Made by a program: the position numbers and the translations under genes. A DNA stretch of 64,000 nucleotides from Thioalkalivibrio sp. ALJ3 (GTDB lineage: Bacteria > Pseudomonadota > Gammaproteobacteria > Ectothiorhodospirales > Ectothiorhodospiraceae). Below the pieces are notes generated by a model. That model had not been told where the DNA came from. It made no database searches and saw only the letters and a program-made list of their open reading frames with translations. The stretch covers positions 1 through 64,000 of the forward strand of contig NZ_KB897908.1 in assembly GCF_000377205.1 (NCBI RefSeq), given 5' to 3'. How positions within the stretch are numbered: position 1 is the stretch's first letter; each line of letters opens with the position of its first letter. Shown in pieces: positions 1-64,000 of this stretch.

Positions 1-190
1 CCTTGTGTCTTGCGGTTCACGGATCGCTACCATGGACCGCACCGGACTCGGGGTAACCCGATCGCATCCTGAGGTCACGAACCTGTGCCGTAGATGGGCC
101 CCCGAGTCCTTTTTCATCTCGAAGTTTGAACGGTATCCAAGCTCCCCGTGAAGGGCGGGTGAGGCTGTACGGACAAGGTGAGAGGACGAG
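1..190 (+). ncRNA. Candidate IS110 bridge (seek) RNA region in the transposase leader
   Basis: The leader has no convincing gene but has strong folding potential. A perfect 10-bp inverted repeat, GGACTCGGGG (44-53) with CCCCGAGTCC (100-109), is followed by five T residues. A small GGGTAACCC hairpin lies just inside its left arm. IS110-group elements encode a bridge RNA in the non-coding DNA beside the transposase that pairs with target and donor DNA. I infer that this leader is the place to look for it. The same stem plus T-run could also be a transcription terminator protecting the element from outside transcription. Target-pairing loops could not be assigned. Confidence 0.35.
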
Positions 191-1183
191 ATGGCTCATA
201 TTGGCATTGATGTCAGCAAGAACAAGCTCGACTGCATGTGGGTCCGGGATCTGGAGGCGGGCAAGGTCAAGCCGAAGGTATTCCCGAACCGCCAGGACCA
301 GTACCCGGAGTTGCTGCGCTGGCTGCAGCGCAACACGGGTGAAGCGCCCGAGACGCTTCAGGTGTATCTGGAAGCCACCGGCATCTATCACGAACCGCTA
401 GCCTACTGGCTGCATGAGCAGGGGGTTCGGGTCTATGTGCTGAACCCGGCTCAGGTGCGCTTCCACGCCCAAGGCATGGGGGTGCGCAACAAGACGGATC
501 GCAAGGACAGCATGATGCTGGCGCGTTACGGCATCGAGCGCGCGCCACGGCGCTGGCAACCTGAGCCGCCCGAGGTGCGGGAGCTCAAACGCCTGCTCAG
601 CCGGCTGGAAGCCCTTGAGCAGGACATCCGGCGCGAGGAGAATCGCCTGGAGAAGGCGCAGTTCAGCGAGGACACCCTCGCCCAGGCGTCGATCGACAAC
701 GTGCTGCAAGCCCTGCGCGAGGAATACCGTCGGCTACAGCAGCAGATCGATGATCACTTCGACGCGCATGATCATCTCAAGCGGGATCGGGCCTTGCTGG
801 AGAGCATCCCCGGCATCGGCCGGGTGTTGTCGGCGTCGATGGCCGCGACGTTGCGCAGCCGTGCGTTCACGAGTGCTCGGCAGGCGGCGGCGTTCCATGG
901 ACTGGTACCGGTCCTGCAGGAGTCCGGGACCTCGGTCCAGCGACCCCCGCGGCTGGCGAAGGCCGGCTCGGGGCGGCTGCGCAAAACGCTCTACATGGCC
1001 GCCGTCGTGGCCAGCCGCCACAACCCGGACGTACGGCACCAGTACCACCGTCTTCTGAGGCGGGGCAAGGCCAAGATGGCCGCGATCGGGGCAGCCATGC
1101 GCAAGCTCCTGCACATCGCCTTCGGCGTCCTCAAGTCGCAAACTCCGTATCAACCCCGAAATGACACGCCTTGCACCTCATAG
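191..1183 (+). CDS. IS110-family transposase
   Basis: This 330-residue recombinase of the IS110 family moves its element by RNA-guided recombination. The N-terminal RuvC-like DEDD domain shows the expected acidic residues: D7 in GIDVSK, E61 in LEATGIY, and D103 and D106 in TDRKD. A predicted coiled coil spans about 130-190. The C-terminal transposase_20 domain begins at SIPGIGRVL (about 205), and the ESGTS stretch (244-248) carries the likely catalytic serine. Length is normal and the frame is intact, so the element could be active. The start at 191 is preceded by a purine-rich GGTGAGAGGACGAG. Whether it belongs to the IS110 or IS1111 subgroup cannot be decided without element ends. Confidence 0.92.
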   Translation: MAHIGIDVSKNKLDCMWVRDLEAGKVKPKVFPNRQDQYPELLRWLQRNTGEAPETLQVYLEATGIYHEPLAYWLHEQGVRVYVLNPAQVRFHAQGMGVRNKTDRKDSMMLARYGIERAPRRWQPEPPEVRELKRLLSRLEALEQDIRREENRLEKAQFSEDTLAQASIDNVLQALREEYRRLQQQIDDHFDAHDHLKRDRALLESIPGIGRVLSASMAATLRSRAFTSARQAAAFHGLVPVLQESGTSVQRPPRLAKAGSGRLRKTLYMAAVVASRHNPDVRHQYHRLLRRGKAKMAAIGAAMRKLLHIAFGVLKSQTPYQPRNDTPCTS

Positions 1184-1217
1184 GGCAAGACGGTATCTAC
1201 GGCTACCCCCTTCCCCT

Positions 1218-1327
1218 CGTAGGATGCGTTGAGCCCCGCGAAACGCATCAACAACGCCCGCGCACCCACACCGTCAATTCCCCGGCATCCAGTCGCGTAG
1301 GATGCGATGAGCAAAGCGAATCGCATC
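1218..1327. repeat. Two REP-like imperfect palindromes of the GTAGGATGCG type
   Basis: Two related units lie at 1218-1250 and 1296-1327. Each starts CGTAGGATGCG and closes with the complementary CGCATC, giving GATGCGTT/AACGCATC and GATGCGAT/ATCGCATC stems. A second pair with the variant core GGATGGGAT occurs at 6524-6602, so the stems keep pairing while the sequence changes. Such extragenic palindromes are common in gammaproteobacteria. Here they fill the space between the IS110 element and the small gene at 1372. Confidence 0.7.
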
Positions 1328-1340
1328 GCTGATAAACGCA

Positions 1341-1362
1341 GGGTGGCCCATATGGGCCACCC
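1341..1362 (-). terminator. Perfect 22-bp palindrome, possible terminator of the small gene at 1372
   Basis: GGGTGGCCCAT followed by its exact complement ATGGGCCACCC forms a perfect palindrome just beyond the stop of the minus-strand gene ending at 1372. There is no clear T-run on the minus-strand side, so it may stabilise the 3' end or bind a dimeric protein instead of terminating. Confidence 0.4.
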
Positions 1363-1371
1363 TTCTCCTGG

Positions 1372-1572
1372 TTACCAGTCCAGCGGGTCGCTGGCGTGGT
1401 CGAGGTCGAAGTCGTCCTGCAGGTGGGCGCGCAGGGCGCGTTCTTCCATCATGCGTTCGAGGGTGCGGCGGGCGGCGTGTTTGCTCGGGCCGCGGTCGTT
1501 GACGAGCGGATTCTCGAACAGGCCGGTGAGGTCTTCGGTGCTGTCGAAACCGGTATCGAGATTGAGGTCCAT
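1372..1572 (-). CDS. PA3496-like small putative envelope integrity protein
   Basis: This 66-residue acidic protein has the C-terminal pattern ARRTLERMMEERALRAHL followed by an acidic tail (DDFDLDH). That resembles the short PA3496 family (Arg-rich helix with repeated EER, then Asp/Glu), annotated as putative envelope integrity proteins in pseudomonads and relatives. No signal peptide or membrane segment is present. The ATG at 1572 is preceded on the minus strand by GGAGACCCCGC. It reads away from msrP. Biochemical function is unknown and the family link rests on pattern similarity only. Confidence 0.55.
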   Translation of the reverse strand: MDLNLDTGFDSTEDLTGLFENPLVNDRGPSKHAARRTLERMMEERALRAHLQDDFDLDHASDPLDW

Positions 1573-1861
1573 GCGGGGTCTCCGGGTATGCCGGCCGGGC
1601 CACCCCGGTACTACGGCATCAGGAAAGTCTTATATAGCGACCGCGCCTGGGCGCAAGCAGAAAATTCTTATGCCTTGTCGCGTTTCCTTATTGTCTGCGG
1701 TAGGAGCATGACAGCGGCAAAAGTGCCAGGGTTTTCGAACTTGGCGACGGGTTGCCGGTCCATCCCGAAGGAGACACTTGGACAGGCACCTGCGGTGCCG
1801 CCCGGCAGGGAATGGACTGGCGGTCCGGTTGGTCCCGAATGGTCGAGATGCGAGGTTGTTC

Positions 1862-2836
1862 ATGCTGATTCGTACGCGGCGTCGTTCCGATCCTGCCCGC
1901 AGCGAAATCACCCCGAAGGCGATCTACCAGCGGCGGCGGGAATTCCTGCGCGCGGGTGTCGGGATGGGTGCCGGTCTGGCCCTGGGCGGTCTGGGTATGG
2001 CGGTTCCTGCGTCGGCCGCCCTGCGCGGCTATGAGCTCGACTTTGAACCCGGCGATTTCTCCACCGACGAGTCGAAGACGCCCTACGACGAAGTAACCAG
2101 CTACAACAATTTCTTCGAGATGGGTCCGGGCAAGGGCGATCCCAAGACCTATGCCGACCAGTTGAAGACGGACCCGTGGAGCATCAAGGTGGACGGGCTG
2201 TGTGATAACCCGGGCGAGTACGCGGTGGAGGACTTCATCAGCCCCTGGTCGCTGGAGGAGCGGATCTACCGCATGCGCTGTGTCGAGGGCTGGTCCATGG
2301 TGATCCCGTGGATCGGCTTCGAGCTGAATCGCATCATCGACAAGGCCGAGCCTTGGGGCGATGCCCGCTATGTGGCCTTCGAGAGCATCTACGACCCGGA
2401 CAACCTGCGCGGCCAGCGGCGTCGGCCGGCCAGCTCCGGCGGGCTGCAGTGGCCCTATACCGAGGGCCTGCGCATGGACGAGGCGATGCACCCGCTGACG
2501 ATCCTCGCCGTGGGGCTGTACGACGAGGTGCTGCCGAACCAGAACGGGGCGCCGATTCGCCTGGTCGTGCCCTGGAAGTACGGCTTCAAGAGCATCAAGT
2601 CCATCAAGCACATCCGCTTCGTAGAGGACGAGCCGCCGACACTGTGGAATCAGGCGCAGCCCGATGAATACGGCTTCTACAGCAACGTGAACCCGGACGT
2701 GGACCACCCGCGCTGGTCGCAGCGCACCGAGCGGCGCATCGGCGAGTTCCGTCGTCGTCGCACGGAGATGTTCAACGGGTATGGGGATGAAGTCGCCTCG
2801 ATGTACGAGGGGATGGACCTGACCGAGTACTTCTGA
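1862..2836 (+). CDS. msrP: Protein-methionine-sulfoxide reductase catalytic subunit MsrP (YedY)
   Basis: MsrP is a periplasmic molybdoenzyme that reduces methionine sulfoxide in oxidised envelope proteins, taking electrons from the haem membrane subunit MsrQ. The 324-residue product begins with a Tat signal: RRREFLRAG followed by a hydrophobic stretch ending PASA. The molybdenum-ligating cysteine is C140 in RMRCVEGWS, and PWKYGFKSIKSI is the typical cofactor-domain segment. The frame is open further upstream (to 1778), but the ATG at 1862 puts the twin arginines at the usual distance. msrQ follows after about ten bases, giving the classic msrPQ operon. The 290 bases upstream (1573-1861) hold no gene and presumably the promoter. 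Confidence 0.95.
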   Translation: MLIRTRRRSDPARSEITPKAIYQRRREFLRAGVGMGAGLALGGLGMAVPASAALRGYELDFEPGDFSTDESKTPYDEVTSYNNFFEMGPGKGDPKTYADQLKTDPWSIKVDGLCDNPGEYAVEDFISPWSLEERIYRMRCVEGWSMVIPWIGFELNRIIDKAEPWGDARYVAFESIYDPDNLRGQRRRPASSGGLQWPYTEGLRMDEAMHPLTILAVGLYDEVLPNQNGAPIRLVVPWKYGFKSIKSIKHIRFVEDEPPTLWNQAQPDEYGFYSNVNPDVDHPRWSQRTERRIGEFRRRRTEMFNGYGDEVASMYEGMDLTEYF

Positions 2837-2846
2837 CGGATTCGGC

Positions 2847-3494
2847 GTGGCAATGACCCAACGCCGCAAAGGGCAGCCCCCAAAAGGCGTCTGGACGGGC
2901 GTGCTGCTGCTCTCGCTCGTGCCAGCGGTCTGGATCGGTCTGCGTACGCTCGGATGGTTCGGCGGGCTGGGGGCGAACCCGATCGAGAAGCTGCTGGAGC
3001 TCTCCGGCACGCACGCAATGATCGCACTGTTGATTGCGCTGGCCGTGACCCCGCTGCGGCAGTTGACGGGGCTGGCCTGGATCACTCGGTTGCGCCGGAT
3101 GCTGGGGCTGGTGGCGTTCGGCTATGTCACCGCGCATGCCCTGACCTGGCTGGGGCTGGACCTGTTCTTCGACTGGGAACTGGTGCTCTACGACCTGACC
3201 GAGCGCCCGTTCGTGATGGTCGGCTTTGCCGCCTGGGTGATCCTGCTCGCCCTGGCGGCAACCTCCACCGACGGGGCGCAGCGCTGGCTCCGGAAGAAAT
3301 GGGTCTGGCTGCACCGCGGGGTGTACGTGGCCGGGGTGCTGGCGATCCTGCATTTTCTCTGGCTGGCGCGGGCCGATTATGGTGAAGTTACGCTGTACGC
3401 CGCGATCCTGGCTTTCCTGCTCGGCTGGCGCGTGGTCCATTCCTGGATCTCGGCGCGAAGGGTGCGGGCGCGCAGGGCCGCCACTGCCTCCTGA
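2847..3494 (+). CDS. msrQ: Haem membrane subunit MsrQ of the MsrPQ system
   Basis: MsrQ is the inner-membrane haem b protein that passes electrons from the respiratory chain or flavin reductase to periplasmic MsrP. The 215-residue product has about six membrane segments of the ferric-reductase-like type. Candidate haem-ligand histidines are in SGTHAMIAL, TAHALTWL, KKWVWLHRGVY and AILHFLWLA. It lies directly behind msrP. A GTG at 2847 and an ATG two codons later (2853) are both possible starts. The GTG is better spaced from the upstream ACGGA. Confidence 0.93.
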   Translation: MAMTQRRKGQPPKGVWTGVLLLSLVPAVWIGLRTLGWFGGLGANPIEKLLELSGTHAMIALLIALAVTPLRQLTGLAWITRLRRMLGLVAFGYVTAHALTWLGLDLFFDWELVLYDLTERPFVMVGFAAWVILLALAATSTDGAQRWLRKKWVWLHRGVYVAGVLAILHFLWLARADYGEVTLYAAILAFLLGWRVVHSWISARRVRARRAATAS

Positions 3495-3504
3495 AGCTCC
3501 GTCC

Positions 3505-3519
3505 ATCAGCGTCTCCCTA
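3505..3519. repeat. Solo terminus of the structured ~300-bp repeat
   Basis: ATCAGCGTCTCCCTA here, extended by GG, is identical over 17 bases to the right end of the copy at 30767-31081 (ATCAGCGTCTCCCTAGG at 31068-31084). No partner arm is found nearby. It sits between msrQ and ribH, about 570 bp from a full copy. It may be a remnant of a deleted element or an independent use of the end sequence, for example in the ribH promoter region (TACACT at 3535-3540). Confidence 0.5.
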
Positions 3520-3595
3520 GGCGCGCCGCGATGCTACACTACACAGGATTTTGCGGGCCGTGTGTCCGCCCCATTCCGACCGGAACCACACCATC

Positions 3596-4081
3596 ATGCA
3601 CGAGATCGAGACCCTGGAAGGCGAGTTCACGGATGCCGCCAACCATCGCTACGGCCTGCTGCTGGCGCGCTTCAACAGCCTGATCGTCGAGCGCCTGCTG
3701 GAAGGCGCAGTCGACACCCTGAAGCGCCACGGCGTGGCGGAGAAGAACCTGACCATCGCGCGCGTGCCCGGCGCCTACGAGCTGCCGCTGGCGGCGCAGG
3801 CGATGGCCCGTTCCGGCCGTTATGACGCGGTGATCGCACTGGGCTGCGTGATCCGGGGTTCGACCCCGCACTTTGACTATGTCGCAGGCGAGGCCGCCAA
3901 GGGCCTGGCTCAGGTGCAGATGGCCGAGGACCTGCCGATCAGCTTTGGGGTGCTGACGACGGACTCCATCGAGCAAGCGATCGAACGCGCCGGCACCAAG
4001 GCCGGCAACAAGGGCGCGGATGCCGCAATGGGCGCGATCGAGATGGTCAGCCTGATGCGCAAGCTGCGCGCCGATTCCTAA
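3596..4081 (+). CDS. ribH: 6,7-dimethyl-8-ribityllumazine synthase
   Basis: RibH condenses the ribityl-uracil amine with dihydroxybutanone phosphate to make lumazine, the penultimate step of riboflavin synthesis. The 161-residue product has the family landmarks: [15 protein letters not shown] near the N-terminus, the substrate-binding [28 protein letters not shown] with the catalytic histidine region, and [15 protein letters not shown]. The ATG at 3596 was chosen because homology begins there; an in-frame ATG at 3551 would add an unrelated leader. It is normally followed closely by nusB. Here a 285-bp structured repeat begins at the last base of the ribH stop codon. Confidence 0.97.
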
Positions 4082-4365
4082 GGGAAACACTGATCCATGT
4101 ACACACTCGCGTTGATACCCCAGGTTTGCCGAGACAAGGCGCGGTGCGTAGCCGGTAGTGGTACTACCGGCAAGGGCCGCAACGCAGGATCGGGGAACCT
4201 GGGGTGCCAACCCCGAAGGGGCTCGGCCGCCCGTTGTTATCAAAGACGGGCGTGGGAACTGCGTTGCGGCTCCCTTGTGCAGAGTCACTGCACGGCAGTC
4301 GCCGCGCCTTGTTCGCACGCAAAAGCGACTCGAGCGCGAGCGTGTACATGGATCAGTGTTTCCCT
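4081..4365. repeat. Structured palindromic repeat, copy A (ribH-nusB gap)
   Basis: The ends form a 31-bp inverted repeat (4081-4111 with 4335-4365), starting AGGGAAACACTGATCC, with a single A/G difference that would still wobble-pair in RNA. Inside are a stem ACCCCAGGTT.. (4117-4132) with ..AACCTGGGGT (4190-4205), a hairpin GCCGGTAGT/ACTACCGGC (4151-4171), GCCCGT..ACGGGC, and GTGCAG..CTGCAC. The first base coincides with the last base of the ribH stop, and the end lies 24 bases before the nusB start. It shares internal boxes such as GAGACAAGGCGCG and GCACGCAAAAGCGACTCGAG with copies B and C. No convincing coding sequence is present. Confidence 0.9.
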
Positions 4366-4389
4366 AAGCGGGTGGGTCCCCTGCACGCC

Positions 4390-4911
4390 GTGAGTGAATC
4401 GCATAACCCATCGCAGCCCGCGGGCAAGGCCCCGCGCCAGGGCGGGCGGGGCAAACGCCCGCGCAGCACGCCCGAACAGCGCGCCCGCCACGCGCGCTCG
4501 GTCGCGCGGCGTCGTGCGATGCAGGCGCTGTACTCCTGGCAGATGACGGCGGGCGAGCCCAAGGACATCCTGGCCGAGTTTCGCGACGACGAGGAACACG
4601 CCAAGGCGGACGCGGAGTACTTCCGCGAAATCCTGATCGGTGTGACTCGCAACCGCGAGGCCCTGGATGCCCGTATGGAACCGTACCTGGGCCGCCCGCT
4701 GGATCAGCTCGACCCGGTCGAGCGGGCCCTGCTGTGGCTGGGCCAGTGGGAGCTCGCCGAGCGCATGGACGTGCCCTATCGCGTGGTGATCAACGAGGCG
4801 GTGGACCTGGCCAAGCGTTTCGGCGCCGAGCAGTCGCACCGCTACATCAATGGGGTGCTGGATCGGCTGTCTGCCGATCTACGCGGCCCCGAGCGCTCGC
4901 TTCAGCGCTGA
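4390..4911 (+). CDS. nusB: Transcription antitermination factor NusB
   Basis: NusB with NusE (S10) binds boxA RNA in rRNA leaders and promotes antitermination. The conserved core starts at RHARSVARRRAMQALYSWQ and includes LDPVERALLWLGQWEL, PYRVVINEAVDLAKRFG and RYINGVLDRL, all typical of the family. The start is uncertain. The frame is open back through the upstream structured repeat, so I use the GTG at 4390 just outside it, giving 173 residues with a 30-residue basic, proline-rich leader. Normally ribH and nusB are tightly linked; here the repeat separates them. thiL follows after 22 bases. Confidence 0.92.
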   Translation: MSESHNPSQPAGKAPRQGGRGKRPRSTPEQRARHARSVARRRAMQALYSWQMTAGEPKDILAEFRDDEEHAKADAEYFREILIGVTRNREALDARMEPYLGRPLDQLDPVERALLWLGQWELAERMDVPYRVVINEAVDLAKRFGAEQSHRYINGVLDRLSADLRGPERSLQR

Positions 4912-4933
4912 TTCACATGGGCCGCCTCTCGCC

Positions 4934-5911
4934 ATGACCGGTCCCGTCTCCGAATTCGATCTGATCCGGCGCTATTTTGCCGAGCCGGCCGGGACTAGCC
5001 CGGACGTGCGCCTGGGCATTGGCGATGACGGGGCACTGCTCGTGGTGCAGGCCGGCCATGAACTGGTTGTCACCGTCGATACCCTGGTCGAGGGCACGCA
5101 TTACTACCCGGACCACCCGCCGGCCAGCCTGGGGCACAAGGCACTGGCAGCCAACCTGAGCGACCTTGCCGCGATGGGGGCCGATCCGCTGGGGGTGGTC
5201 CTGTCCCTGACACTGCCTTCCGTGGACCATGACTGGCTGGCCGCCTTTAGCAGGGGCTTCATGGCGCTGGCCGAACAAACGTCGGTGCCCCTCGTGGGGG
5301 GGGATACCACCCGTGGCCCTGGAGCTGTCAGCGTGACTGCACTGGGCCAGGTCCCGGTCGGGCAGGCCCTGCGTCGCACCGGCGCCCGTCCCGGTGACCG
5401 GCTGGTGGTCAGCGGGGCGCTGGGGGGGGCGGCCGCGGGTTTCGCTTTCGAGCGCCAGCGCCGCGAGCAGGGCCAGTCGTCGCCGGACGAGGCGGCTCCA
5501 AGCTGTGCGCGCCTGTTCTGGCCGAACCCGCGTCTGGCGCTGGGGCGGGGGCTGCGTAACCGAGCGCGGGCCGCGCTCGATATCTCCGACGGGCTGCTGG
5601 CTGATCTGGGCCATCTGTGTGCGGCATCCGGCTGTGGTGCCCGGGTCGACTGGTCGCAGGTGCCCGTCGATCCGTTGCTGGATGGGCAGCCGGAGGAAAC
5701 GGTTCGCGATGGGACGCTCGCCGGTGGTGAGGATTACGAACTGTTGTTTGCCCTGCCGCCCACCGAGCCGCTGGAGTTGCTCAGCCTGAGCGTGCGTACC
5801 TCGCTGACCGTGATCGGCGAGTTCACCAGCGGCAGCGAGATCGAGGTGGTGGATGCCGATGGCGCGCGGCTGGACGTCGCGCGCCGGGGCCACGATCATT
5901 TCGCCGGTTAG
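4934..5911 (+). CDS. thiL: Thiamine-monophosphate kinase
   Basis: ThiL phosphorylates thiamine monophosphate to thiamine pyrophosphate, the active cofactor. The 325-residue product shows the PurM/ThiL-fold signatures: GIGDDGALL, TVDTLVEGTHY, NLSDLAAMGADPLG (Mg/ATP-binding aspartates), VGGDTTRGPG, ALDISDGLLADL and GGEDYELLFALP. Length is normal. The ATG at 4934 starts at the conserved SEFDLIRRYF segment. It lies between nusB and pgpA in an arrangement widely conserved in gammaproteobacteria, consistent with one operon. Confidence 0.97.
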   Translation: MTGPVSEFDLIRRYFAEPAGTSPDVRLGIGDDGALLVVQAGHELVVTVDTLVEGTHYYPDHPPASLGHKALAANLSDLAAMGADPLGVVLSLTLPSVDHDWLAAFSRGFMALAEQTSVPLVGGDTTRGPGAVSVTALGQVPVGQALRRTGARPGDRLVVSGALGGAAAGFAFERQRREQGQSSPDEAAPSCARLFWPNPRLALGRGLRNRARAALDISDGLLADLGHLCAASGCGARVDWSQVPVDPLLDGQPEETVRDGTLAGGEDYELLFALPPTEPLELLSLSVRTSLTVIGEFTSGSEIEVVDADGARLDVARRGHDHFAG

Positions 5912-5952
5912 CCAGAAACACAAAAAACACAAGAACAAAGCCAAGGGACATC

Positions 5953-6498
5953 ATGGCCAGGAAGAAGACCGGCGCCGGTGCCGCACCCGCCCAAAGCTCA
6001 AAGCCGAAGATGCCGTCGGCGAAGACGGTATTCACCGACCCGATCCATCTGCTGGCCTTCGGGTTCGGAAGTGGCCTGTCGCGCTGGGCACCGGGGACTA
6101 CCGGGTCGCTCGGCGCGCTGGTGCTCTACTTCGCGATCATGAACTTCCCGGAGTGGGCGTATCTGGCCGTTACCGTGATCGTGGTGATGGCCGGGTTTCA
6201 TATCTGCGGGGAGAGCGCACGCCGGCTGGGTGTGCACGATCATCCCGGTATCGTATGGGACGAATGGGCGGGAATGCTGATTACCCTGGCCTTCGCACCC
6301 GCAGGGCTTGTCTGGATCGTGATCGGATTCCTGCTGTTCCGGCTGTTTGACATCCTCAAGCCGTGGCCCGCCAACTACTTCGATGCCAAGTGGAAGGACG
6401 GGCACGGGATCATGATGGATGACGTGGTCGCCGGGCTTTATGCCGGGTTTGCGCTGGTGATTCTCGCCGCGCTGTTCCAGCAATTCTTCGTGCAGTAG
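5953..6498 (+). CDS. pgpA: Phosphatidylglycerophosphatase A
   Basis: PgpA is an inner-membrane enzyme that dephosphorylates phosphatidylglycerophosphate to phosphatidylglycerol. The 181-residue protein contains the PgpA motifs FGSGLSRWAPGTTGSLGAL, VHDHPGIVWDEWAGM, LFDILKPWP and GIMMDDVVAGLYAG, with several membrane segments. A 20-residue Ala/Lys-rich N-terminus precedes the conserved region. It ends the ribH-nusB-thiL-pgpA cluster and is followed by a pair of inverted REP-like repeats. Confidence 0.96.
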   Translation: MARKKTGAGAAPAQSSKPKMPSAKTVFTDPIHLLAFGFGSGLSRWAPGTTGSLGALVLYFAIMNFPEWAYLAVTVIVVMAGFHICGESARRLGVHDHPGIVWDEWAGMLITLAFAPAGLVWIVIGFLLFRLFDILKPWPANYFDAKWKDGHGIMMDDVVAGLYAGFALVILAALFQQFFVQ

Positions 6499-6523
6499 CA
6501 CGCTTTCCGTTGTAATGCCCCTT

Positions 6524-6602
6524 GATGGGATTCGCTTCGCTCATCCCATCCTACAGCGTGGCACCAACCTCGTAGGATGGGATGAACAACGCGAATCCCA
6601 TC
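6524..6602. repeat. Pair of inverted REP-like units (GTAGGATGGGATGA type)
   Basis: One unit at 6524-6554 reads GATGGGATTCGCTTCGC..., and a second at 6572-6602 is almost its exact reverse complement (GTAGGATGGGATGAACAAC...). Each is an imperfect palindrome and together they form a larger inverted repeat, so the region could fold into a long hairpin after pgpA. The family is the same as at 1218-1327 with a different stem core. Confidence 0.75.
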
Positions 6603-6606
6603 GGCC

Positions 6607-6885
6607 CTAACGCCGGGTAAAAAGGGGCAACTCGTGGCGCCGCGCATTGGCCGCGATGAAGCTTCCGCGCCCGTCCTGTTCGGCGTCCAGACCGGCGCGC
6701 TCGCTCGACTCCTCGCCCAGAATTGTGGCAAAAAACACCTCCAGCTCGCGGCCCTCCACGCGCAGCCCGCCATAGGATCCGCCATCGGTGGCCGGATACC
6801 AGAAAAGACGCGGCTGCCAGTTGCATCCTTGGATCTTCGGATGCTCGTAGAGCGCGATCAGACGCTGTTCGAGGGTGTCGCTCAT
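6607..6885 (-). CDS. Hypothetical protein of 92 residues
   Basis: I do not recognise this protein. It is small, soluble and Arg/Glu-rich, with no signal peptide or membrane segment. Its middle, WQPRLFWYPATDGGSYGG followed by LEVFFATILGE, looks like a compact beta-rich domain. The start at 6885 is preceded on the minus strand by AGAGGTTCCC; the open frame beyond it is likely spurious. It is transcribed away from the ATP-grasp/alpha-E operon, with about 120 bases between the divergent starts. Confidence 0.55.
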   Translation of the reverse strand: MSDTLEQRLIALYEHPKIQGCNWQPRLFWYPATDGGSYGGLRVEGRELEVFFATILGEESSERAGLDAEQDGRGSFIAANARRHELPLFTRR

Positions 6886-7007
6886 GGGAACCTCTGGCGG
6901 GTCAGGGGGACGAAAGACGTACACCACCCGAGTGCGGCTGTTGCTCGTGGTGCCGGAAAAGGCGCTACTGTAGAGCAAACCATTCCCCGCGTCAGAGGAC
7001 CCGACGT

Positions 7008-8456
7008 ATGGCGATTGACTGGAAGCAATACGATCCCAAGCCTTTCTTTGATGAACTGATCGCGAAGCCCGGTAAACCGCGCAAACCTGCCAAACCCCTG
7101 ACCGATTACCTCAGCAGTCTGGACGACACCGAGATCCAGAGCCGCAAGACCGCGGCCGATAGCGCCATCCTCGAAATGGGCATCAGCTTCACGGTCTACA
7201 CCGAAGGCGAGAACATCGACCGTGCCTGGCCATTCGACATCATCCCGAGGGTGATCACCAAAACCGAGTGGGAGCGCGTGACCAGGGGACTTGAGCAGCG
7301 CCTCACGGCGCTCAACATGTTCATCAACGACATCTACAACAAGCAGCAGATCTTCAAAGACAAGGTCGTCCCGCGCTACGTACTGAAGCAGTCCAAGAAC
7401 TTCCGCGAGCAGTGCGTCGGGATCACGCCGCCGCACGGCGTCTGGGCGCACATCTGCGGCACCGATCTGGTGCGCGACGGCAAGGGCGACTTCTACGTGC
7501 TGGAAGACAACCTGCGCGTGCCCTCCGGCGTGTCCTACATGCTGGAAAACCGGCAGGTGACCAAGCGCGTGTTCCCGGAACTGTTCGAGAGCTCGAGCAT
7601 CCTGCCGGTGGATGAGTATCCAACCCAGCTGTTCGACATGCTGGCCTCGATCTCCCCGCGCCCGCAGGACTACCCGGAGATCGCGGTACTGACCCCGGGT
7701 ATCTACAACTCGGCCTATTTCGAGCACTCCTTCCTGGCCCAGCGCATGGGCGCGGAACTGGTCGAGGGCGCGGATCTGGTGGTCGGCGACGATGACTGCG
7801 TCTACATGCGCACCATCGACGGCCTGGAACGGGTCGACGTGATCTATCGCCGGATCGACGACGAATTCCTCGACCCGGAGGTCTTCAACCCGGAGTCAAT
7901 GCTGGGTGTGCCCGGCCTGATGCGGGCCTGGCGCAAGGGCAATGTCGGGCTGGCCAATGCCCCCGGGGCCGGGGTCGCCGACGACAAGGTGATGTACGCC
8001 TTTGTCCCCGAGGTGATCCGCTACTACCTGGACGAGGAGCCGATCCTGCCCAATGTGCCGACCTACCTGTGCGTGAACGAGAAGGACCGCGAGTACGTGC
8101 TTGATCACCTGGACGAGCTGGTGGTGAAGCCGGCCAACGAGTCCGGAGGATACGGGATGCTGGTCGGCCCACACGCGACCAAGAAGCAGCGTGCGGAGTT
8201 TGCCCAGTTGATCCAGAAGGACCCGCGCAACTACATCGCGCAGCCGACCCTGGCCCTGTCCGTTGCGCCGACGCTGTGCGGCGACGATATCGAACCGCGC
8301 CACCTGGATCTGCGGCCGTTCATCCTGCAGGGCGTGCGCACCGACGTGACCGCGGGCGGTCTGACCCGCGTCGCGATGCGCAAGGGCTCGCTGGTGGTCA
8401 ATTCCTCGCAGGGCGGGGGCAGCAAGGACACCTGGATCGTGGACGAGGAGAACTAA
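7008..8456 (+). CDS. Circularly permuted ATP-grasp protein (Anbu-associated)
   Basis: The 482-residue product belongs to the circularly permuted ATP-grasp type 2 family (DUF404/DUF407; Mycobacterium Rv2411c is a member), thought to ligate amines or amino acids to a carboxylate by an unknown reaction. Recognisable parts are [71 protein letters not shown] and the C-terminal [13 protein letters not shown]. The ATG at 7008 is the first codon of the conserved [10 protein letters not shown]. The alpha-E gene begins one base after the stop, so the two are co-translated. The usual proteasome-like partner Anbu is also here, but on the opposite strand. Confidence 0.93.
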
Positions 8457-8457
8457 G

Positions 8458-9405
8458 ATGCTCTCGAGAGTCGCGGAACGCGTGTACTGGATGGCACGCT
8501 ACGTGGAGCGCGCGGAGAACACCGCGCGCATGGTCACGGCCTTCCATCTGCTGGCGCTGGACATGCCGAAGTCGGTACAGCTCTCCTGGAAGGGCCTGGT
8601 CGAGGTGACCGGGAACGACGAGCTGTTCGACAACCACTACCAGCGCGAGGACGAGCGCAACTGCGTGAAGTTCCTGCTGGCCGACGCCGACAACCCCAGC
8701 TCGGTGCTCAACTCTCTGCGCGCGGCGCGCGAGAACGTGCGTACCACCCGCGATCTGGTGCCATCCGAGGCCTGGGAGGTGATGAACGAGCTCTACCTGT
8801 TCGCGCGCGACGAGATCGACCAGGGCATTGGCAAGCGCGGACGTTTTGAATTCCTGTCGAGCATCATCCAGCGCTGTCAGACCCTGACAGGCCTGCTGGC
8901 GGGGACGATGAGCCACGATGCAGCCTATGACTTCATCCGTCTCGGGCGGAATCTGGAGCGCGCGGACATGGGCACGCGCCAGGTGGATGTCGGTGCACTG
9001 AAGCTCCTGAAGAAGAACAACGACGACCCGGAGCCCTACGAGGGCCTGCTGTGGACCAGCATCCTGCGCTCCGAGAGCGGCTTTCAGATGTACCGCCAGC
9101 ACGTGAAGCGGCGGATCAACGGTGTGGACGTGGTGCGTTTCCTGCTGCAGGACAAGGCGTTCCCGCGCTCGGTGACGCATGCCCTGACCCAGGTGCAGGA
9201 CGCGCTGGAAAGCTTGCCGAACAACGAAGTCCCGCTGCGGCTGGTGATCCAGGCCCGGCGCCACGCGATGAACGCCAGTGTGGACGAACTGCTGGCCGAA
9301 GACGGTCTGCACGACTTTGTCGACCGGCTCCAGCAGGACATCGCGGATATCCACGGCGCCAACGCCGAGACCTGGTTCCTGGCGGCCCCTGCACAAGCCG
9401 CGTAA
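8458..9405 (+). CDS. Alpha-E domain protein (DUF403)
   Basis: This 315-residue helical protein starts with MLSRVAERVYWMARYVERAENTARM, the hallmark of the alpha-E family. Later features are REDERNCVKFLL, ENVRTTRDLVPSEAWE and FIRLGRNLERADMGTR. Alpha-E proteins almost always accompany the circularly permuted ATP-grasp protein and are thought to work with it in making a small peptide-like product or tag; the chemistry is unknown. The start is one base after the preceding stop. It is convergent with Anbu (ends 9405 and 9469). Confidence 0.92.
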   Translation: MLSRVAERVYWMARYVERAENTARMVTAFHLLALDMPKSVQLSWKGLVEVTGNDELFDNHYQREDERNCVKFLLADADNPSSVLNSLRAARENVRTTRDLVPSEAWEVMNELYLFARDEIDQGIGKRGRFEFLSSIIQRCQTLTGLLAGTMSHDAAYDFIRLGRNLERADMGTRQVDVGALKLLKKNNDDPEPYEGLLWTSILRSESGFQMYRQHVKRRINGVDVVRFLLQDKAFPRSVTHALTQVQDALESLPNNEVPLRLVIQARRHAMNASVDELLAEDGLHDFVDRLQQDIADIHGANAETWFLAAPAQAA

Positions 9406-9468
9406 CTGGCCCCCTCCGAACGCTGGCAGGGACGTTCGCTTGCAAACCCGCTCCCGCAACCAGGGGGA

Positions 9469-10314
9469 TTAGCGGCGGGGCTTCCGGGACTTGGTGGTTG
9501 TCTTGGTCGAGCTGGCCTTGCTGCCGCCAGCGGTCTTGCTGGATCCGCGGCTGACTCGCGTCCCGCGCTGCTTGCGCCCGTGCGCGCCTTCCCAGTCGAA
9601 ACGGGGGAGGTCGGTAAAGGCCCGTTTGATATTCGTGTCCCAGGCTTGCGTCAAAGAGCGCAGGTATTCGTCGTCGGCCTCCATGCACAGGTAGTGGTCG
9701 AAGGCGAGGGTGCCGCGCTCGTAGACCAGTACCTCGATCGGTGGCCCGACGGTCAGGTTGGAGCGGATGGTGGAATCGATCGAGACCAGCGCACAGCGGG
9801 CTGCATCGCCGAGCGTGGTGTCGTGCTCGATGATGCGATCCAGGATCGGTTTGCCGTACTTGCTCTCTCCGATCTGCAGAAACCGTGTCTGCTGCGAGGT
9901 GGTGATGTAGTTGCCCTGGGGATAGATCAGGTAGACGCCAGGGGCATCGTCTGCGATCTGGCCTCCGATGATCAGGGTTGCATCGGCCTGCATGCCGGAC
10001 CGTGACAGGGCTTCCGAGTGTTTCTCGGTTTCCTCGCGATTCAGGCGCCCCAGGTACTCGGCGGCATCCGACATGCGTTCCACCGTTGCCAGGCTTTCCT
10101 CGGCGTTGTCCTCCATATCGCGCTTGAGCCGGTGTACCACGGCCTGCGTGGTGGCGAGGTTCCCGGCGGTCAGCACAACGAACAGACGCTGACCCTCGAC
10201 CTCGAAGGTATGCATCTTGCTGTAGGTGCTGACCTGGTCGACGCCGGCATTGGTGCGCGAGTCGGAGGCGAACACGAGGCCGTCGTCCAGATCGATGGCG
10301 ACACAGTAGGTCAT
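9469..10314 (-). CDS. Anbu-type proteasome-like peptidase with basic C-terminal tail
   Basis: The N-terminal 240 residues form a beta-type proteasome subunit of the Anbu family: MTYCVAIDLDDGLVFASD with the presumed catalytic Thr exposed after Met removal, RTNAGVDQVSTYSKMHTF, VVLTAGNLATTQAVVHRL, and IGGQIADDAPGVYLIYPQGN. Anbu rings are widespread in bacteria that encode ATP-grasp and alpha-E partners. The last ~40 residues are an odd low-complexity tail of Lys, Arg, Ser and Thr (SSKTAGGSKASSTKTTTKS), not part of the family fold. Unlike many Anbu clusters, the gene is convergent with its partners, so it needs its own promoter in the 10315-10442 region. Confidence 0.92.
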   Translation of the reverse strand: MTYCVAIDLDDGLVFASDSRTNAGVDQVSTYSKMHTFEVEGQRLFVVLTAGNLATTQAVVHRLKRDMEDNAEESLATVERMSDAAEYLGRLNREETEKHSEALSRSGMQADATLIIGGQIADDAPGVYLIYPQGNYITTSQQTRFLQIGESKYGKPILDRIIEHDTTLGDAARCALVSIDSTIRSNLTVGPPIEVLVYERGTLAFDHYLCMEADDEYLRSLTQAWDTNIKRAFTDLPRFDWEGAHGRKQRGTRVSRGSSKTAGGSKASSTKTTTKSRKPRR

Positions 10315-10442
10315 GCGAGGGCGGGATTCCGGGCTGGGGAGAACGGCATACTAGGGCCGAGCTGGGGGGGCGTCAACGATCGCGTAGGGCGAACATCAGG
10401 CGGTACGGGTGGTCTGAACCATTTGCATGGCGGGTGGGAAAC

Positions 10443-11051
10443 ATGAGAGTCGAACGCATATGGCGCATGGCTTTTGTTCTTATCGTGAGTCTGTTCGTTC
10501 CGGCGGCGGGCCACGCCGATTCGGAGTTGGCTGCCGAGGCACTGCTCGAGCGCATGCAGGACGGCGGGCTGGTGATCTACTGGCGCCACGCGACGACCGA
10601 CCGCAGCTACCGTGACCGCGACCTGTCGGACATGTCCCGCTGCGACCTGCAACGCAACCTCAATGATCAGGGCAAGGAAGAGGCGCGCAAGGTGGGCGAG
10701 GGCTTCGACCGCCATGCCATTCCTGTGGAGTCGATCCTGAGTTCCGCGTTCTGTCGCAACGTGGACACTGCCCGCATCGCCTTTGGCGAGGACTCCTACG
10801 AGATCCGCGAAGATCTGTTCAACGTGCCGCCGGTACGCGATCGCACGCGTCAGGACGAGCTGGTGCGCGCGTTGCAGCGTTACCTGAACACGCCCCCCGA
10901 GGATGCCAGCCGGAACGTCGTGATCGTCGGCCACAATATCAACCTGCAGCGGGCGGCCCGGGTGCAGATCGACGAGGGCGAGATCGCGGTCTTCGAACCC
11001 GGAGAAGAGCATCCACGGCTGCTGGGCGTGCTGACACCCGACGACTTCTGA
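10443..11051 (+). CDS. Secreted histidine-phosphatase-superfamily protein, copy 1
   Basis: The 202-residue product has a signal peptide (hydrophobic AFVLIVSLFVPAAG ending HAD) and a histidine phosphatase (phosphoglycerate-mutase-like) domain. The nucleophile motif is degenerate from RHG to WRHATTDRSY, with a second-half SSAFCRNVDTARIAF and the terminal histidine in VVIVGHNINL. Substrate is unknown. Similar periplasmic proteins occur as orphan genes in many proteobacteria. The ATG at 10443 was preferred to the GTG at 10434 because it starts the signal peptide. A related gene follows at 11121, so this is a tandem duplication. Confidence 0.85.
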   Translation: MRVERIWRMAFVLIVSLFVPAAGHADSELAAEALLERMQDGGLVIYWRHATTDRSYRDRDLSDMSRCDLQRNLNDQGKEEARKVGEGFDRHAIPVESILSSAFCRNVDTARIAFGEDSYEIREDLFNVPPVRDRTRQDELVRALQRYLNTPPEDASRNVVIVGHNINLQRAARVQIDEGEIAVFEPGEEHPRLLGVLTPDDF

Positions 11052-11120
11052 CCCACCCCGCATCGGCAGCGCCCGGGTTTTTCGTCTACCTATGCAAGGA
11101 GACGAACGGGGAGCAGCGCG

Positions 11121-11783
11121 ATGTCGGGACGGGCGTTCTGGATTCTGGGGGCGTTCCTCCTCGGTCTTGTGCCAGTGGGGCTCGGGGCCGAGGAATTGAG
11201 CGCGGACCAATTGATCGAGCGCCTCCAGGGCGGTGGGCTGGTCGTGTTCTGGCGTCATGCGGAGACCGACCGCTCGTACGACGACTACGACCTCAGCGAC
11301 ATGGATGACTGTGCGGGGCAACGCAATCTCAGCACCCTCGGCCGCAACCATGCGCGGCGGGTCGGGGATGGCTTCCGCGCGCTGGGTATTTCGGTGGAAC
11401 AGGTACTTACAAGCCCTTTTTGCCGAAACTGGGAGACCGCCGCGCTTGCCTTCGATGACTACGAGATCCGCTACGACCTGTTCAACCTCCCGTGGGTGCA
11501 GGACGAGGCGCGCCGCGCCCATCTAATCGACGGCCTGACACGCCATCTTCACACCCCGCCGAAGGATCCCGCCTCCAACATCGTGGTCGTGGGGCATGAC
11601 CTCAATTTGCGCCAGGCCGTGGGCCTCGAGATACAGGAGGCCGAACTGGCGGTCTTCGTGCCCGCGCACGATGGCCCCGAGCTGCTCGGGGTTCTGGCAC
11701 CGGCCGATTTCCCCGAGCCGGACGTTGATCGCATTGCGCCCGTGCCGGGGACCCCCGAGCGCGAGGCCTCCGATCCGGATTAG
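11121..11783 (+). CDS. Secreted histidine-phosphatase-superfamily protein, copy 2
   Basis: This is a 220-residue paralogue of the preceding gene with the same order of features: a signal peptide (ILGAFLLGLVPVGLG), WRHAETDRSYDDYDLSDMDD, LTSPFCRNWETAALAF, and VVVGHDLNL. Both copies share the DRSY.D.DLSDM segment after the nucleophile and an internal Cys pair (DDC and SPFC here), which could form a periplasmic disulfide. The copy carries an extra acidic C-terminal tail (about 20 residues). AAGGAGACGAACGGGGAG precedes the ATG. The two genes are separated by 69 bases and likely co-transcribed. Confidence 0.85.
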   Translation: MSGRAFWILGAFLLGLVPVGLGAEELSADQLIERLQGGGLVVFWRHAETDRSYDDYDLSDMDDCAGQRNLSTLGRNHARRVGDGFRALGISVEQVLTSPFCRNWETAALAFDDYEIRYDLFNLPWVQDEARRAHLIDGLTRHLHTPPKDPASNIVVVGHDLNLRQAVGLEIQEAELAVFVPAHDGPELLGVLAPADFPEPDVDRIAPVPGTPEREASDPD

Positions 11784-11870
11784 GAGTGATCTCGCGGTCC
11801 GCGTCGCTTCTCACTCTCCACGGCCCGTTGTAAGCCGAAACCGCCTTGTGCCCCGAGATTCGATCCAAAT

Positions 11871-11898
11871 GAAAAGGGCCCGCCTTGGGGCGGGCCCT
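11871..11898 (-). terminator. Rho-independent terminator of the host-attachment gene
   Basis: A perfect 9-bp stem (11876-11884 with 11889-11897, GGGCCCGCC/GGCGGGCCC, four-base loop) is followed on the minus strand by TTTTC. It lies 23 bases beyond the stop of the minus-strand gene ending at 11921. Confidence 0.85.
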
Positions 11899-11920
11899 CG
11901 CCGAGGTCGGGCTGGGTAAA

Positions 11921-12370
11921 TTAGTAGAGAAAGTCCGGCAGATGATTGCGCAGGGCGGCCGGGTCCTGGATCTTGGCAACGTTCTTGGCGATCTGGGCGG
12001 TGACGATCTGGGATACCTGCGGATCCAGCAGATCGCGAAGGGCCCCCAGGAACTGGGGCGCGGCCAGGATCACCAGTCTCTGGTAGGTGCCTTTGTGATA
12101 GCCCGACTTGAGGCGTTCGGCCACTTCGCGGGCAAAGCGGTTGCGCTCATTAACGCTTGGATCGGTACTTTCCTGCATGGCGTGGCGGCCATCGCCACTG
12201 GCGCTGCTCCAGCTGCGGCCGGGTCGGTCGGTGACCAGCTCCTGAGCATGTACGCGGGACTCGGAGTGCGTCAGGGTTTCGATCTCGTGCAGACCCTGAC
12301 AGGCGCGGCCTTCGCAACTGAGGATGCGCGCGCGGGCGGCATCGGCCACAACGATCCATACGGTATCCAT
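11921..12370 (-). CDS. Host attachment family protein (PF10116, eRF1-like fold)
   Basis: This 149-residue cytoplasmic protein starts MDTVWIVVADAARARIL and ends with a helical region (LVILAAPQFLGALRD, IVTAQIAKNV). This is the host-attachment family first described in Agrobacterium and now considered part of the bacterial eRF1-like (baeRF) group, whose role is unclear. Members are typically 140-150 residues, as here. The middle GRSWSSASGDGRHAMQEST is a flexible loop. CAGGAGGCACTGT precedes the ATG at 12370 and a good terminator follows, so it is a single-gene unit. Confidence 0.85.
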   Translation of the reverse strand: MDTVWIVVADAARARILSCEGRACQGLHEIETLTHSESRVHAQELVTDRPGRSWSSASGDGRHAMQESTDPSVNERNRFAREVAERLKSGYHKGTYQRLVILAAPQFLGALRDLLDPQVSQIVTAQIAKNVAKIQDPAALRNHLPDFLY

Positions 12371-12583
12371 ACAGTGCCTCCTGTTGGACGGACGTGAATG
12401 CCCCGAGGGGCGAAACGGAACACACCAACCGCAGGCGGGCCCGGTTCCGGACTCGAACCCGCGCGGGATCCTGCAACCTTTATCCTTTAGTGTAGATCGT
12501 TATGGCTGAGTTTCCTGGTCCTGTGAGGCGTCAAGTCTGTGCCTTCGATGTGCGTCACAGGATGGCCGACAGGGGAGATGTGA

Positions 12584-13165
12584 ATGGACTATACGATCGA
12601 GCGTGGCAGGGCCCTGGAGCCGCATCTTGAGGCCATTGCGCGTTTGCGCATCGAGATCTTTCGCGAGTGGCCCTATCTGTATGCGGGCTCGGTCGAATAC
12701 GAGCGGGACTACCTGGCCGCCTATGTCGATTGTCCGCAAAGCGCGGTGGTACTCGCCTGGGATGGGGATGACCTGGTGGGGGCCTCGACCTCGCTGCCGC
12801 TGGCGGCAGCCGACGCCGATTTTCGTGCCCCGTTCGCCCGGAACGGACTGGACCCCGAGCGGTATTTCTATCTCGCGGAGTCGGTCCTGCGGCGCCCATA
12901 TCGGGGCCAGGGGGCCGGCCATCGCTTCTTCGATGTCCGCGAGGCCGCCGCGCGGGAGTCGGGTTATGGGCATGCGACCTTCTGCGCCGTTATCCGGCCG
13001 GATGATCATCCGGCACGCCCGGCTGGCTATCGCCCGCTGGACGACTTCTGGTGTAAACGTGGTTACGAGCCGGCCGAGGGGCTGGTGTGCCACTACCACT
13101 GGCCGGATCTGGGCGAGGACGAGGAAACCTGGAAGCCACTCCAGTTCTGGTGGCGGTCACTTTAA
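12584..13165 (+). CDS. GNAT-family N-acetyltransferase
   Basis: The 193-residue product has the GNAT layout: an N-terminal substrate region (LRIEIFREWPYLYAG), the acetyl-CoA-binding core with AESVLRRPYRGQGAGHRFFD (the R-x-x-G-x-G/A loop appears as RGQGAG), and a C-terminal strand with CKRGYEP. The acceptor substrate cannot be told from sequence. GGGGAGATGTGA precedes the ATG at 12584. It is convergent with the HNH gene that ends 28 bases away. Confidence 0.85.
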   Translation: MDYTIERGRALEPHLEAIARLRIEIFREWPYLYAGSVEYERDYLAAYVDCPQSAVVLAWDGDDLVGASTSLPLAAADADFRAPFARNGLDPERYFYLAESVLRRPYRGQGAGHRFFDVREAAARESGYGHATFCAVIRPDDHPARPAGYRPLDDFWCKRGYEPAEGLVCHYHWPDLGEDEETWKPLQFWWRSL

Positions 13166-13193
13166 ACGAGCCCTCGGGGGCACCTCGCAGGCA

Positions 13194-13571
13194 TTATTTC
13201 GAGTCGTCATCGCGATTCAGCAGGTCGGCGAGCCCGGCGAACGGGTTGTGGGTCGCCGAGGTGCTGGCGCCCTTTCCTGTGCCAGGGGTCGCGTCGGTGT
13301 AGCGCTGGTGTTCGTTGTCGTGGCAGTACAGGCACAGCAGCTCCCAGTTGCTGCCGTCGGACGGGTTGTTGTCGTGGTCGTGGTCGCGGTGGTGCACCGT
13401 CAGCTCCTGCAGGTTGGCACGCGTGAACTCGCGTCCGCAGCGCCCGCAGACCCATGGGTACATCTTGAGTGCCTGCTCGCGATAGCCCTGCTCGCGTTCC
13501 GCCTTGGAGCGGTGGCTTTGCGCGACCAGTGCGTCCAGCCGTTCGGAAGACCCCTTGCGTTGCTGTCCCAT
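13194..13571 (-). CDS. yajD: YajD-like HNH nuclease
   Basis: This 125-residue protein has a single HNH endonuclease domain. The zinc site CGRCGREF is followed by LTVHHRDHDHDNNPSDGS with the catalytic His-Asp region, and by the second zinc pair LLCLYCHDNEHQRY. E. coli YajD has the same size and layout; its biological role is unclear. A disordered Gly/Ser/Thr tail follows the domain. Confidence 0.88.
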   Translation of the reverse strand: MGQQRKGSSERLDALVAQSHRSKAEREQGYREQALKMYPWVCGRCGREFTRANLQELTVHHRDHDHDNNPSDGSNWELLCLYCHDNEHQRYTDATPGTGKGASTSATHNPFAGLADLLNRDDDSK

Positions 13572-13645
13572 TGTGCCTCCGGCCAGATTGGTTCCGGTAC
13601 GGGTACCACCACAATAGAACAGCGAGGGCTGTCAGGCGAGGCCTG

Positions 13646-16258
13646 TCAGTCGTTCGGGTTGTCGGGTGCAGGAGTCGGTGGCGAGCCGGGCAAGGGTCCC
13701 GGGCCGGGATGGCCCACGTGGAAGCCCTGGGCATAGTGAATGCCAATGGATTTCACGGCGTCCAGGATCTCGGCGTCCTCCACGAACTCGGCAATGGTAC
13801 GCACATTGAGATCGCGCGCCAGCGCCGCGATGGAGCGGACGAATGCCTGATCGCGCGGGTCGTGGACCATATTGCGCACAAAATCGCCCTCGATCTTCAC
13901 GAAGTCGATCGGGAAGCGCTTGAGGTAGTGGAACGACGAAAAGCCCGAGCCGAAGTCGTCGACCGCGAACTGGAACCCCTGCTGTTTCAGGTCGAGTACG
14001 AACTGTTCCAGCACGGCCATGTTCTTCACCGTGTCACGTTCGGTGATTTCGAATACCACCTTGGCGGGATCGATACCGTGGTCGCGCGCGAGCTGGCGGA
14101 CCTTGCCGATGAATTCGCCGATGATCAGCGCGCGTGGGGAGAGGTTGATGAACAACAAGCCCGTGTAACCGGAGCGGCTGACCTCGATAAAGGCCTGTTC
14201 GATCAGCACATAATCGAGCTGGTGCATCACCCCCATGGTCTCGGCAACCTCGACGAACTGGCCCGCCGGGATCAATTCGTCGCCCACGCGGATGCGCATC
14301 AGCAGCTCGTGGATATGGGCCTCGCCGGTGGCGGTATCCATGATTGGCTGGAAGTAGGGCACGATGCGGCGGTCCTCCAGCGCCTCCATGATCATGATCC
14401 CGGTCTCGCCCGCCTCGCGAAACACCGCGGCCACTTCCTCGTCGCTGGGTACGCATACTGCGTTTTTCCCCTCGCGCTTGGCCTTGTACATCATGTTGTC
14501 GGCCACCAGGAACAGGTCGCGCGTGTCCTTGCCATGGCGCGGATAGGCGGCGATGCCGATGCAGGTGGTGGCCTTGACGCGCGAGCCGTCGGGGGCAGGG
14601 AGCGAGAGGCCGTCGGTGGCCTCGGCCATGTGGGCGGCCAGCTGCCAGGCGGACTGCTGGTCGGTCTCGGGGAGGATCAGCGCGAACTCGTCTCCGCCGT
14701 AACGGGCCAGGATGTCCTCGTTGCGGATCGCGTCCTGGATGGTGTTCGCGTAGGCCTGCAGGAAACGGTCGCCGAAGGCATGGCCATAGCGGTCGTTGAT
14801 GGTCTTGAAGTTGTCGAGGTCCACGACCATGACCGCAAAGGGGTAGCCATGCCCCTCGGCCCGCTTGATCTCGTAGTTGAGCAGTTCCCAGAAGACCCGC
14901 TGGTTGTACAGGTTCGTCAACGGGTCGCGGGTGGCGTAGTACTCAAGATCCTGGGTGTACTTGTAGATTGCTTTCACGGATCCAACCAGATTCAGCAGAG
15001 TTGAAAGGATGCTCTCGATCACCACGTGGCGGACCGGGTCGCGCACGAGCTCTGACTGCACCCCGATGCCGACTACACCCCCGATGCGCGGGGTATCCAG
15101 TACCAGTGACTTGGTCGCCAGTTCGATCTGGCGGGGCGAGAGTTCCATGAGGTGACGGGAGGGGTCGGCCACGTTGTGGCGGACGGTGATGTTCGCGTCC
15201 CGGGCGAATTCCTCGGCCGTCCGGATACGGTGCGTGGCCAGGCGCTCCACGGTGCGCCGGGTGGCCTCCGAGGGTTCCGCGCGCCAGAAGATTTCCAGCT
15301 CGTAGACGTCGTCGTTGGCCTTGAACAGGGTGAACAGCGTGTAGGCATCGATGATCGTGTTGATCTCGGTCAGCAGTACCCCGATGTACTCGCGCCAGTC
15401 ACGCACCACATCCGACGTGATGATGAATTTGTCCAGGAGCTTCAGCTCGAACTCGAGGATGTCCTTGTCCACCGCGACCGAGCGCAGTTTGCGCACCAAG
15501 TCGTCTACCTGGTCCACCACCTGGTTGAGCTCCACGAACCCGGTGTCGATCGCCTGCGTCTCGACGTGGTTGAGGTCCTTGATCGCATTGACGCGGGTTA
15601 CCTGATCCTGGAAACGGCGCACCGATCGGGTGATGGGTGCCGTTGCCCAGGCCGCGATCAGTGAGCCCAGCAGCAGCGTGCCCAACCCGGTCCCGAGGAA
15701 CGTCCAGACCTGCTGGTTGCGCGCCTCGCTGATGGCCGTACCCAGATCCTGGCGCACCTCCAATACTCCGAGCACGTCGCCAGTGGAGGTGTTGCCATGG
15801 CAGCTCAGGCATTCGTTGCGAGCACGCAGAGGAAAGGTGTAGTGCAGTTCGCCGTTGTCCTCGCGGCTCTCGATGGCCCCCGTCTCGAATGCATGCTCGA
15901 TCCGTTCGTGCCACGTGGGCTGCTCCACTTCGCCATACAGGGCCGCCACCTTCTCGCCGCGATAGAAGTCCAGCCGTAGCGGTGTATCCGCCAGGGACTC
16001 CTCGATCCCGGCCGAGAAGGCCTCCAGCTGCTCGCGGGTCCAGCCCTCGCGCATGATCTGAAACATCGAGGCGAATGTCTGGTGGGCGATGCCGCTGGCG
16101 GTCTGCTCCGCCTGGCGCGTCATCGTGCGCTCGTAGATCAGCGTGGAGGTGATGTGCACTGCCAGGAAGACGAGCAGGGCCACGCCCATGATGGCCGTGA
16201 TGATGAACAGCCGCAGTCGCAAGGCCCGGCGCGGGGATGCGGGACGTTCCGCGGACAT
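13646..16258 (-). CDS. Membrane GGDEF-EAL protein with a periplasmic c-type haem motif
   Basis: The 870-residue cyclic-di-GMP enzyme has membrane segments at about 16-38 and 186-206. Between them is a periplasmic domain resembling the Tll0287/DUF3365 type, with one haem-attachment motif CLSCH (150-154). A long linker leads to a GGDEF domain (RYGGDEFAL, with an intact inhibitory RxxD site, RNED, five residues before it) and an EAL domain. The EAL signature is altered to ELLMR, but other catalytic positions are present (NLSPRAL, EITERD, VDDFGSGFSS, VKIEG, AEFVED). It could therefore make, break or switch c-di-GMP in response to redox or ligand binding at the haem. An FNR-like site lies upstream. 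The C-terminal tail is Pro-rich. Confidence 0.9.
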   Translation of the reverse strand: MSAERPASPRRALRLRLFIITAIMGVALLVFLAVHITSTLIYERTMTRQAEQTASGIAHQTFASMFQIMREGWTREQLEAFSAGIEESLADTPLRLDFYRGEKVAALYGEVEQPTWHERIEHAFETGAIESREDNGELHYTFPLRARNECLSCHGNTSTGDVLGVLEVRQDLGTAISEARNQQVWTFLGTGLGTLLLGSLIAAWATAPITRSVRRFQDQVTRVNAIKDLNHVETQAIDTGFVELNQVVDQVDDLVRKLRSVAVDKDILEFELKLLDKFIITSDVVRDWREYIGVLLTEINTIIDAYTLFTLFKANDDVYELEIFWRAEPSEATRRTVERLATHRIRTAEEFARDANITVRHNVADPSRHLMELSPRQIELATKSLVLDTPRIGGVVGIGVQSELVRDPVRHVVIESILSTLLNLVGSVKAIYKYTQDLEYYATRDPLTNLYNQRVFWELLNYEIKRAEGHGYPFAVMVVDLDNFKTINDRYGHAFGDRFLQAYANTIQDAIRNEDILARYGGDEFALILPETDQQSAWQLAAHMAEATDGLSLPAPDGSRVKATTCIGIAAYPRHGKDTRDLFLVADNMMYKAKREGKNAVCVPSDEEVAAVFREAGETGIMIMEALEDRRIVPYFQPIMDTATGEAHIHELLMRIRVGDELIPAGQFVEVAETMGVMHQLDYVLIEQAFIEVSRSGYTGLLFINLSPRALIIGEFIGKVRQLARDHGIDPAKVVFEITERDTVKNMAVLEQFVLDLKQQGFQFAVDDFGSGFSSFHYLKRFPIDFVKIEGDFVRNMVHDPRDQAFVRSIAALARDLNVRTIAEFVEDAEILDAVKSIGIHYAQGFHVGHPGPGPLPGSPPTPAPDNPND

Positions 16259-16296
16259 CGATGAGTGCCTTCCTGGACGCGATTACAGGGGCCCGA

Positions 16297-16314
16297 GTAT
16301 GAGATAACTCATAC
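16297..16314. promoter_or_regulatory. Palindrome GTATGAG-N4-CTCATAC upstream of the haem GGDEF-EAL gene
   Basis: A perfect 7-bp inverted repeat around ATAA lies 39 bases upstream of the start at 16258. Size and symmetry fit a dimeric regulator, but no specific protein can be named. Confidence 0.4.
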
Positions 16315-16323
16315 CCGTGTACT

Positions 16324-16337
16324 TTGATCTGTATCAC
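16324..16337. promoter_or_regulatory. FNR/Anr-like site TTGAT-CTGT-ATCAC
   Basis: The site matches the FNR consensus TTGAT-N4-ATCAA at nine of ten defined bases. It is 66-79 bases upstream of the GGDEF-EAL gene start, inside a short AT-richer patch, and downstream of the next gene, so it can only serve this promoter. It suggests control by oxygen or nitric oxide. Confidence 0.5.
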
Positions 16338-16406
16338 ATTCCATTCCCGGGCGGGCCGGCCATGTGCCGTTTGCCTGCCGGGTGGTCGCCCTGCGCCTGG
16401 TCGCGA

Positions 16407-17423
16407 TCAGTGCTGTTCGTCGAGTTCTCGCAGGTTTTGCACCATGGTCTCCGGGGCGCGTTCATGGCCGGAGGGCAGGGTGGCCTCGGGGTCCAGCATC
16501 CAGGTGACAAGATCCGCGAAGGTGTCGTCCGCTCGGGTGTAGCGCGTGAGCATGTGGTAGCCCTCGGGGTAGAGCACCATGCGGTGGCCGGGATTGCCGG
16601 TCGCGGCCAGGTGTTCGGCCAGCGCGGCCGTGGGCCCTGGTGGTACCAGGTCATCCTTCGCGCCATAGAGCAGCAGGCTTGGGGCGGGGAGAGCACCCCC
16701 GGCGTTCAGCGCACGCCCCATTAGCGTGGTCAGACCATCCAGGGCATCGATGCGGGCATCGCGGAGGACGAGCGGGTCGTCGCGCATCTGCTCCAGGACC
16801 GCCGGGTCATCGGTGGGCCGGATGTCGAACTCCGCCGCCATCTCTCCCGACAGTCGCATGCCGGGGGCCAGGCGCGCGCCGACCCAGAGACCAAAGCGCT
16901 GATACCAGGGCATTTGATCGCGGCTCCAGACGGCCGGGCTGATGAGAATGGTCCCGCGCATGGGGGGCAGGTCGTCCCCGGTGGCGGCCAGCACGGCCAC
17001 GCCGCCGCCCATGCTCTTGCCGATCAGGTGGGGTGGCTGCTCCGGATAACGCTCGGCCAGCATGCGCAGCGCCGAGCGGGCATCCTCGGCCAGGGTCTCG
17101 TAGCCCGCCCAGCGGCCGACATCGCGGTTGGCGCCGAAGCCACGCTGGTCATACGCGTAGACCGCGATTCCGTGTTCGGCCAGGGCCTCGCCCAGCGGCG
17201 CCATGCTGCCGCCGTGGTCATTGAAGCCGTGCAAAACCAGCGCGACACGGCGGGGTTCCTCCGGGCCCCAGCGTTGCAGCGGCAGACGGGTCCCGTCCGC
17301 GGCCTTGAGGACCTCGGCGTCCGGGCGCTCCTCCAGGGCGTCGTCCGCGTCCGGGTATGGTGGGCTTCCGGCGCAGGAGGCCAGCCAGAAGGTTGCGAGG
17401 ACGACCCACCAGACGCGCATCAT
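16407..17423 (-). CDS. Lipoprotein alpha/beta hydrolase (lysophospholipase-like)
   Basis: The 338-residue product starts with a lipoprotein signal whose lipobox is LASC (the mature Cys follows WVVLATFWLAS). The hydrolase_4/monoacylglycerol-lipase-like domain has ALVLHGFNDHGGSM (oxyanion region), the nucleophile elbow GKSMGGG, an acidic residue in LLYGAKDDLVPP, and the histidine in PEGYHMLTR. It probably cleaves an ester of a lipid or lipid-like substrate at the envelope. Two adjacent ATG codons (17423 and 17420) are possible starts. Seven bases separate it from the upstream recombinase-family gene, indicating an operon. Confidence 0.88.
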   Translation of the reverse strand: MMRVWWVVLATFWLASCAGSPPYPDADDALEERPDAEVLKAADGTRLPLQRWGPEEPRRVALVLHGFNDHGGSMAPLGEALAEHGIAVYAYDQRGFGANRDVGRWAGYETLAEDARSALRMLAERYPEQPPHLIGKSMGGGVAVLAATGDDLPPMRGTILISPAVWSRDQMPWYQRFGLWVGARLAPGMRLSGEMAAEFDIRPTDDPAVLEQMRDDPLVLRDARIDALDGLTTLMGRALNAGGALPAPSLLLYGAKDDLVPPGPTAALAEHLAATGNPGHRMVLYPEGYHMLTRYTRADDTFADLVTWMLDPEATLPSGHERAPETMVQNLRELDEQH

Positions 17424-17430
17424 GGCGAGT

Positions 17431-19452
17431 TCACCTGGGCGGTGCCCCGTCACCTTCCTGTGTCGCGCCATCCCGGGGCGGGAGCAGGAATTGCGCCGGA
17501 TGCTGGCGCAGGTGCCGGCCATAGGCCTTCAGTACGCGGTCGAAGGCCCCGATACGCACGCCGCGGGCGCGCAGGGCGACGTACAGGGCGAGGCCAAAGC
17601 TGACCCACAGGTTGACCGCGCCAATCAGCAGCACGAACACCAGGAACAGCAGGAAGGTGAACATGCCGATGGACTCGCTGGCGGTCACGTAGCCGAGGTT
17701 CGCGGAGGCGAAGGCCACATGCTGAATGTCCAGCGGCAGGTTCAGCAGGTAGCCGACAAAACCGGTCATGCCCAGCAGCATGCCGAACAGGAAATTGCCC
17801 AGCACCGCGCCGTAGTTGTATCCGACCCAGTCGGCGAGTCGATGGCGCGTGGTGGTTGGCAGCAGCCGTTGCAGCAGTGGGTGTTCGCGCAGACGACCGG
17901 GCAGATCGAGATAGGCGCAGCGGTTGTCGAAGAAGCCGGCGATCAGGCCGGAGACGAACAGCCACACCCCGGCGATGGCCGCGAAGAACAGCGCCAGGCC
18001 CATGATCGGGCGCAGGCCGTCCAGCAGATAATCCGCCTCGGCGCCCGACAAAATCGGTGTGCCGAAACCCCAGGCCGCGAGGAGTCCGATCAGCAGTGCT
18101 GTGGGGAGCGCGACGCCCACGTTGCCCAGCACGGCCGCGAACTGGGAGCGTCCGACCCGTACCAGCAGTTCCGCGAGTTTCGAGGCGTCTGCGGTGCCGC
18201 GTTCGTTCTCCTCGATCGCGGCCGCCAGCCGCGCGGCGGTCATCGCTGGCTGTTTGGTCGCGACGGTGAAGTGAAGGATGTGGATCAGCACGAAGCCCAG
18301 GCCGTAGTTCAGGCTGACCCACAAGGCGTTCCAGCCCTCGGACAGGCCCAGGGATTCCACCTGGATCTTGATCAGCGCCATGAAGGCGATGATCAGGCCC
18401 GCCCCGGCCCCCGAGCGCAGCATCATCAGATATTCGCCACGATCACGGGTGATGTAGTGCTCGCCGGTATCGGAGACATGCTGGGTGATGCTGCGCGAGA
18501 CCAGGCGGATGTTGTCCTGCCACAGCGCGCGCAGCCCATGGCGACGGGCACTGGTCGTGACCAGCTCGCGGAACACGCCCACCGCGGTGGCTCGGGTGTG
18601 TGCCTCCTCACGCGGTTCCAGCAGGTCCAGCAGCTTGTGGATTCGCGACAGCGTCTGGTCCAGGCGCTCCAGCAGGTGGGTCAGCGACAGGCTGCTGCCG
18701 TGCGTGATCGCGCGCCGACGCAGGCGCAGGATCTGATCCCCGCACTGCTCCAGCAGCACTCGTGCGTGGGCGTCGTCCATGCGTTCGTGGCTGGGGTCCT
18801 GCAGCCAGGCGCGGTAGTCGCGCACATAGGCGGAGATCTCGCGCTCCTGTGCGACGAAGGCTGAGTTGCGCTCGGCAATCGACGGGTCCAGGCGCAGCAA
18901 TTCCGGTTCCAGCTCCTCGGCTGCGATCCAGATCGAGAGCATCTCCAGGGCGTAGAGCGTCTCGCTGCGAGCGCGGTCCAGAACGCCGGGGTGTTCGCCT
19001 GACAGGCAGCCCAGTGCCCCGAGCAGACGTGACCAGGCATCGTCCGGGAGCGCGGATACCCAGATGGCGTCATCGGGGTCGTGGAAGACGTGGTAGAGGA
19101 CGTCCCGGAGATCCGTACGTTCCATCGGGCGCGGGTTGATGCGCTCGTACAGGAGCTCCGCCGCCTCGCGGAAGAAGCCCTTGCGGGAGAACAGGCCCAC
19201 ACCGGTGTACAGCGTCAGGTGGCGGGCGTCCTCCAGCCCGGCCTCCAGGCGCTCGCGCAGCCTTTCACGTACTTCCGGCTGCTCGTTGAGCGCCAGTGCA
19301 AGGCTTTCGATGCGGGCAATGACCGGTGCGACGTTGCGCGGGCTGGCCGGGCGCAGCCAGTCAACGATGCGACGCAGGGTCTCGGCGAGATCGCACTGAC
19401 TGTCATCTTGCAACGCGTCCAGCAGCTGTGCGGCATCGTCCGGGTTCTGCAT
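17431..19452 (-). CDS. 'SpecificRecomb' family multi-pass membrane protein (PF10136)
   Basis: The 673-residue protein matches the family labelled 'site-specific recombinase' in databases. The N-terminal half is helical and soluble (LYTGVGLFSRKGFFREAAELLYERI, LYHVFHDPDDAIWVSALPDD). The C-terminal half has six or more membrane segments (for example IIAFMALIKIQVESLG, ALPTALLIGLLAAWGFG, LALFFAAIAGVWLFVSGLIA). No recombinase catalytic motif is visible, and the membrane topology makes the historic name doubtful. It shares a short-gap operon with the downstream lipoprotein hydrolase. Function is unknown. Confidence 0.8.
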   Translation of the reverse strand: MQNPDDAAQLLDALQDDSQCDLAETLRRIVDWLRPASPRNVAPVIARIESLALALNEQPEVRERLRERLEAGLEDARHLTLYTGVGLFSRKGFFREAAELLYERINPRPMERTDLRDVLYHVFHDPDDAIWVSALPDDAWSRLLGALGCLSGEHPGVLDRARSETLYALEMLSIWIAAEELEPELLRLDPSIAERNSAFVAQEREISAYVRDYRAWLQDPSHERMDDAHARVLLEQCGDQILRLRRRAITHGSSLSLTHLLERLDQTLSRIHKLLDLLEPREEAHTRATAVGVFRELVTTSARRHGLRALWQDNIRLVSRSITQHVSDTGEHYITRDRGEYLMMLRSGAGAGLIIAFMALIKIQVESLGLSEGWNALWVSLNYGLGFVLIHILHFTVATKQPAMTAARLAAAIEENERGTADASKLAELLVRVGRSQFAAVLGNVGVALPTALLIGLLAAWGFGTPILSGAEADYLLDGLRPIMGLALFFAAIAGVWLFVSGLIAGFFDNRCAYLDLPGRLREHPLLQRLLPTTTRHRLADWVGYNYGAVLGNFLFGMLLGMTGFVGYLLNLPLDIQHVAFASANLGYVTASESIGMFTFLLFLVFVLLIGAVNLWVSFGLALYVALRARGVRIGAFDRVLKAYGRHLRQHPAQFLLPPRDGATQEGDGAPPR

Positions 19453-19549
19453 AACGCTCCCTGCGCAATCGGAATGCGCCCATTATACGGACAGCACAGG
19501 CGTGTTCAGCGTGCCTCGAGCGTTGGGGTCCTCCGCACGAGGAGGCGTT

Positions 19550-22500
19550 CTAGGCCGGTACTCCCTGGTATCGGCGTAGCCATTTAGCGAACGCATCGGG
19601 CGGCTGGGGGCGGGTGGCGAGGTAACCCTGATAGGCATCACAGCCCATTTGGCGCAGCAGGTCCAGGTGCTCCTCGGTTTCGACACCTTCGGCCAGCACT
19701 TCGAGCCGCAGGCCGTGGCCCATCGTGATGATGGCGGCCGTCAGCTCGCGGTTGTCTTCGTGCGCGACCAGATCCCGGATGAAGCGCTGATCGATCTTGA
19801 GTTTGTCGAGCGGGAAGTGCTGTAGATAGGCCAGCGACGAATACCCGGTGCCGAAATCATCGATCGACAGCCGTATCCCCAGGGCCCGCAAGGCCTCCAG
19901 CGTATTCCGGGAGGCCTGGCTTTGCTGGATAATCGTGCTCTCGGTAATTTCCAGCTCCAGGTGATGTGCCGGGAGTCCTGTTTCCGCCAGTGTCTGGCGG
20001 ACGACATCGGGGACGTCCTGCAGTAGAAACTGTTGTGGCGAGAGGTTGATGGCCAGCGCGTCCAGGTCCATGCCTTCGTCGCGCCACGTTCGCATCTGGC
20101 GACAGCCTTCGCGCAGTACCTGCTCGCCGATACCCGCGATCAGGCCGCTGTCCTCGGCCACCTCGATGAACTCGGAGGGCAGGATCAACCCCTGTTCGGG
20201 ATCCCGCCAGCGCAGCAGGGCCTCCGCGCCGATCACCCGGCCGTCGGCAATGCGGATGAACGGCTGATAGTGCAGCTCGAATTCCTCCTGCGCGATCGCG
20301 CGGCGCAGTCGGTTCTCCAGGGACAATCGCTCGACCGCCTGTCGGGTCAGGTCCTGCGTGTAGAACTGGTAGTTGTTACGACCCTGCTCCTTGGCCTCGT
20401 ACATCGCGCTGTCGGCGTTGCGCATCATCTCTTCCAGCGTGTTGCCGTCGTTCGGGAACACGCTGATGCCGATACTGGCGCCGATGAAGACCTCATACCC
20501 GCTGGGCAGGGAGAACGGCGCGGCCAGCCGGGTGATCACATCCTGCGCCACGGTGCCGGCGTCCTCGGGGCGCTCGATTCGGCCCAGTAGCACGGCGAAC
20601 TCGTCACCCCCCAGGCGGGCAAAGGTGTCCTCCCCCCGCAGCCGCAATGCGAGGCGTTCGGGGATCGCCGCCAGGAGCTCGTCGCCGACCGAATGGCCGA
20701 GGCTGTCGTTGATCGCCTTGAACCGGTCAAGGTCGATGATCAGCACCGCGATGCGTTCCCCGTGGCGTTTGCTGTGTTCGATGGCTTTGTCCAGCTTGAA
20801 CTCGAACAGGGCACGGTTGGGAAGGTCCGTCAGGGTATCGTGGTGAGCCAGGTACTCGAGGCGATCCTGGCTTTGCCTGATGTCGGAGATGTCCGTGAAT
20901 ATGCCGACATAGTGGGTCGTTTCATTCTGGGCATTGCGTACGGCGTTGATCGTGAGCCACTCGGGATATTCTTCTCCACTCTTGCGGCGGTTCCAGATCT
21001 CGCCCTGCCAGTGTCCGGAGGTGCGCAGGGCTTTCCACATCGCCCTGTAGAACGATGATCGGTGACGAGCGCTGCGGATCAAGGCTGGCGTTTGTCCCAG
21101 GACTTCCTCTTCCGTGTAGCCGGTGATCTCCGTAAAGGCCGGGTTGACGGACACGATACGGGCATCCGGAGCGGTCACCATGATCCCGTCGTGCGTGTGG
21201 TCGAACACCATGGCGGCTTGAACGAGCGCGGTCTCGTTGCGCTTTCTTGCGCTGATATCCTGGAACGCCCCCTGAACGGTGCGGATGCTGCCCGTCTCGT
21301 CGCGTACGGGCTCGCCGATTGTGCGGACCCAGACGCGATCGCCATGCGCGTCTATGATCTGCAACTCCTCGTCGAACGGGACGCCGTTCTCGGCGCAGGC
21401 CGAGAAAACCCGGCGGATGTGGTCCTGGTACTCCGGTGCGTAGTAGCCGACACCCTGATCTACCGGCACGCTTCTCGCCTGTGGCAGGCCATGAATCCGC
21501 GCCACTTGATCGGACCAGTGCACGACGCCTGCTTCCAGATCAGCCTCCCAGCCGCCGACGTTCCCGATGCGTTCGGCGATCTCGAGCAGCCGCTGGCTGG
21601 ACGCCAGACGCAGCTCGAACTGTTTGCGGTCGTGGATGTCCTGGAATGCACCGCGCAAACGCACGACGCGTCTGTCGACCACCTCGGGCTGGCAGTTGGC
21701 CCGGGTCCAGATCTCGCTTCCATCGGCACGGCTCAGGCGCAGTTCCAGGTCGTAGGGGGTCCCATGGTGGATGGCCTCGTCGATGGCACGGCGGAGCATG
21801 GGGCGATCATCAGGATGAAAGAGCCCGATGGCCTCTTCCAGTGGCGGTTCGATTCCGGGGGGCAGGTCGAGAATGCGCTGCGTCTCCGGCGTACAGACGA
21901 CCGCTTGAGTGGCCAAGTCCATCTCCCAGCCACCGACCCTGGCGAGGCTGCTCGTGGACTGCAGCAGCGTCTCACTTTCGCGCAGGGCCTGTTCCGCCTG
22001 TTGATGCTGGGCGGCCAGAAGCGCCAGCTCGTGCTGTGCGCGCTCGGCGGCCTCGGTACGGTTACGCGCCCGGTGCAGCTGATTCAGGGCCGCACCCAGG
22101 GTCAGTGCCAGGACACCGCCGAACACCAAAACGAGCGACGGAAAGAAGGTATCCTCCACGCCCCTTTCGCGCAGCTCATTGCTCAGCGCCTGCCACAGCA
22201 GCAGGGAGACGGTCAGGACCGCAATACCCGCCGGAATGGGTATCCAGGCTAGCGGGTCCATTTCCAGCTCGGTGGCCTCGCGCCAGGCCAGCGCCAGCAG
22301 CCCGAAACCAAGGACGAGAAACCCGAGGGAGGTCTGAATCGCCATTTGTGCCAGGGCACCCCAGCCATAGGCGGTGGGGAGCCCGATCAAGTACCCGACC
22401 AGCGCGACCAGGCCCAACCCCAGGACCAGGGCGGCGAGCACCGCCTTTGCCATCGGTGCCCAGACCTGTCCGCGTAGCCAGCCGTTCAGGAGCAGGCCAG

Positions 22501-22891
22501 TGCCTGCCAGGAGAAAGCTGAGCGCGGTATTGGGTGCCATGCGACCGGGGTGCGAGGTTTGCACAGTGAGGTCATGCCGCATGAGCAGTTCGTCGATCCC
22601 GAGGTCTATCGCCAGGATGTACTGCGACAAGCTGAACAGCCCGAGCAGCCCTGTAATGGCGCCCAGTGCCGCGGCACTGGCTGGGCGCTGGGCCAGAAAC
22701 AGGAGCAGCGCGCCGCCAGCCAGCACAAAGGCCAGGGCCGTGTTGTACTGCACGGGCGCCCAGTCCGGATGGACCTGGACCAGTGGGGTCCAGCCCGTGT
22801 GCCAGCCAAGAAGCACCATGGCGCCCAGCACCACCAGCAAGGCGCCGGCGGCCAGTGTCAGGCCACCAAGGGTGTTCAGGGACGTTTTCAT
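19550..22891 (-). CDS. Membrane PAS-PAS-PAS-GGDEF-EAL c-di-GMP protein
   Basis: This 1113-residue protein has about eight N-terminal membrane segments (a MASE-like sensor, residues ~5-275), a short coiled coil (AAERAQHELALLAAQHQQAE), three PAS/PAC units (GGWEMDLATQ.., GGWEADLEAG.., DHTHDGIMVTAPDARI..), then GGDEF (RLGGDEFAVLL, with an RGED inhibitory site five residues before) and a canonical EAL domain (GAEALLRWR, INLSPQQF, LEITEST, IDDFGTGYSS, LKIDQRF, AEGVETEE). All residues for both activities appear present, as in bifunctional or switchable enzymes. I chose the ATG at 22891 because it begins the first membrane segment; an in-frame start at 22942 would add 17 residues. Confidence 0.92.
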   Translation of the reverse strand: MKTSLNTLGGLTLAAGALLVVLGAMVLLGWHTGWTPLVQVHPDWAPVQYNTALAFVLAGGALLLFLAQRPASAAALGAITGLLGLFSLSQYILAIDLGIDELLMRHDLTVQTSHPGRMAPNTALSFLLAGTGLLLNGWLRGQVWAPMAKAVLAALVLGLGLVALVGYLIGLPTAYGWGALAQMAIQTSLGFLVLGFGLLALAWREATELEMDPLAWIPIPAGIAVLTVSLLLWQALSNELRERGVEDTFFPSLVLVFGGVLALTLGAALNQLHRARNRTEAAERAQHELALLAAQHQQAEQALRESETLLQSTSSLARVGGWEMDLATQAVVCTPETQRILDLPPGIEPPLEEAIGLFHPDDRPMLRRAIDEAIHHGTPYDLELRLSRADGSEIWTRANCQPEVVDRRVVRLRGAFQDIHDRKQFELRLASSQRLLEIAERIGNVGGWEADLEAGVVHWSDQVARIHGLPQARSVPVDQGVGYYAPEYQDHIRRVFSACAENGVPFDEELQIIDAHGDRVWVRTIGEPVRDETGSIRTVQGAFQDISARKRNETALVQAAMVFDHTHDGIMVTAPDARIVSVNPAFTEITGYTEEEVLGQTPALIRSARHRSSFYRAMWKALRTSGHWQGEIWNRRKSGEEYPEWLTINAVRNAQNETTHYVGIFTDISDIRQSQDRLEYLAHHDTLTDLPNRALFEFKLDKAIEHSKRHGERIAVLIIDLDRFKAINDSLGHSVGDELLAAIPERLALRLRGEDTFARLGGDEFAVLLGRIERPEDAGTVAQDVITRLAAPFSLPSGYEVFIGASIGISVFPNDGNTLEEMMRNADSAMYEAKEQGRNNYQFYTQDLTRQAVERLSLENRLRRAIAQEEFELHYQPFIRIADGRVIGAEALLRWRDPEQGLILPSEFIEVAEDSGLIAGIGEQVLREGCRQMRTWRDEGMDLDALAINLSPQQFLLQDVPDVVRQTLAETGLPAHHLELEITESTIIQQSQASRNTLEALRALGIRLSIDDFGTGYSSLAYLQHFPLDKLKIDQRFIRDLVAHEDNRELTAAIITMGHGLRLEVLAEGVETEEHLDLLRQMGCDAYQGYLATRPQPPDAFAKWLRRYQGVPA

Positions 22892-23008
22892 GGTGCTTCT
22901 ATCTGGAGTCCCCGATTGCCGCGGGTGCGGTAGTAACTCCAAAAGTAGCAGAAAATAGGTACTGACAGCGCCTCAACCAACGGCCTGCCTCAGCCGCTGC
23001 GCGTTCAT

Positions 23009-23638
23009 TCAGGATTTCTTGCCCAGCAGGTCGGCGAAGCCGTGGTTGACGTCACGATGGCCCGCCTCGTCTTCACGCACGGCGCGGATCACGTCTATCA
23101 GGCGCGCGTCCTCCGGCAGGTCCCAGTACTGGATGGCACGCTCGGGAGCGGGGATGTTCTCGATCGCGCCGGTTTCCACTTCCTCCAGATACTCCGTGTA
23201 GCTGGCCACCGCCTCTTCCTCGAAATAGCCCACGATGCGATGGGCTGTCCGCGAGGAGACGAGATAGATCAGGAAGTACAGTGTGTAGAAAAAACCCTGC
23301 GCCAGGATAATCAGGACCCGTTCGAACCAGTTGGGCGAGGCGATTTCGATGAAGGTGAGCAGGTGCATGCGCTCGTTTTCGGCCTCGTCCATCAGGGTGC
23401 GGATCCAGCCGTGGTCGTCCTCCATGCGCCGCAGCGAACGCAGATGCTGCAACGTGGCGCCGACCATGCCGGGTACCCCGGCCACGGTTTCCAGCACGAC
23501 CGCACGGTGGCCGTAGCGGCGAGCAAACACGGTATCGGCAAACAGGCGCATCAATGAGGTAAAAGCCCGTGCGACACGGTCGGAGAGATCGCGCGGTTCG
23601 TGATGGCGGGTCAGGTCCGTTTCCCGGTCGATGGTCAT
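23009..23638 (-). CDS. aox: Alternative oxidase (cyanide-insensitive ubiquinol oxidase)
   Basis: AOX is a di-iron, membrane-surface enzyme that oxidises ubiquinol and reduces oxygen to water without pumping protons. The 209-residue product has all ligand motifs: LETVAGVPGM (E50), AENERMHLL (E89, H92), FEEEAVASY (E140-142 cluster) and EDEAGHRDVNH (E191, H194). The two hydrophobic hairpins that bind one leaflet are at about 107-128 and near VAGVPGMVG. Bacterial AOX is uncommon and patchily distributed. The gene stands alone, divergent from the CsoS1D-like gene, with a palindrome upstream (23705-23725). Confidence 0.95.
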   Translation of the reverse strand: MTIDRETDLTRHHEPRDLSDRVARAFTSLMRLFADTVFARRYGHRAVVLETVAGVPGMVGATLQHLRSLRRMEDDHGWIRTLMDEAENERMHLLTFIEIASPNWFERVLIILAQGFFYTLYFLIYLVSSRTAHRIVGYFEEEAVASYTEYLEEVETGAIENIPAPERAIQYWDLPEDARLIDVIRAVREDEAGHRDVNHGFADLLGKKS

Positions 23639-23704
23639 GCATGCTCCCGGTATGGGTGGCGATAAGCATGGACGCTTCGTCCTTGAGCCTAGAAGCGGTC
23701 AAGC

Positions 23705-23725
23705 GAAATGTCTCTGGTACATTTC
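23705..23725. promoter_or_regulatory. Inverted repeat GAAATGT-N7-ACATTTC upstream of aox
   Basis: A perfect 7-bp inverted repeat lies 67-87 bases upstream of the aox start in the region shared with the divergent CsoS1D-like gene. AOX in Vibrio fischeri is controlled by the NO sensor NsrR, but the half-site spacing here (ATG to CAT spanning 15 bases) differs from the usual NsrR operator. I only call it a candidate operator. Confidence 0.45.
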
Positions 23726-23919
23726 ACAGATTGGGGGCTCTGCACGCTTCCGAGACGGCCGCCCGACATTGAGCTTCGCGGGCGGTGCGTTCACAATACG
23801 CCCCTCTATTCTCCCGTGTGCGCGGACAAGCCGGCGGTTTTCTGGCGGCTCAAACGCGTGTGTGCGGGTTCCCGCGCGGGCTCGGGCCGCGCCACGCGGG
23901 ATAACGGGGCGTTGCCCCG

Positions 23920-24546
23920 GTGAGCAAATCGATGATCAAGCTGCGCACTTACGTCTACATGGATTCCCTCCAGCCCCAGCTGGCGGAATACATGGCCACT
24001 GTCTCCCAGGGCTTCCTGCCCGTGCCGGGGGATGCGTGCCTGTGGGTGGAGGTCTCGCCGGGCATGGCCGTGCACCGGCTGACCGACGTCGCGCTGAAGG
24101 CCACCCGGGTGCACCTTGCGCAGCAGGTCGTGGAGCGCGAGTTCGGTTCCATGGTGATCCACCATCGCGACCAGAGCGATGTGCAGGAGGCCGGGCGCGT
24201 TCTGCTGCAGCGCCTGGGAGCGGATCAGTCCGAACGCCAGCCCTGCCGTATCCCGTGGCAGGAAACCATCCGCGGCATGACGCCGGACCACACGGTACTG
24301 ATCAACCGCCAGAACCGGCGCGGCAACATGATCCTGCCGGACCAGAGCATGTTCATCCTCGAGGCGGAGCCCGCTGGCTACATCATCTATGCGGCCAACC
24401 AGGCCCTGAAGGCATCCCATGTGTCGCTGATTGACGTGCGCGCGGTGGGCGCGTTCGGTCGCCTGACGCTGGCGGGCTCCGAGGCGGACATCGACGAGGC
24501 GGCGCGGGCGGCGATCCACGCCTTGCACAACCCCGCAGGGACGTAG
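23920..24546 (+). CDS. csoS1D: Tandem BMC-domain shell protein resembling CsoS1D
   Basis: This product of about 208 residues has two BMC-like halves. The first runs from about [22 protein letters not shown] through [15 protein letters not shown] to [15 protein letters not shown]. The second is [19 protein letters not shown] followed by [20 protein letters not shown] and [16 protein letters not shown]. That is the pattern of CsoS1D, the trimeric pseudohexamer of alpha-carboxysomes with a gated pore. No other carboxysome gene is in the window. It probably decorates shells encoded elsewhere. The start may be the GTG at 23920 or the ATG at 23932 ([11 protein letters not shown]). The NUDIX gene starts one base after the stop, so the two are co-transcribed. 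Confidence 0.8.
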
Positions 24547-24547
24547 C

Positions 24548-25129
24548 ATGCATCGCGCGCAACTGCTGGAACTGCTGGCCCGTCATCAGAGTCGATTCAT
24601 CGAGGAAGCGGGATTTGTCAGGCGTGCGCTTGAGTTTGTTGGGCAGCACCCGGACTGCTTTCACTGCGACCTGCTCCCGGCACATGTAACCGGGTCGGCC
24701 TGGGTGGTTAGCCCCGACCGCGAGCGGGTGCTGCTGTTGCTGCATGGCAAGCACCATCGCTGGTTTCAGCCGGGCGGGCATGCCGACGGGCAAGCCGACA
24801 TCCTGCAGGTCGCCCTGCGCGAGATCCACGAGGAGACCGGCATTCCCTCGGAGCATATCCACCTGGTGGCCGAGGATATCTTCGACCTCGATATCCATAC
24901 CATCCCGGCGAGCCCGCACTTCCCCATGCACGAGCATATCGACGTGCGCTTCCTGCTGGAGATCGACGACCGCCTGCCGGTACCGGGCAGCCACGAATCG
25001 CACGACATCCTCTGGGTGCCGCTGCAGCACGTCTCGCGCTTCAACAACAGCCGGTCGTTGTGGCGCATGGTGGAAAAGACCCGCCAGCTCCGTACCTGGG
25101 TGCACACCCACCCGCGTCGTCGTTACTAG
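24548..25129 (+). CDS. NUDIX hydrolase
   Basis: This 193-residue protein has the Nudix box GGHADGQADILQVALREI followed by HEETGI. The catalytic REIHEE is intact, and the first glutamate of the classical box is replaced by an Ala/Asp pair, as in several PGGHxDG-type members. The substrate, a nucleoside diphosphate linked to another group, cannot be told. The C-terminus is His/Arg-rich (THPRRRY). The one-base gap behind the CsoS1D-like gene is notable: it suggests co-expression of a metabolite-cleaving enzyme with a shell component. Confidence 0.88.
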   Translation: MHRAQLLELLARHQSRFIEEAGFVRRALEFVGQHPDCFHCDLLPAHVTGSAWVVSPDRERVLLLLHGKHHRWFQPGGHADGQADILQVALREIHEETGIPSEHIHLVAEDIFDLDIHTIPASPHFPMHEHIDVRFLLEIDDRLPVPGSHESHDILWVPLQHVSRFNNSRSLWRMVEKTRQLRTWVHTHPRRRY

Positions 25130-25204
25130 CCGGAGGGGGATGGGCGCTCGCCGTCCCGGCCGAGGGTCCCGGACGCCCCGACCCCGAGCCGCTGGGCCCC
25201 CCGT

Positions 25205-25831
25205 CTACTGGTGGTTCTCCACCGCACGCAACAGCCATTCTGACAAGTCCGGCAGGCCCAGATCCGGCATCCAGCCTCCGGCCTCGGCCCACGTCCACAG
25301 ACCAATCAGCAGGAACATGCCGGAAGCGATGTAACGCATCGTGGCGGCCGGGATGCGCTCGGCAAAACGCTTGCCGAGGATCAGGGCAGGGGTGGTAATC
25401 AGCAGGATTCCAACGGTGGCCCCCAGCACAACCGGCAGCAGGGCCCCGGAAGCCCCGGCGAGGGTGATCACCGCCAGCTGGGTCTTGTCGAGCATCTCGA
25501 ATACGAAGAAGGCGATGGCGGCCGCGAGGAAGGCGCTGCGTGCGCGTGTGTCTTTCTCGAATTCGTCGTCCTCGGGGATCAGCACCCACACGGCCATGAC
25601 CAGGAATGCCGTGCCGACCACCCACAGGTGCCAGTCGGTCGAGATCACCGCGAACAGCCAGATGCCCGCCACCGCGGACAGCAGCTGATTCAGGAACAAG
25701 CCGGTGGCCATGCCCCAGAAGACGGCCCACGCGCTGCGGCAACGCATGCCGAACAGAGCGGCCAGAAACATCGAACGATCGCCGATCTCGGCAATGGCAA
25801 CCGCCACAATGGAGAGCAGGAAGAGTTCCAT
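25205..25831 (-). CDS. TMEM165/GDT1-family manganese exporter
   Basis: The 208-residue membrane protein has six predicted helices in two repeats, each carrying the family motif E-x-G-D-(K/R)-(S/T): AEIGDRSMFLA in the first and FEMLDKTQLAVI (a variant, MLDKT) in the second. UPF0016/TMEM165 proteins exchange Mn2+ or Ca2+ for protons. The ATG at 25831 starts directly at the first helix (MELFLLSIVAVA). The long leader contains a yybP-ykoY manganese riboswitch (25928-26063), which supports Mn2+ export as the role. Confidence 0.9.
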   Translation of the reverse strand: MELFLLSIVAVAIAEIGDRSMFLAALFGMRCRSAWAVFWGMATGLFLNQLLSAVAGIWLFAVISTDWHLWVVGTAFLVMAVWVLIPEDDEFEKDTRARSAFLAAAIAFFVFEMLDKTQLAVITLAGASGALLPVVLGATVGILLITTPALILGKRFAERIPAATMRYIASGMFLLIGLWTWAEAGGWMPDLGLPDLSEWLLRAVENHQ

Positions 25832-25927
25832 GGATACAATCCGGGGCGAGCGGCACGACACAACCAGTGACACCGCCATCGCCGCCCGCCCACGGGCCAA
25901 GATCGCCAACAGGCGAACCGGATATCG

Positions 25928-26063
25928 GTGCCACAGGTCTCGTCAGGCCGTACGACGAAGGCGCGCCCGGGCACCTTCGGGTGGGCTGCACACGCCACGG
26001 CCATGCGGCCAAGTCTGTTGACGTGTGCCTCCGGCGCGGATGGCCGGAGCGACTACTCCCCTG
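25928..26063 (-). ncRNA. yybP-ykoY manganese riboswitch
   Basis: Read on the minus strand, the leader of the TMEM165-type gene contains the conserved elements in order: CAGGGGAGTAGTCGC at the 5' side, GTCAACAGACTTGGCCGCATGG in the middle, and ACGAGACCTGTGGCA at the 3' side. They are separated by helices such as CTCCGGCC..CCGG. Mn2+ binding in this class turns on exporters. Limits are estimated from these boxes. About 96 bases remain to the start codon for the expression platform. The match is by eye, but three boxes in order before a typical target gene make it strong. Confidence 0.85.
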
Positions 26064-26074
26064 AGGGTGCGCGC

Positions 26075-26104
26075 ACTATAGCCAGGCGGCGGCGGAAATG
26101 TCCA
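26075..26104 (-). promoter_or_regulatory. Promoter of the riboswitch-controlled exporter
   Basis: On the minus strand, TGGACA (26099-26104) and TATAGT (26075-26080) are separated by 18 bases, a reasonable sigma-70 pair. The riboswitch begins about a dozen bases downstream. The pair lies right after the stop of the gene ending at 26109. Confidence 0.55.
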
Positions 26105-26108
26105 GGGA

Positions 26109-26453
26109 TCACGTGACGGGTCGCCAGTCCTCGTGGCCGCAGCTCATGCAGTGATAGCGCCCCTCGAAATGGCCTGGATGCCCGGGCTGTTCGCGCAGGG
26201 TGTCCGGCTGATAGGCAAAGGCCCGCAAGGTGCAGCGTGGGCACTTGACTGCTTCGGTGGTGGGCTCGCGTGGCGGCTTGCGCGCCGGTTCCGGGTGCAC
26301 AGGGGCGGCCGCCTCCGATGGCAAATGGTCCAGGGCCTCCTTGATCTGCCCCACCAGCTGGCGGGCCGCCTCTTGCTGGTCCTCGCGAGCGAGGGCGGCC
26401 AGCTGTTCCAGTTGCTGGCGGATCGTGGTACGTGCGGGCGTCGGTTCGGTCAT
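26109..26453 (-). CDS. Hypothetical zinc-ribbon protein
   Basis: This 114-residue protein is unnamed. The N-terminal 45 residues form a predicted helix (TIRQQLEQLAALAREDQQEAARQ). A Pro-rich linker follows, then a C-terminal zinc ribbon with CPRC and CMSC about 34 residues apart. It could bind nucleic acid or protein, but nothing more specific is visible. The stop lies only five bases before the promoter of the downstream riboswitch unit. Confidence 0.65.
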   Translation of the reverse strand: MTEPTPARTTIRQQLEQLAALAREDQQEAARQLVGQIKEALDHLPSEAAAPVHPEPARKPPREPTTEAVKCPRCTLRAFAYQPDTLREQPGHPGHFEGRYHCMSCGHEDWRPVT

Positions 26454-26693
26454 GGCGTTATCCGAGATCTCCCTTGAGTACAGTTTGGACCTGGCGTGGG
26501 CCGAAAGAGTCAGGCCTCGACCGGCACGCAGTCATCCACAATGTAACGATCCAGACCCGGTCGCGTGCCTGCTGTTGAGGGTATGCAGGGTGGTCGGAGG
26601 GTTCATTGGCGGGTCTCCCTCAGCCAATGGTGGCAGAACGCCGCGCATTTCGCCCGTCTTCGGTGGCGGGGTGGCAATGGCCGATGATCCCGC

Positions 26694-26717
26694 TTATATT
26701 AGAACGAACGTTCGTTC
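26694..26717 (+). promoter_or_regulatory. tetR promoter with 16-bp perfect operator
   Basis: TATATT (26694-26699) resembles a -10 box. Immediately after it is the perfect palindrome GAACGAACGTTCGTTC (26702-26717), only 11 bases before the TetR start at 26729. The arrangement fits autorepression by the encoded TetR protein, with the dimer covering the transcription start. Confidence 0.75.
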
Positions 26718-26728
26718 GGTTTTTGCTC

Positions 26729-27367
26729 ATGTCGACGGTTGTGAACAAGAAGCTGCGCGGTGAGGTGTTGCGCCAGCGTGTGCTGGAGACGGCCCTGGAG
26801 CTGTTCAGTACGTGTGGCTACTTCAACACGTCTATCCACGACATCCGTCGAGAGGCGGATGTCTCGATCGGTTCCATCTACCACCACTTTGGCAACAAGG
26901 AGGCGTTGGCCAAGGCGCTCTACGACGAGCTGCTGGAGCGCATGGATGCCGGGCTGCGCGAGGTCATGGAGCGGGAGCGTGGTTGCCGGGCGCGCTGCGA
27001 CGGCATCATCGCCTTCATGTTCCGGGCGGCGACCGACGATCCGCGCACCATGCGCTTCGTGCTCGAGTCCCGTCATCGCGAGTTCCTTCCGGACGAGCCA
27101 CCGGTGTGTTCGTCGCGGCCCTTCATGCGGATGCGCGAGTGCATCGAGCAGGGCATCGCCTCTGGCGAGGTCTGCCCCATCGAGGTTCCGGTCGCCGCCA
27201 CGGCGGCTTTTGGCGGGGCGATCCGGCTGGTCCAACTGCACCTGGATGGTGTCCTCGAAAAACCTCTGTCGCGCTATCTGGCGTCGATGCAGGACGCGGC
27301 CTGGCGGGCGATTGCGAGTGATCCGCCTGCGCCCGCAAAACATCTCATCAAGGAGACCGAAGAATGA
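26729..27367 (+). CDS. TetR-family regulator of the DsrE-like operon
   Basis: The 212-residue product has an N-terminal TetR helix-turn-helix (VLETALELFSTCGYFNTSIHDI, then SIGSIYHHFGNKEALAKALY) and a helical ligand domain with cysteines (C in RGCRARCDG, VCSSRP). I chose the ATG at 26729 because the frame upstream crosses the operator and promoter. It ends with ATGA overlapping the first DsrE-like gene, so it is translationally coupled to it. The signal sensed is unknown; reactive sulfur is a reasonable guess from the context. Confidence 0.88.
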   Translation: MSTVVNKKLRGEVLRQRVLETALELFSTCGYFNTSIHDIRREADVSIGSIYHHFGNKEALAKALYDELLERMDAGLREVMERERGCRARCDGIIAFMFRAATDDPRTMRFVLESRHREFLPDEPPVCSSRPFMRMRECIEQGIASGEVCPIEVPVAATAAFGGAIRLVQLHLDGVLEKPLSRYLASMQDAAWRAIASDPPAPAKHLIKETEE

Positions 27368-27852
27368 AGCTGCTGGCCGTTCTTTACCTGACCCTGACGC
27401 TGTCCGTGGTGTCACTGTCCGCACAGGCGGAACCGACTGATACCCGGGCCCTGGAAGGGGTCGATCAGGGCCGGGTCGTGTTCGACCTGAACAACAACGA
27501 CCCCGAACTGCTCGCGCTGTACCTGATGGTGATCCGCGAGACCTTCGAGGATCTGACCGATCAGGGCGTCGAGCCCGACATGATCCTCGCCTTTCGCGGT
27601 CGCGCGGTGACCATGATCGGCGAGGACCGCGAGCGCTTCGAGTTGACCGAGTTCGATCACCTGGACGCGATCGAGGGACATATCGCCGCGCTGAAGGGGA
27701 AGGGCGTACGGATGGAGTCCTGTTCCGTGGCCACACGGCTGTTCGGTGTCGATCACGGCGAACTGCTGCCCGGCATCGAGCCTGTGCGCAATACCTTCGT
27801 CTCGCTGACCGGTTACCAGGCCCAGAGCTACGCGGTGATCCCGATCTACTGA
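27364..27852 (+). CDS. Periplasmic DsrE-like protein, copy 1
   Basis: This 162-residue protein has a signal peptide (LTLTLSVVSLSAQAEP) and a DsrE/DsrF-like domain: GRVVFDLNNNDPELLALYL, MILAFRGRAVTMIG, a single cysteine in MESCSVATRLFGVD, and PGIEPVRNTFVSLTGYQAQ. DsrE-like proteins carry sulfur as cysteine persulfide in the cytoplasm; secreted members are less understood. The start overlaps the TetR stop by four bases, and a paralogue follows at 27922. Confidence 0.85.
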   Translation: MKLLAVLYLTLTLSVVSLSAQAEPTDTRALEGVDQGRVVFDLNNNDPELLALYLMVIRETFEDLTDQGVEPDMILAFRGRAVTMIGEDRERFELTEFDHLDAIEGHIAALKGKGVRMESCSVATRLFGVDHGELLPGIEPVRNTFVSLTGYQAQSYAVIPIY

Positions 27853-27921
27853 GCCGCGCACTGCGGCAATATCGGGTCCGAAAACAAGAAAAGGACTCCA
27901 ACCCCAAAGGAGACATAGCTG

Positions 27922-28422
27922 ATGCGAAACCGAATCATGATCCTGCTGCTGGCCCTGCTGCTCCCGCTCGGGCTGATCTCGAAGGCGAATGCAGAGGGTC
28001 TGGACAACCGCGAGGCCACCCAGGGCATCGAGACCATGCGCGCGGTCTACGACATCCGCAAGTCCGACCCCGACGTGATGCTGGCCTACCTGCGCGGCAT
28101 CGCCACCAACCACGAGAACCTGGTCAAGGAAGGCGTGGAACCGGACCTGCGCATGGTGTTTATCGCCGAGGCGGTCAAGTTCATCACCACCGACCCGGAG
28201 CCCGAGATCGCGATGGACCATGGCGACACGCTGGGGGAGATCGCGAAGGCTGTTGAGCGTCTGGACGAGTTGGGCGTGCGTATGGAGGTTTGTGCCGCGG
28301 CGACGCGTGCCTATGGAGTGGACAACGACAAAGTCCTGGATGCGATCAAACCGGTGCGCAGCGGCTTCATCGCTGTCATGGGCTACCAGAACCAGGGTTA
28401 CGCACTGGTCCCGGTCTACTGA
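27922..28422 (+). CDS. Periplasmic DsrE-like protein, copy 2
   Basis: This 166-residue paralogue of the preceding gene has a signal peptide (ILLLALLLPLGLISKANA), GIETMRAVYDIRKSDPDVML, LRMVFIAEAVKFI, the matching single cysteine in MEVCAAATRAYGVD, and a YALVPVY ending equivalent to YAVIPIY in copy 1. A strong AAAGGAGACATAGCTG precedes the ATG. The pair probably forms a hetero-oligomer, as DsrE-family proteins often do. That the cysteine is kept in both copies argues for a persulfide or thiol role. Confidence 0.85.
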   Translation: MRNRIMILLLALLLPLGLISKANAEGLDNREATQGIETMRAVYDIRKSDPDVMLAYLRGIATNHENLVKEGVEPDLRMVFIAEAVKFITTDPEPEIAMDHGDTLGEIAKAVERLDELGVRMEVCAAATRAYGVDNDKVLDAIKPVRSGFIAVMGYQNQGYALVPVY

Positions 28423-28530
28423 GTACCTCCGAGACCCAGCATTCGCGCCCGGTTAGCCGTCACAGGGAGGTGGCGGCCTTTTGGGGGGAGGGTCACTGGA
28501 ATCGCCCCCCGGCGCCTCCGCGGGTGCCCC

Positions 28531-28764
28531 TTACAGCCCGATCAGTTCCGCGTTCAACCCGTTTGCCGTCACCGTATCCAGCAGCTGCCGGCTGTTGACC
28601 CGTGCCGGGTCGTATTCCACCACCAGTAGGTGAGGCCGATTGTCGTGGCTGGAGGCAGCCATGACGCCGTCCAGAGACCGTAACTCGTCCTGAATGCGTT
28701 CACGGACGACGCGGTCGATCGCTTCGTCAATGTGGATGGTGACATCCGCCATGTGCTGATTCAT
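28531..28764 (-). CDS. HMA-like small protein without the CxxC metal site
   Basis: This 77-residue protein has the beta-alpha-beta-beta-alpha-beta length and pattern of heavy-metal-associated domains (VTIHIDEAIDRVVRERI, LRSLDGVMAASSH, LLVVEYDPARVNSRQLL, TVTANGLNAELIGL). The region that would hold MxCxxC has no cysteine. It therefore cannot bind metal in the usual way and may be a protein-interaction or regulatory relative. GGAGGAAGTC precedes the ATG at 28764. It is convergent with the DsrE-like pair and divergent from the rhodanese-MBL gene. Confidence 0.6.
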   Translation of the reverse strand: MNQHMADVTIHIDEAIDRVVRERIQDELRSLDGVMAASSHDNRPHLLVVEYDPARVNSRQLLDTVTANGLNAELIGL

Positions 28765-28937
28765 CAAGACTTCCTCCCGGTAATTCCGGCCAGACCTACG
28801 GCTCGACTATAGACCCGTAACCGCCAATGGCCCACGTCGCCGGAAGCCCAACCACAAGAGGGTATCGCTGATGTGGAAGCGGCCGCACAGGCTGTCTATG
28901 TTCTGGAGATGGTCTCTTCAATTGGTAGGTGGATAAC

Positions 28938-30254
28938 ATGCGCGCACATTGGCTGGTTTTGATGCTGTTCGCGGTGGGCGGTGTGGCCCATGGCGAAGAA
29001 ATCTCTGCGGATGCGCTGGTCGATGATGCGCGGTCGGCGACCAGCGAGATCGATCGCGAAGGGGTGGCAAATCTCATCACGAACGAACCAGATCACGTTC
29101 TGATTGATGTGCGCTCTCACCAGGAGATCGAGATGGGTGGCGGGCAGATTCGTTCGCATCTCACACTAAACATTCCGCGTGGCGAACTGGAGTTTCGCAT
29201 CGCGGGCGAGGTGTCCGAAAAAGACACGCCGATCGTCGTCTACAGCGAGGAGAATCGGCGTTCCGCGCTGGCGGCTCAGACGCTCCAGAGCATGGGCTAT
29301 ACCAACGTGCACAACTACGCGGGCGGCTTCCGCGAATGGCAGGAAGCCGACGGGCCCCTGTACGTGCTCGACAAGGCACTGGATTCCTTCCTCTACGCCA
29401 TGCCCCAGGAGGTGACCGATGGCGTGTGGTCCGCGATCGGTGCCACCCAGCCTTCGACCTACGAGAACTCGGGCCATAACAACAACCTGTCGTTCATCAT
29501 CACCGACGACGGCGTGGTGGTCATGAACGCCGGCGACAACTACCTGCTGGCCCAGTCCCTGCACGAGGAGATCAAGAAGCTCACTGACCAGCCGGTGAAG
29601 TACGTGGTGCTGGAAAACGCCCAGGGGCACGCGATGCTCGGCATGACCTACTGGCAGGAGCAGGGCGCCACCGTGATCGCGCACGAGGACGCCGCGCGCG
29701 AGATCGAGCAGAACGGCCAGCGCAGTCTGGAGGGCGCGCCGAACCGCACCCGCGACAAGGCGTTTCTGACCGAGCTCGGCACGCCGGACAAGATCTTCGA
29801 GGATCGCGTCGAGCTGGACATGGGCGGCGAGACCATCGAGGTGCTCTTTCTCGGCCCCGCGCATGCCCCGGGGGATATCGCCCTGTGGGCGCCGGATCGC
29901 AAGACGCTGATCACCGGCGACCTCGCCTTCCACGAGCGCATGCTGCCGATCTTCGAATATACCGACACCGCCGGCTGGATCGAGACCTGGGACAAGCTGG
30001 AGGCGATCGAGGCCGACTACATCATCCCGGGCCACGGTGGTCCGGTGACCGACTTTGAGCAGCTGCGCAAGTACACCCGGGACTACCTCGTCTTCCTGCG
30101 CGGGGAGGTGCAGGAGATCATCGACACCGGCGGCACGCTGAACGACGCTTACAACATTGACCAGTCGGCCTACCGCCACCTGGACACCTACGACGAGCTC
30201 CACCGCCAAAACGCCGGGCGCGTCTTCCGCGCGATGGAGTTCGAGGGCTTCTGA
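28938..30254 (+). CDS. Secreted rhodanese / metallo-beta-lactamase fusion with altered active sites
   Basis: The 438-residue product has a signal peptide (LVLMLFAVGGVAHG), a rhodanese domain (about 40-135) and a metallo-beta-lactamase domain (about 165-400). The rhodanese active-site loop is YSEENRRSAL, with Ser where Cys is expected. In the MBL domain the HxHxDH motif is replaced by NxQxHA (LENAQGHAMLG). The later ligands are kept: GPAHAPGD, ITGDLAF and IPGHGG. The domain order is the reverse of common MBL-rhodanese persulfide dioxygenases. It may be a binding or regulatory protein, or use a different metal geometry. The ATG at 28938 follows TAGGTGGATAAC. Confidence 0.85.
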   Translation: MRAHWLVLMLFAVGGVAHGEEISADALVDDARSATSEIDREGVANLITNEPDHVLIDVRSHQEIEMGGGQIRSHLTLNIPRGELEFRIAGEVSEKDTPIVVYSEENRRSALAAQTLQSMGYTNVHNYAGGFREWQEADGPLYVLDKALDSFLYAMPQEVTDGVWSAIGATQPSTYENSGHNNNLSFIITDDGVVVMNAGDNYLLAQSLHEEIKKLTDQPVKYVVLENAQGHAMLGMTYWQEQGATVIAHEDAAREIEQNGQRSLEGAPNRTRDKAFLTELGTPDKIFEDRVELDMGGETIEVLFLGPAHAPGDIALWAPDRKTLITGDLAFHERMLPIFEYTDTAGWIETWDKLEAIEADYIIPGHGGPVTDFEQLRKYTRDYLVFLRGEVQEIIDTGGTLNDAYNIDQSAYRHLDTYDELHRQNAGRVFRAMEFEGF

Positions 30255-30283
30255 AGCCTGTTGGCGGGGGTTGCGCCTCGCCG

Positions 30284-30352
30284 CTACTTCAACTTCAGCT
30301 GGTCGCGGATCTCCGCGAGCAGTGTCTCCTTGTTGCTGGGGGCGAGCTGCAA
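30284..30352 (-). pseudogene. mscL: 3' remnant of mscL (mechanosensitive channel)
   Basis: On the minus strand, 22 codons read LQLAPSNKETLLAEIRDQLK and LK before a stop. This closely resembles the conserved C-terminal helix of the large mechanosensitive channel MscL (the .EVLLTEIRDLL ending). An in-frame stop lies just upstream, and no remainder of the gene is present. It sits between the rhodanese-MBL gene and the monooxygenase gene, so the rest was probably lost by deletion. Confidence 0.6.
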
Positions 30353-30363
30353 TGATCAGCGTT

Positions 30364-30711
30364 TCAGGAACCGTGGGCGGCGCGGGAGTCCGATGGCGCC
30401 TGGTCGCGGTCGTGCATGCCGTAGTCGCGTACGACCTCGGCCACGCGCAAGCGGTAGTCGACAAAGATGCCGCCGCGCCCGGCCGCCTGCACCTGGCGGT
30501 GCGCCTCCAGATTACGCCACTGACGCACCGCGTCCTCGTCGCGCCAGAACGACAGTGACAGCACCTTGCCCGGCTGGCTCAGACTCTCGAAGCGCTCGAT
30601 GGAGATGAACCCCTCCACATCCTTCAGGTGCTCGCGCAACTGCGCGGCCGCATCCAGGTAGTCCTGTTTGCGCTCGGCATGCGGTTCCACTTCAAAGATC
30701 ACGGCAATCAT
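30364..30711 (-). CDS. Antibiotic biosynthesis monooxygenase (ABM) domain protein
   Basis: This 115-residue single-domain protein of the dimeric alpha/beta-barrel superfamily has MIAVIFEVEPHAERKQDYLD, HLKDVEGFISIERFES, LSLSFWRDEDAVRQWRNLEAH. Members include small quinone-forming monooxygenases and haem-degrading enzymes, but many have unknown substrates. The last 20 residues (HDRDQAPSDSRAAHGS) are disordered. It is transcribed toward the mscL remnant and away from structured repeat copy B. Confidence 0.8.
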   Translation of the reverse strand: MIAVIFEVEPHAERKQDYLDAAAQLREHLKDVEGFISIERFESLSQPGKVLSLSFWRDEDAVRQWRNLEAHRQVQAAGRGGIFVDYRLRVAEVVRDYGMHDRDQAPSDSRAAHGS

Positions 30712-30766
30712 GGCGGCTTCGCTATCGGCGGGATGGAGCGCCGATTAAACCACGCCAGAGTCGGCT

Positions 30767-31081
30767 AGGGAGACGCTGATTTAATCGCACGTCCGCGTTG
30801 GTGCCCCCTGTTTTCCGAGACAAGGCGCGTCGTGCAGCGGGTAGTGGTTCTACCCGCCCGTTCTTGATGGATTCGGGGCGCAACGCAGGATCGGGGAACA
30901 GGGGGCACCAACCCCACAAGCCATCGAAAGCAGGGGCTCGGCCGCCCGTTGTTGATCAAAAACGGGCGCGCGCACGGCGTTGCGGCTCCCTTGTGCAGAA
31001 TGACTGCACGGCGGTCACCGCGCCTTGTGCGCACGCAAAAGCGACTCGAGCGCGGACGCGCGATTAAATCAGCGTCTCCCT
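30767..31081. repeat. Structured palindromic repeat, copy B
   Basis: The 315-bp copy has the same orientation as copy A. The outer arms (30767-30797 with 31051-31081) pair over 31 bases with a single A/G difference but have a different sequence from A, for example TTAATC (30781-30786) with GATTAA (31062-31067), where A has CCATGT with ACATGG. The internal stem is GCCCCCTGTT.. (30803-30818) with ..AACAGGGGGC (30891-30906), where A has CCCCAGG/CCTGGGG. Other stems are GCGGGTAG/CTACCCGC and GCCCGTT/AACGGGC. It lies between the divergent monooxygenase gene and the DUF3817 gene; the 396 bases from 30712 to 31107 hold nothing else. Confidence 0.9.
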
Positions 31082-31107
31082 AGGTGGAAGTCGGTGATGG
31101 ACGGGGG

Positions 31108-31410
31108 TCAGGCCGTCTCGGCCTCGCCAGTGGGGGAGCTCTCCCGGCGGATTATGCGGTCCACGTACAGGAAGCCAAACGGGACGACGCCGAGGAACAG
31201 GACCAGCAGCCACTTCCACACCGACCAGCCGCTCAGGTGGCTGGCGATCAGCGAAGTCGCGCCGTAGATGATGAACAGGATGCCGTGCACCCAGCCGGCG
31301 TAGGTGACGGCCAGCGGCATATCCGCATAGGTGCGCAGCGGCATCGCGATAAACAGCAGGGTAATGAGCGACAAACCCTCAAGAACGCTGATCAGGCGAA
31401 AGAACTTCAT
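31108..31410 (-). CDS. DUF3817 membrane protein
   Basis: The 100-residue product has three membrane segments: FFRLISVLEGLSLITLLFIAM, WVHGILFIIYGATSLIA and WLLVLFLGVVPFGFLYVDR. The start MKFFRLISVLEG and the GWVHG..F..Y pattern match the DUF3817 family of small integral membrane proteins of unknown function. The ATG at 31410 is the first codon of this pattern; the long open frame upstream is ignored. Confidence 0.82.
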   Translation of the reverse strand: MKFFRLISVLEGLSLITLLFIAMPLRTYADMPLAVTYAGWVHGILFIIYGATSLIASHLSGWSVWKWLLVLFLGVVPFGFLYVDRIIRRESSPTGEAETA

Positions 31411-31504
31411 GGGGCGGGACCGGTGGATTGGGAAACGCGGCGGAGGGTAGCACGAAGTGCGACGGACGCCACGAAATGGACAAGGCAATGGGGGTGGTTT
31501 AATC

Positions 31505-31777
31505 CTAGCGCTGCTTGCGCGCCGATTGGGCGTAGTCCTTGGCCCGGGCGCGAATCTCCTCGAAAAACAGCGCCTCCCAGCGCGTGTTGTGCTCGTCGGG
31601 CGAGAGGGTCCCATCCGCCTGCTCGTTCTTCAGGCGTGTATCGGCTGCCGCCTCGGCTTCGTTCAGGATCTTGCTGAATACCTCCTGGGCCGCTGCTGCA
31701 GTCGGGTCAATCCCGTTACGCTTGAGCACGTCGGCCAGTAGCGCCCCGCCTTTTTTCCACTTCGACCAGAGCCTCAC
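31505..31777 (-). CDS. Hypothetical acidic helical protein
   Basis: This 90-residue protein starts at a GTG (31777) preceded by GAGGAGGATGC. It is mostly helical (LLADVLKRNG, AAAAQEVFSKILNEAEAAADT, EEIRARAKDYAQSARKQ). An aromatic-basic N-terminus (RLWSKWKKGG) could sit on a membrane surface or nucleic acid. I do not recognise a family. It lies between DUF3817 and the GreA/B-like gene on the same strand. Confidence 0.55.
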   Translation of the reverse strand: MRLWSKWKKGGALLADVLKRNGIDPTAAAAQEVFSKILNEAEAAADTRLKNEQADGTLSPDEHNTRWEALFFEEIRARAKDYAQSARKQR

Positions 31778-31937
31778 GCATCCTCCTCGGGCAGGGTGCA
31801 AGAAATTTGTGGTGACACCGCTACGAGATGATTGTGCCCAAAGCTTTCCGCGAAGACGAAGAGGCAGCACACGGATACGGTATTCCAGCCTGATGAACGC
31901 CCGCCGGGGGCGCGAACCTCCGGCAGGCATGTATGGA

Positions 31938-32351
31938 TCATTGGTCGGGATCGTGCCCCGGTTCCAGTATTTCGACCACCAGGAACCGCAGTCGGCTGCG
32001 GAGCAGCGTGATCTCGGCCAGTGAGTTCTTGCGCAGTCCCAGCAGCTGCGAGCCCAGAGGGGACAGGATCGAGATCTTGCCGCGCTCGGGCTGGGCATGC
32101 TCCGGCTCGCAAAGCTCGACCCGATAGGTTTCTTCGGTCTGCAAGTCCAGCAGGCGCACGCTGCAGCCAGTCTGGATCACTTGTCCGCACCGGGGGGTGG
32201 TGTCCGTATGAGGCGTCTCGCTCTCGATCTTCTCGAGTAGCGAGGCCAGGTCGACTGGTGTACCAATCGCGCCCCAGTAGTCCTGGCGGACCCAACGATT
32301 GACATGGGAATCGTAGGCTTGACGAAGGTAAGACGAATTCTTGCGCGCCAC
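31938..32351 (-). CDS. GreA/GreB C-terminal-domain (Rnk-like) protein
   Basis: The 137-residue product ends with an FKBP-like GreA/GreB C-terminal domain: VRLLDLQTEETYRVELCEPEHA and GKISILSPLGSQLLGLRKNSLAEI are typical. The N-terminal region lacks the long coiled coil of GreA/GreB, so like Rnk it may bind RNA polymerase near the secondary channel without transcript cleavage activity. The start is a GTG at 32351 preceded by AGGAGATGCGACC. Transcription is divergent from the rhodanese gene. Confidence 0.78.
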   Translation of the reverse strand: MARKNSSYLRQAYDSHVNRWVRQDYWGAIGTPVDLASLLEKIESETPHTDTTPRCGQVIQTGCSVRLLDLQTEETYRVELCEPEHAQPERGKISILSPLGSQLLGLRKNSLAEITLLRSRLRFLVVEILEPGHDPDQ

Positions 32352-32388
32352 GGTCGCATCTCCTGTTCAGGTGATAGAAGAAGGCATG

Positions 32389-32418
32389 GGCCGGGCGCGG
32401 AACATTCGGCGCCCGGCC
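32389..32418. repeat. Perfect 10-bp stem between divergent genes
   Basis: GGCCGGGCGC (32389-32398) and GCGCCCGGCC (32409-32418) are exact complements around a 10-base loop. The genes on either side diverge, so this is not a simple terminator. It may be a regulatory hairpin in one leader or a leftover repeat. Confidence 0.6.
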
Positions 32419-32588
32419 TAAGTGAGGGTTCCCGTCATCGCGTGCTCCATCCTTTGATAAGTGTCTGTTAGAATTAAAGAAATAAGGATGCTACCCAGGC
32501 ACCCGAAAAAAGGCAAATCCATGTGAATCGTGGCATTTTTAGTGTGCCTAATCCCGATTTTTTCGATCCCGAGTGCAAAGGAGCCTTC

Positions 32589-32996
32589 ATGGCGAACGAG
32601 ACGAACGACCCGCAACTGGAAATCAGCGTCAGCTCGGCGCGCGAACTGGTGGATATCGGCCTGGCCGTGTTGCTGGATATCCGCCAGCCCTTCGAGCTGG
32701 AGTTGGAGGGCGAGGTGGAAGGTGCGGTGTCGGTGCCGCTGTTCCGGCTGAAGCAGTTGCTGGGGCGGCAGATCTCGGAGGAAGAGCAGGAGTTGCTGGA
32801 CGCGGACGAACCGGATGATCGCGACTTTCAGCACTTCCTCTCGCTGATCAATCGCTACCACGTGACGCAGGATCAGATCCTGCTGTGCCTGTGCAACAGC
32901 GGTCGCCGCAGCCTGCGCGCCGCCGAACTGCTGCGGGAGCTGGGCTATGCACGCTGTCTCTCGGTACGGGAGGGCTTTCGCGGCTGGAAAGACTAG
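32589..32996 (+). CDS. Cytoplasmic rhodanese-like sulfurtransferase
   Basis: The 135-residue single-domain rhodanese has LLDIRQPFELELEGEVEGA, VPLFRLKQL, the catalytic loop LCLCNSGRRSLRAAELL (Cys in CNSGRRS) and SVREGFRGW at the end. A 35-residue insert (SEEEQELLDADEPDDRDFQH) separates strand and active site. It can carry a persulfide on Cys. AAAGGAGCCTTC precedes the ATG at 32589; an upstream in-frame GTG at 32523 is less likely. It contrasts with the Cys-less rhodanese at 28938. Confidence 0.88.
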   Translation: MANETNDPQLEISVSSARELVDIGLAVLLDIRQPFELELEGEVEGAVSVPLFRLKQLLGRQISEEEQELLDADEPDDRDFQHFLSLINRYHVTQDQILLCLCNSGRRSLRAAELLRELGYARCLSVREGFRGWKD

Positions 32997-33089
32997 CAAT
33001 TCGTTGACCGGAAGGCCTTTCCCGGCCTCGTCGGGAACCCGTGGGCACCCGTGGCTGTCGCTGGTGCAGCACGTAACGGGAGACAAGGT

Positions 33090-35204
33090 ATGCAGTCCAC
33101 GGGTCAGCGTCTGGCGAGTCACGGGATCACGAAGCGCTGGTCGCCCACGGCCGTCGCGCTGAGCTTGTCGCTCGCGTTGTTCGCCGTACCGGCCGTCGGC
33201 GCGGCCGAGATAGAGGTCGAAGCCGAATTCGTGGAAGGTAGCGAAGGCCCGTGGGCCGAGGGCGAGGCGCCCCCGCTGCTCGAATTGGAGCAGTTCTTCC
33301 GCGATCCGCAGCATGCCGCCGGGCGCATCTCGCCGGATGGTGACTACGTGGCCCTGGTGAGCGCCCACGAGGGCGCGATGAATCTGCACCTTATGGAGCG
33401 GGGCGAGCCCCTGGAGTCGGCGCGCCCGCTGACCGAGGAACCGCGTTCCATCATGGGCTTTTTCTGGTCTCGCGACGGGCGGCACCTGATCTTCGTGCGC
33501 GATCGTGATGGCGACGAGAACCTGGAGCTGCGCGTGATCGCGCTGGAGGACGCCGCCGGGCGGGACGGCATCCCCGAGTCGCGCCGGCTCGCCGGGGGTG
33601 ATGGCGTGCAGGCGCGGGTGCAGCATGTCCCGCGCTCGACCCCGGAGTACATCTTCGTCGGGCTGAACGAACGCGACCCGCGCCTGCACGATGTCTATCG
33701 TGTATCGCTCGAGACCGGCGAGAAGACGCTTGTGGCGAAGAACACCGCCGAGATCGAGGGCTGGGGCTTCCACGAAGGCGAACTGCGCAAGGCCGTGCGC
33801 ACCACGGACGACGCGGGCACCGAAATCCTGCGCGTGAAGTCGCAGGACGAGTTCGAATCCATCTATACCTGCGCGTTCGGCGAGACCTGCTCCATTGCCA
33901 ACTTCCACTCCGACGGCGAGCGGCTCTATATGCGCACTAACGCGGGGGACGAGCGCGACCTGATCGAGCTGGTCCTGTTTAACCCGACCACCGGCGAAGA
34001 GGAACTGGTGCATCGTGATCCGGAGGGCGAGGTCGATCTCGGCAGCGCGACGTTCTCCGACCAGGACCATCGCCTGCTGGCCACGGCGTACACCGGGGAT
34101 CGCCAGCGCATCTACGCCCATGACGAGGACTTCGAGTCGCACCTGGAATGGTTGCGCGACGAGCTGGGCGAGGGCGAGCTGGAGATTACCTCGCGCACCC
34201 GCGACGAGTCCCTGTGGACGGTCGGGGTCATCCGGGACACCGACCCGGGCAGCGTATATCTCGCGAACGTCGACGCGCGTGAGATCGAGCTCTTGTACGA
34301 GGGGCGCCCGGACCTGCCGCGCGAGCACCTCGCGCCGATGGAGCCGATCCGTTACACCGCGCGTGACGGCCAGGAGATCCCCGGCTACCTGACGCTGCCG
34401 CATGGCGCGGAGCCGGAAGGCCTGCCGCTGGTGGTGATGCCGCACGGCGGCCCGTGGATTCGCGATACCTGGGGTTACAGTGGCACCGTGCAGTTCCTCG
34501 CCAACCGCGGCTATGCGGTATTTCAGCCCAACTTCCGTGGCTCTTCCGGTTTCGGCAAGGCGTTCCTCAACGCCGGCAACCAGGAGTGGGGCACGGGCGT
34601 GATGCAGCACGACGTCACCGACGGCGTGAAATACCTGATCGACCAGGGCATCGCCGATCCCGACCGGGTCGCGATCTTTGGTGCCTCCTACGGGGGCTAC
34701 TCGGCCCTGGCCGGGCTCACCTGGACGCCCGAGCTGTACGCCGCCGGCATCTCCATGGTGGGGCCGTCCAATCTGATTACGTTGATGGAATCCATCCCGC
34801 CGTACTGGGAGGCCGGCATCCGCCGCATGCACGGCCGCGTCGGCGACCCGGAAGACGCGGATGATCGCGAGCGCCTCAAGGCCCAGTCGCCGCTGTTCCA
34901 CGTCGAGAACATCCAGGCCCCGCTGATGGTCGGGCAGGGCGCGAATGACCCGCGCGTGAAGCAGCAGGAGTCCGACCAGATCGTCGCGGCGATGCGCGAG
35001 GCCGGGCATCCGGTCGAGTACCTGCTGGCCCCGGACGAGGGCCACGGTCTGGTCGACCAGACCAACCGGCTCGCCTTCTTCGCCGGGCTGGAAATCTTCC
35101 TGGCCGAACACCTGGGTGGCCGTCACCAGGCCGACTACCCCGAGGCGGTGCAGGAGCGCCTGAATTCCCTGCGCCAGGACGTTGAGGCAGTCGACAGCCC
35201 ATAG
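33090..35204 (+). CDS. S9-family (prolyl oligopeptidase) serine peptidase, exported
   Basis: The 704-residue product begins with a basic region and hydrophobic segment ([18 protein letters not shown]), probably a signal peptide. A beta-propeller of WD40/TolB-like repeats follows ([36 protein letters not shown]). The C-terminal alpha/beta hydrolase domain holds the triad: S533 in [10 protein letters not shown]620 in GANDPRV, and H652 in DEGHGL. Such enzymes cleave oligopeptides or acylated residues, here in the periplasm. The ATG at 33090 follows GGGAGACAAGGT. Confidence 0.9.
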
Positions 35205-35219
35205 GTATTAGCCAGCTAA

Positions 35220-35237
35220 GCGGCCGGACAAGGCCGC
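35220..35237 (+). terminator. Possible terminator after the S9 peptidase
   Basis: GCGGCC (35220-35225) and GGCCGC (35232-35237) form a 6-bp stem 16 bases after the stop. The T-content after it is low, so it is only a weak terminator candidate. The rest of 35205-35479 holds a GGGGTCT..AGACCCC inverted repeat and presumably the catalase promoter. No clear OxyR motif was seen. Confidence 0.3.
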
Positions 35238-35479
35238 CCTCGTTACTGCGATCAGCCGCTCATTTTCGCCGTGGTAATGGCCGATACAGGGGGTCTAGTC
35301 TCGTAGGCGATGTAAGCAAATCGAGACCCCTTGTGGATCCCCGCGACGCCGGTCCGTCCCGCCGGGAGGGCACGTTTTTTCGTGCCTCCTGTGGAGCACT
35401 CCGGGCATCGTGCCCGCCAAGGGGCTTCCCAATATCGCAACGCGGCACGCCGCGAACCAGTAATCAGCGAGGCACCTCC

Positions 35480-36928
35480 ATGGCGACTAACAAACCGACC
35501 ACCACCGATGCAGGCATTCCCGTCGCGAGTGACGAGCATTCGCTCACCATCGGACCCGACGGGCCCATCGCGCTCCATGACCACTACCTCATCGAGCAGA
35601 TGGCGAACTTCAATCGTGAGCGGATCACGGAGCGCCAGCCACATGCGAAGGGGGCCGGCGCATTCGGGCACTTCGAGGTGACCAGCGACGTCAGCCGCTA
35701 CACCAGGGCCGCCGTGTTTCAGCCCGGCACCAAGACCGACGTGCTGCTGCGTTTCTCCACGGTGGCCGGCGAGCGTGGAAGCCCGGACACCTGGCGGGAT
35801 CCGCGCGGCTTCGCGGTGAAGTTCTACACCAGCGAAGGCAACTTCGACATGGTGGGCAACAACACGCCGGTGTTCTTCGTTCGCGATCCGATGAAGTTCC
35901 AGCACTTCATCCGTTCGCAGAAGCGCCGTGCCGACAGCAACCTGCGCGATCACGACATGCAGTGGGATTTCTGGACCCTGTCGCCGGAGTCCGCGCACCA
36001 GGTCACCTGGCTGATGGGCGATCGCGGCATTCCGAAAACCTGGCGGCATATGAATGGCTACTCCAGCCACACGTATATGTGGGTGAACGCCGAGGGCGAA
36101 AAATTCTGGGTGAAGTATCACTTCAAGACCGACCAGGGCATCGAGTTTCTGACCCAGGAAGAGGCCGACCGGCTGGCTGGCGAAGACGCCGACTACCACA
36201 CCCGGGACCTCTACCAGGCCATTGATCGGGGCGATCACCCGAGCTGGACGCTGTACATGCAGATCATGCCGTTCAAGGAGGCCGAGACCTACCGCTTCAA
36301 CCCCTTCGACCTGACCAAGGTCTGGCCACATGGCGACTACCCGTTGATCGAAGTGGGCAAGCTGACCCTGAACCGCAACCCCACGGATTTCCACACCGAG
36401 ATCGAACAGGCCGCGTTCGAGCCCAACAACCAGGTCCCCGGCACTGGATTCAGCCCGGACAAGATGCTGCTGGCGCGGGTCTTCTCCTATGCCGATGCCC
36501 ACCGGGCACGCCTGGGGGTGAACTACAAGCAGATCCCGGTCAACGCACCGCAGGCACCGGTTCACAGCTACAGCAAAGATGGCGCGATGCGGGTCCAGAA
36601 CGTCGCGGATCCCGTGTATGCACCCAACTCCAAGGGCGGCCCAGCGGCGGACAGCGAGCGCTATCCGGAGATGGCGACATGGGCGGCGGATGGCGAGCTC
36701 GTCCGCGCCCCGTACACCAAGCGCCAGGACGATGACGACTTCGGTCAGCCTGGAACTCTGGTGCGTGAGGTTATGGATGACGACGCCCGGGAAAGGCTGG
36801 TTTCCAACGTGGTGGGGCACCTGAAGGATGGGGTCTCGGACCCTGTGCTCGAGCGCGCCTTCGAGTACTGGAAAAACGTCGACCCTGACGTCGGCGAGCG
36901 GATCGAGCAGGGCGTGCGCGGCGGTTAA
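35480..36928 (+). CDS. katA: Haem catalase (small-subunit, clade 3 type)
   Basis: Catalase breaks hydrogen peroxide into water and oxygen. The 482-residue product shows the distal histidine in [13 protein letters not shown], the distal asparagine in [12 protein letters not shown], the proximal tyrosine in [14 protein letters not shown], and NADPH/haem-site segments ([11 protein letters not shown]). Length fits the small-subunit group without the flavodoxin-like extension. The ATG at 35480 starts the conserved N-terminal arm; the open frame upstream is not part of the family. It stands alone between the S9 peptidase and a palindromic repeat. Confidence 0.96.
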
Positions 36929-36950
36929 ACCCGTGCGCAAGTAGCGTACT

Positions 36951-37114
36951 AAGGTGGGTGTCCCTCCGCTGTTTCCGACGCGACAAGCAGACACTGTCAT
37001 CGCGAGACGCGCACCGCTGTGGTGATTTCGGTGGATGGCCCCGGCCTAGGCCCAGGCGGACGTCTGGCGTCGCGTTCGGGGATGGCCACGGCCCCTGCGG
37101 GGCCTCGCCATGAC
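36951..37114. repeat. Repeat unit 1: GGGTGTCC motif plus ~119-bp palindrome
   Basis: AAGGTGGGTGTCCCTC (from 36951) is followed by an imperfect palindrome (36996-37114) whose arms are GTCATCGCGAGACGCGC... and ...GGGGCCTCGCCATGAC. This is the most diverged of four copies. It lies between catalase and pyruvate kinase, both ending toward it. Confidence 0.75.
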
Positions 37115-37152
37115 GGGGCAGGGAAGAAGGGTGCGTTCTCGTTGACCTTTTC

Positions 37153-38610
37153 TCAGGTATGCCCTGGTGCGTCCCCCTGGCGGGGGCTGTCGAGTTCGAG
37201 CAGTTCCAGGCGGTGGTTGCCGGTCGGGTTGGGGCCCGAGGGGCCCTGGATGAGGAGCGCGAGGCCGTCGTTGATGTCGTTCTCGGCGAGCCACGCCCGG
37301 GCGAAGTCGTTCCAGTCGCTGCGGTCCTCGCTGACCTCCACCGGCTCGACGCCGTAGGAGAACTGCAGACCCTGCGCGGTTGCGGGGTTCGGGGTGAAAG
37401 CGACCGTCCAGCAGGGCAGGCGCAGGCAGGCGATGCGCCGGGCCGTGGTGCCGCTGAGCGTGGGCGCCAGGGTCACCTGTGGCAGGCGCCGCTGCGCGGT
37501 GTGGAATACGCTGCGCACGATCAGATCGACGGCGCGGTCGCGCCCGGCCTCGTCATGGTCGTTCGGGCCATCAGGCATCATGCCTCGGTCGCGCTCTGGC
37601 TCGATGGAGCGGGCAATGGCCGCAAGCATCGCCACGGATTCCACCGGGTAGCGTCCCATGGCCGATTCGCCGGAGAGCATCACGCAGTCGGTACCGCCGA
37701 GGATGGCATTCGCCACGTCGGTCGCCTCGGCACGGGTCGGGCGGCGCGAGGTGACCATGGACTCCAGCATCTGGGTCGCGGTGATCACCGGGCGGTGGTA
37801 CTGGTTGGCGCGCCGGGTGATGCGGCGCTGGGCGAGGGCGATGCTCGCGATCGGGATCTCCACCCCCAGATCCCCGCGCGCCACCATGATGCCGTCCGCC
37901 GCCTCCAGGATGCTGTCGAGCTGCTCCAGCGCCGCGGCCCGCTCGATCTTGGCGATGATGAAGGGGCTGTAGCCCAGCGCCTCCGCCGCCTTGCGCACGG
38001 CCAGGATGTCGTCGCCATCGACAACGAAGCTCTGGCTGACGGCATCCACGCCGTGTTCCGCCGCAAACCGCAGCCAGTCGTGATCGTCCAGGGTAAAGGC
38101 GCGGATGCCGAGATCGATGCCCGGCAGGTTCAGGCCCTTGCGCGAGCGCAGCTCCCCACCGGTCTGCACGCGGCAGTTGACGTCGTGGCCTTCGACCGAC
38201 ACAACCTCCAGCTCGATGTAGCCATCGTTCAGAAACAGCGCATCACCGGGCTGCACCGCGTCCGGCAGCCCGGAGAACGACACACTCACGCGCGAGGCAT
38301 CGCCGCTGCAGTCCTCGGTAGTCAGCGCAATGGTCTCGCCGGGTTCCAGCTCGATCGGCTCCTCGCCCAGCTCGCCGATGCGCATCTTCGGCCCCGGCAA
38401 GTCGCCGAGGATCGCAACGCGGGTGCCGGTGTCCTGCGCCGCCTCCCGGATACGCCCGATCACCTCGGCGTGGTAGGCCGGGTCACCATGCGAGAAATTC
38501 AGCCGCACCACGTTGAGCCCGGCCTGCATCATTCGGCGCAGCGTGTCCGGGGAGTCGGACGCCGGCCCGATCGTGGCCACGATCTTCGTCTTCTGCGCGG
38601 GAAACGGCAT
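37153..38610 (-). CDS. pyk: Pyruvate kinase
   Basis: This enzyme makes ATP and pyruvate from phosphoenolpyruvate in lower glycolysis. The 485-residue product has KTKIVATIGPASDS, LNVVRLNFSHG, ILGDLPGPKMRIG, the active-site block IIAKIERAAAL, DGIMVARGDLGVEIP, the signature ITATQMLESMVTSRRPTRAEATDVANAILGGTDCVMLSGE read across its parts, and a C-terminal regulatory domain. The last ~20 residues (ELDSPRQGDAPGHT) form a short extra tail. The ATG at 38610 is preferred to the TTG two codons earlier. Confidence 0.97.
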   Translation of the reverse strand: MPFPAQKTKIVATIGPASDSPDTLRRMMQAGLNVVRLNFSHGDPAYHAEVIGRIREAAQDTGTRVAILGDLPGPKMRIGELGEEPIELEPGETIALTTEDCSGDASRVSVSFSGLPDAVQPGDALFLNDGYIELEVVSVEGHDVNCRVQTGGELRSRKGLNLPGIDLGIRAFTLDDHDWLRFAAEHGVDAVSQSFVVDGDDILAVRKAAEALGYSPFIIAKIERAAALEQLDSILEAADGIMVARGDLGVEIPIASIALAQRRITRRANQYHRPVITATQMLESMVTSRRPTRAEATDVANAILGGTDCVMLSGESAMGRYPVESVAMLAAIARSIEPERDRGMMPDGPNDHDEAGRDRAVDLIVRSVFHTAQRRLPQVTLAPTLSGTTARRIACLRLPCWTVAFTPNPATAQGLQFSYGVEPVEVSEDRSDWNDFARAWLAENDINDGLALLIQGPSGPNPTGNHRLELLELDSPRQGDAPGHT

Positions 38611-38753
38611 GGGCAAGCCCTTACTCGATCAATGTCCCTGAGGGTAAACCGTCCGCGCCAGCCTGTCGCCGATGGCCTTGAGGCAAGTCGGCAGCATCAT
38701 CGTGTACCTTCCCGGTATCGGAGTGCTCGTACCAAGACCAACAGGAGGCTCCC

Positions 38754-39221
38754 ATGTCGCGGCAGCGCATCCTGGCCCTACCCGAGTTCAACGTGGCCGT
38801 GTTCGCGTTCCTGCTGAACTACCCATGGGAGTTTCTGCAGGTACCCTTCTTCGACGATATGCCCACCATGCCGCACTGGGAGGCCGTGGTGTTCTGCACC
38901 CGGGCAACGCTTGGCGATGTACTGATCGCACTCGCGGCCTTCTGGGGCGTGGCGGCGCTCGCCCGGAACCGGAGCTGGATTCTCCAGCCCACTCTGCGCA
39001 CCGTGCTGTTGTTCGTGGCGATCGGGGTCGTGATCACCATCGGCCTGGAGTGGCACGCAACGGAAATCGACGACCGCTGGCAGTACGCCGACACCATGCC
39101 CACCTTGCCGATCCTGGGCACGGGCCTGCTGCCGCTCGTTCAGTGGGTGATCCTGCCGCTCCTGCTGATCTGGTTCGTCCGCCGCCAGGTGAGGGGGCAA
39201 TTGGTACTGAACAACGAGTAG
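38754..39221 (+). CDS. Hypothetical four-helix membrane protein
   Basis: This 155-residue integral membrane protein of unknown function has helices at about 12-25, 48-66, 80-97 and 120-142. Conserved-looking polar segments are NYPWEFLQVPFFDD and LEWHATEIDDRWQYADTMPTLP between helices; the latter could bind metal or substrate. CAGGAGGCTCCC precedes the ATG. The last codons (LNNE and stop) belong to a ~50-bp sequence repeated at 40147-40197, so the repeat reaches into the gene end. Confidence 0.7.
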   Translation: MSRQRILALPEFNVAVFAFLLNYPWEFLQVPFFDDMPTMPHWEAVVFCTRATLGDVLIALAAFWGVAALARNRSWILQPTLRTVLLFVAIGVVITIGLEWHATEIDDRWQYADTMPTLPILGTGLLPLVQWVILPLLLIWFVRRQVRGQLVLNNE

Positions 39222-39258
39222 CTACCGCATTGAGAAGGCGGGTGTCCTCTTCTTCGAA
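39207..39258. repeat. Repeat carrying the gene end and a GGGTGTCC motif (first copy)
   Basis: GAACAACGAGTAGCTACCGC followed by ATTGAGAAGGCGGGTGTCCT is nearly repeated at 40147-40197 (GAACAACGAGTAGCCACCGC then ATCGAGAAGATGGGTGTCCT). In this copy the first bases encode the C-terminus of the membrane protein. Confidence 0.75.
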
Positions 39259-39269
39259 ACCAGGCATCG

Positions 39270-39384
39270 CCATCGCGCGGCGCGCAGCGCCGTGGCGATC
39301 TCCATGGATAACCTCGGCGCTGGCAGAGGCAAACGTCAGAAGTTGTGTTGGAGATGGCCACGGCCCTTGGGGCCTCGCCATAAC
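39270..39384. repeat. ~119-bp palindrome, copy 2
   Basis: The arms are CATCGCGCGGCGCGCAGCGC and ...GGAGATGGCCACGGCCC..GGCCTCGCCATAAC. The loop sequence differs from the other copies. It occupies part of the 337-base gap (39222-39558) between the membrane protein and the Dsb-like gene; nothing else was recognised in the gap apart from the motif copy at its start. Confidence 0.75.
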
Positions 39385-39558
39385 AGACCAGAAAATGATG
39401 CTATCGAGGTCGGAGCCCGTTTCCCGCTGGCTTACGCCTTCCGGTCAGGCGGAACCCGGATTTCTCGCAATGGTCCATCGGTATAAGTATCGGGGCAGGG
39501 GATCCGGCAGGCTGACAAACACCGGCTGTCAGTGCATCAAGCCGGAAGGACGGTGGAC

Positions 39559-40098
39559 GTGATACGGAACAGGATCTGCGCATGCCCCATGGTCCTGGTG
39601 GTCGTGGCGCTTCTCGTGTTCGGCCTGATCGGCAACGCGGCCGCCGGGGAACGGGAGGCCGAGATCGCGCAACTGGTGGAGGGCCTGGACGAGGACGAGC
39701 TCATTGTCTTTGAGCCGGACGACGCCCAGTACACCGTGACGGTCTTTACCGACGTCAACTGCCCCTATTGCCGCGAATTCCACCAGCAAATCGACGACTA
39801 CCTATTGTGGGACATCCGCATTCGCTATGCGGCGTTTCCCGTCATCGGCAACGCCTTCGAGCAGATGGAGGCGGTGTGGTGCAGCGACGACCGGCAGGAT
39901 GCCATCACCCGGGCCAAGCTGGGCGAGACCATAAAGGCGGAAGACTGCCCGCATCCCGTGGCCGACCATCTGGCCATCGCCCGGGAGCAGCGGTTCCGGG
40001 GCACCCCCACCATCATCACCCCCCAGGGCCGGATCAGGTACGGCCTTGTCTCCGCCGCCGAACTCGTGGATATGCTGGAAGCCGAGGCGGCCCGGTAA
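39559..40098 (+). CDS. Secreted thioredoxin-fold disulfide isomerase (DsbC-like)
   Basis: This product of about 179 residues has a signal peptide (MVLVVVALLVFGLIGNAAAG) and a thioredoxin-like domain with the active site DVNCPYCREFHQQI. A second cysteine pair follows (VWCSD and EDCPHP), and the cis-proline segment is FRGTPTIITPQG. Sequence order matches the catalytic domain of DsbC/DsbG, but the N-terminal dimerisation domain is very short. GGAAGG precedes the GTG start at 39559; other in-frame GTG codons are at 39532 and 39553. It probably reshuffles disulfides in the periplasm. Confidence 0.82.
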   Translation: MIRNRICACPMVLVVVALLVFGLIGNAAAGEREAEIAQLVEGLDEDELIVFEPDDAQYTVTVFTDVNCPYCREFHQQIDDYLLWDIRIRYAAFPVIGNAFEQMEAVWCSDDRQDAITRAKLGETIKAEDCPHPVADHLAIAREQRFRGTPTIITPQGRIRYGLVSAAELVDMLEAEAAR

Positions 40099-40221
40099 GC
40101 AGCGTATCAAGAAGGTGGGTGTCCTCATCTTGCTCATCTTGACCTTGAACAACGAGTAGCCACCGCATCGAGAAGATGGGTGTCCTCTTGTTCCTACTTC
40201 CCTGGCGTACTTCCTGCGGCG

Positions 40222-40353
40222 CTAAGCGTCAGCTTGCCCGCTGTCGCCAGGCCCATCGAACCGCACCGGGCGCACGGTGTCCAGCTCCACACCCTTCCGA
40301 GCAAACCAGAGGTCGTGCCGGCCCTGCATGGCCAGCCAGCTTTCCGGCGCACG
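40222..40353 (-). pseudogene. Remnant of a HigA-type antitoxin
   Basis: The minus strand encodes GRAPESWLAMQGRHDLWFAR followed by KGVELDTVRPVRF and a stop. This resembles the C-terminal end of HigA/VapI-type XRE antitoxins (APESWL.MQ..YDLW). The helix-turn-helix part is missing, and no toxin gene is nearby. The open frame continues upstream with unrelated sequence. Confidence 0.45.
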
Positions 40354-40603
40354 GCCATGGGTGTCCACTTCGCTTGGGCTTTTCGGCCCGAAAATGGGCC
40401 GTTTAAGCGCCTGTGCAGCGCCAAGAGAGGAAACTAGCCTTTTAGATTCAGCGGAGTATCGAGGCCCGACCCCGTTTTGCCCGTTAGTCGGCCATTTTCG
40501 CCCATGAAACTGCACGTCTAAGGCTCTATGTGGGCGAGGCGAGCGCATTAAGGTCCAGGTTTTCCGCCGCTTATCGTGGTCCGACCCCGAATTCCCAGGT
40601 CTT

Positions 40604-40751
40604 TCCATCGACCGCCCAACCAAACCCGGTCATCGCGAGGCGCGCAGCGCCGTGGCGATCTCCGAGGGTGTCCCCGGTGCTGGCCAGCGCCGACGCGGAA
40701 GGTAGCGTTCGGAGATGGCCACGGCCCCTGCGGGACCTCGCCATGACGGCA
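40604..40751. repeat. ~148-bp repeat with palindrome copy 3
   Basis: It begins TCCATCGACCGCCCAACCAA and contains the palindrome at 40629-40747 (GTCATCGCGAGGCGCGCAGC to CTCGCCATGAC). It is nearly identical to 40997-41144, indicating recent duplication. Confidence 0.85.
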
Positions 40752-40996
40752 AGAAGAATGTGGGTGTCCTCTCCTTCCGCTGATGGCGTACATGATCGTG
40801 ATGTACCCAAAGCGGGATACCTAAGCCCACGATCCCGCGCGTTGCATCGCCGCAGTACGGCACGCCTGGAGATCGCCCTTGGCCTCTGACGGAGGATAAT
40901 CATGCCGGGCCGCTGCTAGGGATGCTTCATTGCAGCAGTGCAGCGAAAAGATGGGTGTCCACTTTCCCGCCCGCTTGCAGCGCAAGCAGGGACCTG

Positions 40997-41144
40997 TCCA
41001 TCGACCGCCCAACCAAACCCGGTCATCGCGAGGCGCGCAGCGCCGTGGTGATCTCCGAGGGTGTCCCCGGTGCTGGCCAGCGCCGACGCGGAAGGTAGCG
41101 TCCGGAGATGGCCACGGCCCCTGCGGGACCTCGCCATGACGGAA
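40997..41144. repeat. ~148-bp repeat with palindrome copy 4
   Basis: This is the second copy of the 148-bp repeat. The palindrome lies at 41022-41140. It is followed, as is copy 3, by an AAGAA-type sequence and a TGGGTGTCCTCTCCTTC motif. Confidence 0.85.
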
Positions 41145-41392
41145 AAGGGGCAACGGGCAAGACGCCCAGAAGAAAGTGGGTGTCCTCTCCTTCTGCAGGG
41201 AGGCAAAAGGCAAGGTCTGACCCCTATGCCCCCAGTTTTCAATGGACCGAATTTACGGGAAGGCGACACCGGCATCACTCAGGACACCTGGGGCTAGGGC
41301 CCGGCACTTTCCCACCCACTTTGATCGGCGCCTCCGGGCGCCGAGTTCGTTGCCGGGCGGGCCCGAAAATGATGGGTGTCCTCTTCTTCCGC

Positions 41393-43144
41393 TCATGGGC
41401 TGGACGTTTGCTGCTTTCGAAGTGCCTCGACGGCATCTGTGATTCCACTCTCAATGGTCTCTGCCGCCCAACGATCCCAGAAATTCACGGTTGCGCTGGT
41501 GGGATGCTTGGTCGGCTCGTCAATGCGGATGCGGCTGGGTAGGATAGCGGCGTCACCAACTACTAACGCTTCACCAATGTCCAGGATCGGCAAGAGTTCC
41601 GCAAAGCTCCCGAGTGTGTCTGGCATTAAACGACGAATGACTGCTTGGTCTTCTGCATTAGTCAAACGCATCGCCAGAAAGTTATTGCACTGGCTTAACA
41701 CTGTTCGGTTCACTTCCGCGGGCCGCTGACTAATAACGGCAAGTCCCACGCCGTACTTTCGCCCCTCTTTGGCGATGCGCTCGAACGACTTCAGTCCCTC
41801 TTCGGAGGCGCCGGATTCATGCCGTTCCGGTATATAGAGGTGGGCTTCATCACAAAGCATCGCGACGGGATGCTGTTTGTTTTTCTCGGTCCATTGCTGG
41901 ACCGAGAAGACCACGCGTGCCACCAGACCGATAATTAGGGGCAGGACGTCCGAGGGAACCTCCGAAAAGTCGATAATTTTGACGCCGCCCGCCCCCCGGA
42001 CCGTGGTGCTGCCAAGCAGAACGGTCGCGAGTTCCTGCATCCATTCGTACCGCATTGCATCGTCGCCCGCACTGAAAAGGAAACCAAGGCGGCGGTCCGC
42101 GGTTTTAGACTCGAGCCGCTGAATGAATCGTGTCAGCTTGCCATGAAAAGGGCCCTGCTTGTCTCGGTTGTTCGCCCCAGGGACCATCTCGGTATCAGAC
42201 TCCAGAAGCTTCGCTAGAACCGCTTCGATGCTATATGGAATTGGACTATCGATGGTGAAGTTGGCAAGCACGTCTTTCTTGTCGGTCTCTTCAAGATAGG
42301 CCCGTTTCGCGTCGATCACTTCGCGGTTGAAAATCATCGCCTGATTGGGTGCATTCTGGTCGCTCCGGTCAAGGAGCATAGCGAGCATTTCTTCGTATGT
42401 TAGTAGCCAGTAGGGTAGATAGAGCACGCCATCAGTGAGGGTTCTTCCGGCGGTTATATCGCCTGGGCCAGCCACTTTTAACTGGCTGATGCCGTCACCG
42501 TCCAATGGTGTGTACTCACCGTGAATGTCGAATAGAAGAGCGCTGGCATTCGGTAGTTGGGCGACCTGCTCGAGTATTTGGGCGACCGTCCACGACTTCC
42601 CGGACCCTGTGCTACCCACCACAACAGCGTGGCGCTGGAAGAAGCGGTTTCCGTCAATCCAGGCGTCGGCTTCTTCGTCAATCGTATACTTGCCCAGGCG
42701 TAGCGGTTCCTGCCCTTCGACAATTTGCTTTGAGATGGCGCGCATGAACGCCGTGAGCCTGTCGCCGCTCAGCATGAAACACGGCGCGTCGATCTCGGGT
42801 ACCGTTTCGAGCGTCCGCCGGAAGACATTCTGTTCGGTGCCCACGGCATCAATATGGGTGCCGATGAGCGTCACTCGGACAATGTTTTCGACGACAGCAT
42901 GATCCTCCTGGGTGTCGTCGTTGTGCTGTTCGTTCTCGCTTATGCCAACGAGGGCCTTGCGCATGATCTTGTTAATCAGCCCAATTAGGTGTTGGCCCGC
43001 GCGTGAACTGCGCAGAACTACGAGATGATTGACCTGCATTCTACGAAGCGCATTTATATCCGATACACTCACCAGAACGGTTCCGGTATCCACACTATAT
43101 ACCGATCCGATGGCGTGGTCGGCGTTGTAGTCAAAAATCGCCAT
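41393..43144 (-). CDS. herA: HerA-type ATPase of a SIR2-HerA defence pair
   Basis: The 583-residue P-loop ATPase of the HerA/FtsK superfamily has an N-terminal beta-barrel-like HAS domain (about 1-120), Walker A GSTGSGKSW (177-185), a Walker B-type AMLCDEAHLYIPE, and ISQRPAEVNRTVLSQCN typical of HerA. HerA forms hexamers that translocate DNA. In SIR2-HerA systems it assembles with the SIR2 protein into an anti-phage complex that depletes NAD or degrades DNA. Base composition is visibly lower in GC than neighbours, suggesting acquisition. It starts three bases after the sir2 stop. Confidence 0.9.
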   Translation of the reverse strand: MAIFDYNADHAIGSVYSVDTGTVLVSVSDINALRRMQVNHLVVLRSSRAGQHLIGLINKIMRKALVGISENEQHNDDTQEDHAVVENIVRVTLIGTHIDAVGTEQNVFRRTLETVPEIDAPCFMLSGDRLTAFMRAISKQIVEGQEPLRLGKYTIDEEADAWIDGNRFFQRHAVVVGSTGSGKSWTVAQILEQVAQLPNASALLFDIHGEYTPLDGDGISQLKVAGPGDITAGRTLTDGVLYLPYWLLTYEEMLAMLLDRSDQNAPNQAMIFNREVIDAKRAYLEETDKKDVLANFTIDSPIPYSIEAVLAKLLESDTEMVPGANNRDKQGPFHGKLTRFIQRLESKTADRRLGFLFSAGDDAMRYEWMQELATVLLGSTTVRGAGGVKIIDFSEVPSDVLPLIIGLVARVVFSVQQWTEKNKQHPVAMLCDEAHLYIPERHESGASEEGLKSFERIAKEGRKYGVGLAVISQRPAEVNRTVLSQCNNFLAMRLTNAEDQAVIRRLMPDTLGSFAELLPILDIGEALVVGDAAILPSRIRIDEPTKHPTSATVNFWDRWAAETIESGITDAVEALRKQQTSSP

Positions 43145-43147
43145 TCG

Positions 43148-44197
43148 CTAACTCCCTCTTCCTCCGGTTAGCATGCTCATGAAGTTCTGTAGTTTCCAAA
43201 CCCACACTCCGTCTAAGATGGCGCCGCCGGGGTTGTTCGGTGTGTACACCATGGTGCCGGTTGGAGCTTCCTCCATGAACAGGAAGTGTTTTGGCGGTTG
43301 GTTCAAGAATGAGCTCCTAGTTTGCGTTGTAAGCTTCTTGGTGACGATAACGAGAGGAATGTCGTGTTTCATGACACGGTTTACCAGCACCGGCTGTACA
43401 TGCTCGTCATTGAAACCGTAGCCGATGCACACATAGCATGTCGCTTTTCGGAGCGCAGTATCCGCCGCGCTCATAACGGTGCGGAAAGGGTCCTTGTGGA
43501 CCTCCCTGTACTTGCTGACGCCGGGAGTTACAACAAGAGGCTTCATCTGGTCAGGGACCGCTGGCGCAAGGGGTACCGCTATCACGTCGTCTGTCGGGTC
43601 ACGAAACCAGTCAAGGGAGCCGTGAACCTTGAGGATGGTCACAAGGCCCTCAAATCCGGGAGAAGGTGCTCGCTCCCGATCAACGGACGCTGGTACAAAA
43701 CGCTGAAGCCATCCGGCGGTGACGCCCGTAGAAGCATACGCTCCTACTGCGTTCGCAGCATACTCTGCAACGCGGTCATAATTCGTGGTGATAACGCGGA
43801 GATGAGAGTCCGCAGTTCTCAGAAGGTAGGCGAACAAGTCGGAGAGCGGAAAGGCTGCTTCGCCTCTCAGGAGCTGTTTATAAAGGCAGATATCTTCTGA
43901 CGAGACAATCTCCCATGTTGCCCGGACCAGATGTTCGACGGTGTCCTGTGGCAGTGGTACATCGTGAAGCGCTTGCTCAAGGTCTTTCGTCGCTTGTAAT
44001 CGTTCGGCGAAGACATCCCAGCCCTCGGGATTGTCCGTGATGGCGGACAGGAGCCCGTCGGCAAGGGCTGACATGGATGGGAGACCATGAGGAATTGTAG
44101 CTCCCGTACCGAGCACAACGACCGGGCGCTCAGCAAGAAAGCGCTGCGCGAGCTTCGCTAGCTCGTCATATGTGAATTCTGAATCCACGGTTGGCAT
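43148..44197 (-). CDS. SIR2-domain protein of a SIR2-HerA defence pair
   Basis: The 349-residue SIR2-like NADase has the NAD-binding segment VVVLGTGATIPHGLPSM (about 26-42), ITTNYDRVAEYA (136-147) with the conserved Asn/Asp, LKVHGSLDWF (189-198) with the catalytic-type histidine, and CIGYGFNDEHV near the C-terminus. Defence-associated SIR2 proteins cleave NAD+ on phage sensing. It precedes herA with a 3-base gap, so the two are one unit. Lower GC than flanking genes and a repeat-rich left border indicate a defence cassette. The 295 bases upstream (44198-44492) hold no gene or clear promoter that I can recognise. Confidence 0.9.
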   Translation of the reverse strand: MPTVDSEFTYDELAKLAQRFLAERPVVVLGTGATIPHGLPSMSALADGLLSAITDNPEGWDVFAERLQATKDLEQALHDVPLPQDTVEHLVRATWEIVSSEDICLYKQLLRGEAAFPLSDLFAYLLRTADSHLRVITTNYDRVAEYAANAVGAYASTGVTAGWLQRFVPASVDRERAPSPGFEGLVTILKVHGSLDWFRDPTDDVIAVPLAPAVPDQMKPLVVTPGVSKYREVHKDPFRTVMSAADTALRKATCYVCIGYGFNDEHVQPVLVNRVMKHDIPLVIVTKKLTTQTRSSFLNQPPKHFLFMEEAPTGTMVYTPNNPGGAILDGVWVWKLQNFMSMLTGGRGS

Positions 44198-44492
44198 CGT
44201 TCCTGGTGATTCTTGCGGCTAACAGTGATTAGGTGGCGTGCACGGAGAGTGATGGATCGTGCGCGCTAAATGTCCCGGATGATGTGTCGCCAGAAAAGGT
44301 CCGTAATCTAGGTAGGGATGGTTCATGGGCGACGATGGTTCTTGGATGTGGGGCGGTTGAGAGTCGTTGAGGTACGGCGTTGGTCGGGGGTCGTGGTCTT
44401 GGTTTTGTCTTCAGGGTTATTCTGACACGGTTATTGTGGTTTTGCGAGCCGATCACTCGAGTGGTATGAACTCTTGACGGAGTTGGGGACGG

Positions 44493-45599
44493 TCAGTCCA
44501 GTAAGGCGACCGATTTGACGAGCGCATGAGCGCGCGTGCGGGGCTGGAGGCCCAGCCGCTCAGTAGATAACTTCGTCAGCTCCGCCATCAAAGTGTGCCC
44601 ATCGTCCTGACGGCACACGGCGAGGACGCGCGCGGGCCCGTGGTGCCCGGGCGCCTCGTCCAGCGTCTCAATGGTGACGGGGATGATGTTGAGGATGGAG
44701 ACGTCCTGAGGCGGGGTCAGGGCGATGGACACGTCCCGGGCGTCGATGCGCAGGCGGGCCGGGCGGCCGGCGCCGTTGGCGGCGCCGGGGGTGGACGGCA
44801 CGCGGTAGCGGGCCTCGGGCGGGCCGAAGGGGTGCAGGCCGTGGGTGTCGGCCGGGCCGAGTTCGCCCTGCAGGACGGAGACGGCGCCTTCGTCGCGGAA
44901 CAGGGGAGAATCGGCGCGGGCGAGGGCCTCGCGCAGGGGCTCCAGGCGTTCGAGTTGGCCGTCGTGCATGAAGGCGACGCGGGTGGCGAGGCGTTCGACT
45001 TCGTCCGGGGCGTGGGTGACGAGCAGGCTGGGGATGCCGGTCTCCTCGGACAGGCGGGCGAGGAAGGGCATGATCTCGCGCTTGGTCTGGGTGTCCAGGG
45101 CGTTCAGCGGTTCGTCGAGCAGGAGTAGGTCGGGGCTGGTGAGCAGGGCACGGCCGAGGGCGACGCGCTGGCGCTGGCCGCCGGAGAGCTGGTCGGCGCG
45201 GCGCTCCAGCAGGTCGTCGATGCCGAGCAGGCGGGCAACCTCGTCCAGGTGCAGGCGGCGCAGGGGCTCCGGCGTGCGCTTGTAGCCGTAGAGCAGGTTG
45301 CCGCGTACGGACAGGTGCGGGAGCAGGGTGGATTCCTGGAACACGAGGCCGACGCGGCGGCGGTGCAGCGGGATGAAGGTCTTGCCGGACTGCCAGACGC
45401 TATCGCGAAAGTGCACCTCGCCGCCGGGCGGGTGTTCCAGCCCGGCGATGATGCGCAGCAGCGTCGTTTTGCCGCAGCCGGAGCGGCCGAACAGGGCGGT
45501 CACGCCCTCCAGCGGGAAGGCGGTGTCCACGTCCAGCGCGAAGCCGGGGCGTTCCAGCCGGGCCTTTATGCGTAGCGTGTCGGGCTCGGGTCGGGTCAC
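44493..45599 (-). CDS. modC: Molybdate ABC transporter ATP-binding protein
   Basis: ModC powers molybdate import. The 368-residue product has Walker A FGRSGCGKTTLLR, Q-loop VFQESTLLPHLS, signature LSGGQRQRVALGRALL, Walker B LLLLDEPLNALD and the H-loop VTHAPDEVERLA. A C-terminal molybdate-binding (TOBE/MOP) domain follows (VSILNIIPVTIETLDEAP). The start is a GTG at 45599 overlapping the modB stop. The frame is open far upstream through modB and modA, but that part is antisense-type noise. Confidence 0.95.
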   Translation of the reverse strand: MTRPEPDTLRIKARLERPGFALDVDTAFPLEGVTALFGRSGCGKTTLLRIIAGLEHPPGGEVHFRDSVWQSGKTFIPLHRRRVGLVFQESTLLPHLSVRGNLLYGYKRTPEPLRRLHLDEVARLLGIDDLLERRADQLSGGQRQRVALGRALLTSPDLLLLDEPLNALDTQTKREIMPFLARLSEETGIPSLLVTHAPDEVERLATRVAFMHDGQLERLEPLREALARADSPLFRDEGAVSVLQGELGPADTHGLHPFGPPEARYRVPSTPGAANGAGRPARLRIDARDVSIALTPPQDVSILNIIPVTIETLDEAPGHHGPARVLAVCRQDDGHTLMAELTKLSTERLGLQPRTRAHALVKSVALLD

Positions 45600-46288
45600 A
45601 GGCGCACCGTGTCGAAGCGGCGGTTGATCGCGTAGACGATGAACAGCACGGCGAAGGCGAAGATCAGCAGCCCGAAGGACAGGCGGTGGGCGGAGTCGAA
45701 GTCCATCGCCTCGGCGTGGTCGTAGATCAGGATGGACAGCACCTGGGTCTCGCCGGGGATCGCGCCACCCAGCATCAGGATCACGCCGAACTCGCCGAGG
45801 GTGTGGGCAAAGGCGAGCGTGGCGGCGACGATGAAGCCGCCGCGGGTCATCGGCAGGATCACGGTGACGAAGCGGTCGATGCGCCCGGCGCCCAGCGAGC
45901 CGGCGATCTCCACCGGGCGGCGGCCGAGGTTGGCGAAGGCCTGCTGCAGCGGCTGCACCGCGAACGGCAGGGAGTAGATCACCGAGCCGATCAGGATGCC
46001 CTGAAAGGTAAAGGCCAGGTGGTTCAGGCCCCAGCTCTCCAGCGTGCTGCCGACCGGCCCGGCCGGGCCGAGCAGTACCAGCAGGTAGAAGCCGAGCACG
46101 GTGGGCGGCAGCACCAGCGGCAGGGCGACGAGGGCCTGCACCGCGGTGCGCACGCCGGGGGAGCCGCGCCCGTTGGCCAGCCACCAGGCGATCGGCGTGG
46201 CGATCACCAGCAGGATCAGCGTGGTGTAGAGCGCGAGCTTGAGGGTGACCTCGATCGCCATCCAGTCCGTGGGGCTCAGGTCGAACAT
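45596..46288 (-). CDS. modB: Molybdate ABC transporter permease
   Basis: This 230-residue inner-membrane permease has five or six helices and the EAA-type loop in IEIAGSLGAGRIDRF-like form (VEIAGSLGAGRIDRFVTVILP). ALPLVLPPTVLGFYLLVLLG and FAHTLGEFGVILMLGG are hallmarks of ModB. It overlaps modC by four bases and begins three bases after modA, giving a compact modABC operon. Confidence 0.96.
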   Translation of the reverse strand: MFDLSPTDWMAIEVTLKLALYTTLILLVIATPIAWWLANGRGSPGVRTAVQALVALPLVLPPTVLGFYLLVLLGPAGPVGSTLESWGLNHLAFTFQGILIGSVIYSLPFAVQPLQQAFANLGRRPVEIAGSLGAGRIDRFVTVILPMTRGGFIVAATLAFAHTLGEFGVILMLGGAIPGETQVLSILIYDHAEAMDFDSAHRLSFGLLIFAFAVLFIVYAINRRFDTVRL

Positions 46289-46291
46289 GCG

Positions 46292-47047
46292 TTATTCGCC
46301 CTCGGGCATCTCGAAGCCGTAGCGGCGCATGATCTCGCGCGCGCTGTCGCGGCCCATGAACCCGGCGAAGCGGTGCGCGGTGTCCTTGTCCGCGCCGCGA
46401 CGGGTGATTACGAAGCCCTGGGTCAGGGGTTCGTGCAGCGCGTCGTCGATCAGCTGGTGCGGGTGTTCGGCGAGGTCGGGGAACTCTGCCAGCGACAGCG
46501 CGATGATGCCGATGTCCGCGCCGCCGGCCTGCACCATGCGCGCGGTCTGGGCGATGTTGTCGCCGTTGACGATCTTCGGCTGCAGCTCGTCCCAGACGCC
46601 GGCGGCCTTTAGCGCCTCCTTCGCGCGCACGCCGTACGGGGCGTGCGTGGGCGAGGCGATGGCCACGCGGCGGATGTCGTCGCGCGTCAGGTCCTCCAGT
46701 GTCAGCTCGGAGGCATCCATGCGGTTGCTCCACAGCACGATGCGGCCGATCGCGTAGACGGACGGCTCGGTGACGGCGGCCCCCTCCGCGTGGAGCCGCT
46801 TCGGGTAGGCGATGTCGGCGGAGAAGAAGAGGTCGTAGGGCGCGCCGTTCAGGATCTGTGTGGTCATGCGCCCGGAGGAGCCGTAGGTCACGCGCACGCG
46901 GTCGCCCGGATATTCCTCGCGGTAGGCCTCCACGATCTCGTCCAGGGCGAAGCGCAGGTCGGAGGCGGCGGCGATGGTCAGCGGGCCGGAGGCGTGCGCC
47001 AGGCCGGGCAGCAGGACGAGGGTCAGGAGCAGTAGGCGCAGGTGCAT
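46292..47047 (-). CDS. modA: Periplasmic molybdate-binding protein
   Basis: The 251-residue product has a signal peptide (LLLLTLVLLPGLAHA) and a type II periplasmic binding fold. LTIAAASDLRFALDEI, VTYGSSGRMTTQI, APYDLFFSADIAYP and VQAGGADIGIIALSL are ModA landmarks; serines in AASD and GSSG contact the oxyanion. It supplies molybdate for molybdoenzymes such as MsrP in this window. A ModE-like site lies about 115 bases upstream. Confidence 0.95.
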   Translation of the reverse strand: MHLRLLLLTLVLLPGLAHASGPLTIAAASDLRFALDEIVEAYREEYPGDRVRVTYGSSGRMTTQILNGAPYDLFFSADIAYPKRLHAEGAAVTEPSVYAIGRIVLWSNRMDASELTLEDLTRDDIRRVAIASPTHAPYGVRAKEALKAAGVWDELQPKIVNGDNIAQTARMVQAGGADIGIIALSLAEFPDLAEHPHQLIDDALHEPLTQGFVITRRGADKDTAHRFAGFMGRDSAREIMRRYGFEMPEGE

Positions 47048-47161
47048 GGGTGGGGATAGTTCCCTGTGGGTGCGGGTTATGGTTGGCTCGGGTGGTTTCG
47101 TCTGGCGACTGCTTCGTCGCGGTGCTCCTCGCAGTGACGGTGAGGCTGGGGATATGCGGTT

Positions 47162-47185
47162 CGTTATATTTCAGTTTGCATATCG
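47162..47185. promoter_or_regulatory. Candidate ModE operator upstream of modABC
   Basis: CGTTATAT (47162-47169) and CATATCG (47179-47185) resemble the two half sites of ModE operators (CGTTATAT..ATAACG). A perfect repeat GATATGC (47151-47157)/GCATATC (47178-47184) overlaps it. The patch is AT-rich in a GC-rich region. No modE gene is in the window. The remaining bases of 47048-47249 contain only a partial REP-like sequence (CTGCTTCGTCGC). Confidence 0.4.
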
Positions 47186-47249
47186 CCAGCCAGAAGCCTA
47201 CACCGGAACGGCCTCCGGCTGCCAACGGTTTGGCAGGCCTGGCCGCGCG

Positions 47250-48503
47250 TCAGGCGATATGCACGATGCCGACCACGGCGCCGGTCATCAGCGTGGCCAG
47301 CGTGCCGGCGACGATGGCGCGGATGCCCAGGCTCACGATCTCGCTGCGCCGCTCCGGCACCAACGCGCCGAGGCCGCCAATCAGGATGCCGAGGCTGCCC
47401 AGGTTGGCGAAGCCGCTCAGTGCATAGATCAGGATCAGCTCGCTGCGCGCGGACAGCGCGTCGTCACCCAGCTCGGCCATCTGCAGGAAGGCGACCATCT
47501 CGTTGAGGATGGTCTTGACCCCCAGCAGCGATCCGGCGGTGGTGGCCTCGGCCCAGGGGATACCCATCAGCCAGGCCAGCGGGGCGAAGACCCAGCCCAG
47601 GATGCGCTCCAGGCTCAGCGCGGCCCCCGCGACCTCGGGCAGCGCACCCAGTATCACGTTGACCAGCGCGACCAGGGCGATCACCACGATCAGCAGCGCG
47701 ATGATCTGCAGCAGCAGTTCCAGCCCGCGCAGGGTGCCGCGGGTGATCGCGTCCATGGCGCTGGTCGCGCCCTCGGTCTCGGGGAGCAGCTCGCCGGCGG
47801 TGGAGGGCGCGGTCGGCGGGATCATCACGGTCGCGATCAGCAGCGCGGCCGGCAGGCTGATCAGCGAGGCGACGATCAGGTGGCCCAGCGCGTCGTCCAG
47901 CACCGTGCCGATGATGGTCGAGTACAGCACCAGCATCGTGCCGGCCAGCGTCGCCATGCCCACGCTCATCAGCGCGAACAGCTCGCTGCGGGTCATCTGA
48001 CGCAGGTACGGGCGGATCACCAGCGGGGATTCGACCATGGAGAGGAACACGTTCGACGCCGTGCCCACGCCCAGGGCGCCGCCGATGCCGAATGCCCGCT
48101 GCAGTACCAGCGAGGCCCCGCGGATCAGCACCGGCAGTACGCGCCAGTAGAACAGCAGGGCCGACAGGGCCGAGAGCACCAGCACCAGCGGCAGCGCCTG
48201 GAACGCGAGGATGAAGTTGTTGGCCGGGGCGTCGACCGCGAACGGCGGGTCGTCCCCGCCGATATAGCCGAACACGAACGAGGTGCCGGCCTGGGTGGCA
48301 TCGGTCAGGGCGATCACGACCTGGTTCAGCCACAGGAACGCATGCTGCGCGCCGGGGACGCTCAACAGCAGTACGGCGATACCGAACTGCAGCGCCAGCC
48401 CGGCCAGCACCTCGCGCCAGGGGAAGCGTGTCTTGTGTTCGCTCAGCAGCCAGGCGATGGCCACGAATACGAGCAGTCCCAGCCCGGCTTGCAGTGCGAG
48501 CAT
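47250..48503 (-). CDS. Concentrative nucleoside transporter (NupC/CNT family)
   Basis: This 417-residue inner-membrane protein with about ten helices imports nucleosides with H+ or Na+. Family features are GIGGALGVGTASNVFLSMVESPLVIRPYL read in parts (GGALGVGTASNVFLSMVE), SVGMATLAGTMLVLY, the second repeat EATTAGSLLGVKTILNE, and ALSGFANLGSLGILIGGLG. Length is normal. The gene is divergent from recC with about 147 bases between. Confidence 0.93.
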   Translation of the reverse strand: MLALQAGLGLLVFVAIAWLLSEHKTRFPWREVLAGLALQFGIAVLLLSVPGAQHAFLWLNQVVIALTDATQAGTSFVFGYIGGDDPPFAVDAPANNFILAFQALPLVLVLSALSALLFYWRVLPVLIRGASLVLQRAFGIGGALGVGTASNVFLSMVESPLVIRPYLRQMTRSELFALMSVGMATLAGTMLVLYSTIIGTVLDDALGHLIVASLISLPAALLIATVMIPPTAPSTAGELLPETEGATSAMDAITRGTLRGLELLLQIIALLIVVIALVALVNVILGALPEVAGAALSLERILGWVFAPLAWLMGIPWAEATTAGSLLGVKTILNEMVAFLQMAELGDDALSARSELILIYALSGFANLGSLGILIGGLGALVPERRSEIVSLGIRAIVAGTLATLMTGAVVGIVHIA

Positions 48504-48650
48504 GCGGTCCCCTTCGATTCTGTGACGGCGTTCAAAAACCGCACAGGATACCGGCTTTTACACGGATGCCAATGGGGGCGGGCGCAGGGGCGTGCACATT
48601 GGTAGGGTAGGCGCATTACACGGCGCTCACATGGGGCACAAGGAGCAGGG

Positions 48651-51600
48651 GTGACGCAGTCCGGCGAGCTAGAGCCAGGGATGGTGGTGCTGCACGGCAA
48701 CCATCTGGAGTCGCTGCGTGCCCTGGTGGTCGAGTGGATGCAGCGTGCGCCGCTCGGCCCACTGGAGAACGAGACCCTGCTGGTGCAGAGCAACGGCATG
48801 GCGCAATGGCTGCGCTACGCCCTGGCCGCGCACCCGGATGCCGACCCGCCCGGCTGCGGCATCGCCGCCGCGCTGGACATGCAGTTGCCGTCGCGCTTTG
48901 TCTGGTCGGCCTATCGCGCGGTGCTCGGGCTCGAGGCCGTGCCGCTGGAATCCCCGTATGCCAAGCGCCCGCTGATCTGGCGCCTGATGCGCCTGCTGCC
49001 GGAGTGTCTGGCGCGCCCCGAGTTCGCCCCGCTGGCGCGCTTTCTCGCCGATGACGACCCGCGCGACGGTGGCGACCTGCGCAAGCGCCACCAGCTCGCC
49101 GAACGCCTGGCCGACCTGTTCGACCAGTACCAGGTCTACCGCGCCGACTGGCTGACCTCCTGGGCCGCCGGGCGCGATGTCCTGCGCGATGCCCGTGGCC
49201 GCGAGACACCGCTGGCGGATGACGACCGCTGGCAGGCCGCGCTGTGGCGCCTGCTGCGCGAGGACATCGGCGAGGGCGCGGCCGACACTAGCCGGGCCAC
49301 GGTCCACGCCCGCTACTGCGAGGCCGTGCAGGGCCTGAGCGAGCGCCCGCCGGGGCTGCCGCGGCGGCTGATCGTGTTCGGTATCTCCTCGATGCCCGGG
49401 CAGATCCTGGAGGCCCTGGAGGGGCTGGCCGGCGTGTGCCAGATCCTCGTCTGCGTGCACAACCCCTGCGAGCACTACTGGGCCGATATCGTCGCCGACA
49501 AGGACCTGCTGCGCGCGACGCGCCAGCGCCAGGCGCGCAAGGCCGGGATGCCCAGCGTGCTGGACGACGCCGAGCTGCACCAGCACGCGCACCCGCTGCT
49601 GGCCGCCTGGGGCAAACAGGGCCGCGACTACATCGGCCTGCTGGACGAACACGACGACCCCACCGCCTACGACGCGGTGCTGCAGACCCTCGCCTGGAAG
49701 CGGGTCGACTACTTCGAGCCGCACGGCGGCGACTGCCTGCTGCATCAGTTGCAGGAGGACATCCGCGAGCTGCGCCCGCTGGGCGAGACCCGCGAGGCCT
49801 GGCCGGCGGTGGCGGCGGACGACGACTCCATCCAGTTCCATGTCGCCCATGGCCCGCTGCGCGAGGTGGAGATCCTGCACGACCGGCTGCTTGCGCACTT
49901 CGACGCCGACCCGGGCCTGCGCCCGCGCGACGTGATCGTGATGGTGCCGGACATCGACGCCTACGCCCCGCATATCGAGGCCGTGTTCGGCCAGCTCCCG
50001 CCGGACGACCCGCGCTACATCCCCTACACCCTGTCCGACCAGGGGCCGCGCGGGCGCGACCCGGTGCTGATCGCGCTGGAGCGCCTGCTGTCGCTGCCGG
50101 AGAGCCGGATGGGCGTGGCCGAGGTGCTGGACCTGCTGGACGTGCCCGCGCTGCGCCGGCGATTCGGGATCGCGGAAGAGGACCTGACCACGCTGCACCG
50201 CTGGGCCGAGGGCTCGGGCGTGCGCTGGGGGCTGGATGCCGAGCAGCGCGCCGGGCTCGGCCTGCCGGAGGGGCTGGAGCAGAACACCTGGCGCTTCGGC
50301 CTGCGGCGGATGCTGCTGGGCTATGCGTCCGGGGGCGCCGGGGCCTGGCAGGGGCTGGAGCCGTTCGACGAGATCGGCGGGCTGGATGCCGTGCTGCTGG
50401 GCCCGATGGATGACCTGATCACCGCGCTGGCCGAGGCCTGGGGCTGGCTGCGCCACGCCCATACCCCCGGCGAATGGAACACCCGGCTGCGGGAACTGCT
50501 GGATACCTTCTTCGCCGGCGAGACCGATGCCGAGCTGTTCACCCTGGGGCGCCTGCGGGAGGCGCTGGACCAATGGCGCGCCGACTGCGAGGAGGCGGAG
50601 CTGGACGACTCCCTGCCCCTGGGCGTCGTGCGCGAGCAGTGGCTGGCCAGCCAGGAGGACAGCGGGCTGGGGCAGCGTTTCCTGGCCGGTTCGGTCAACT
50701 TCGGCACGCTGATGCCGATGCGCGCGATCCCGTTTCGCATCGTCTGCCTGTTGGGCATGAACGACGGCGACTATCCGCGCAGCCCGACGCCGGTGGACTT
50801 CGACCTGATGCGCCGCGATTATCGCCCCGGCGACCGCTCGCGCCGCGAGGACGACCGCTACCTGTTCCTGGAGGCGCTGTTGTCCGCGCGGCGACAGCTG
50901 CATGTCAGCTGGGTCGGCCACAGCGCGCGCGACAACGAGTCGCAGCCGCCCTCGGTGCTGGTCGCACAGCTGCGCGATCACCTGGCCGCCGGCTGGCGGC
51001 TCCAGGGCGCGGAGGAGGCCAATGGACAGGCCCGGAAGGATCCGCTGCTGGAACACCTGACCACCGTGCACACCCTGCAGCCGTTCTCGCCGGCCAACTT
51101 CCCGCCCGACCTGGCGCATGCCCGGCACTACACCTACGCGCGCGAGTGGGAGGCGGTCCACCACGCCGACGAGACCCCGGTGCCGGACGCGCTCGAACTG
51201 CCGCCGCCGGACGAAGCCGACGACGAACGCGTGCTGGGCCCGGATACGCTGATGCGCTTCCTGCGCGACCCGGCGGAGGCGTTCTTCCGCCACAGGCTGG
51301 GCGTGGTGTTCGATCGCGAGGAGGCCCCGAGCGAGGACCTGGAGCCCTTCACCCTGGCCGGGCTGGAGCAGTGGCAGGTGCGCGAGGCCCTGGTCGCGGC
51401 CGCGCTGGACCACGGCGAGGACCCCGAGACCTGGGGCCCGGTGCTGGAGGCCGAGGCCGCGCGGCTGCAGCGCGCCGGTGCGCTGCCGCTCGGCGCGGCT
51501 GGCGAGCTGGAACGCGAGGCGATGATCGCCGAGGCCGCACGTCTGCTGGAGCGCATCGGCCTGCGTCTGGCCGTCTGGCCGGAACGGCTGCCGCCATCGC

Positions 51601-52172
51601 CCGCCGTGCGTCTGGGGCAGGGGGGCTGGATGCTGGAGGGTGCCACCCCGCCCCTGCGCGGCGGGGCCGGGCAGGCCGTGCTGTTGGACTACACCGTGAG
51701 CCGGCTGAAACAGAAAAAGGACTGGCGAGTGGACAAGGTGGCCAAGCCCTGGCTCGAACACCTGCTGGCGAACCAGGGCACAGGCGAAGGCGGCCCGGTC
51801 GCCACCGAGGTGATCGGGCTGGATACCGGGATGCGCCTGCCGGGCGTGGGGCCAGAGCAGGCCCGCGAGCACCTCGGGGCCCTGGTCGAGGGCTGGGTGG
51901 CCGGGCTGGAGCGCCCGCTGCCGGTGGCCTGCGCCACCGCCTTCGCCTGGCTGCAGGCCGAGGCGAAGGACGACCCCGACCCACTGGCGCGGGCGCGCAA
52001 GGTGCTGGTCGGGGACGACTTCAGCCCCGGTGAATGGGCGCGCAGCCCGGCCCTGGCGCGTGCCTGGCCGGACCCGGAGGCGCTGTTGCAGGATCCGGCG
52101 TTCGGGCACTGGCGCGACCGGCTGTACCGGCCGCTGTTCGAGGCGCTGGCCGCCGGGGAGGAGATGGAATGA
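48651..52172 (+). CDS. recC: Exodeoxyribonuclease V subunit RecC
   Basis: RecC is the Chi-recognising scaffold of the RecBCD helicase-nuclease for double-strand-break repair and degradation of foreign DNA. The 1173-residue product begins VVLHGNHLESLRALVVEWMQ and continues LLVQSNGMAQWLRYALA, FVWSAYRAVLG and IFGISSMPGQILEAL, all RecC features. The C-terminal nuclease-like domain lacks catalytic residues, as usual. The start is a GTG at 48651 preceded by AGGAGCAGGG. It overlaps recB by four bases. Confidence 0.96.
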   Translation: MTQSGELEPGMVVLHGNHLESLRALVVEWMQRAPLGPLENETLLVQSNGMAQWLRYALAAHPDADPPGCGIAAALDMQLPSRFVWSAYRAVLGLEAVPLESPYAKRPLIWRLMRLLPECLARPEFAPLARFLADDDPRDGGDLRKRHQLAERLADLFDQYQVYRADWLTSWAAGRDVLRDARGRETPLADDDRWQAALWRLLREDIGEGAADTSRATVHARYCEAVQGLSERPPGLPRRLIVFGISSMPGQILEALEGLAGVCQILVCVHNPCEHYWADIVADKDLLRATRQRQARKAGMPSVLDDAELHQHAHPLLAAWGKQGRDYIGLLDEHDDPTAYDAVLQTLAWKRVDYFEPHGGDCLLHQLQEDIRELRPLGETREAWPAVAADDDSIQFHVAHGPLREVEILHDRLLAHFDADPGLRPRDVIVMVPDIDAYAPHIEAVFGQLPPDDPRYIPYTLSDQGPRGRDPVLIALERLLSLPESRMGVAEVLDLLDVPALRRRFGIAEEDLTTLHRWAEGSGVRWGLDAEQRAGLGLPEGLEQNTWRFGLRRMLLGYASGGAGAWQGLEPFDEIGGLDAVLLGPMDDLITALAEAWGWLRHAHTPGEWNTRLRELLDTFFAGETDAELFTLGRLREALDQWRADCEEAELDDSLPLGVVREQWLASQEDSGLGQRFLAGSVNFGTLMPMRAIPFRIVCLLGMNDGDYPRSPTPVDFDLMRRDYRPGDRSRREDDRYLFLEALLSARRQLHVSWVGHSARDNESQPPSVLVAQLRDHLAAGWRLQGAEEANGQARKDPLLEHLTTVHTLQPFSPANFPPDLAHARHYTYAREWEAVHHADETPVPDALELPPPDEADDERVLGPDTLMRFLRDPAEAFFRHRLGVVFDREEAPSEDLEPFTLAGLEQWQVREALVAAALDHGEDPETWGPVLEAEAARLQRAGALPLGAAGELEREAMIAEAARLLERIGLRLAVWPERLPPSPAVRLGQGGWMLEGATPPLRGGAGQAVLLDYTVSRLKQKKDWRVDKVAKPWLEHLLANQGTGEGGPVATEVIGLDTGMRLPGVGPEQAREHLGALVEGWVAGLERPLPVACATAFAWLQAEAKDDPDPLARARKVLVGDDFSPGEWARSPALARAWPDPEALLQDPAFGHWRDRLYRPLFEALAAGEEME

Positions 52173-55100
52173 GTGCAGGTGCGCAGCCGCTGGAGCTGAT
52201 GGAACTGCCGCTGCACGGCAGCCGCCTGATCGAGGCCAGTGCCGGCACCGGCAAGACCTACACGATAGCCGCGCTGTATCTGCGGCTGGTGCTGGGCCAC
52301 GGCGAGCTGCCGGAGGGCACCGTCGAGCTGACCCCGCCGCAGATTCTGGTGATGACCTTTACCGAGGCGGCGACCCGTGAACTGCGCGAGCGCATCCGCG
52401 CGGTGCTGGCGCGCGGGGCGCGCGTCCTGCGCGGCGAACCGGCCCCGGCCCACGAGGCGTTGTGGCCGGCGCTGCTGGACGCCTACCCGGAGCCGGCCGC
52501 GCGTGCCGGGGCCGCGCGGCGGCTGGAGCTGGCCGCCGAGTGGATGGACGAGGCGGCGGTCTCGACCATCCACTCGTGGTGCTATCGCATGCTGCGCGAG
52601 CATGCGTTCGACAGCGGCAGCCTGTTCAACCAGCGCCTGGAGGCGGACCAGAGCGAGCTGCAGGCGGAGGCGGCGCGCGACTACTGGCGCCGCTTTGTCT
52701 ACCCGCAGCCGGCGGACCACCTGAAGCTGCTGCGCCAGGCCTTTGGCGAGGGGCCCGACGAGCTGCAGGCCCGGGTGCGGCCGCTTCTGGGCCATCTGAC
52801 GGACACGGCGGGGCTGGAGCCCTACCGCACGCCGGACGGGCTGTACGCGGAGCTGGCCACGCGCCTCGCGCGCCTGGCCGAGCTGAAGGCCGTCTGGCGC
52901 GACGATGCCGCCGAGGTGGAACGACAGTTCCGCGAGCTGCACGCGAGCGTGCTTCTGGGCACGAAGTACCAGAAGCCGGACGAGCTGATCGCGGTGATGC
53001 ATGCCTGGGCCGAAGACCCGGCCGCACTGCTGCCGGAAAACGTTGGCTCGACGCCTGTTCTGGAGCGCATGTGCGCGGCGGGGATGGCCGAAAGGCTGAA
53101 GAAGGACAAGTCCCTGCCGGACGACCTGCACCCGGCGTTTACCGCGCTCAATGCCGCCGCCGAGGTCTGCGCGGATGACAGCGAACGCCTGCTGCAGGCG
53201 GCGGCCGTGGAGATCGATCTCCAGTTCCGCCAGGCCCAGCGCGTGCGGGTACAGATGGGTTTCCACGACCTGCTGCTGCGCCTGCGCGATGCCCTGGAGG
53301 GGCCCGGCGGGGAGGCGCTGGCCGAGACGCTGCGGCGACAATTCCCGGTCGCCCTGGTGGACGAGTTCCAGGACACCGACCCGGTGCAGTACCGCATCCT
53401 CGAACGCGTCTACCGCATCGAGGACAACCCGACCGAGCAGGGCCTGCTGCTGATCGGCGACCCCAAGCAGGCGATCTACGGCTTTCGCGGCGCGGACATC
53501 CACAGCTACCTGAAGGCGCGCCGCGCGACCGCCGGGCGCCACTACACGCTGCCGCGCAACTTCCGCTCGACCGCGCGCCTGGTCGGCGCGGTGAACCGCC
53601 TGTTCGCCCATGCCGACGGCTGGCCGGAGGGTGCGTTCCTGTTCGGCCAGGGCGATGCCGGCGAGCTGCCGTTCCACGCGGTGGACGCCCAGGATCGCGG
53701 CGAACGCCTGGAACAGGACGGGGCCGAGGTGCCGGCGCTGACCCTGTGGTGCGCGGATCCGGGCACGTCGGTCGGCACCGGTGCCTATCGCGAACAGATG
53801 GCCACGGCCGCAGCCGAGCAGATGGTGCAGCTGCTCAATGGCGGGGTGGACGGGACCTGCGGCTTTCGCGATTCACAGGCGTTGCGGCCGGTGCGTCCGC
53901 GGGATATCGCCGTGCTGGTGCGCAGCAAGGTCGAGGCCCGCATCATGCAGGACGCGCTGCGCGCGCGGGGGGTGCGCAGCGTGTACCTGTCCGAGGGCGA
54001 ATCGGTGTTCGCGACCCCGGAGGCGGGGGACCTGCTGCGCTGGCTGCGGGCCTGTGCCGAGCCGACCAGCGAGCGCCTGCTGCGCGCGGCGCTGGCGACC
54101 CCGACGCTGGGGCAGTCGCTGGCCGATCTGCACCGGCTGACCACCGACGAACTGCGCTGGGAGCACCGCGTCGAGCAGTTCCGCGAGTACCGCCGCCTGT
54201 GGCAGACGCGCGGCGTGCTGCCGATGCTGCGCCGCCTGCTGCACGACTTCGACGTGCCGCGCCGGCTGCTGGCCAGTGCCGATGGCGAGCGCGCGCTGAC
54301 CAACCTGCTGCACCTGAGCGAGCTCCTGCAGCGTGCGGCCGCGGAGCTGGATGGCGAGCAGGCCCTGATCCGGCACCTGGTGGAGCACCGCGAGGGGGAT
54401 CGCGCGAAGGCTGACGAGCAGGTGCTGCGTCTGGAGAGCGACGAGGACCTGGTCAAGGTGGTCACGCTGCACAAGTCCAAGGGGCTGGAGTACCCGCTGG
54501 TGTTCCTGCCGTTCGTGTCCTGGTTTCGGGCGGTCGACCCGAAGAAGGACGTGCCGTGTATCGATCGCCCGCCGGACGGCAGGCCGCGCTGGATCTTCCA
54601 CATGGATACCCGTGCCCAGGAACGCGCCGACCGCGAGCGCCTGGCCGAGGACCTGCGCCTGCTGTATGTGGGCATGACCCGTGCGCGCCACGCCTGCTGG
54701 ATGGGGCTGGCCCCGATCGCGCCGGGCGGGCGCAAGGAAAACGAGCTGCACCGCAGCGCGGTCGGCTATCTGCTGAGTGGCCCGGAACCGATGCCGAACG
54801 GCGAGCTGGAGGGCCGGCTGCAGGCGGCCCGAGGCGACGAGGCCGCGATTGCGATCGAACCCCTGCCCGAGATCACGGCCTCGGGCATGCGGCTGGCGCA
54901 ACAGACGGCGGCCCCCGGGCGCGCCCGCACCCCGACACGCCCGGTACGCGAGCCCTGGTGGGTGGCCAGCTACAGCGCGATTGCGCACCCGGACGAGGCG
55001 GATGCGCCGGCGCCGCTGGTCGCTGACCCGGTGGCCCCGGATTCCGCGCTGGAGGACATGCTGCGCGAGAGCGCGGCCGAACCCGGGACCGGGCATGACC

Positions 55101-55876
55101 CGTTGCCCGAGGTACCGGTGGCCGGCGGGTTGCACGACTTCCCGCGCGGGCCGGCGCCGGGGACCTTCCTGCACGGCCTGCTGGAATGGGCGGCCGAGCA
55201 GGGCTGGTCGGCCGTCATGGCCGATCGCGCTCGGATGGATGACGAGGTGCAAAAGCGCTGCGAACAGCGCGCCTGGGGCGACTGGACACCGGTCGTGCAG
55301 GACTGGATGCGCCGGCTGATCACGGCCGAGTACGCGCTGGCCTCCGGCGGCGCGTTCCGCCTGGACGGGCTGGGCGTGTATCAGCCGGAGCTCGAGTTCC
55401 TGTTCGAGACGCGCTGGCTGCAGAGCCGGCGGCTGGATGCCGCCGTGCGCGCGCAGTTGCTGCCCGGACAGCCCCGGCCGCCGGCGGGCGACCGGCTGCT
55501 GAACGGGATGCTCAAGGGTTTTGTCGACCTCGTCTTCGAGCACGAGGGCCGCTATTACGTGGCCGACTACAAGTCCAACTGGCTGGGGCCCGGTCCCGAG
55601 GCCTATGTGGCCGAGCGCCTGCGCGACGCGGTGCTGGAACACCGCTACGACCTGCAGTTGGTGATCTACACCCTGGCCCTGCATCGCCAGCTTCAGGCGC
55701 GGATGCCGGGGTACGACTACGACCGCCACATGGGGGGCGGGGTGTACCTGTTCCTGCGCGGGATCGATGCGCCGGGGCGTGGCGTGTTCCACGACTGCCC
55801 GCCACGGGCGCTGATCGAGCAACTGGACGGCTGGTTCGCCGAGGGGCCGGACCGGCCGCGGGAGGCGCGGGCATGA
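52169..55876 (+). CDS. recB: Exodeoxyribonuclease V subunit RecB
   Basis: RecB is the 3'-5' helicase and the only nuclease of RecBCD. The 1235-residue product has Walker A IEASAGTGKTYTIAA near the N-terminus, Walker B VDEFQDTDPVQYRIL, LLIGDPKQAIYGFRGADIH, VVTLHKSKGLEYPLVFLP, and the C-terminal nuclease motif LKGFVDLVFEHEGRYYVADY followed by KSN. The ATG at 52169 overlaps the recC stop (ATGA); the open frame upstream lies in recC. It overlaps recD by four bases. Confidence 0.97.
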   Translation: MSAGAQPLELMELPLHGSRLIEASAGTGKTYTIAALYLRLVLGHGELPEGTVELTPPQILVMTFTEAATRELRERIRAVLARGARVLRGEPAPAHEALWPALLDAYPEPAARAGAARRLELAAEWMDEAAVSTIHSWCYRMLREHAFDSGSLFNQRLEADQSELQAEAARDYWRRFVYPQPADHLKLLRQAFGEGPDELQARVRPLLGHLTDTAGLEPYRTPDGLYAELATRLARLAELKAVWRDDAAEVERQFRELHASVLLGTKYQKPDELIAVMHAWAEDPAALLPENVGSTPVLERMCAAGMAERLKKDKSLPDDLHPAFTALNAAAEVCADDSERLLQAAAVEIDLQFRQAQRVRVQMGFHDLLLRLRDALEGPGGEALAETLRRQFPVALVDEFQDTDPVQYRILERVYRIEDNPTEQGLLLIGDPKQAIYGFRGADIHSYLKARRATAGRHYTLPRNFRSTARLVGAVNRLFAHADGWPEGAFLFGQGDAGELPFHAVDAQDRGERLEQDGAEVPALTLWCADPGTSVGTGAYREQMATAAAEQMVQLLNGGVDGTCGFRDSQALRPVRPRDIAVLVRSKVEARIMQDALRARGVRSVYLSEGESVFATPEAGDLLRWLRACAEPTSERLLRAALATPTLGQSLADLHRLTTDELRWEHRVEQFREYRRLWQTRGVLPMLRRLLHDFDVPRRLLASADGERALTNLLHLSELLQRAAAELDGEQALIRHLVEHREGDRAKADEQVLRLESDEDLVKVVTLHKSKGLEYPLVFLPFVSWFRAVDPKKDVPCIDRPPDGRPRWIFHMDTRAQERADRERLAEDLRLLYVGMTRARHACWMGLAPIAPGGRKENELHRSAVGYLLSGPEPMPNGELEGRLQAARGDEAAIAIEPLPEITASGMRLAQQTAAPGRARTPTRPVREPWWVASYSAIAHPDEADAPAPLVADPVAPDSALEDMLRESAAEPGTGHDPLPEVPVAGGLHDFPRGPAPGTFLHGLLEWAAEQGWSAVMADRARMDDEVQKRCEQRAWGDWTPVVQDWMRRLITAEYALASGGAFRLDGLGVYQPELEFLFETRWLQSRRLDAAVRAQLLPGQPRPPAGDRLLNGMLKGFVDLVFEHEGRYYVADYKSNWLGPGPEAYVAERLRDAVLEHRYDLQLVIYTLALHRQLQARMPGYDYDRHMGGGVYLFLRGIDAPGRGVFHDCPPRALIEQLDGWFAEGPDRPREARA

Positions 55877-57918
55877 CGGCCGAGCGCGCATTGCAGGACA
55901 CCGGGGCGCTGCTGGATCTGCTCGGGGAGTGGGAGCACGCGGGCTGGGTGCGCGGCGTCGACCGCGTGCTGGTGCGTTTTCTGCGCGAACAGGTGCCCGC
56001 CGCCCCGCCGCTGACGCTTCTGCTTGCGGCGCTGACCAGCCACCAGGCCGGGCGCGGGCATGTCTGCCTGGACCTCGACGGCCTGCTGGAGGCCCCGGAC
56101 CGGATGCTGTCGCTTCCGCCGGAGGGCGCGGAGCGGGGGCTTCCTAGGCCCTCGGATATCCTGCGCGGCCTGGACCGTGCGGCAGTCGACACCGCGCTGG
56201 AGGGGCATCGGATCTGTGGTGTCGACGCGGACGCGGGGACTCCGCTGGTGCGGGCGCAGGACCGGCTGTATCTGCGCCGCTACCGCGAGGCCGAGCGCCG
56301 GATCGGGGAGGCGGTGGCCGGGCGCCTGCGCGAGCAGCCGGCCTGGTGCGAGGGGCTGGATGTGGATGCGATGCGCACCTGGCTGGATCGGCTGTTCGGT
56401 CCGGCCGAGGAGGGCGATGGCGAACCGGACTGGCAGCGCCTGGCCTGTGTACTGGCGGCCGGGTCCGCGTTCAGCGTGATTACCGGCGGGCCGGGCACCG
56501 GCAAGACCTACACGGTGCTGCAGCTGCTCGCGCTGCTGCAGGGCCTGCAGGGGGAGGGCGAGCCGCTGCGCGTCCGCCTGGCGGCGCCGACCGGCAAGGC
56601 CGCCGCGCGGCTGAATGCCTCGGTCGCGGGGGCGGTGGACGCGCTGGGGCTGGAACGCTTCCCCGGCGGCGAGCGCCTGCGCGCCGCGATCCCGCGCGAG
56701 GTCGTCACGCTCCACCGCCTGCTGGGCGCGCGACCGGATACCCGGCGCTTCCGCCACGATGCGCGCAACCCCCTGCCGGTGGATGTACTGGTGGTCGACG
56801 AGGCCTCGATGGTGGATCTGGAGCTGATGGCCAGCCTGATAGCCGCGGTGCCGGCCCAGGCGCGGCTGGTGCTGCTGGGGGATCGCGACCAGCTCGCCTC
56901 GGTGGAGGCCGGGGCGGTGCTGGGCGAGCTGTGCGCGCGGGCCGACGGCGGGCATTACACGCCGCAGACGGCCGCCTGGCTGCGCGAGACAGCCGGGATG
57001 GAGCTGCCCGCGCGCTACGTGGACGAGGACGGGCGGGCACTGGACCAGCATGTGGCGATGCTGCGCCGCAGCCGACGCTTCGGCGCGGACAGCGGGATCG
57101 GTCGTCTGGCCGCGGCGGTGAACGACGGCACGGCCGAGGTGACGGGCCACCCGGGCGAGGATGTCCACGCGGCGGTGCTGCAGGGCCCGGACGATCCGGC
57201 CCTGCTGCGGCGGGTGCTGGACGGGGCCGGGCATGCCGATGCGGCACCGTTCGGGGTGGTCCGTTATCTGGAGCATTTGACGGCCGAACGCCCGGCATAC
57301 CGCGATGCGCGCGGCGCGTGGGAGGAATGGGCGCGCGGCACCCTGCGCGAGCACGGGCGCTTCCAGTTGCTGTGCGCCGTGCGCGAGGGGCCCTGGGGTG
57401 TGGACCGGATGAACCGCCGCGTCGCCGGGGCGCTGACGGCGCGTGGTGTGTTGCAGGCGGAGAGTGCCTGGTACGAGGGACGCCCGGTGATCGTGACGCG
57501 CAACGACTACGCGCTGGGACTGATCAACGGCGATATCGGCGTAACCCTGAGCGTGCCCGCCTGGCTGGTCCGGGGTGACGTGGGAACGGACGAGAGTGAC
57601 ACGGCGGAAACGGCCCTGCGGGTCGCCTTCGTCGCGGCGGACGGGCATGTGCGCTGGATGATCCCGCAGCGCCTGGAGTCCGTGGAGACGGCGTTCGCGC
57701 TGACGGTGCACAAGTCCCAGGGCTCGGAGTTCGAGCATGTCGCCTTCCTGCTGCCCCCGCCGGAGAGCCCGCTGCTCACGCGCGAGCTGGCCTACACGGC
57801 GATCACGCGCGCGAGCGGCTGGCTGAGCCTGTTCGAGCCGGAGGCAGGGGTGCTGCAGCAAGCGAGCCGCCAGCCGACCCGACGCAGCGGCGGCCTGCGT
57901 ACCTGGTTGTCTACCTAA
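55873..57918 (+). CDS. recD: Exodeoxyribonuclease V subunit RecD
   Basis: RecD is the 5'-3' helicase of RecBCD. The 681-residue product has Walker [34 protein letters not shown], Walker [35 protein letters not shown] and the C-terminal [20 protein letters not shown] with [13 protein letters not shown]. The ATG overlaps the recB stop. Its TAA stop (57916-57918) overlaps the mutS TAG on the other strand (57915-57917), leaving no room for a terminator between the convergent genes. Confidence 0.97.
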
Positions 57919-60560
57919 CTACGCAGGGCGTCCTTCATGCGGTAGAGGGCGTCCAGGGCCTCGCGCGGGCTCATCTCGTCCGGGTCGAGCGTGTCGAACA
58001 GGGCTTTCAGGGCCCGTTCTTCGGGGCTGGGCGGTTCGGTTTCCGGGGTCGCCTCGGCGACCTCGTGGGCGGCTGACGCGGGCTCCGGTGTGAACAGGCC
58101 CAGCTGTGGCGAGTCGGTCGCCGCGGCCCGGTCCTCCAGCTCGCGCAGGTGGGTGCGGGCGAGCTTCAGTACATCGGCCGGGACGCCGGCCAGCTGCGCG
58201 ACCTGCAACCCGTAACTCTGGTTCGCCGGGCCTTCGCGGACCTGGTGCAGGAACACGATGCTGTGTTCGTGCTCCATCGCGTCCGTGTGCACGTTGGCCA
58301 CGGCCGGTTCGCGCTCGGCCAGCGCGGTCAGCTCGAAGTAATGCGTGGCGAACAGCGTCAGCGCGCGGTTGTGGCGCGTCAGACGTTCGGCGCAGGCCAG
58401 GGCGAGGGCCAGCCCGTCGAAGGTGCTGGTGCCGCGGCCGATCTCGTCCATCAGCACCAGGCTCTCGGGGCCGGCGTTGTGCAGGATGTTGGCGGCCTCG
58501 GTCATCTCGACCATGAAGGTCGAGCGTCCGGAGGTCAGGTCATCGGAGGCGCCGATGCGGGTAAAGATGCGGTCCACGGGGCCGATCTGCGCACGCGCGG
58601 CCGGTACGAAGCTGCCCATGCAGGCGAGCAGCACGATCAGCGCTGTCTGGCGCATGTAGGTGGACTTGCCGCCCATGTTGGGGCCGGTGATCACCAGCAG
58701 GCGGCGCGCCTCCGGGTCCAGTTCGGTGTCGTTGGCGACGAACGGGGCGTCGAGCCCGGCCTCGACCACCGGATGCCGGCCCTGCTCGATCTGGATGCCG
58801 GGATCCTGGACCAGTTCCGGGCAATGCCAGTCGAGGCGGGCCGCGCGCTCGGCCAGGCAGGCGAGCACATCCAGCTCGGCCACCGCGTCCGCGATCGTGC
58901 GCAGGCGCGGCGCACGCGCCTGCAGGTCGGCGATCAGGTCGTCGAACAGTGCGCGCTCGCGCAGCATGGCCTGCTCGCGGGCGGACAGGATCTCGTCCTC
59001 GAAGCGCTTGAGTTCCTCGGTGGTGTAGCGCTCGGCGTTCTTCAGCGTCTGACGGCGCATGAAGCGGCCGGGGAGCTCGGCCGAGCGGCTGCGCGAGACC
59101 TCGATGTAGTAGCCGTGCACGCGGTTGTACGCGACCTTCAGCGTGGGGATGCCGGTGGCCTCGCGCTCGCGGGCCTCGATCTCGCGAAGGAAGGTATCGG
59201 CGTCGCTTTCCAGCGTGCGCAGGCGATCCAGCTCAGGGTCGTAGCCCGCGCGGATCATGCCGCCGTCGGTCACGCGCAGCGGTGGCTCCTCCACCAGGGC
59301 CGCACCGAGCCGGGCGGTCAGGTCATCTTCCGGCGCCAGCGCGGCATGCAGGGCGGACAGGCGTTCGGCGGCATCGGCCAGCGGCGCCAGGGCCGCGTAC
59401 AGGGCCGGCAGGCGCTCCAGGCTGGCGAGCAGGGCGGTCAGGTCGCGCGGACGGGCGCTGCCCAGCACGATGCGCGAGAGGATGCGTTCGCTGTCGGCGC
59501 TGCCGGCCAGAGCGTCGCGGATCGGGGTGACGGCCTCCTGTTCCAGCAGGGCGGTGATCGCGGTCTGACGGTCGCGGATGATCGCGCGGTCGCGCAGTGG
59601 CTGGTGCAGCCACTGCATCAGGCGGCGGGCGCCCATCGCCGATTGCGTCGTATCCAGCAGGGCGAGCAGGGAGCCACGGCGCTCGCCTGTGAGGGTGCGG
59701 GTGAGTTCCAGGTTGCGGCGGGTGGCCGGGTCCAGTACCAGCATCTGGCTGCGCTGCTCGTGCGCCAGGCTGGTGATGTGGGCGAGATCGCCGCGATGGC
59801 GGTTCTGCACGTAGGCGAGCAGGGCGCCGGCGGCGGCGATGCCCAGGTCCAGTCCCTCGCAGCCAAAGCCGGACAGGTCGCGGGTGCCGAAATGGGTGAT
59901 CAGCAGGCGATGGGCGGAGACCGCGTCGAAATGCCAGTCGGCGTGGCGCTGGGGGGCGAAGGGCTCGGTGCCCGGGAGCGCACCCGCCTGGTCCGGCACG
60001 AGCAGCTCCACCGGGTCGAGCCGCGCCAGTTCGGCGGCCAGTTCGGTTTCGTCGCCCACCTCCAGTACGCGGAACTGGCCGCTGGCGAACTCCAGGCTGG
60101 CGATGCCGTAGCCGGTCTTGCGGCCCTTCACGGCGGCGGAGGCGGCCGGGCAGACCGCGACCAGGCGGTTCACCTGGCGGGCATCCAGCAACGCCTCCTC
60201 GGTGACTGTGCCCGGGGTCACGATACGCACGACCTCGCGCTTGACCGGCCCCTTCTGCGCGCCGACGGTGCCGGTCTGTTCACAGATCGCGGCGCTCTCG
60301 CCCATCTTCAGCAGGCGGGCCAGGTAGCTCTCCAGGGTGTGCACGGGGATCCCGGCCATCGGGATGGGCGCCCCGGCCGATTCGCCGCGCCGGGTCAGGG
60401 TGATGTCGAGCAGCCCGGCGGCGCGCTCGGCGTCGTCGTAGAACAACTCGTAAAAATCCCCCATGCGGTAGAGCAGCAACGTATCCGGGTACTCGGCCTT
60501 GATGGCGAGATACTGTTGCATCATCGGAGTGTGGGCGGAGAGGGGCTCGGCGGTGCTCAT
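57915..60560 (-). CDS. mutS: DNA mismatch repair protein MutS
   Basis: MutS recognises mismatches and starts repair with MutL. The 881-residue product has the mismatch-binding FYELFYDDA (the Phe-x-Glu site as GDFYELF), Walker [50 protein letters not shown] and a C-terminal helix-turn-helix. The ATG at 60560 starts [18 protein letters not shown]; the frame is open further into structured repeat copy C. The 3' end overlaps the recD stop. Confidence 0.97.
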
Positions 60561-60587
60561 CGGTTCGGCTGTGGTCGATCCGGGCTT

Positions 60588-60886
60588 GGGGAAACACTGA
60601 TTAATGTACACGTTCGCGCTCGAGTCGCTTTTGCGTGCGAACAAGGCGCGGTAACTGCCGTGCAGTCATTCTGCACAAGGGAACCGCAACGCCGTTCCCA
60701 CGCAAAAGCGGCCGAGCCTCTGCTTTCAATGGTTTGTGGGGTTGGCACCCCAGGTTCCCCGATACGGCGTTGCGCCCCGAATCAATCAGCAACGGGCGGG
60801 TAGAACCACTACCCGCTGCACGGCGCGCCTTGTCTCGGAAAACCTGGGGTGCCAACGCGAGCGTGTACATTAATCAGTGTTTCCCT
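60588..60886. repeat. Structured palindromic repeat, copy C (inverted orientation)
   Basis: This 299-bp copy is inverted relative to A and B. The outer arms (60588-60618 with 60856-60886) pair over 31 bases with two differences, using TAATGT (60602-60607) with ACATTA (60867-60872), a third version of the paired block. It contains ACCCCAGGTTCCCCGA (right arm inverted) with TCGG..AACCTGGGGT, the hairpin GCGGGTAG/CTACCCGC and GTGCAG..CTGCAC. One hairpin found in A and B (GCCCGTT..AACGGGC) is replaced here. It fills most of the 419-base gap between divergent mutS and the PilZ gene. Confidence 0.9.
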
Positions 60887-60979
60887 GCCGCGCAGTATAC
60901 GGATGCGCGGCCCCGTGTGGCAGGTGCACCATCACGGGACGTGATGTGCCACACTCGGGTGGAGTCAAGGAGGGTACGC

Positions 60980-61279
60980 ATGCTGGGAGAAGATGACCGC
61001 CGGGGCTTCCGGCGCATGCAGGTCGACACCCCCGCACAAGTGACCTGGATGGCGACCGGTGCGGTGGATGAGGTACGGCTGGAGGACCTGTCGGCCAGCG
61101 GCTGTGCCTTTCGTTGGCCCCATGCGCCACAGGCGGGCGAGCGTGTGAGCATTGCGATCAACAACCCGGACGGGCGACTGGCCGCGCTGGAGCGTGCCGG
61201 CCAGGTAGTGCGCTGCGAGCCCCTGGGCGACGATCAGGTGATCTGGCGGGTGGCCATTGCCTTTGACAGCGAGGGATGA
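60980..61279 (+). CDS. PilZ-domain protein (c-di-GMP receptor)
   Basis: The 99-residue single PilZ domain has the ligand-binding pair: RRGFRRMQVD near the N-terminus (the RxxxR motif) and DLSASGCAF (D/NxSxxG). It would bind cyclic di-GMP made by enzymes such as those at 13646 and 19550. AAGGAGGGTACGC precedes the ATG at 60980; the frame is open upstream through repeat copy C but a strong ribosome site favours this start. pncC follows after seven bases. Confidence 0.9.
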   Translation: MLGEDDRRGFRRMQVDTPAQVTWMATGAVDEVRLEDLSASGCAFRWPHAPQAGERVSIAINNPDGRLAALERAGQVVRCEPLGDDQVIWRVAIAFDSEG

Positions 61280-61286
61280 TTCGGAC

Positions 61287-61817
61287 ATGGAAGCGCAAAC
61301 GACGTCGATTGTGATCCCGCACGAGCCCGATCTGGCCGGGCTCTCGGCGCTGGTCTACGACCTCGGCGAGCGGCTGCTCGCCAGTGAACGCAAGCTGTGC
61401 ACCATCGAGTCCTGCACCGGCGGCGGGATTGCCCAGGCGATTACCGATGTCCCCGGCAGCTCGGGCTGGTTCGAGTGCGGCTGGGTGGCATACTCCAACG
61501 TGGCCAAGACGCGGATGGTCGGGGTGCCGGGCGAGCTGATCGAGCAGCACGGCGCCGTCAGCGAGGCCGTGGCGCGCGCGATGGTCGAGGGCGGGCTTGC
61601 CCACTGCGATGCCGACCTGGCGCTCTCGGTGACCGGCATCGCCGGGCCCGGTGGCGGCAGCGCGGACAGGCCGGTGGGTACGGTCTGCTTCGGCTGGCAG
61701 GAGCGCGGGCAGGATGCGCGGGTCGAGACCCTGCATTTTGACGGCGAACGCCACCAGGTGCGCCTGCGGGCGATGCTGCACGCCCTCAGTGCGTTGCTGG
61801 CGCACGAGGCCGCTTGA
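61287..61817 (+). CDS. pncC: Nicotinamide-nucleotide amidohydrolase (CinA C-terminal type)
   Basis: PncC deamidates nicotinamide mononucleotide to nicotinate mononucleotide, salvaging the product of NAD-dependent DNA ligase. The 176-residue product has TIESCTGGGIAQAITDVPGS, WVAYSNVAKTRMVGV, SEAVARAMVEGGL and SVTGIAGPGGGSADRPVG, all family motifs. It lacks the N-terminal CinA domain, as in many proteobacteria. The gene commonly sits before recA, as here, and may be co-expressed. Confidence 0.94.
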   Translation: MEAQTTSIVIPHEPDLAGLSALVYDLGERLLASERKLCTIESCTGGGIAQAITDVPGSSGWFECGWVAYSNVAKTRMVGVPGELIEQHGAVSEAVARAMVEGGLAHCDADLALSVTGIAGPGGGSADRPVGTVCFGWQERGQDARVETLHFDGERHQVRLRAMLHALSALLAHEAA

Positions 61818-61969
61818 CCCGTCGACCAGTCCGGGGCCGGCCGTCCCCGGTGATCCCTTTAGAACCGTGAACCCGGGTTGGGTCGCTCCCCGCCCTGTGG
61901 GATACTGCGGCCCCGTATCCGCCCCGCAACGGATCGGAAACCATCGCTGCAAGCATCGGGAGGCATACC

Positions 61970-63016
61970 GTGGACGAGAATCGCAAGAAGGCCCTGACCG
62001 CCGCACTGGGGCAGATCGAACGCCAATTCGGCAAGGGCGCGGTGATGCGCATGGGCGATCAGCAGGCGGTGGACGTGCCGGCCATCTCCACGGGTTCCCT
62101 AGCGCTGGATATCGCGCTGGGCATCGGTGGCGTGCCACGCGGGCGCGTGGTCGAGATCTACGGGCCGGAGTCCTCGGGCAAGACGACCCTGACCCTGCAG
62201 GTGGTGGCCGAGGCACAGAAGGTGGGCGGCACCGCCGCGTTCGTGGATGCCGAGCACGCCCTGGACCCGACCTACGCCGAGAAGCTGGGCGTAAACGTCG
62301 ACGATCTGCTGGTCTCGCAGCCGGATACCGGCGAGCAGGCGCTGGAGATCGCCGACATGCTGGTTCGCTCCGGTGCGGTGGACGTGGTGATCGTCGACTC
62401 CGTGGCCGCGCTGACGCCCAAGGCGGAGATCGAGGGCGAGATGGGTGACTCCCACGTTGGCCTGCAGGCGCGGTTGATGTCGCAGGCCCTGCGCAAGCTG
62501 ACCGCCAACATCAAGCGTTCGAACACGCTGGTCATCTTCATCAACCAGATCCGCATGAAGATCGGCGTGATGTTTGGCAGTCCCGAAACCACTACCGGCG
62601 GCAACGCGCTCAAGTTCTACTCCTCCGTGCGCATGGATATCCGCCGCATCGGCGCGATCAAGAAGGGCGACGAGGTGATCGGCAACGAGACCCGCGTGAA
62701 GGTCGTCAAGAACAAGATGGCGCCCCCGTTCAAGGAGGCGTACTTCGAGATCCTCTATGGCGAGGGTATCTCGCGCGTGGGCGAGATCATCGAGATGGGC
62801 GTGAAGGAAGGCCTGATCGACAAGGCCGGCGCCTGGTACAGCTACAACGGCGAGCGTATCGGCCAGGGCAAGGAGAACGCCCGCCAGTACCTGAAGGACA
62901 ACCCGCAGATCGCCGAGGAAGTCGAGAAGACCCTGCGCGAACGCCTGCTGCCGAAGCGCAACAAGGCCCCGGTAGAGGACGTGCCGGCCGATGCCTCGGT
63001 CGAGGAGCAAGGCTGA
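61970..63016 (+). CDS. recA: Recombinase RecA
   Basis: RecA forms filaments on single-stranded DNA for homologous recombination and SOS induction. The 348-residue product has Walker [31 protein letters not shown], Walker [17 protein letters not shown], loop L1 [38 protein letters not shown], and an acidic C-terminus. The start is a GTG at 61970 after CGGGAGGCATACC. The 152-base gap upstream has no convincing gammaproteobacterial LexA box. recX overlaps its 3' end. Confidence 0.98.
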
Positions 63017-63473
63017 TCCGGCCGACCCGGACGCCGCACTGGAGGCTGGGCTTCGGCTTCTGGTGCGGCGCGAGCATTCCGCGCTGGAGCTCGCGCGCAA
63101 GCTCGCCGAACGCGGTTTCGAGCGCGACGCAGTGGATGCCGCGCTCGAGCGTGCGCGCGAACTCGACTACCTGAGCGACACCCGTTACGCCGACTTCATC
63201 GCCCGCCACCGCACCGATCAGGGCTACGGCGAACAGCGCATCCGCGCCGAGCTCGCCCACAACGGCATCGGCAGCGATACCGTTAATGCCGCCATTGAAT
63301 CCCTGGAGGTCGACTGGACCGAGCAGGCCCGTGGCCAGCTCGAACGCCACTTCCGTCATCCCCCCGAGACCCGCGAGGACGAGGCCCGCATGCTCCGCCA
63401 CCTGGCCGGCCGCGGCTTCCCCGGTGGCGTCGCCCACCAGGCCCTCGCCGCCTGGAAAGACGGGACCCGGTAG
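62991..63473 (+). CDS. recX: Regulatory protein RecX
   Basis: RecX caps and inhibits RecA filaments. The 160-residue product consists of three-helix repeats: [59 protein letters not shown], and [18 protein letters not shown]. The ATG at 62991 overlaps the recA end by 26 bases, implying coupled translation. Confidence 0.93.
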
Positions 63474-63483
63474 GACGTAGGAC

Positions 63484-63552
63484 GTAGGAGGCCAGCCCCC
63501 TGGCCGATGCGACGTTGATAATGCCCCATCGGCCAGAGGGCTGGCCTCCTAC
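63484..63552. repeat. GTAGGAG-type palindromic repeat, unit 1
   Basis: This 69-base unit starts GTAGGAGGCCAGCCCCCTGG and ends CCAGAGGGCTGGCCTCCTAC, an imperfect palindrome. It directly follows a triplicated TAGGACG after the recX stop. Confidence 0.8.
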
Positions 63553-63573
63553 AGGGGTGGTGGCTTTGTCGTT

Positions 63574-63642
63574 GTAGGAGCGCAGCCCCTTGCGCGATGG
63601 GGCGTTGGCGGTGCCCCATCGGCCAGGGGGCTGGCCTCCTAC
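63574..63642. repeat. GTAGGAG-type palindromic repeat, unit 2
   Basis: This unit has the same 69-base length and ends. It starts GTAGGAGCGCAGCCCCTTGC and ends GGCCAGGGGGCTGGCCTCCT AC. The left arm differs in places from its right arm (GCGC against GGCC). The pair lies between recX and alaS and resembles Pseudomonas-type REP units. Confidence 0.8.
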
Positions 63643-63696
63643 ATCATGGCCCGAAGGCGGGGGCGGCAATACGCGGGTTGGGGGCTTGCGTGATAG

Positions 63697-64000
<304 letters not shown>

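Follow-up and report, generated by a model that had tools for sequence, protein, structure and literature searches.

The question raised by this locus is whether a protein that lacks the hallmark active-site residues of both of its domains is a decaying enzyme or one that has been remodeled for a different function. The gene (28938..30254, + strand, ATG to TGA) lies in a 64,000-nucleotide stretch of DNA, the window analyzed here, from Thioalkalivibrio sp. ALJ3, a sulfur-oxidizing bacterium of soda lakes, and encodes a 438 amino acid fusion of a rhodanese with a variant MBL domain (xMBL); all features of this gene given below are on the same strand. Residues 1-20 (MRAHWLVLMLFAVGGVAHGE; 28938..28997) resemble a Sec-type signal peptide by inspection; the hydrophobic leader MRAHWLVLMLFAVGGVAHG fits the secretion originally proposed, again by inspection only, and its residues have low pLDDT in the AlphaFold2 model. 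The rhodanese domain (residues 45-137, 29070..29348) is recognized by Pfam PF00581 with 54.7 bits, above the gathering score of 22.2. Its active loop SEENRR (residues 103-108, 29244..29261, within VVYSEENRRS) retains Arg108 and has Ser103 at the position expected for the active-site Cys of a catalytic rhodanese. The MBL domain (residues ~150-438, 29385..30251) is assigned as SoxH-like from its fold and a match to TIGR04559 below that model's cut-off, and Pfam detects a partial Lactamase_B at residues 241-366. The HxHxDH motif, the recognized hallmark of MBL-superfamily proteins (PMC7785958), is replaced by ENAQGHA (residues 226-232, 29613..29633), such that Asn227, Gln229, His231 and Ala232 occupy the positions of H116, H118, D120 and H121. 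The downstream ligands are intact: GPAH with His309 (29862..29864), GD with Asp328 (29919..29921) and GHG with His366 (30033..30035), the equivalents of His196, residue 221 and His263, respectively. An HNNN motif (residues 180-183, 29475..29486) is present in nearly all proteins with the NxQxHA motif, and its Asn183 is found in canonical paralogues as well.

The reading frame and both altered motifs reported in the initial annotation are genuine. The AlphaFold2 model resolves two domains with good confidence (mean pLDDT 84.8, with the MBL core mostly >90) and shows the alpha-beta-beta-alpha fold of the MBL superfamily, and all top Foldseek matches among solved structures are MBL-fold proteins. 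The same frame is present in orthologues with 74-92% identity, the closest of which come from Tv. thiocyanoxidans ARh2 and strain ALJ21 (91-92%). Because the MBL core is intact in the model and the frame is common to the orthologues, neither a frameshift nor an assembly error can account for the gene; a sequencing error is likewise ruled out by the orthologues, which share both the frame and the motifs.

The alignments drew on named genomes, on family, class and phylum samples, and on one order and one class of another proteobacterial class; the profile matched 101 distinct sequences, which form the motif census. NxQxHA together with His, Asp and His at positions 196, 221 and 263 was found in 75 intact sequences, and one further NxQxHA sequence is truncated at a contig end. 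The remainder includes near variants (NxQxHS in 2, NxDxHA and NxQxHY in 1 each) and other motifs (GxQxHR in 10, NxQxHR in 1 and canonical HxHxDH in 10). In other words, 75 of the 79 distinct intact close relatives share NxQxHA, and the remaining 4 each differ by a single residue. HxHxDH is thus absent from the entire subfamily, and the equivalents of His196, Asp221 and His263 are invariant in all intact members. These three residues, along with Gln118 and His120, are also retained in the related QxH groups (GxQxHR, NxQxHR and NxQxHY); Gln at 118 is not absolutely required because one member (L077) has Asp there. On the tree of MBL domains, which has several long branches, the QxH proteins cluster with 95/96 support, and the HxHxDH paralogues lie outside this group. 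Given that the motif is widespread across the members and that the QxH proteins group together, the NxQxHA change is ancient and maintained, and the dN/dS of 0.05 for the MBL domain within the clade that has Ser in the rhodanese loop indicates strong purifying selection. NxQxHA thus marks an as yet unnamed subfamily of SoxH-like proteins that originated by an ancient replacement; it is not a symptom of a decaying gene. The proposal that the altered MBL motif points to a changed function instead of decay has good support because NxQxHA is kept throughout this subfamily, and the scenario in which the homologues are canonical and this copy alone is degenerate does not hold for the MBL domain.

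The NxQxHA domain occurs in several contexts, namely, fused to a rhodanese, fused to a dienelactone hydrolase, as a stand-alone secreted protein and as a tandem pair. In L092:5596-7401, L105:1340-3133 and L026:1608-3407, an N-terminal dienelactone-hydrolase-type domain takes the place of the rhodanese (for L026, the assignment is by sequence resemblance only). In L025, the entire rhodanese-xMBL gene is duplicated in tandem (4505-5830 and 5968-7269) and followed by a gene for a thioredoxin-like protein. In Thiothrix lacustris (L022:4927-7242), a single chain comprises a canonical HYHADH SoxH-like MBL, a rhodanese and an NxQxHA MBL; this gene directly follows soxYZ-type genes and has a DsrE-like gene 36 bp downstream. 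The source genome encodes four more SoxH-like MBLs, two with canonical motifs (L003, HYHADH; L005, HSHGDH) and two with QxHR motifs (L002 and L004). A second widespread MBL group, in which GxQxHR replaces HxHxDH, is represented in the source genome by L116:5431-6423 and elsewhere by L082-L085, L125 and L145-L148; in the class sample, this group is mostly found in genomes that also carry soxB.

The history of the rhodanese domain is different. Among the 43 full-length relatives, loop residue 103 is Cys in 36, Ser in 6 and Asp in 1, so that, for this domain, the homologues are mostly canonical and the original proposal is largely refuted. The rhodanese tree requires a minimum of three independent changes at this position. 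The subclade to which the window belongs, that of Tv. thiocyanoxidans, has Ser throughout (AGC in 5 of 5 genomes; TGC or TGT in relatives with Cys); a second, isolated Ser comes from another proteobacterial class (L124), and the Asp from a Gallionellales genome (L020). The Cys loss is recent and lineage-specific, and the MBL change is ancestral; the two losses, originally presented as one double event, therefore were not coordinated. Trp83 and Gly104 are gone in all three Cys-less lineages (L010/L030-L032, L124 and L020), Trp83 being absent from a few Cys-bearing sequences as well, whereas Asp57, Arg59 and Arg108 of the loop do not vary. This pattern is the one expected if sulfur transfer was lost and, as we infer, a role in binding an anion or a partner was kept. 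The loss of the Cys, the adjacent Gly and Trp83 in this subclade, along with the absence of the fusion gene from some Thioalkalivibrio genomes, could alternatively mean that the gene is degenerating in this lineage. However, the frame is intact, Ser is shared by all five genomes, the MBL motif is an ancestral one, and in the Ser clade both domains evolve under constraint similar to that in the Cys clades (for the rhodanese, dN/dS is 0.11 against 0.08 and 0.13, and for the MBL it is the 0.05 given above); decay is thus largely refuted and appears extremely improbable. Compensation for the missing Cys by the Cys-containing rhodanese encoded at 32523-32996 seems unlikely: this protein should be cytoplasmic because it has no evident signal peptide. 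It is a single-domain rhodanese with a CNSGRR loop, found near the fusion gene only at Ser-clade loci among those examined.

What the remodeled MBL site might do is suggested by an alignment with the subclass B2 enzyme Sfh-I, in which Asn227, Gln229, His231, Asp328 and His366 fall on N116, H118, D120, C221 and H263, and His309 falls on H196. The B2 lactamases are mono-zinc enzymes with the metal in the 120/221/263 site and Asn at 116; therefore, a single metal at His231, Asp328 and His366 is the most economical reading for the fusion protein. The site-1 ligands H116 and H118 would have been replaced by Asn and Gln in a functional but remodeled SoxH-like MBL, which may bind one metal at the predicted site 2 through His231, Asp328 and His366, in a pocket probably lined by His309 and Gln229. 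This site was derived from alignments, the AlphaFold2 model being ligand-free.

The main alternative, which we consider possible but not probable, is that the subfamily consists of conserved pseudoenzymes, in which a metal-free MBL serves as a scaffold, senses a ligand or pairs with a canonical SoxH-like MBL that is active. The HxHxDH hallmark is indeed mostly lost, and there are precedents in CPSF100 (the partner of CPSF73), INTS9 and the second domain of tRNase Z (PMC4819959; PMC7785958). Potential active partners are available as well: Thiothrix joins an NxQxHA MBL to a canonical one in the same chain, and the source genome encodes the canonical paralogues L003 and L005. Nevertheless, the invariance of H196, D221, H263 and the new His120 despite deep divergence exceeds the needs of a scaffold, and canonical partners are found also in genomes that lack the NxQxHA protein.

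A connection with sulfur oxidation comes from gene co-occurrence. In the class sample of 369 genomes, soxB is present in 25 of the 26 carriers of the NxQxHA type compared to 126 of the 343 non-carriers (Fisher p ~1e-9, a value that ignores kinship, the carriers being related to varying degrees though spanning many family codes; the 26 include one partial match, G154, in which the motif was not read). The related QxHR proteins follow the same trend, with soxB in 13 of 15 genomes of this sample, and the NxQxHA protein is absent from many soxB genomes. Dependence of this association on the absence of SoxCD was not supported: soxC is present in 10 of the 25 soxB-positive carriers, a larger share than among soxB-positive non-carriers. 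Direct linkage was observed in some loci, with sox genes adjoining the NxQxHA gene in L018, L023 and L022 (Thiothrix) and located ~5 kb away in L127; many other xMBL loci have no sulfur gene nearby.

In the window and in close Thioalkalivibrio relatives, the fusion gene has as neighbors genes for secreted DsrE-like proteins with a conserved Cys, and DsrE-like genes also accompany the stand-alone NxQxHA form in two genomes (G203 and G406). The two such genes in the window, both on the + strand, are P0002 (27364..27852; conserved Cys120; Pfam DsrE 22.4 bits, just below the cut-off) and P0003 (27922..28422; DsrE 41.9 bits), each assigned with the aid of an alignment. They are preceded by a conserved neighbor, a gene for a TetR-family regulator (26606..27367, +), which shares 4 bases (ATGA) with P0002. 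Related Thioalkalivibrio have these three genes (26606-28422) as a conserved block next to the fusion gene too, though the side on which the block lies differs. An operon that includes the fusion gene and the DsrE-like genes is not supported: although the neighborhood recurs, its genes are not always arranged alike, and 515 bp separate the end of the DsrE-like pair from the fusion gene downstream, with a weak terminator-like hairpin within the gap. A search of this 515-bp gap for a sigma-70-type promoter yielded no match.

Taken with the periplasmic location, the soxB association and the DsrE-like neighbors point to periplasmic sulfane sulfur. The Thiothrix chain agrees with this, as does a parallel from Pseudomonas, where a rhodanese, a SoxYZ-like and a SoxH-like protein are encoded together in the ped clusters (PMC12997753). 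The reading that we prefer, tentatively and at slightly less than an even chance, is that the fusion protein is a periplasmic, Sox-linked accessory protein for sulfur handling with a remodeled single-metal MBL, and that its rhodanese is a non-transferring binding domain in this subclade. In most orthologues, the N-terminal rhodanese retains the active Cys and would pass sulfane sulfur to the vicinity of the MBL pocket or take it up from there; secreted carriers of the DsrE-like or SoxYZ type are its probable exchange partners. With Ser in place of Cys, the rhodanese of the Tv. thiocyanoxidans subclade should no longer carry a persulfide but should still bind an anionic or protein partner, Arg108, Asp57 and Arg59 being kept. 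Metal binding and its stoichiometry, the substrate, the direction of sulfur transfer and the identity of the partner are features that we infer for the fusion protein. A bolder version, that the subfamily comprises active enzymes with an undescribed His120-Asp221-His263 single-metal site that catalyze an unrecognized step of the periplasmic Sox pathway on sulfane sulfur, either inorganic or bound to protein, with a rhodanese module able to change repeatedly from a sulfur carrier into a non-covalent binding domain, appears doubtful.

A different assignment is suggested by the best NCBIfam match of the fusion protein, TIGR04559 (SoxH_rel_PQQ_2): like the TIGR04558/TIGR04559 proteins, it could be a quinoprotein-relay factor involved in the maturation or protection of a PQQ dehydrogenase. 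The Pseudomonas ped clusters, where rhodanese, SoxYZ-like and SoxH-like proteins co-occur with PQQ alcohol dehydrogenases (PMC12997753), fit such a role. However, the score is 169.4 bits against a curated cut-off of 280, no quinoprotein gene is found among the annotated neighbors of the loci examined, and the strong association is with soxB instead, so we consider this role quite improbable.

A literature search, mostly outside subscription journals, found no published description of the fusion protein or of the NxQxHA motif, and no assigned function for SoxH-like proteins was found in the literature. A large, strictly conserved secreted subfamily in which all four HxHxDH positions are replaced and the remaining metal site is kept can be considered a clean natural case of active-site remodeling, and the soxB association suggests that sulfur oxidation has a component yet to be assigned. 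Furthermore, the rhodanese Cys has been lost more than once, independently, in fusions that are conserved in other respects, which provides a comparison by which sulfur transfer could be told apart from binding.

Among known systems, the persulfide dioxygenase (PDO)-rhodanese fusions BpPRF and CstB similarly combine a rhodanese and an MBL in one protein of sulfur metabolism. The domain order is indeed reversed relative to BpPRF, where the rhodanese is C-terminal, as the initial annotation stated, but it is not new: N-terminal rhodaneses are already known from the Rho-PDO proteins of cable bacteria and Desulfobulbales (PMC13047784), which moreover have the same Gln at 118 in a degenerate HxQADY motif. 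Along with the rhodanese-MBL combination in sulfur oxidizers and the retention of His309 and Asp328 of the PDO triad, this likeness allows for a rhodanese-PDO fusion that, despite its altered motif, would still use iron to oxidize persulfide to sulfite. The PDOs, however, rely on a His-His-Asp iron site, His71, His146 and Asp163 in PaPDO, which correspond to the first His of the motif, H196 and D221 (PMC12856154). That first His is Asn in every close member (Asn227 in the fusion protein), making PDO chemistry unlikely and arguing against PDO/ETHE1 membership; by contrast, the cable-bacterial proteins retain it along with Asp120 and are described as PDO-like, whereas the fusion protein, with NxQGHA, is SoxH-like. 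Besides, the top profile matches are SoxH-like proteins and B1/B2 lactamases, with no PDO or ETHE1 among the 25 best listed, and glutathione persulfide is ill-suited to the periplasmic location of a secreted protein. We regard this assignment as improbable.

SoxH, or quinoprotein relay system zinc metallohydrolase 2 (TIGR04559), is likewise a secreted MBL, similar in length and in the C-terminal region, which aligns with the MBL of the fusion over model positions 5-283 of 283 and, like the fusion protein, is linked to sulfur or SoxYZ-like systems. The canonical paralogues, such as L003 and the N-terminal domain of the Thiothrix chain, differ in having HYHADH where the fusion protein has NxQxHA. 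The subclass B2 enzymes (CphA and Sfh-I) resemble it in the fold match, in Asn at 116 and in the single-metal site at 120/221/263; of the B2 set of Asn116 with Asp120, Cys221 and His263, however, only the Asn and His263 are present, the fusion protein having His for D120, Asp for C221 and, in addition, Gln for H118, and the B2 profile score is 65.3 bits, below the curated cut-off of 240. The nearest solved fold, and the best solved sequence match of the MBL domain, is an MBL-superfamily protein of Burkholderia cenocepacia (PDB 8d2z), in which HYH at 116-118 is intact, whereas 120-121 is V-R (HYHAVR) and Arg stands in place of H263. The losses in that protein fall in the other half of the site, a mirror image of the NxQxHA pattern.
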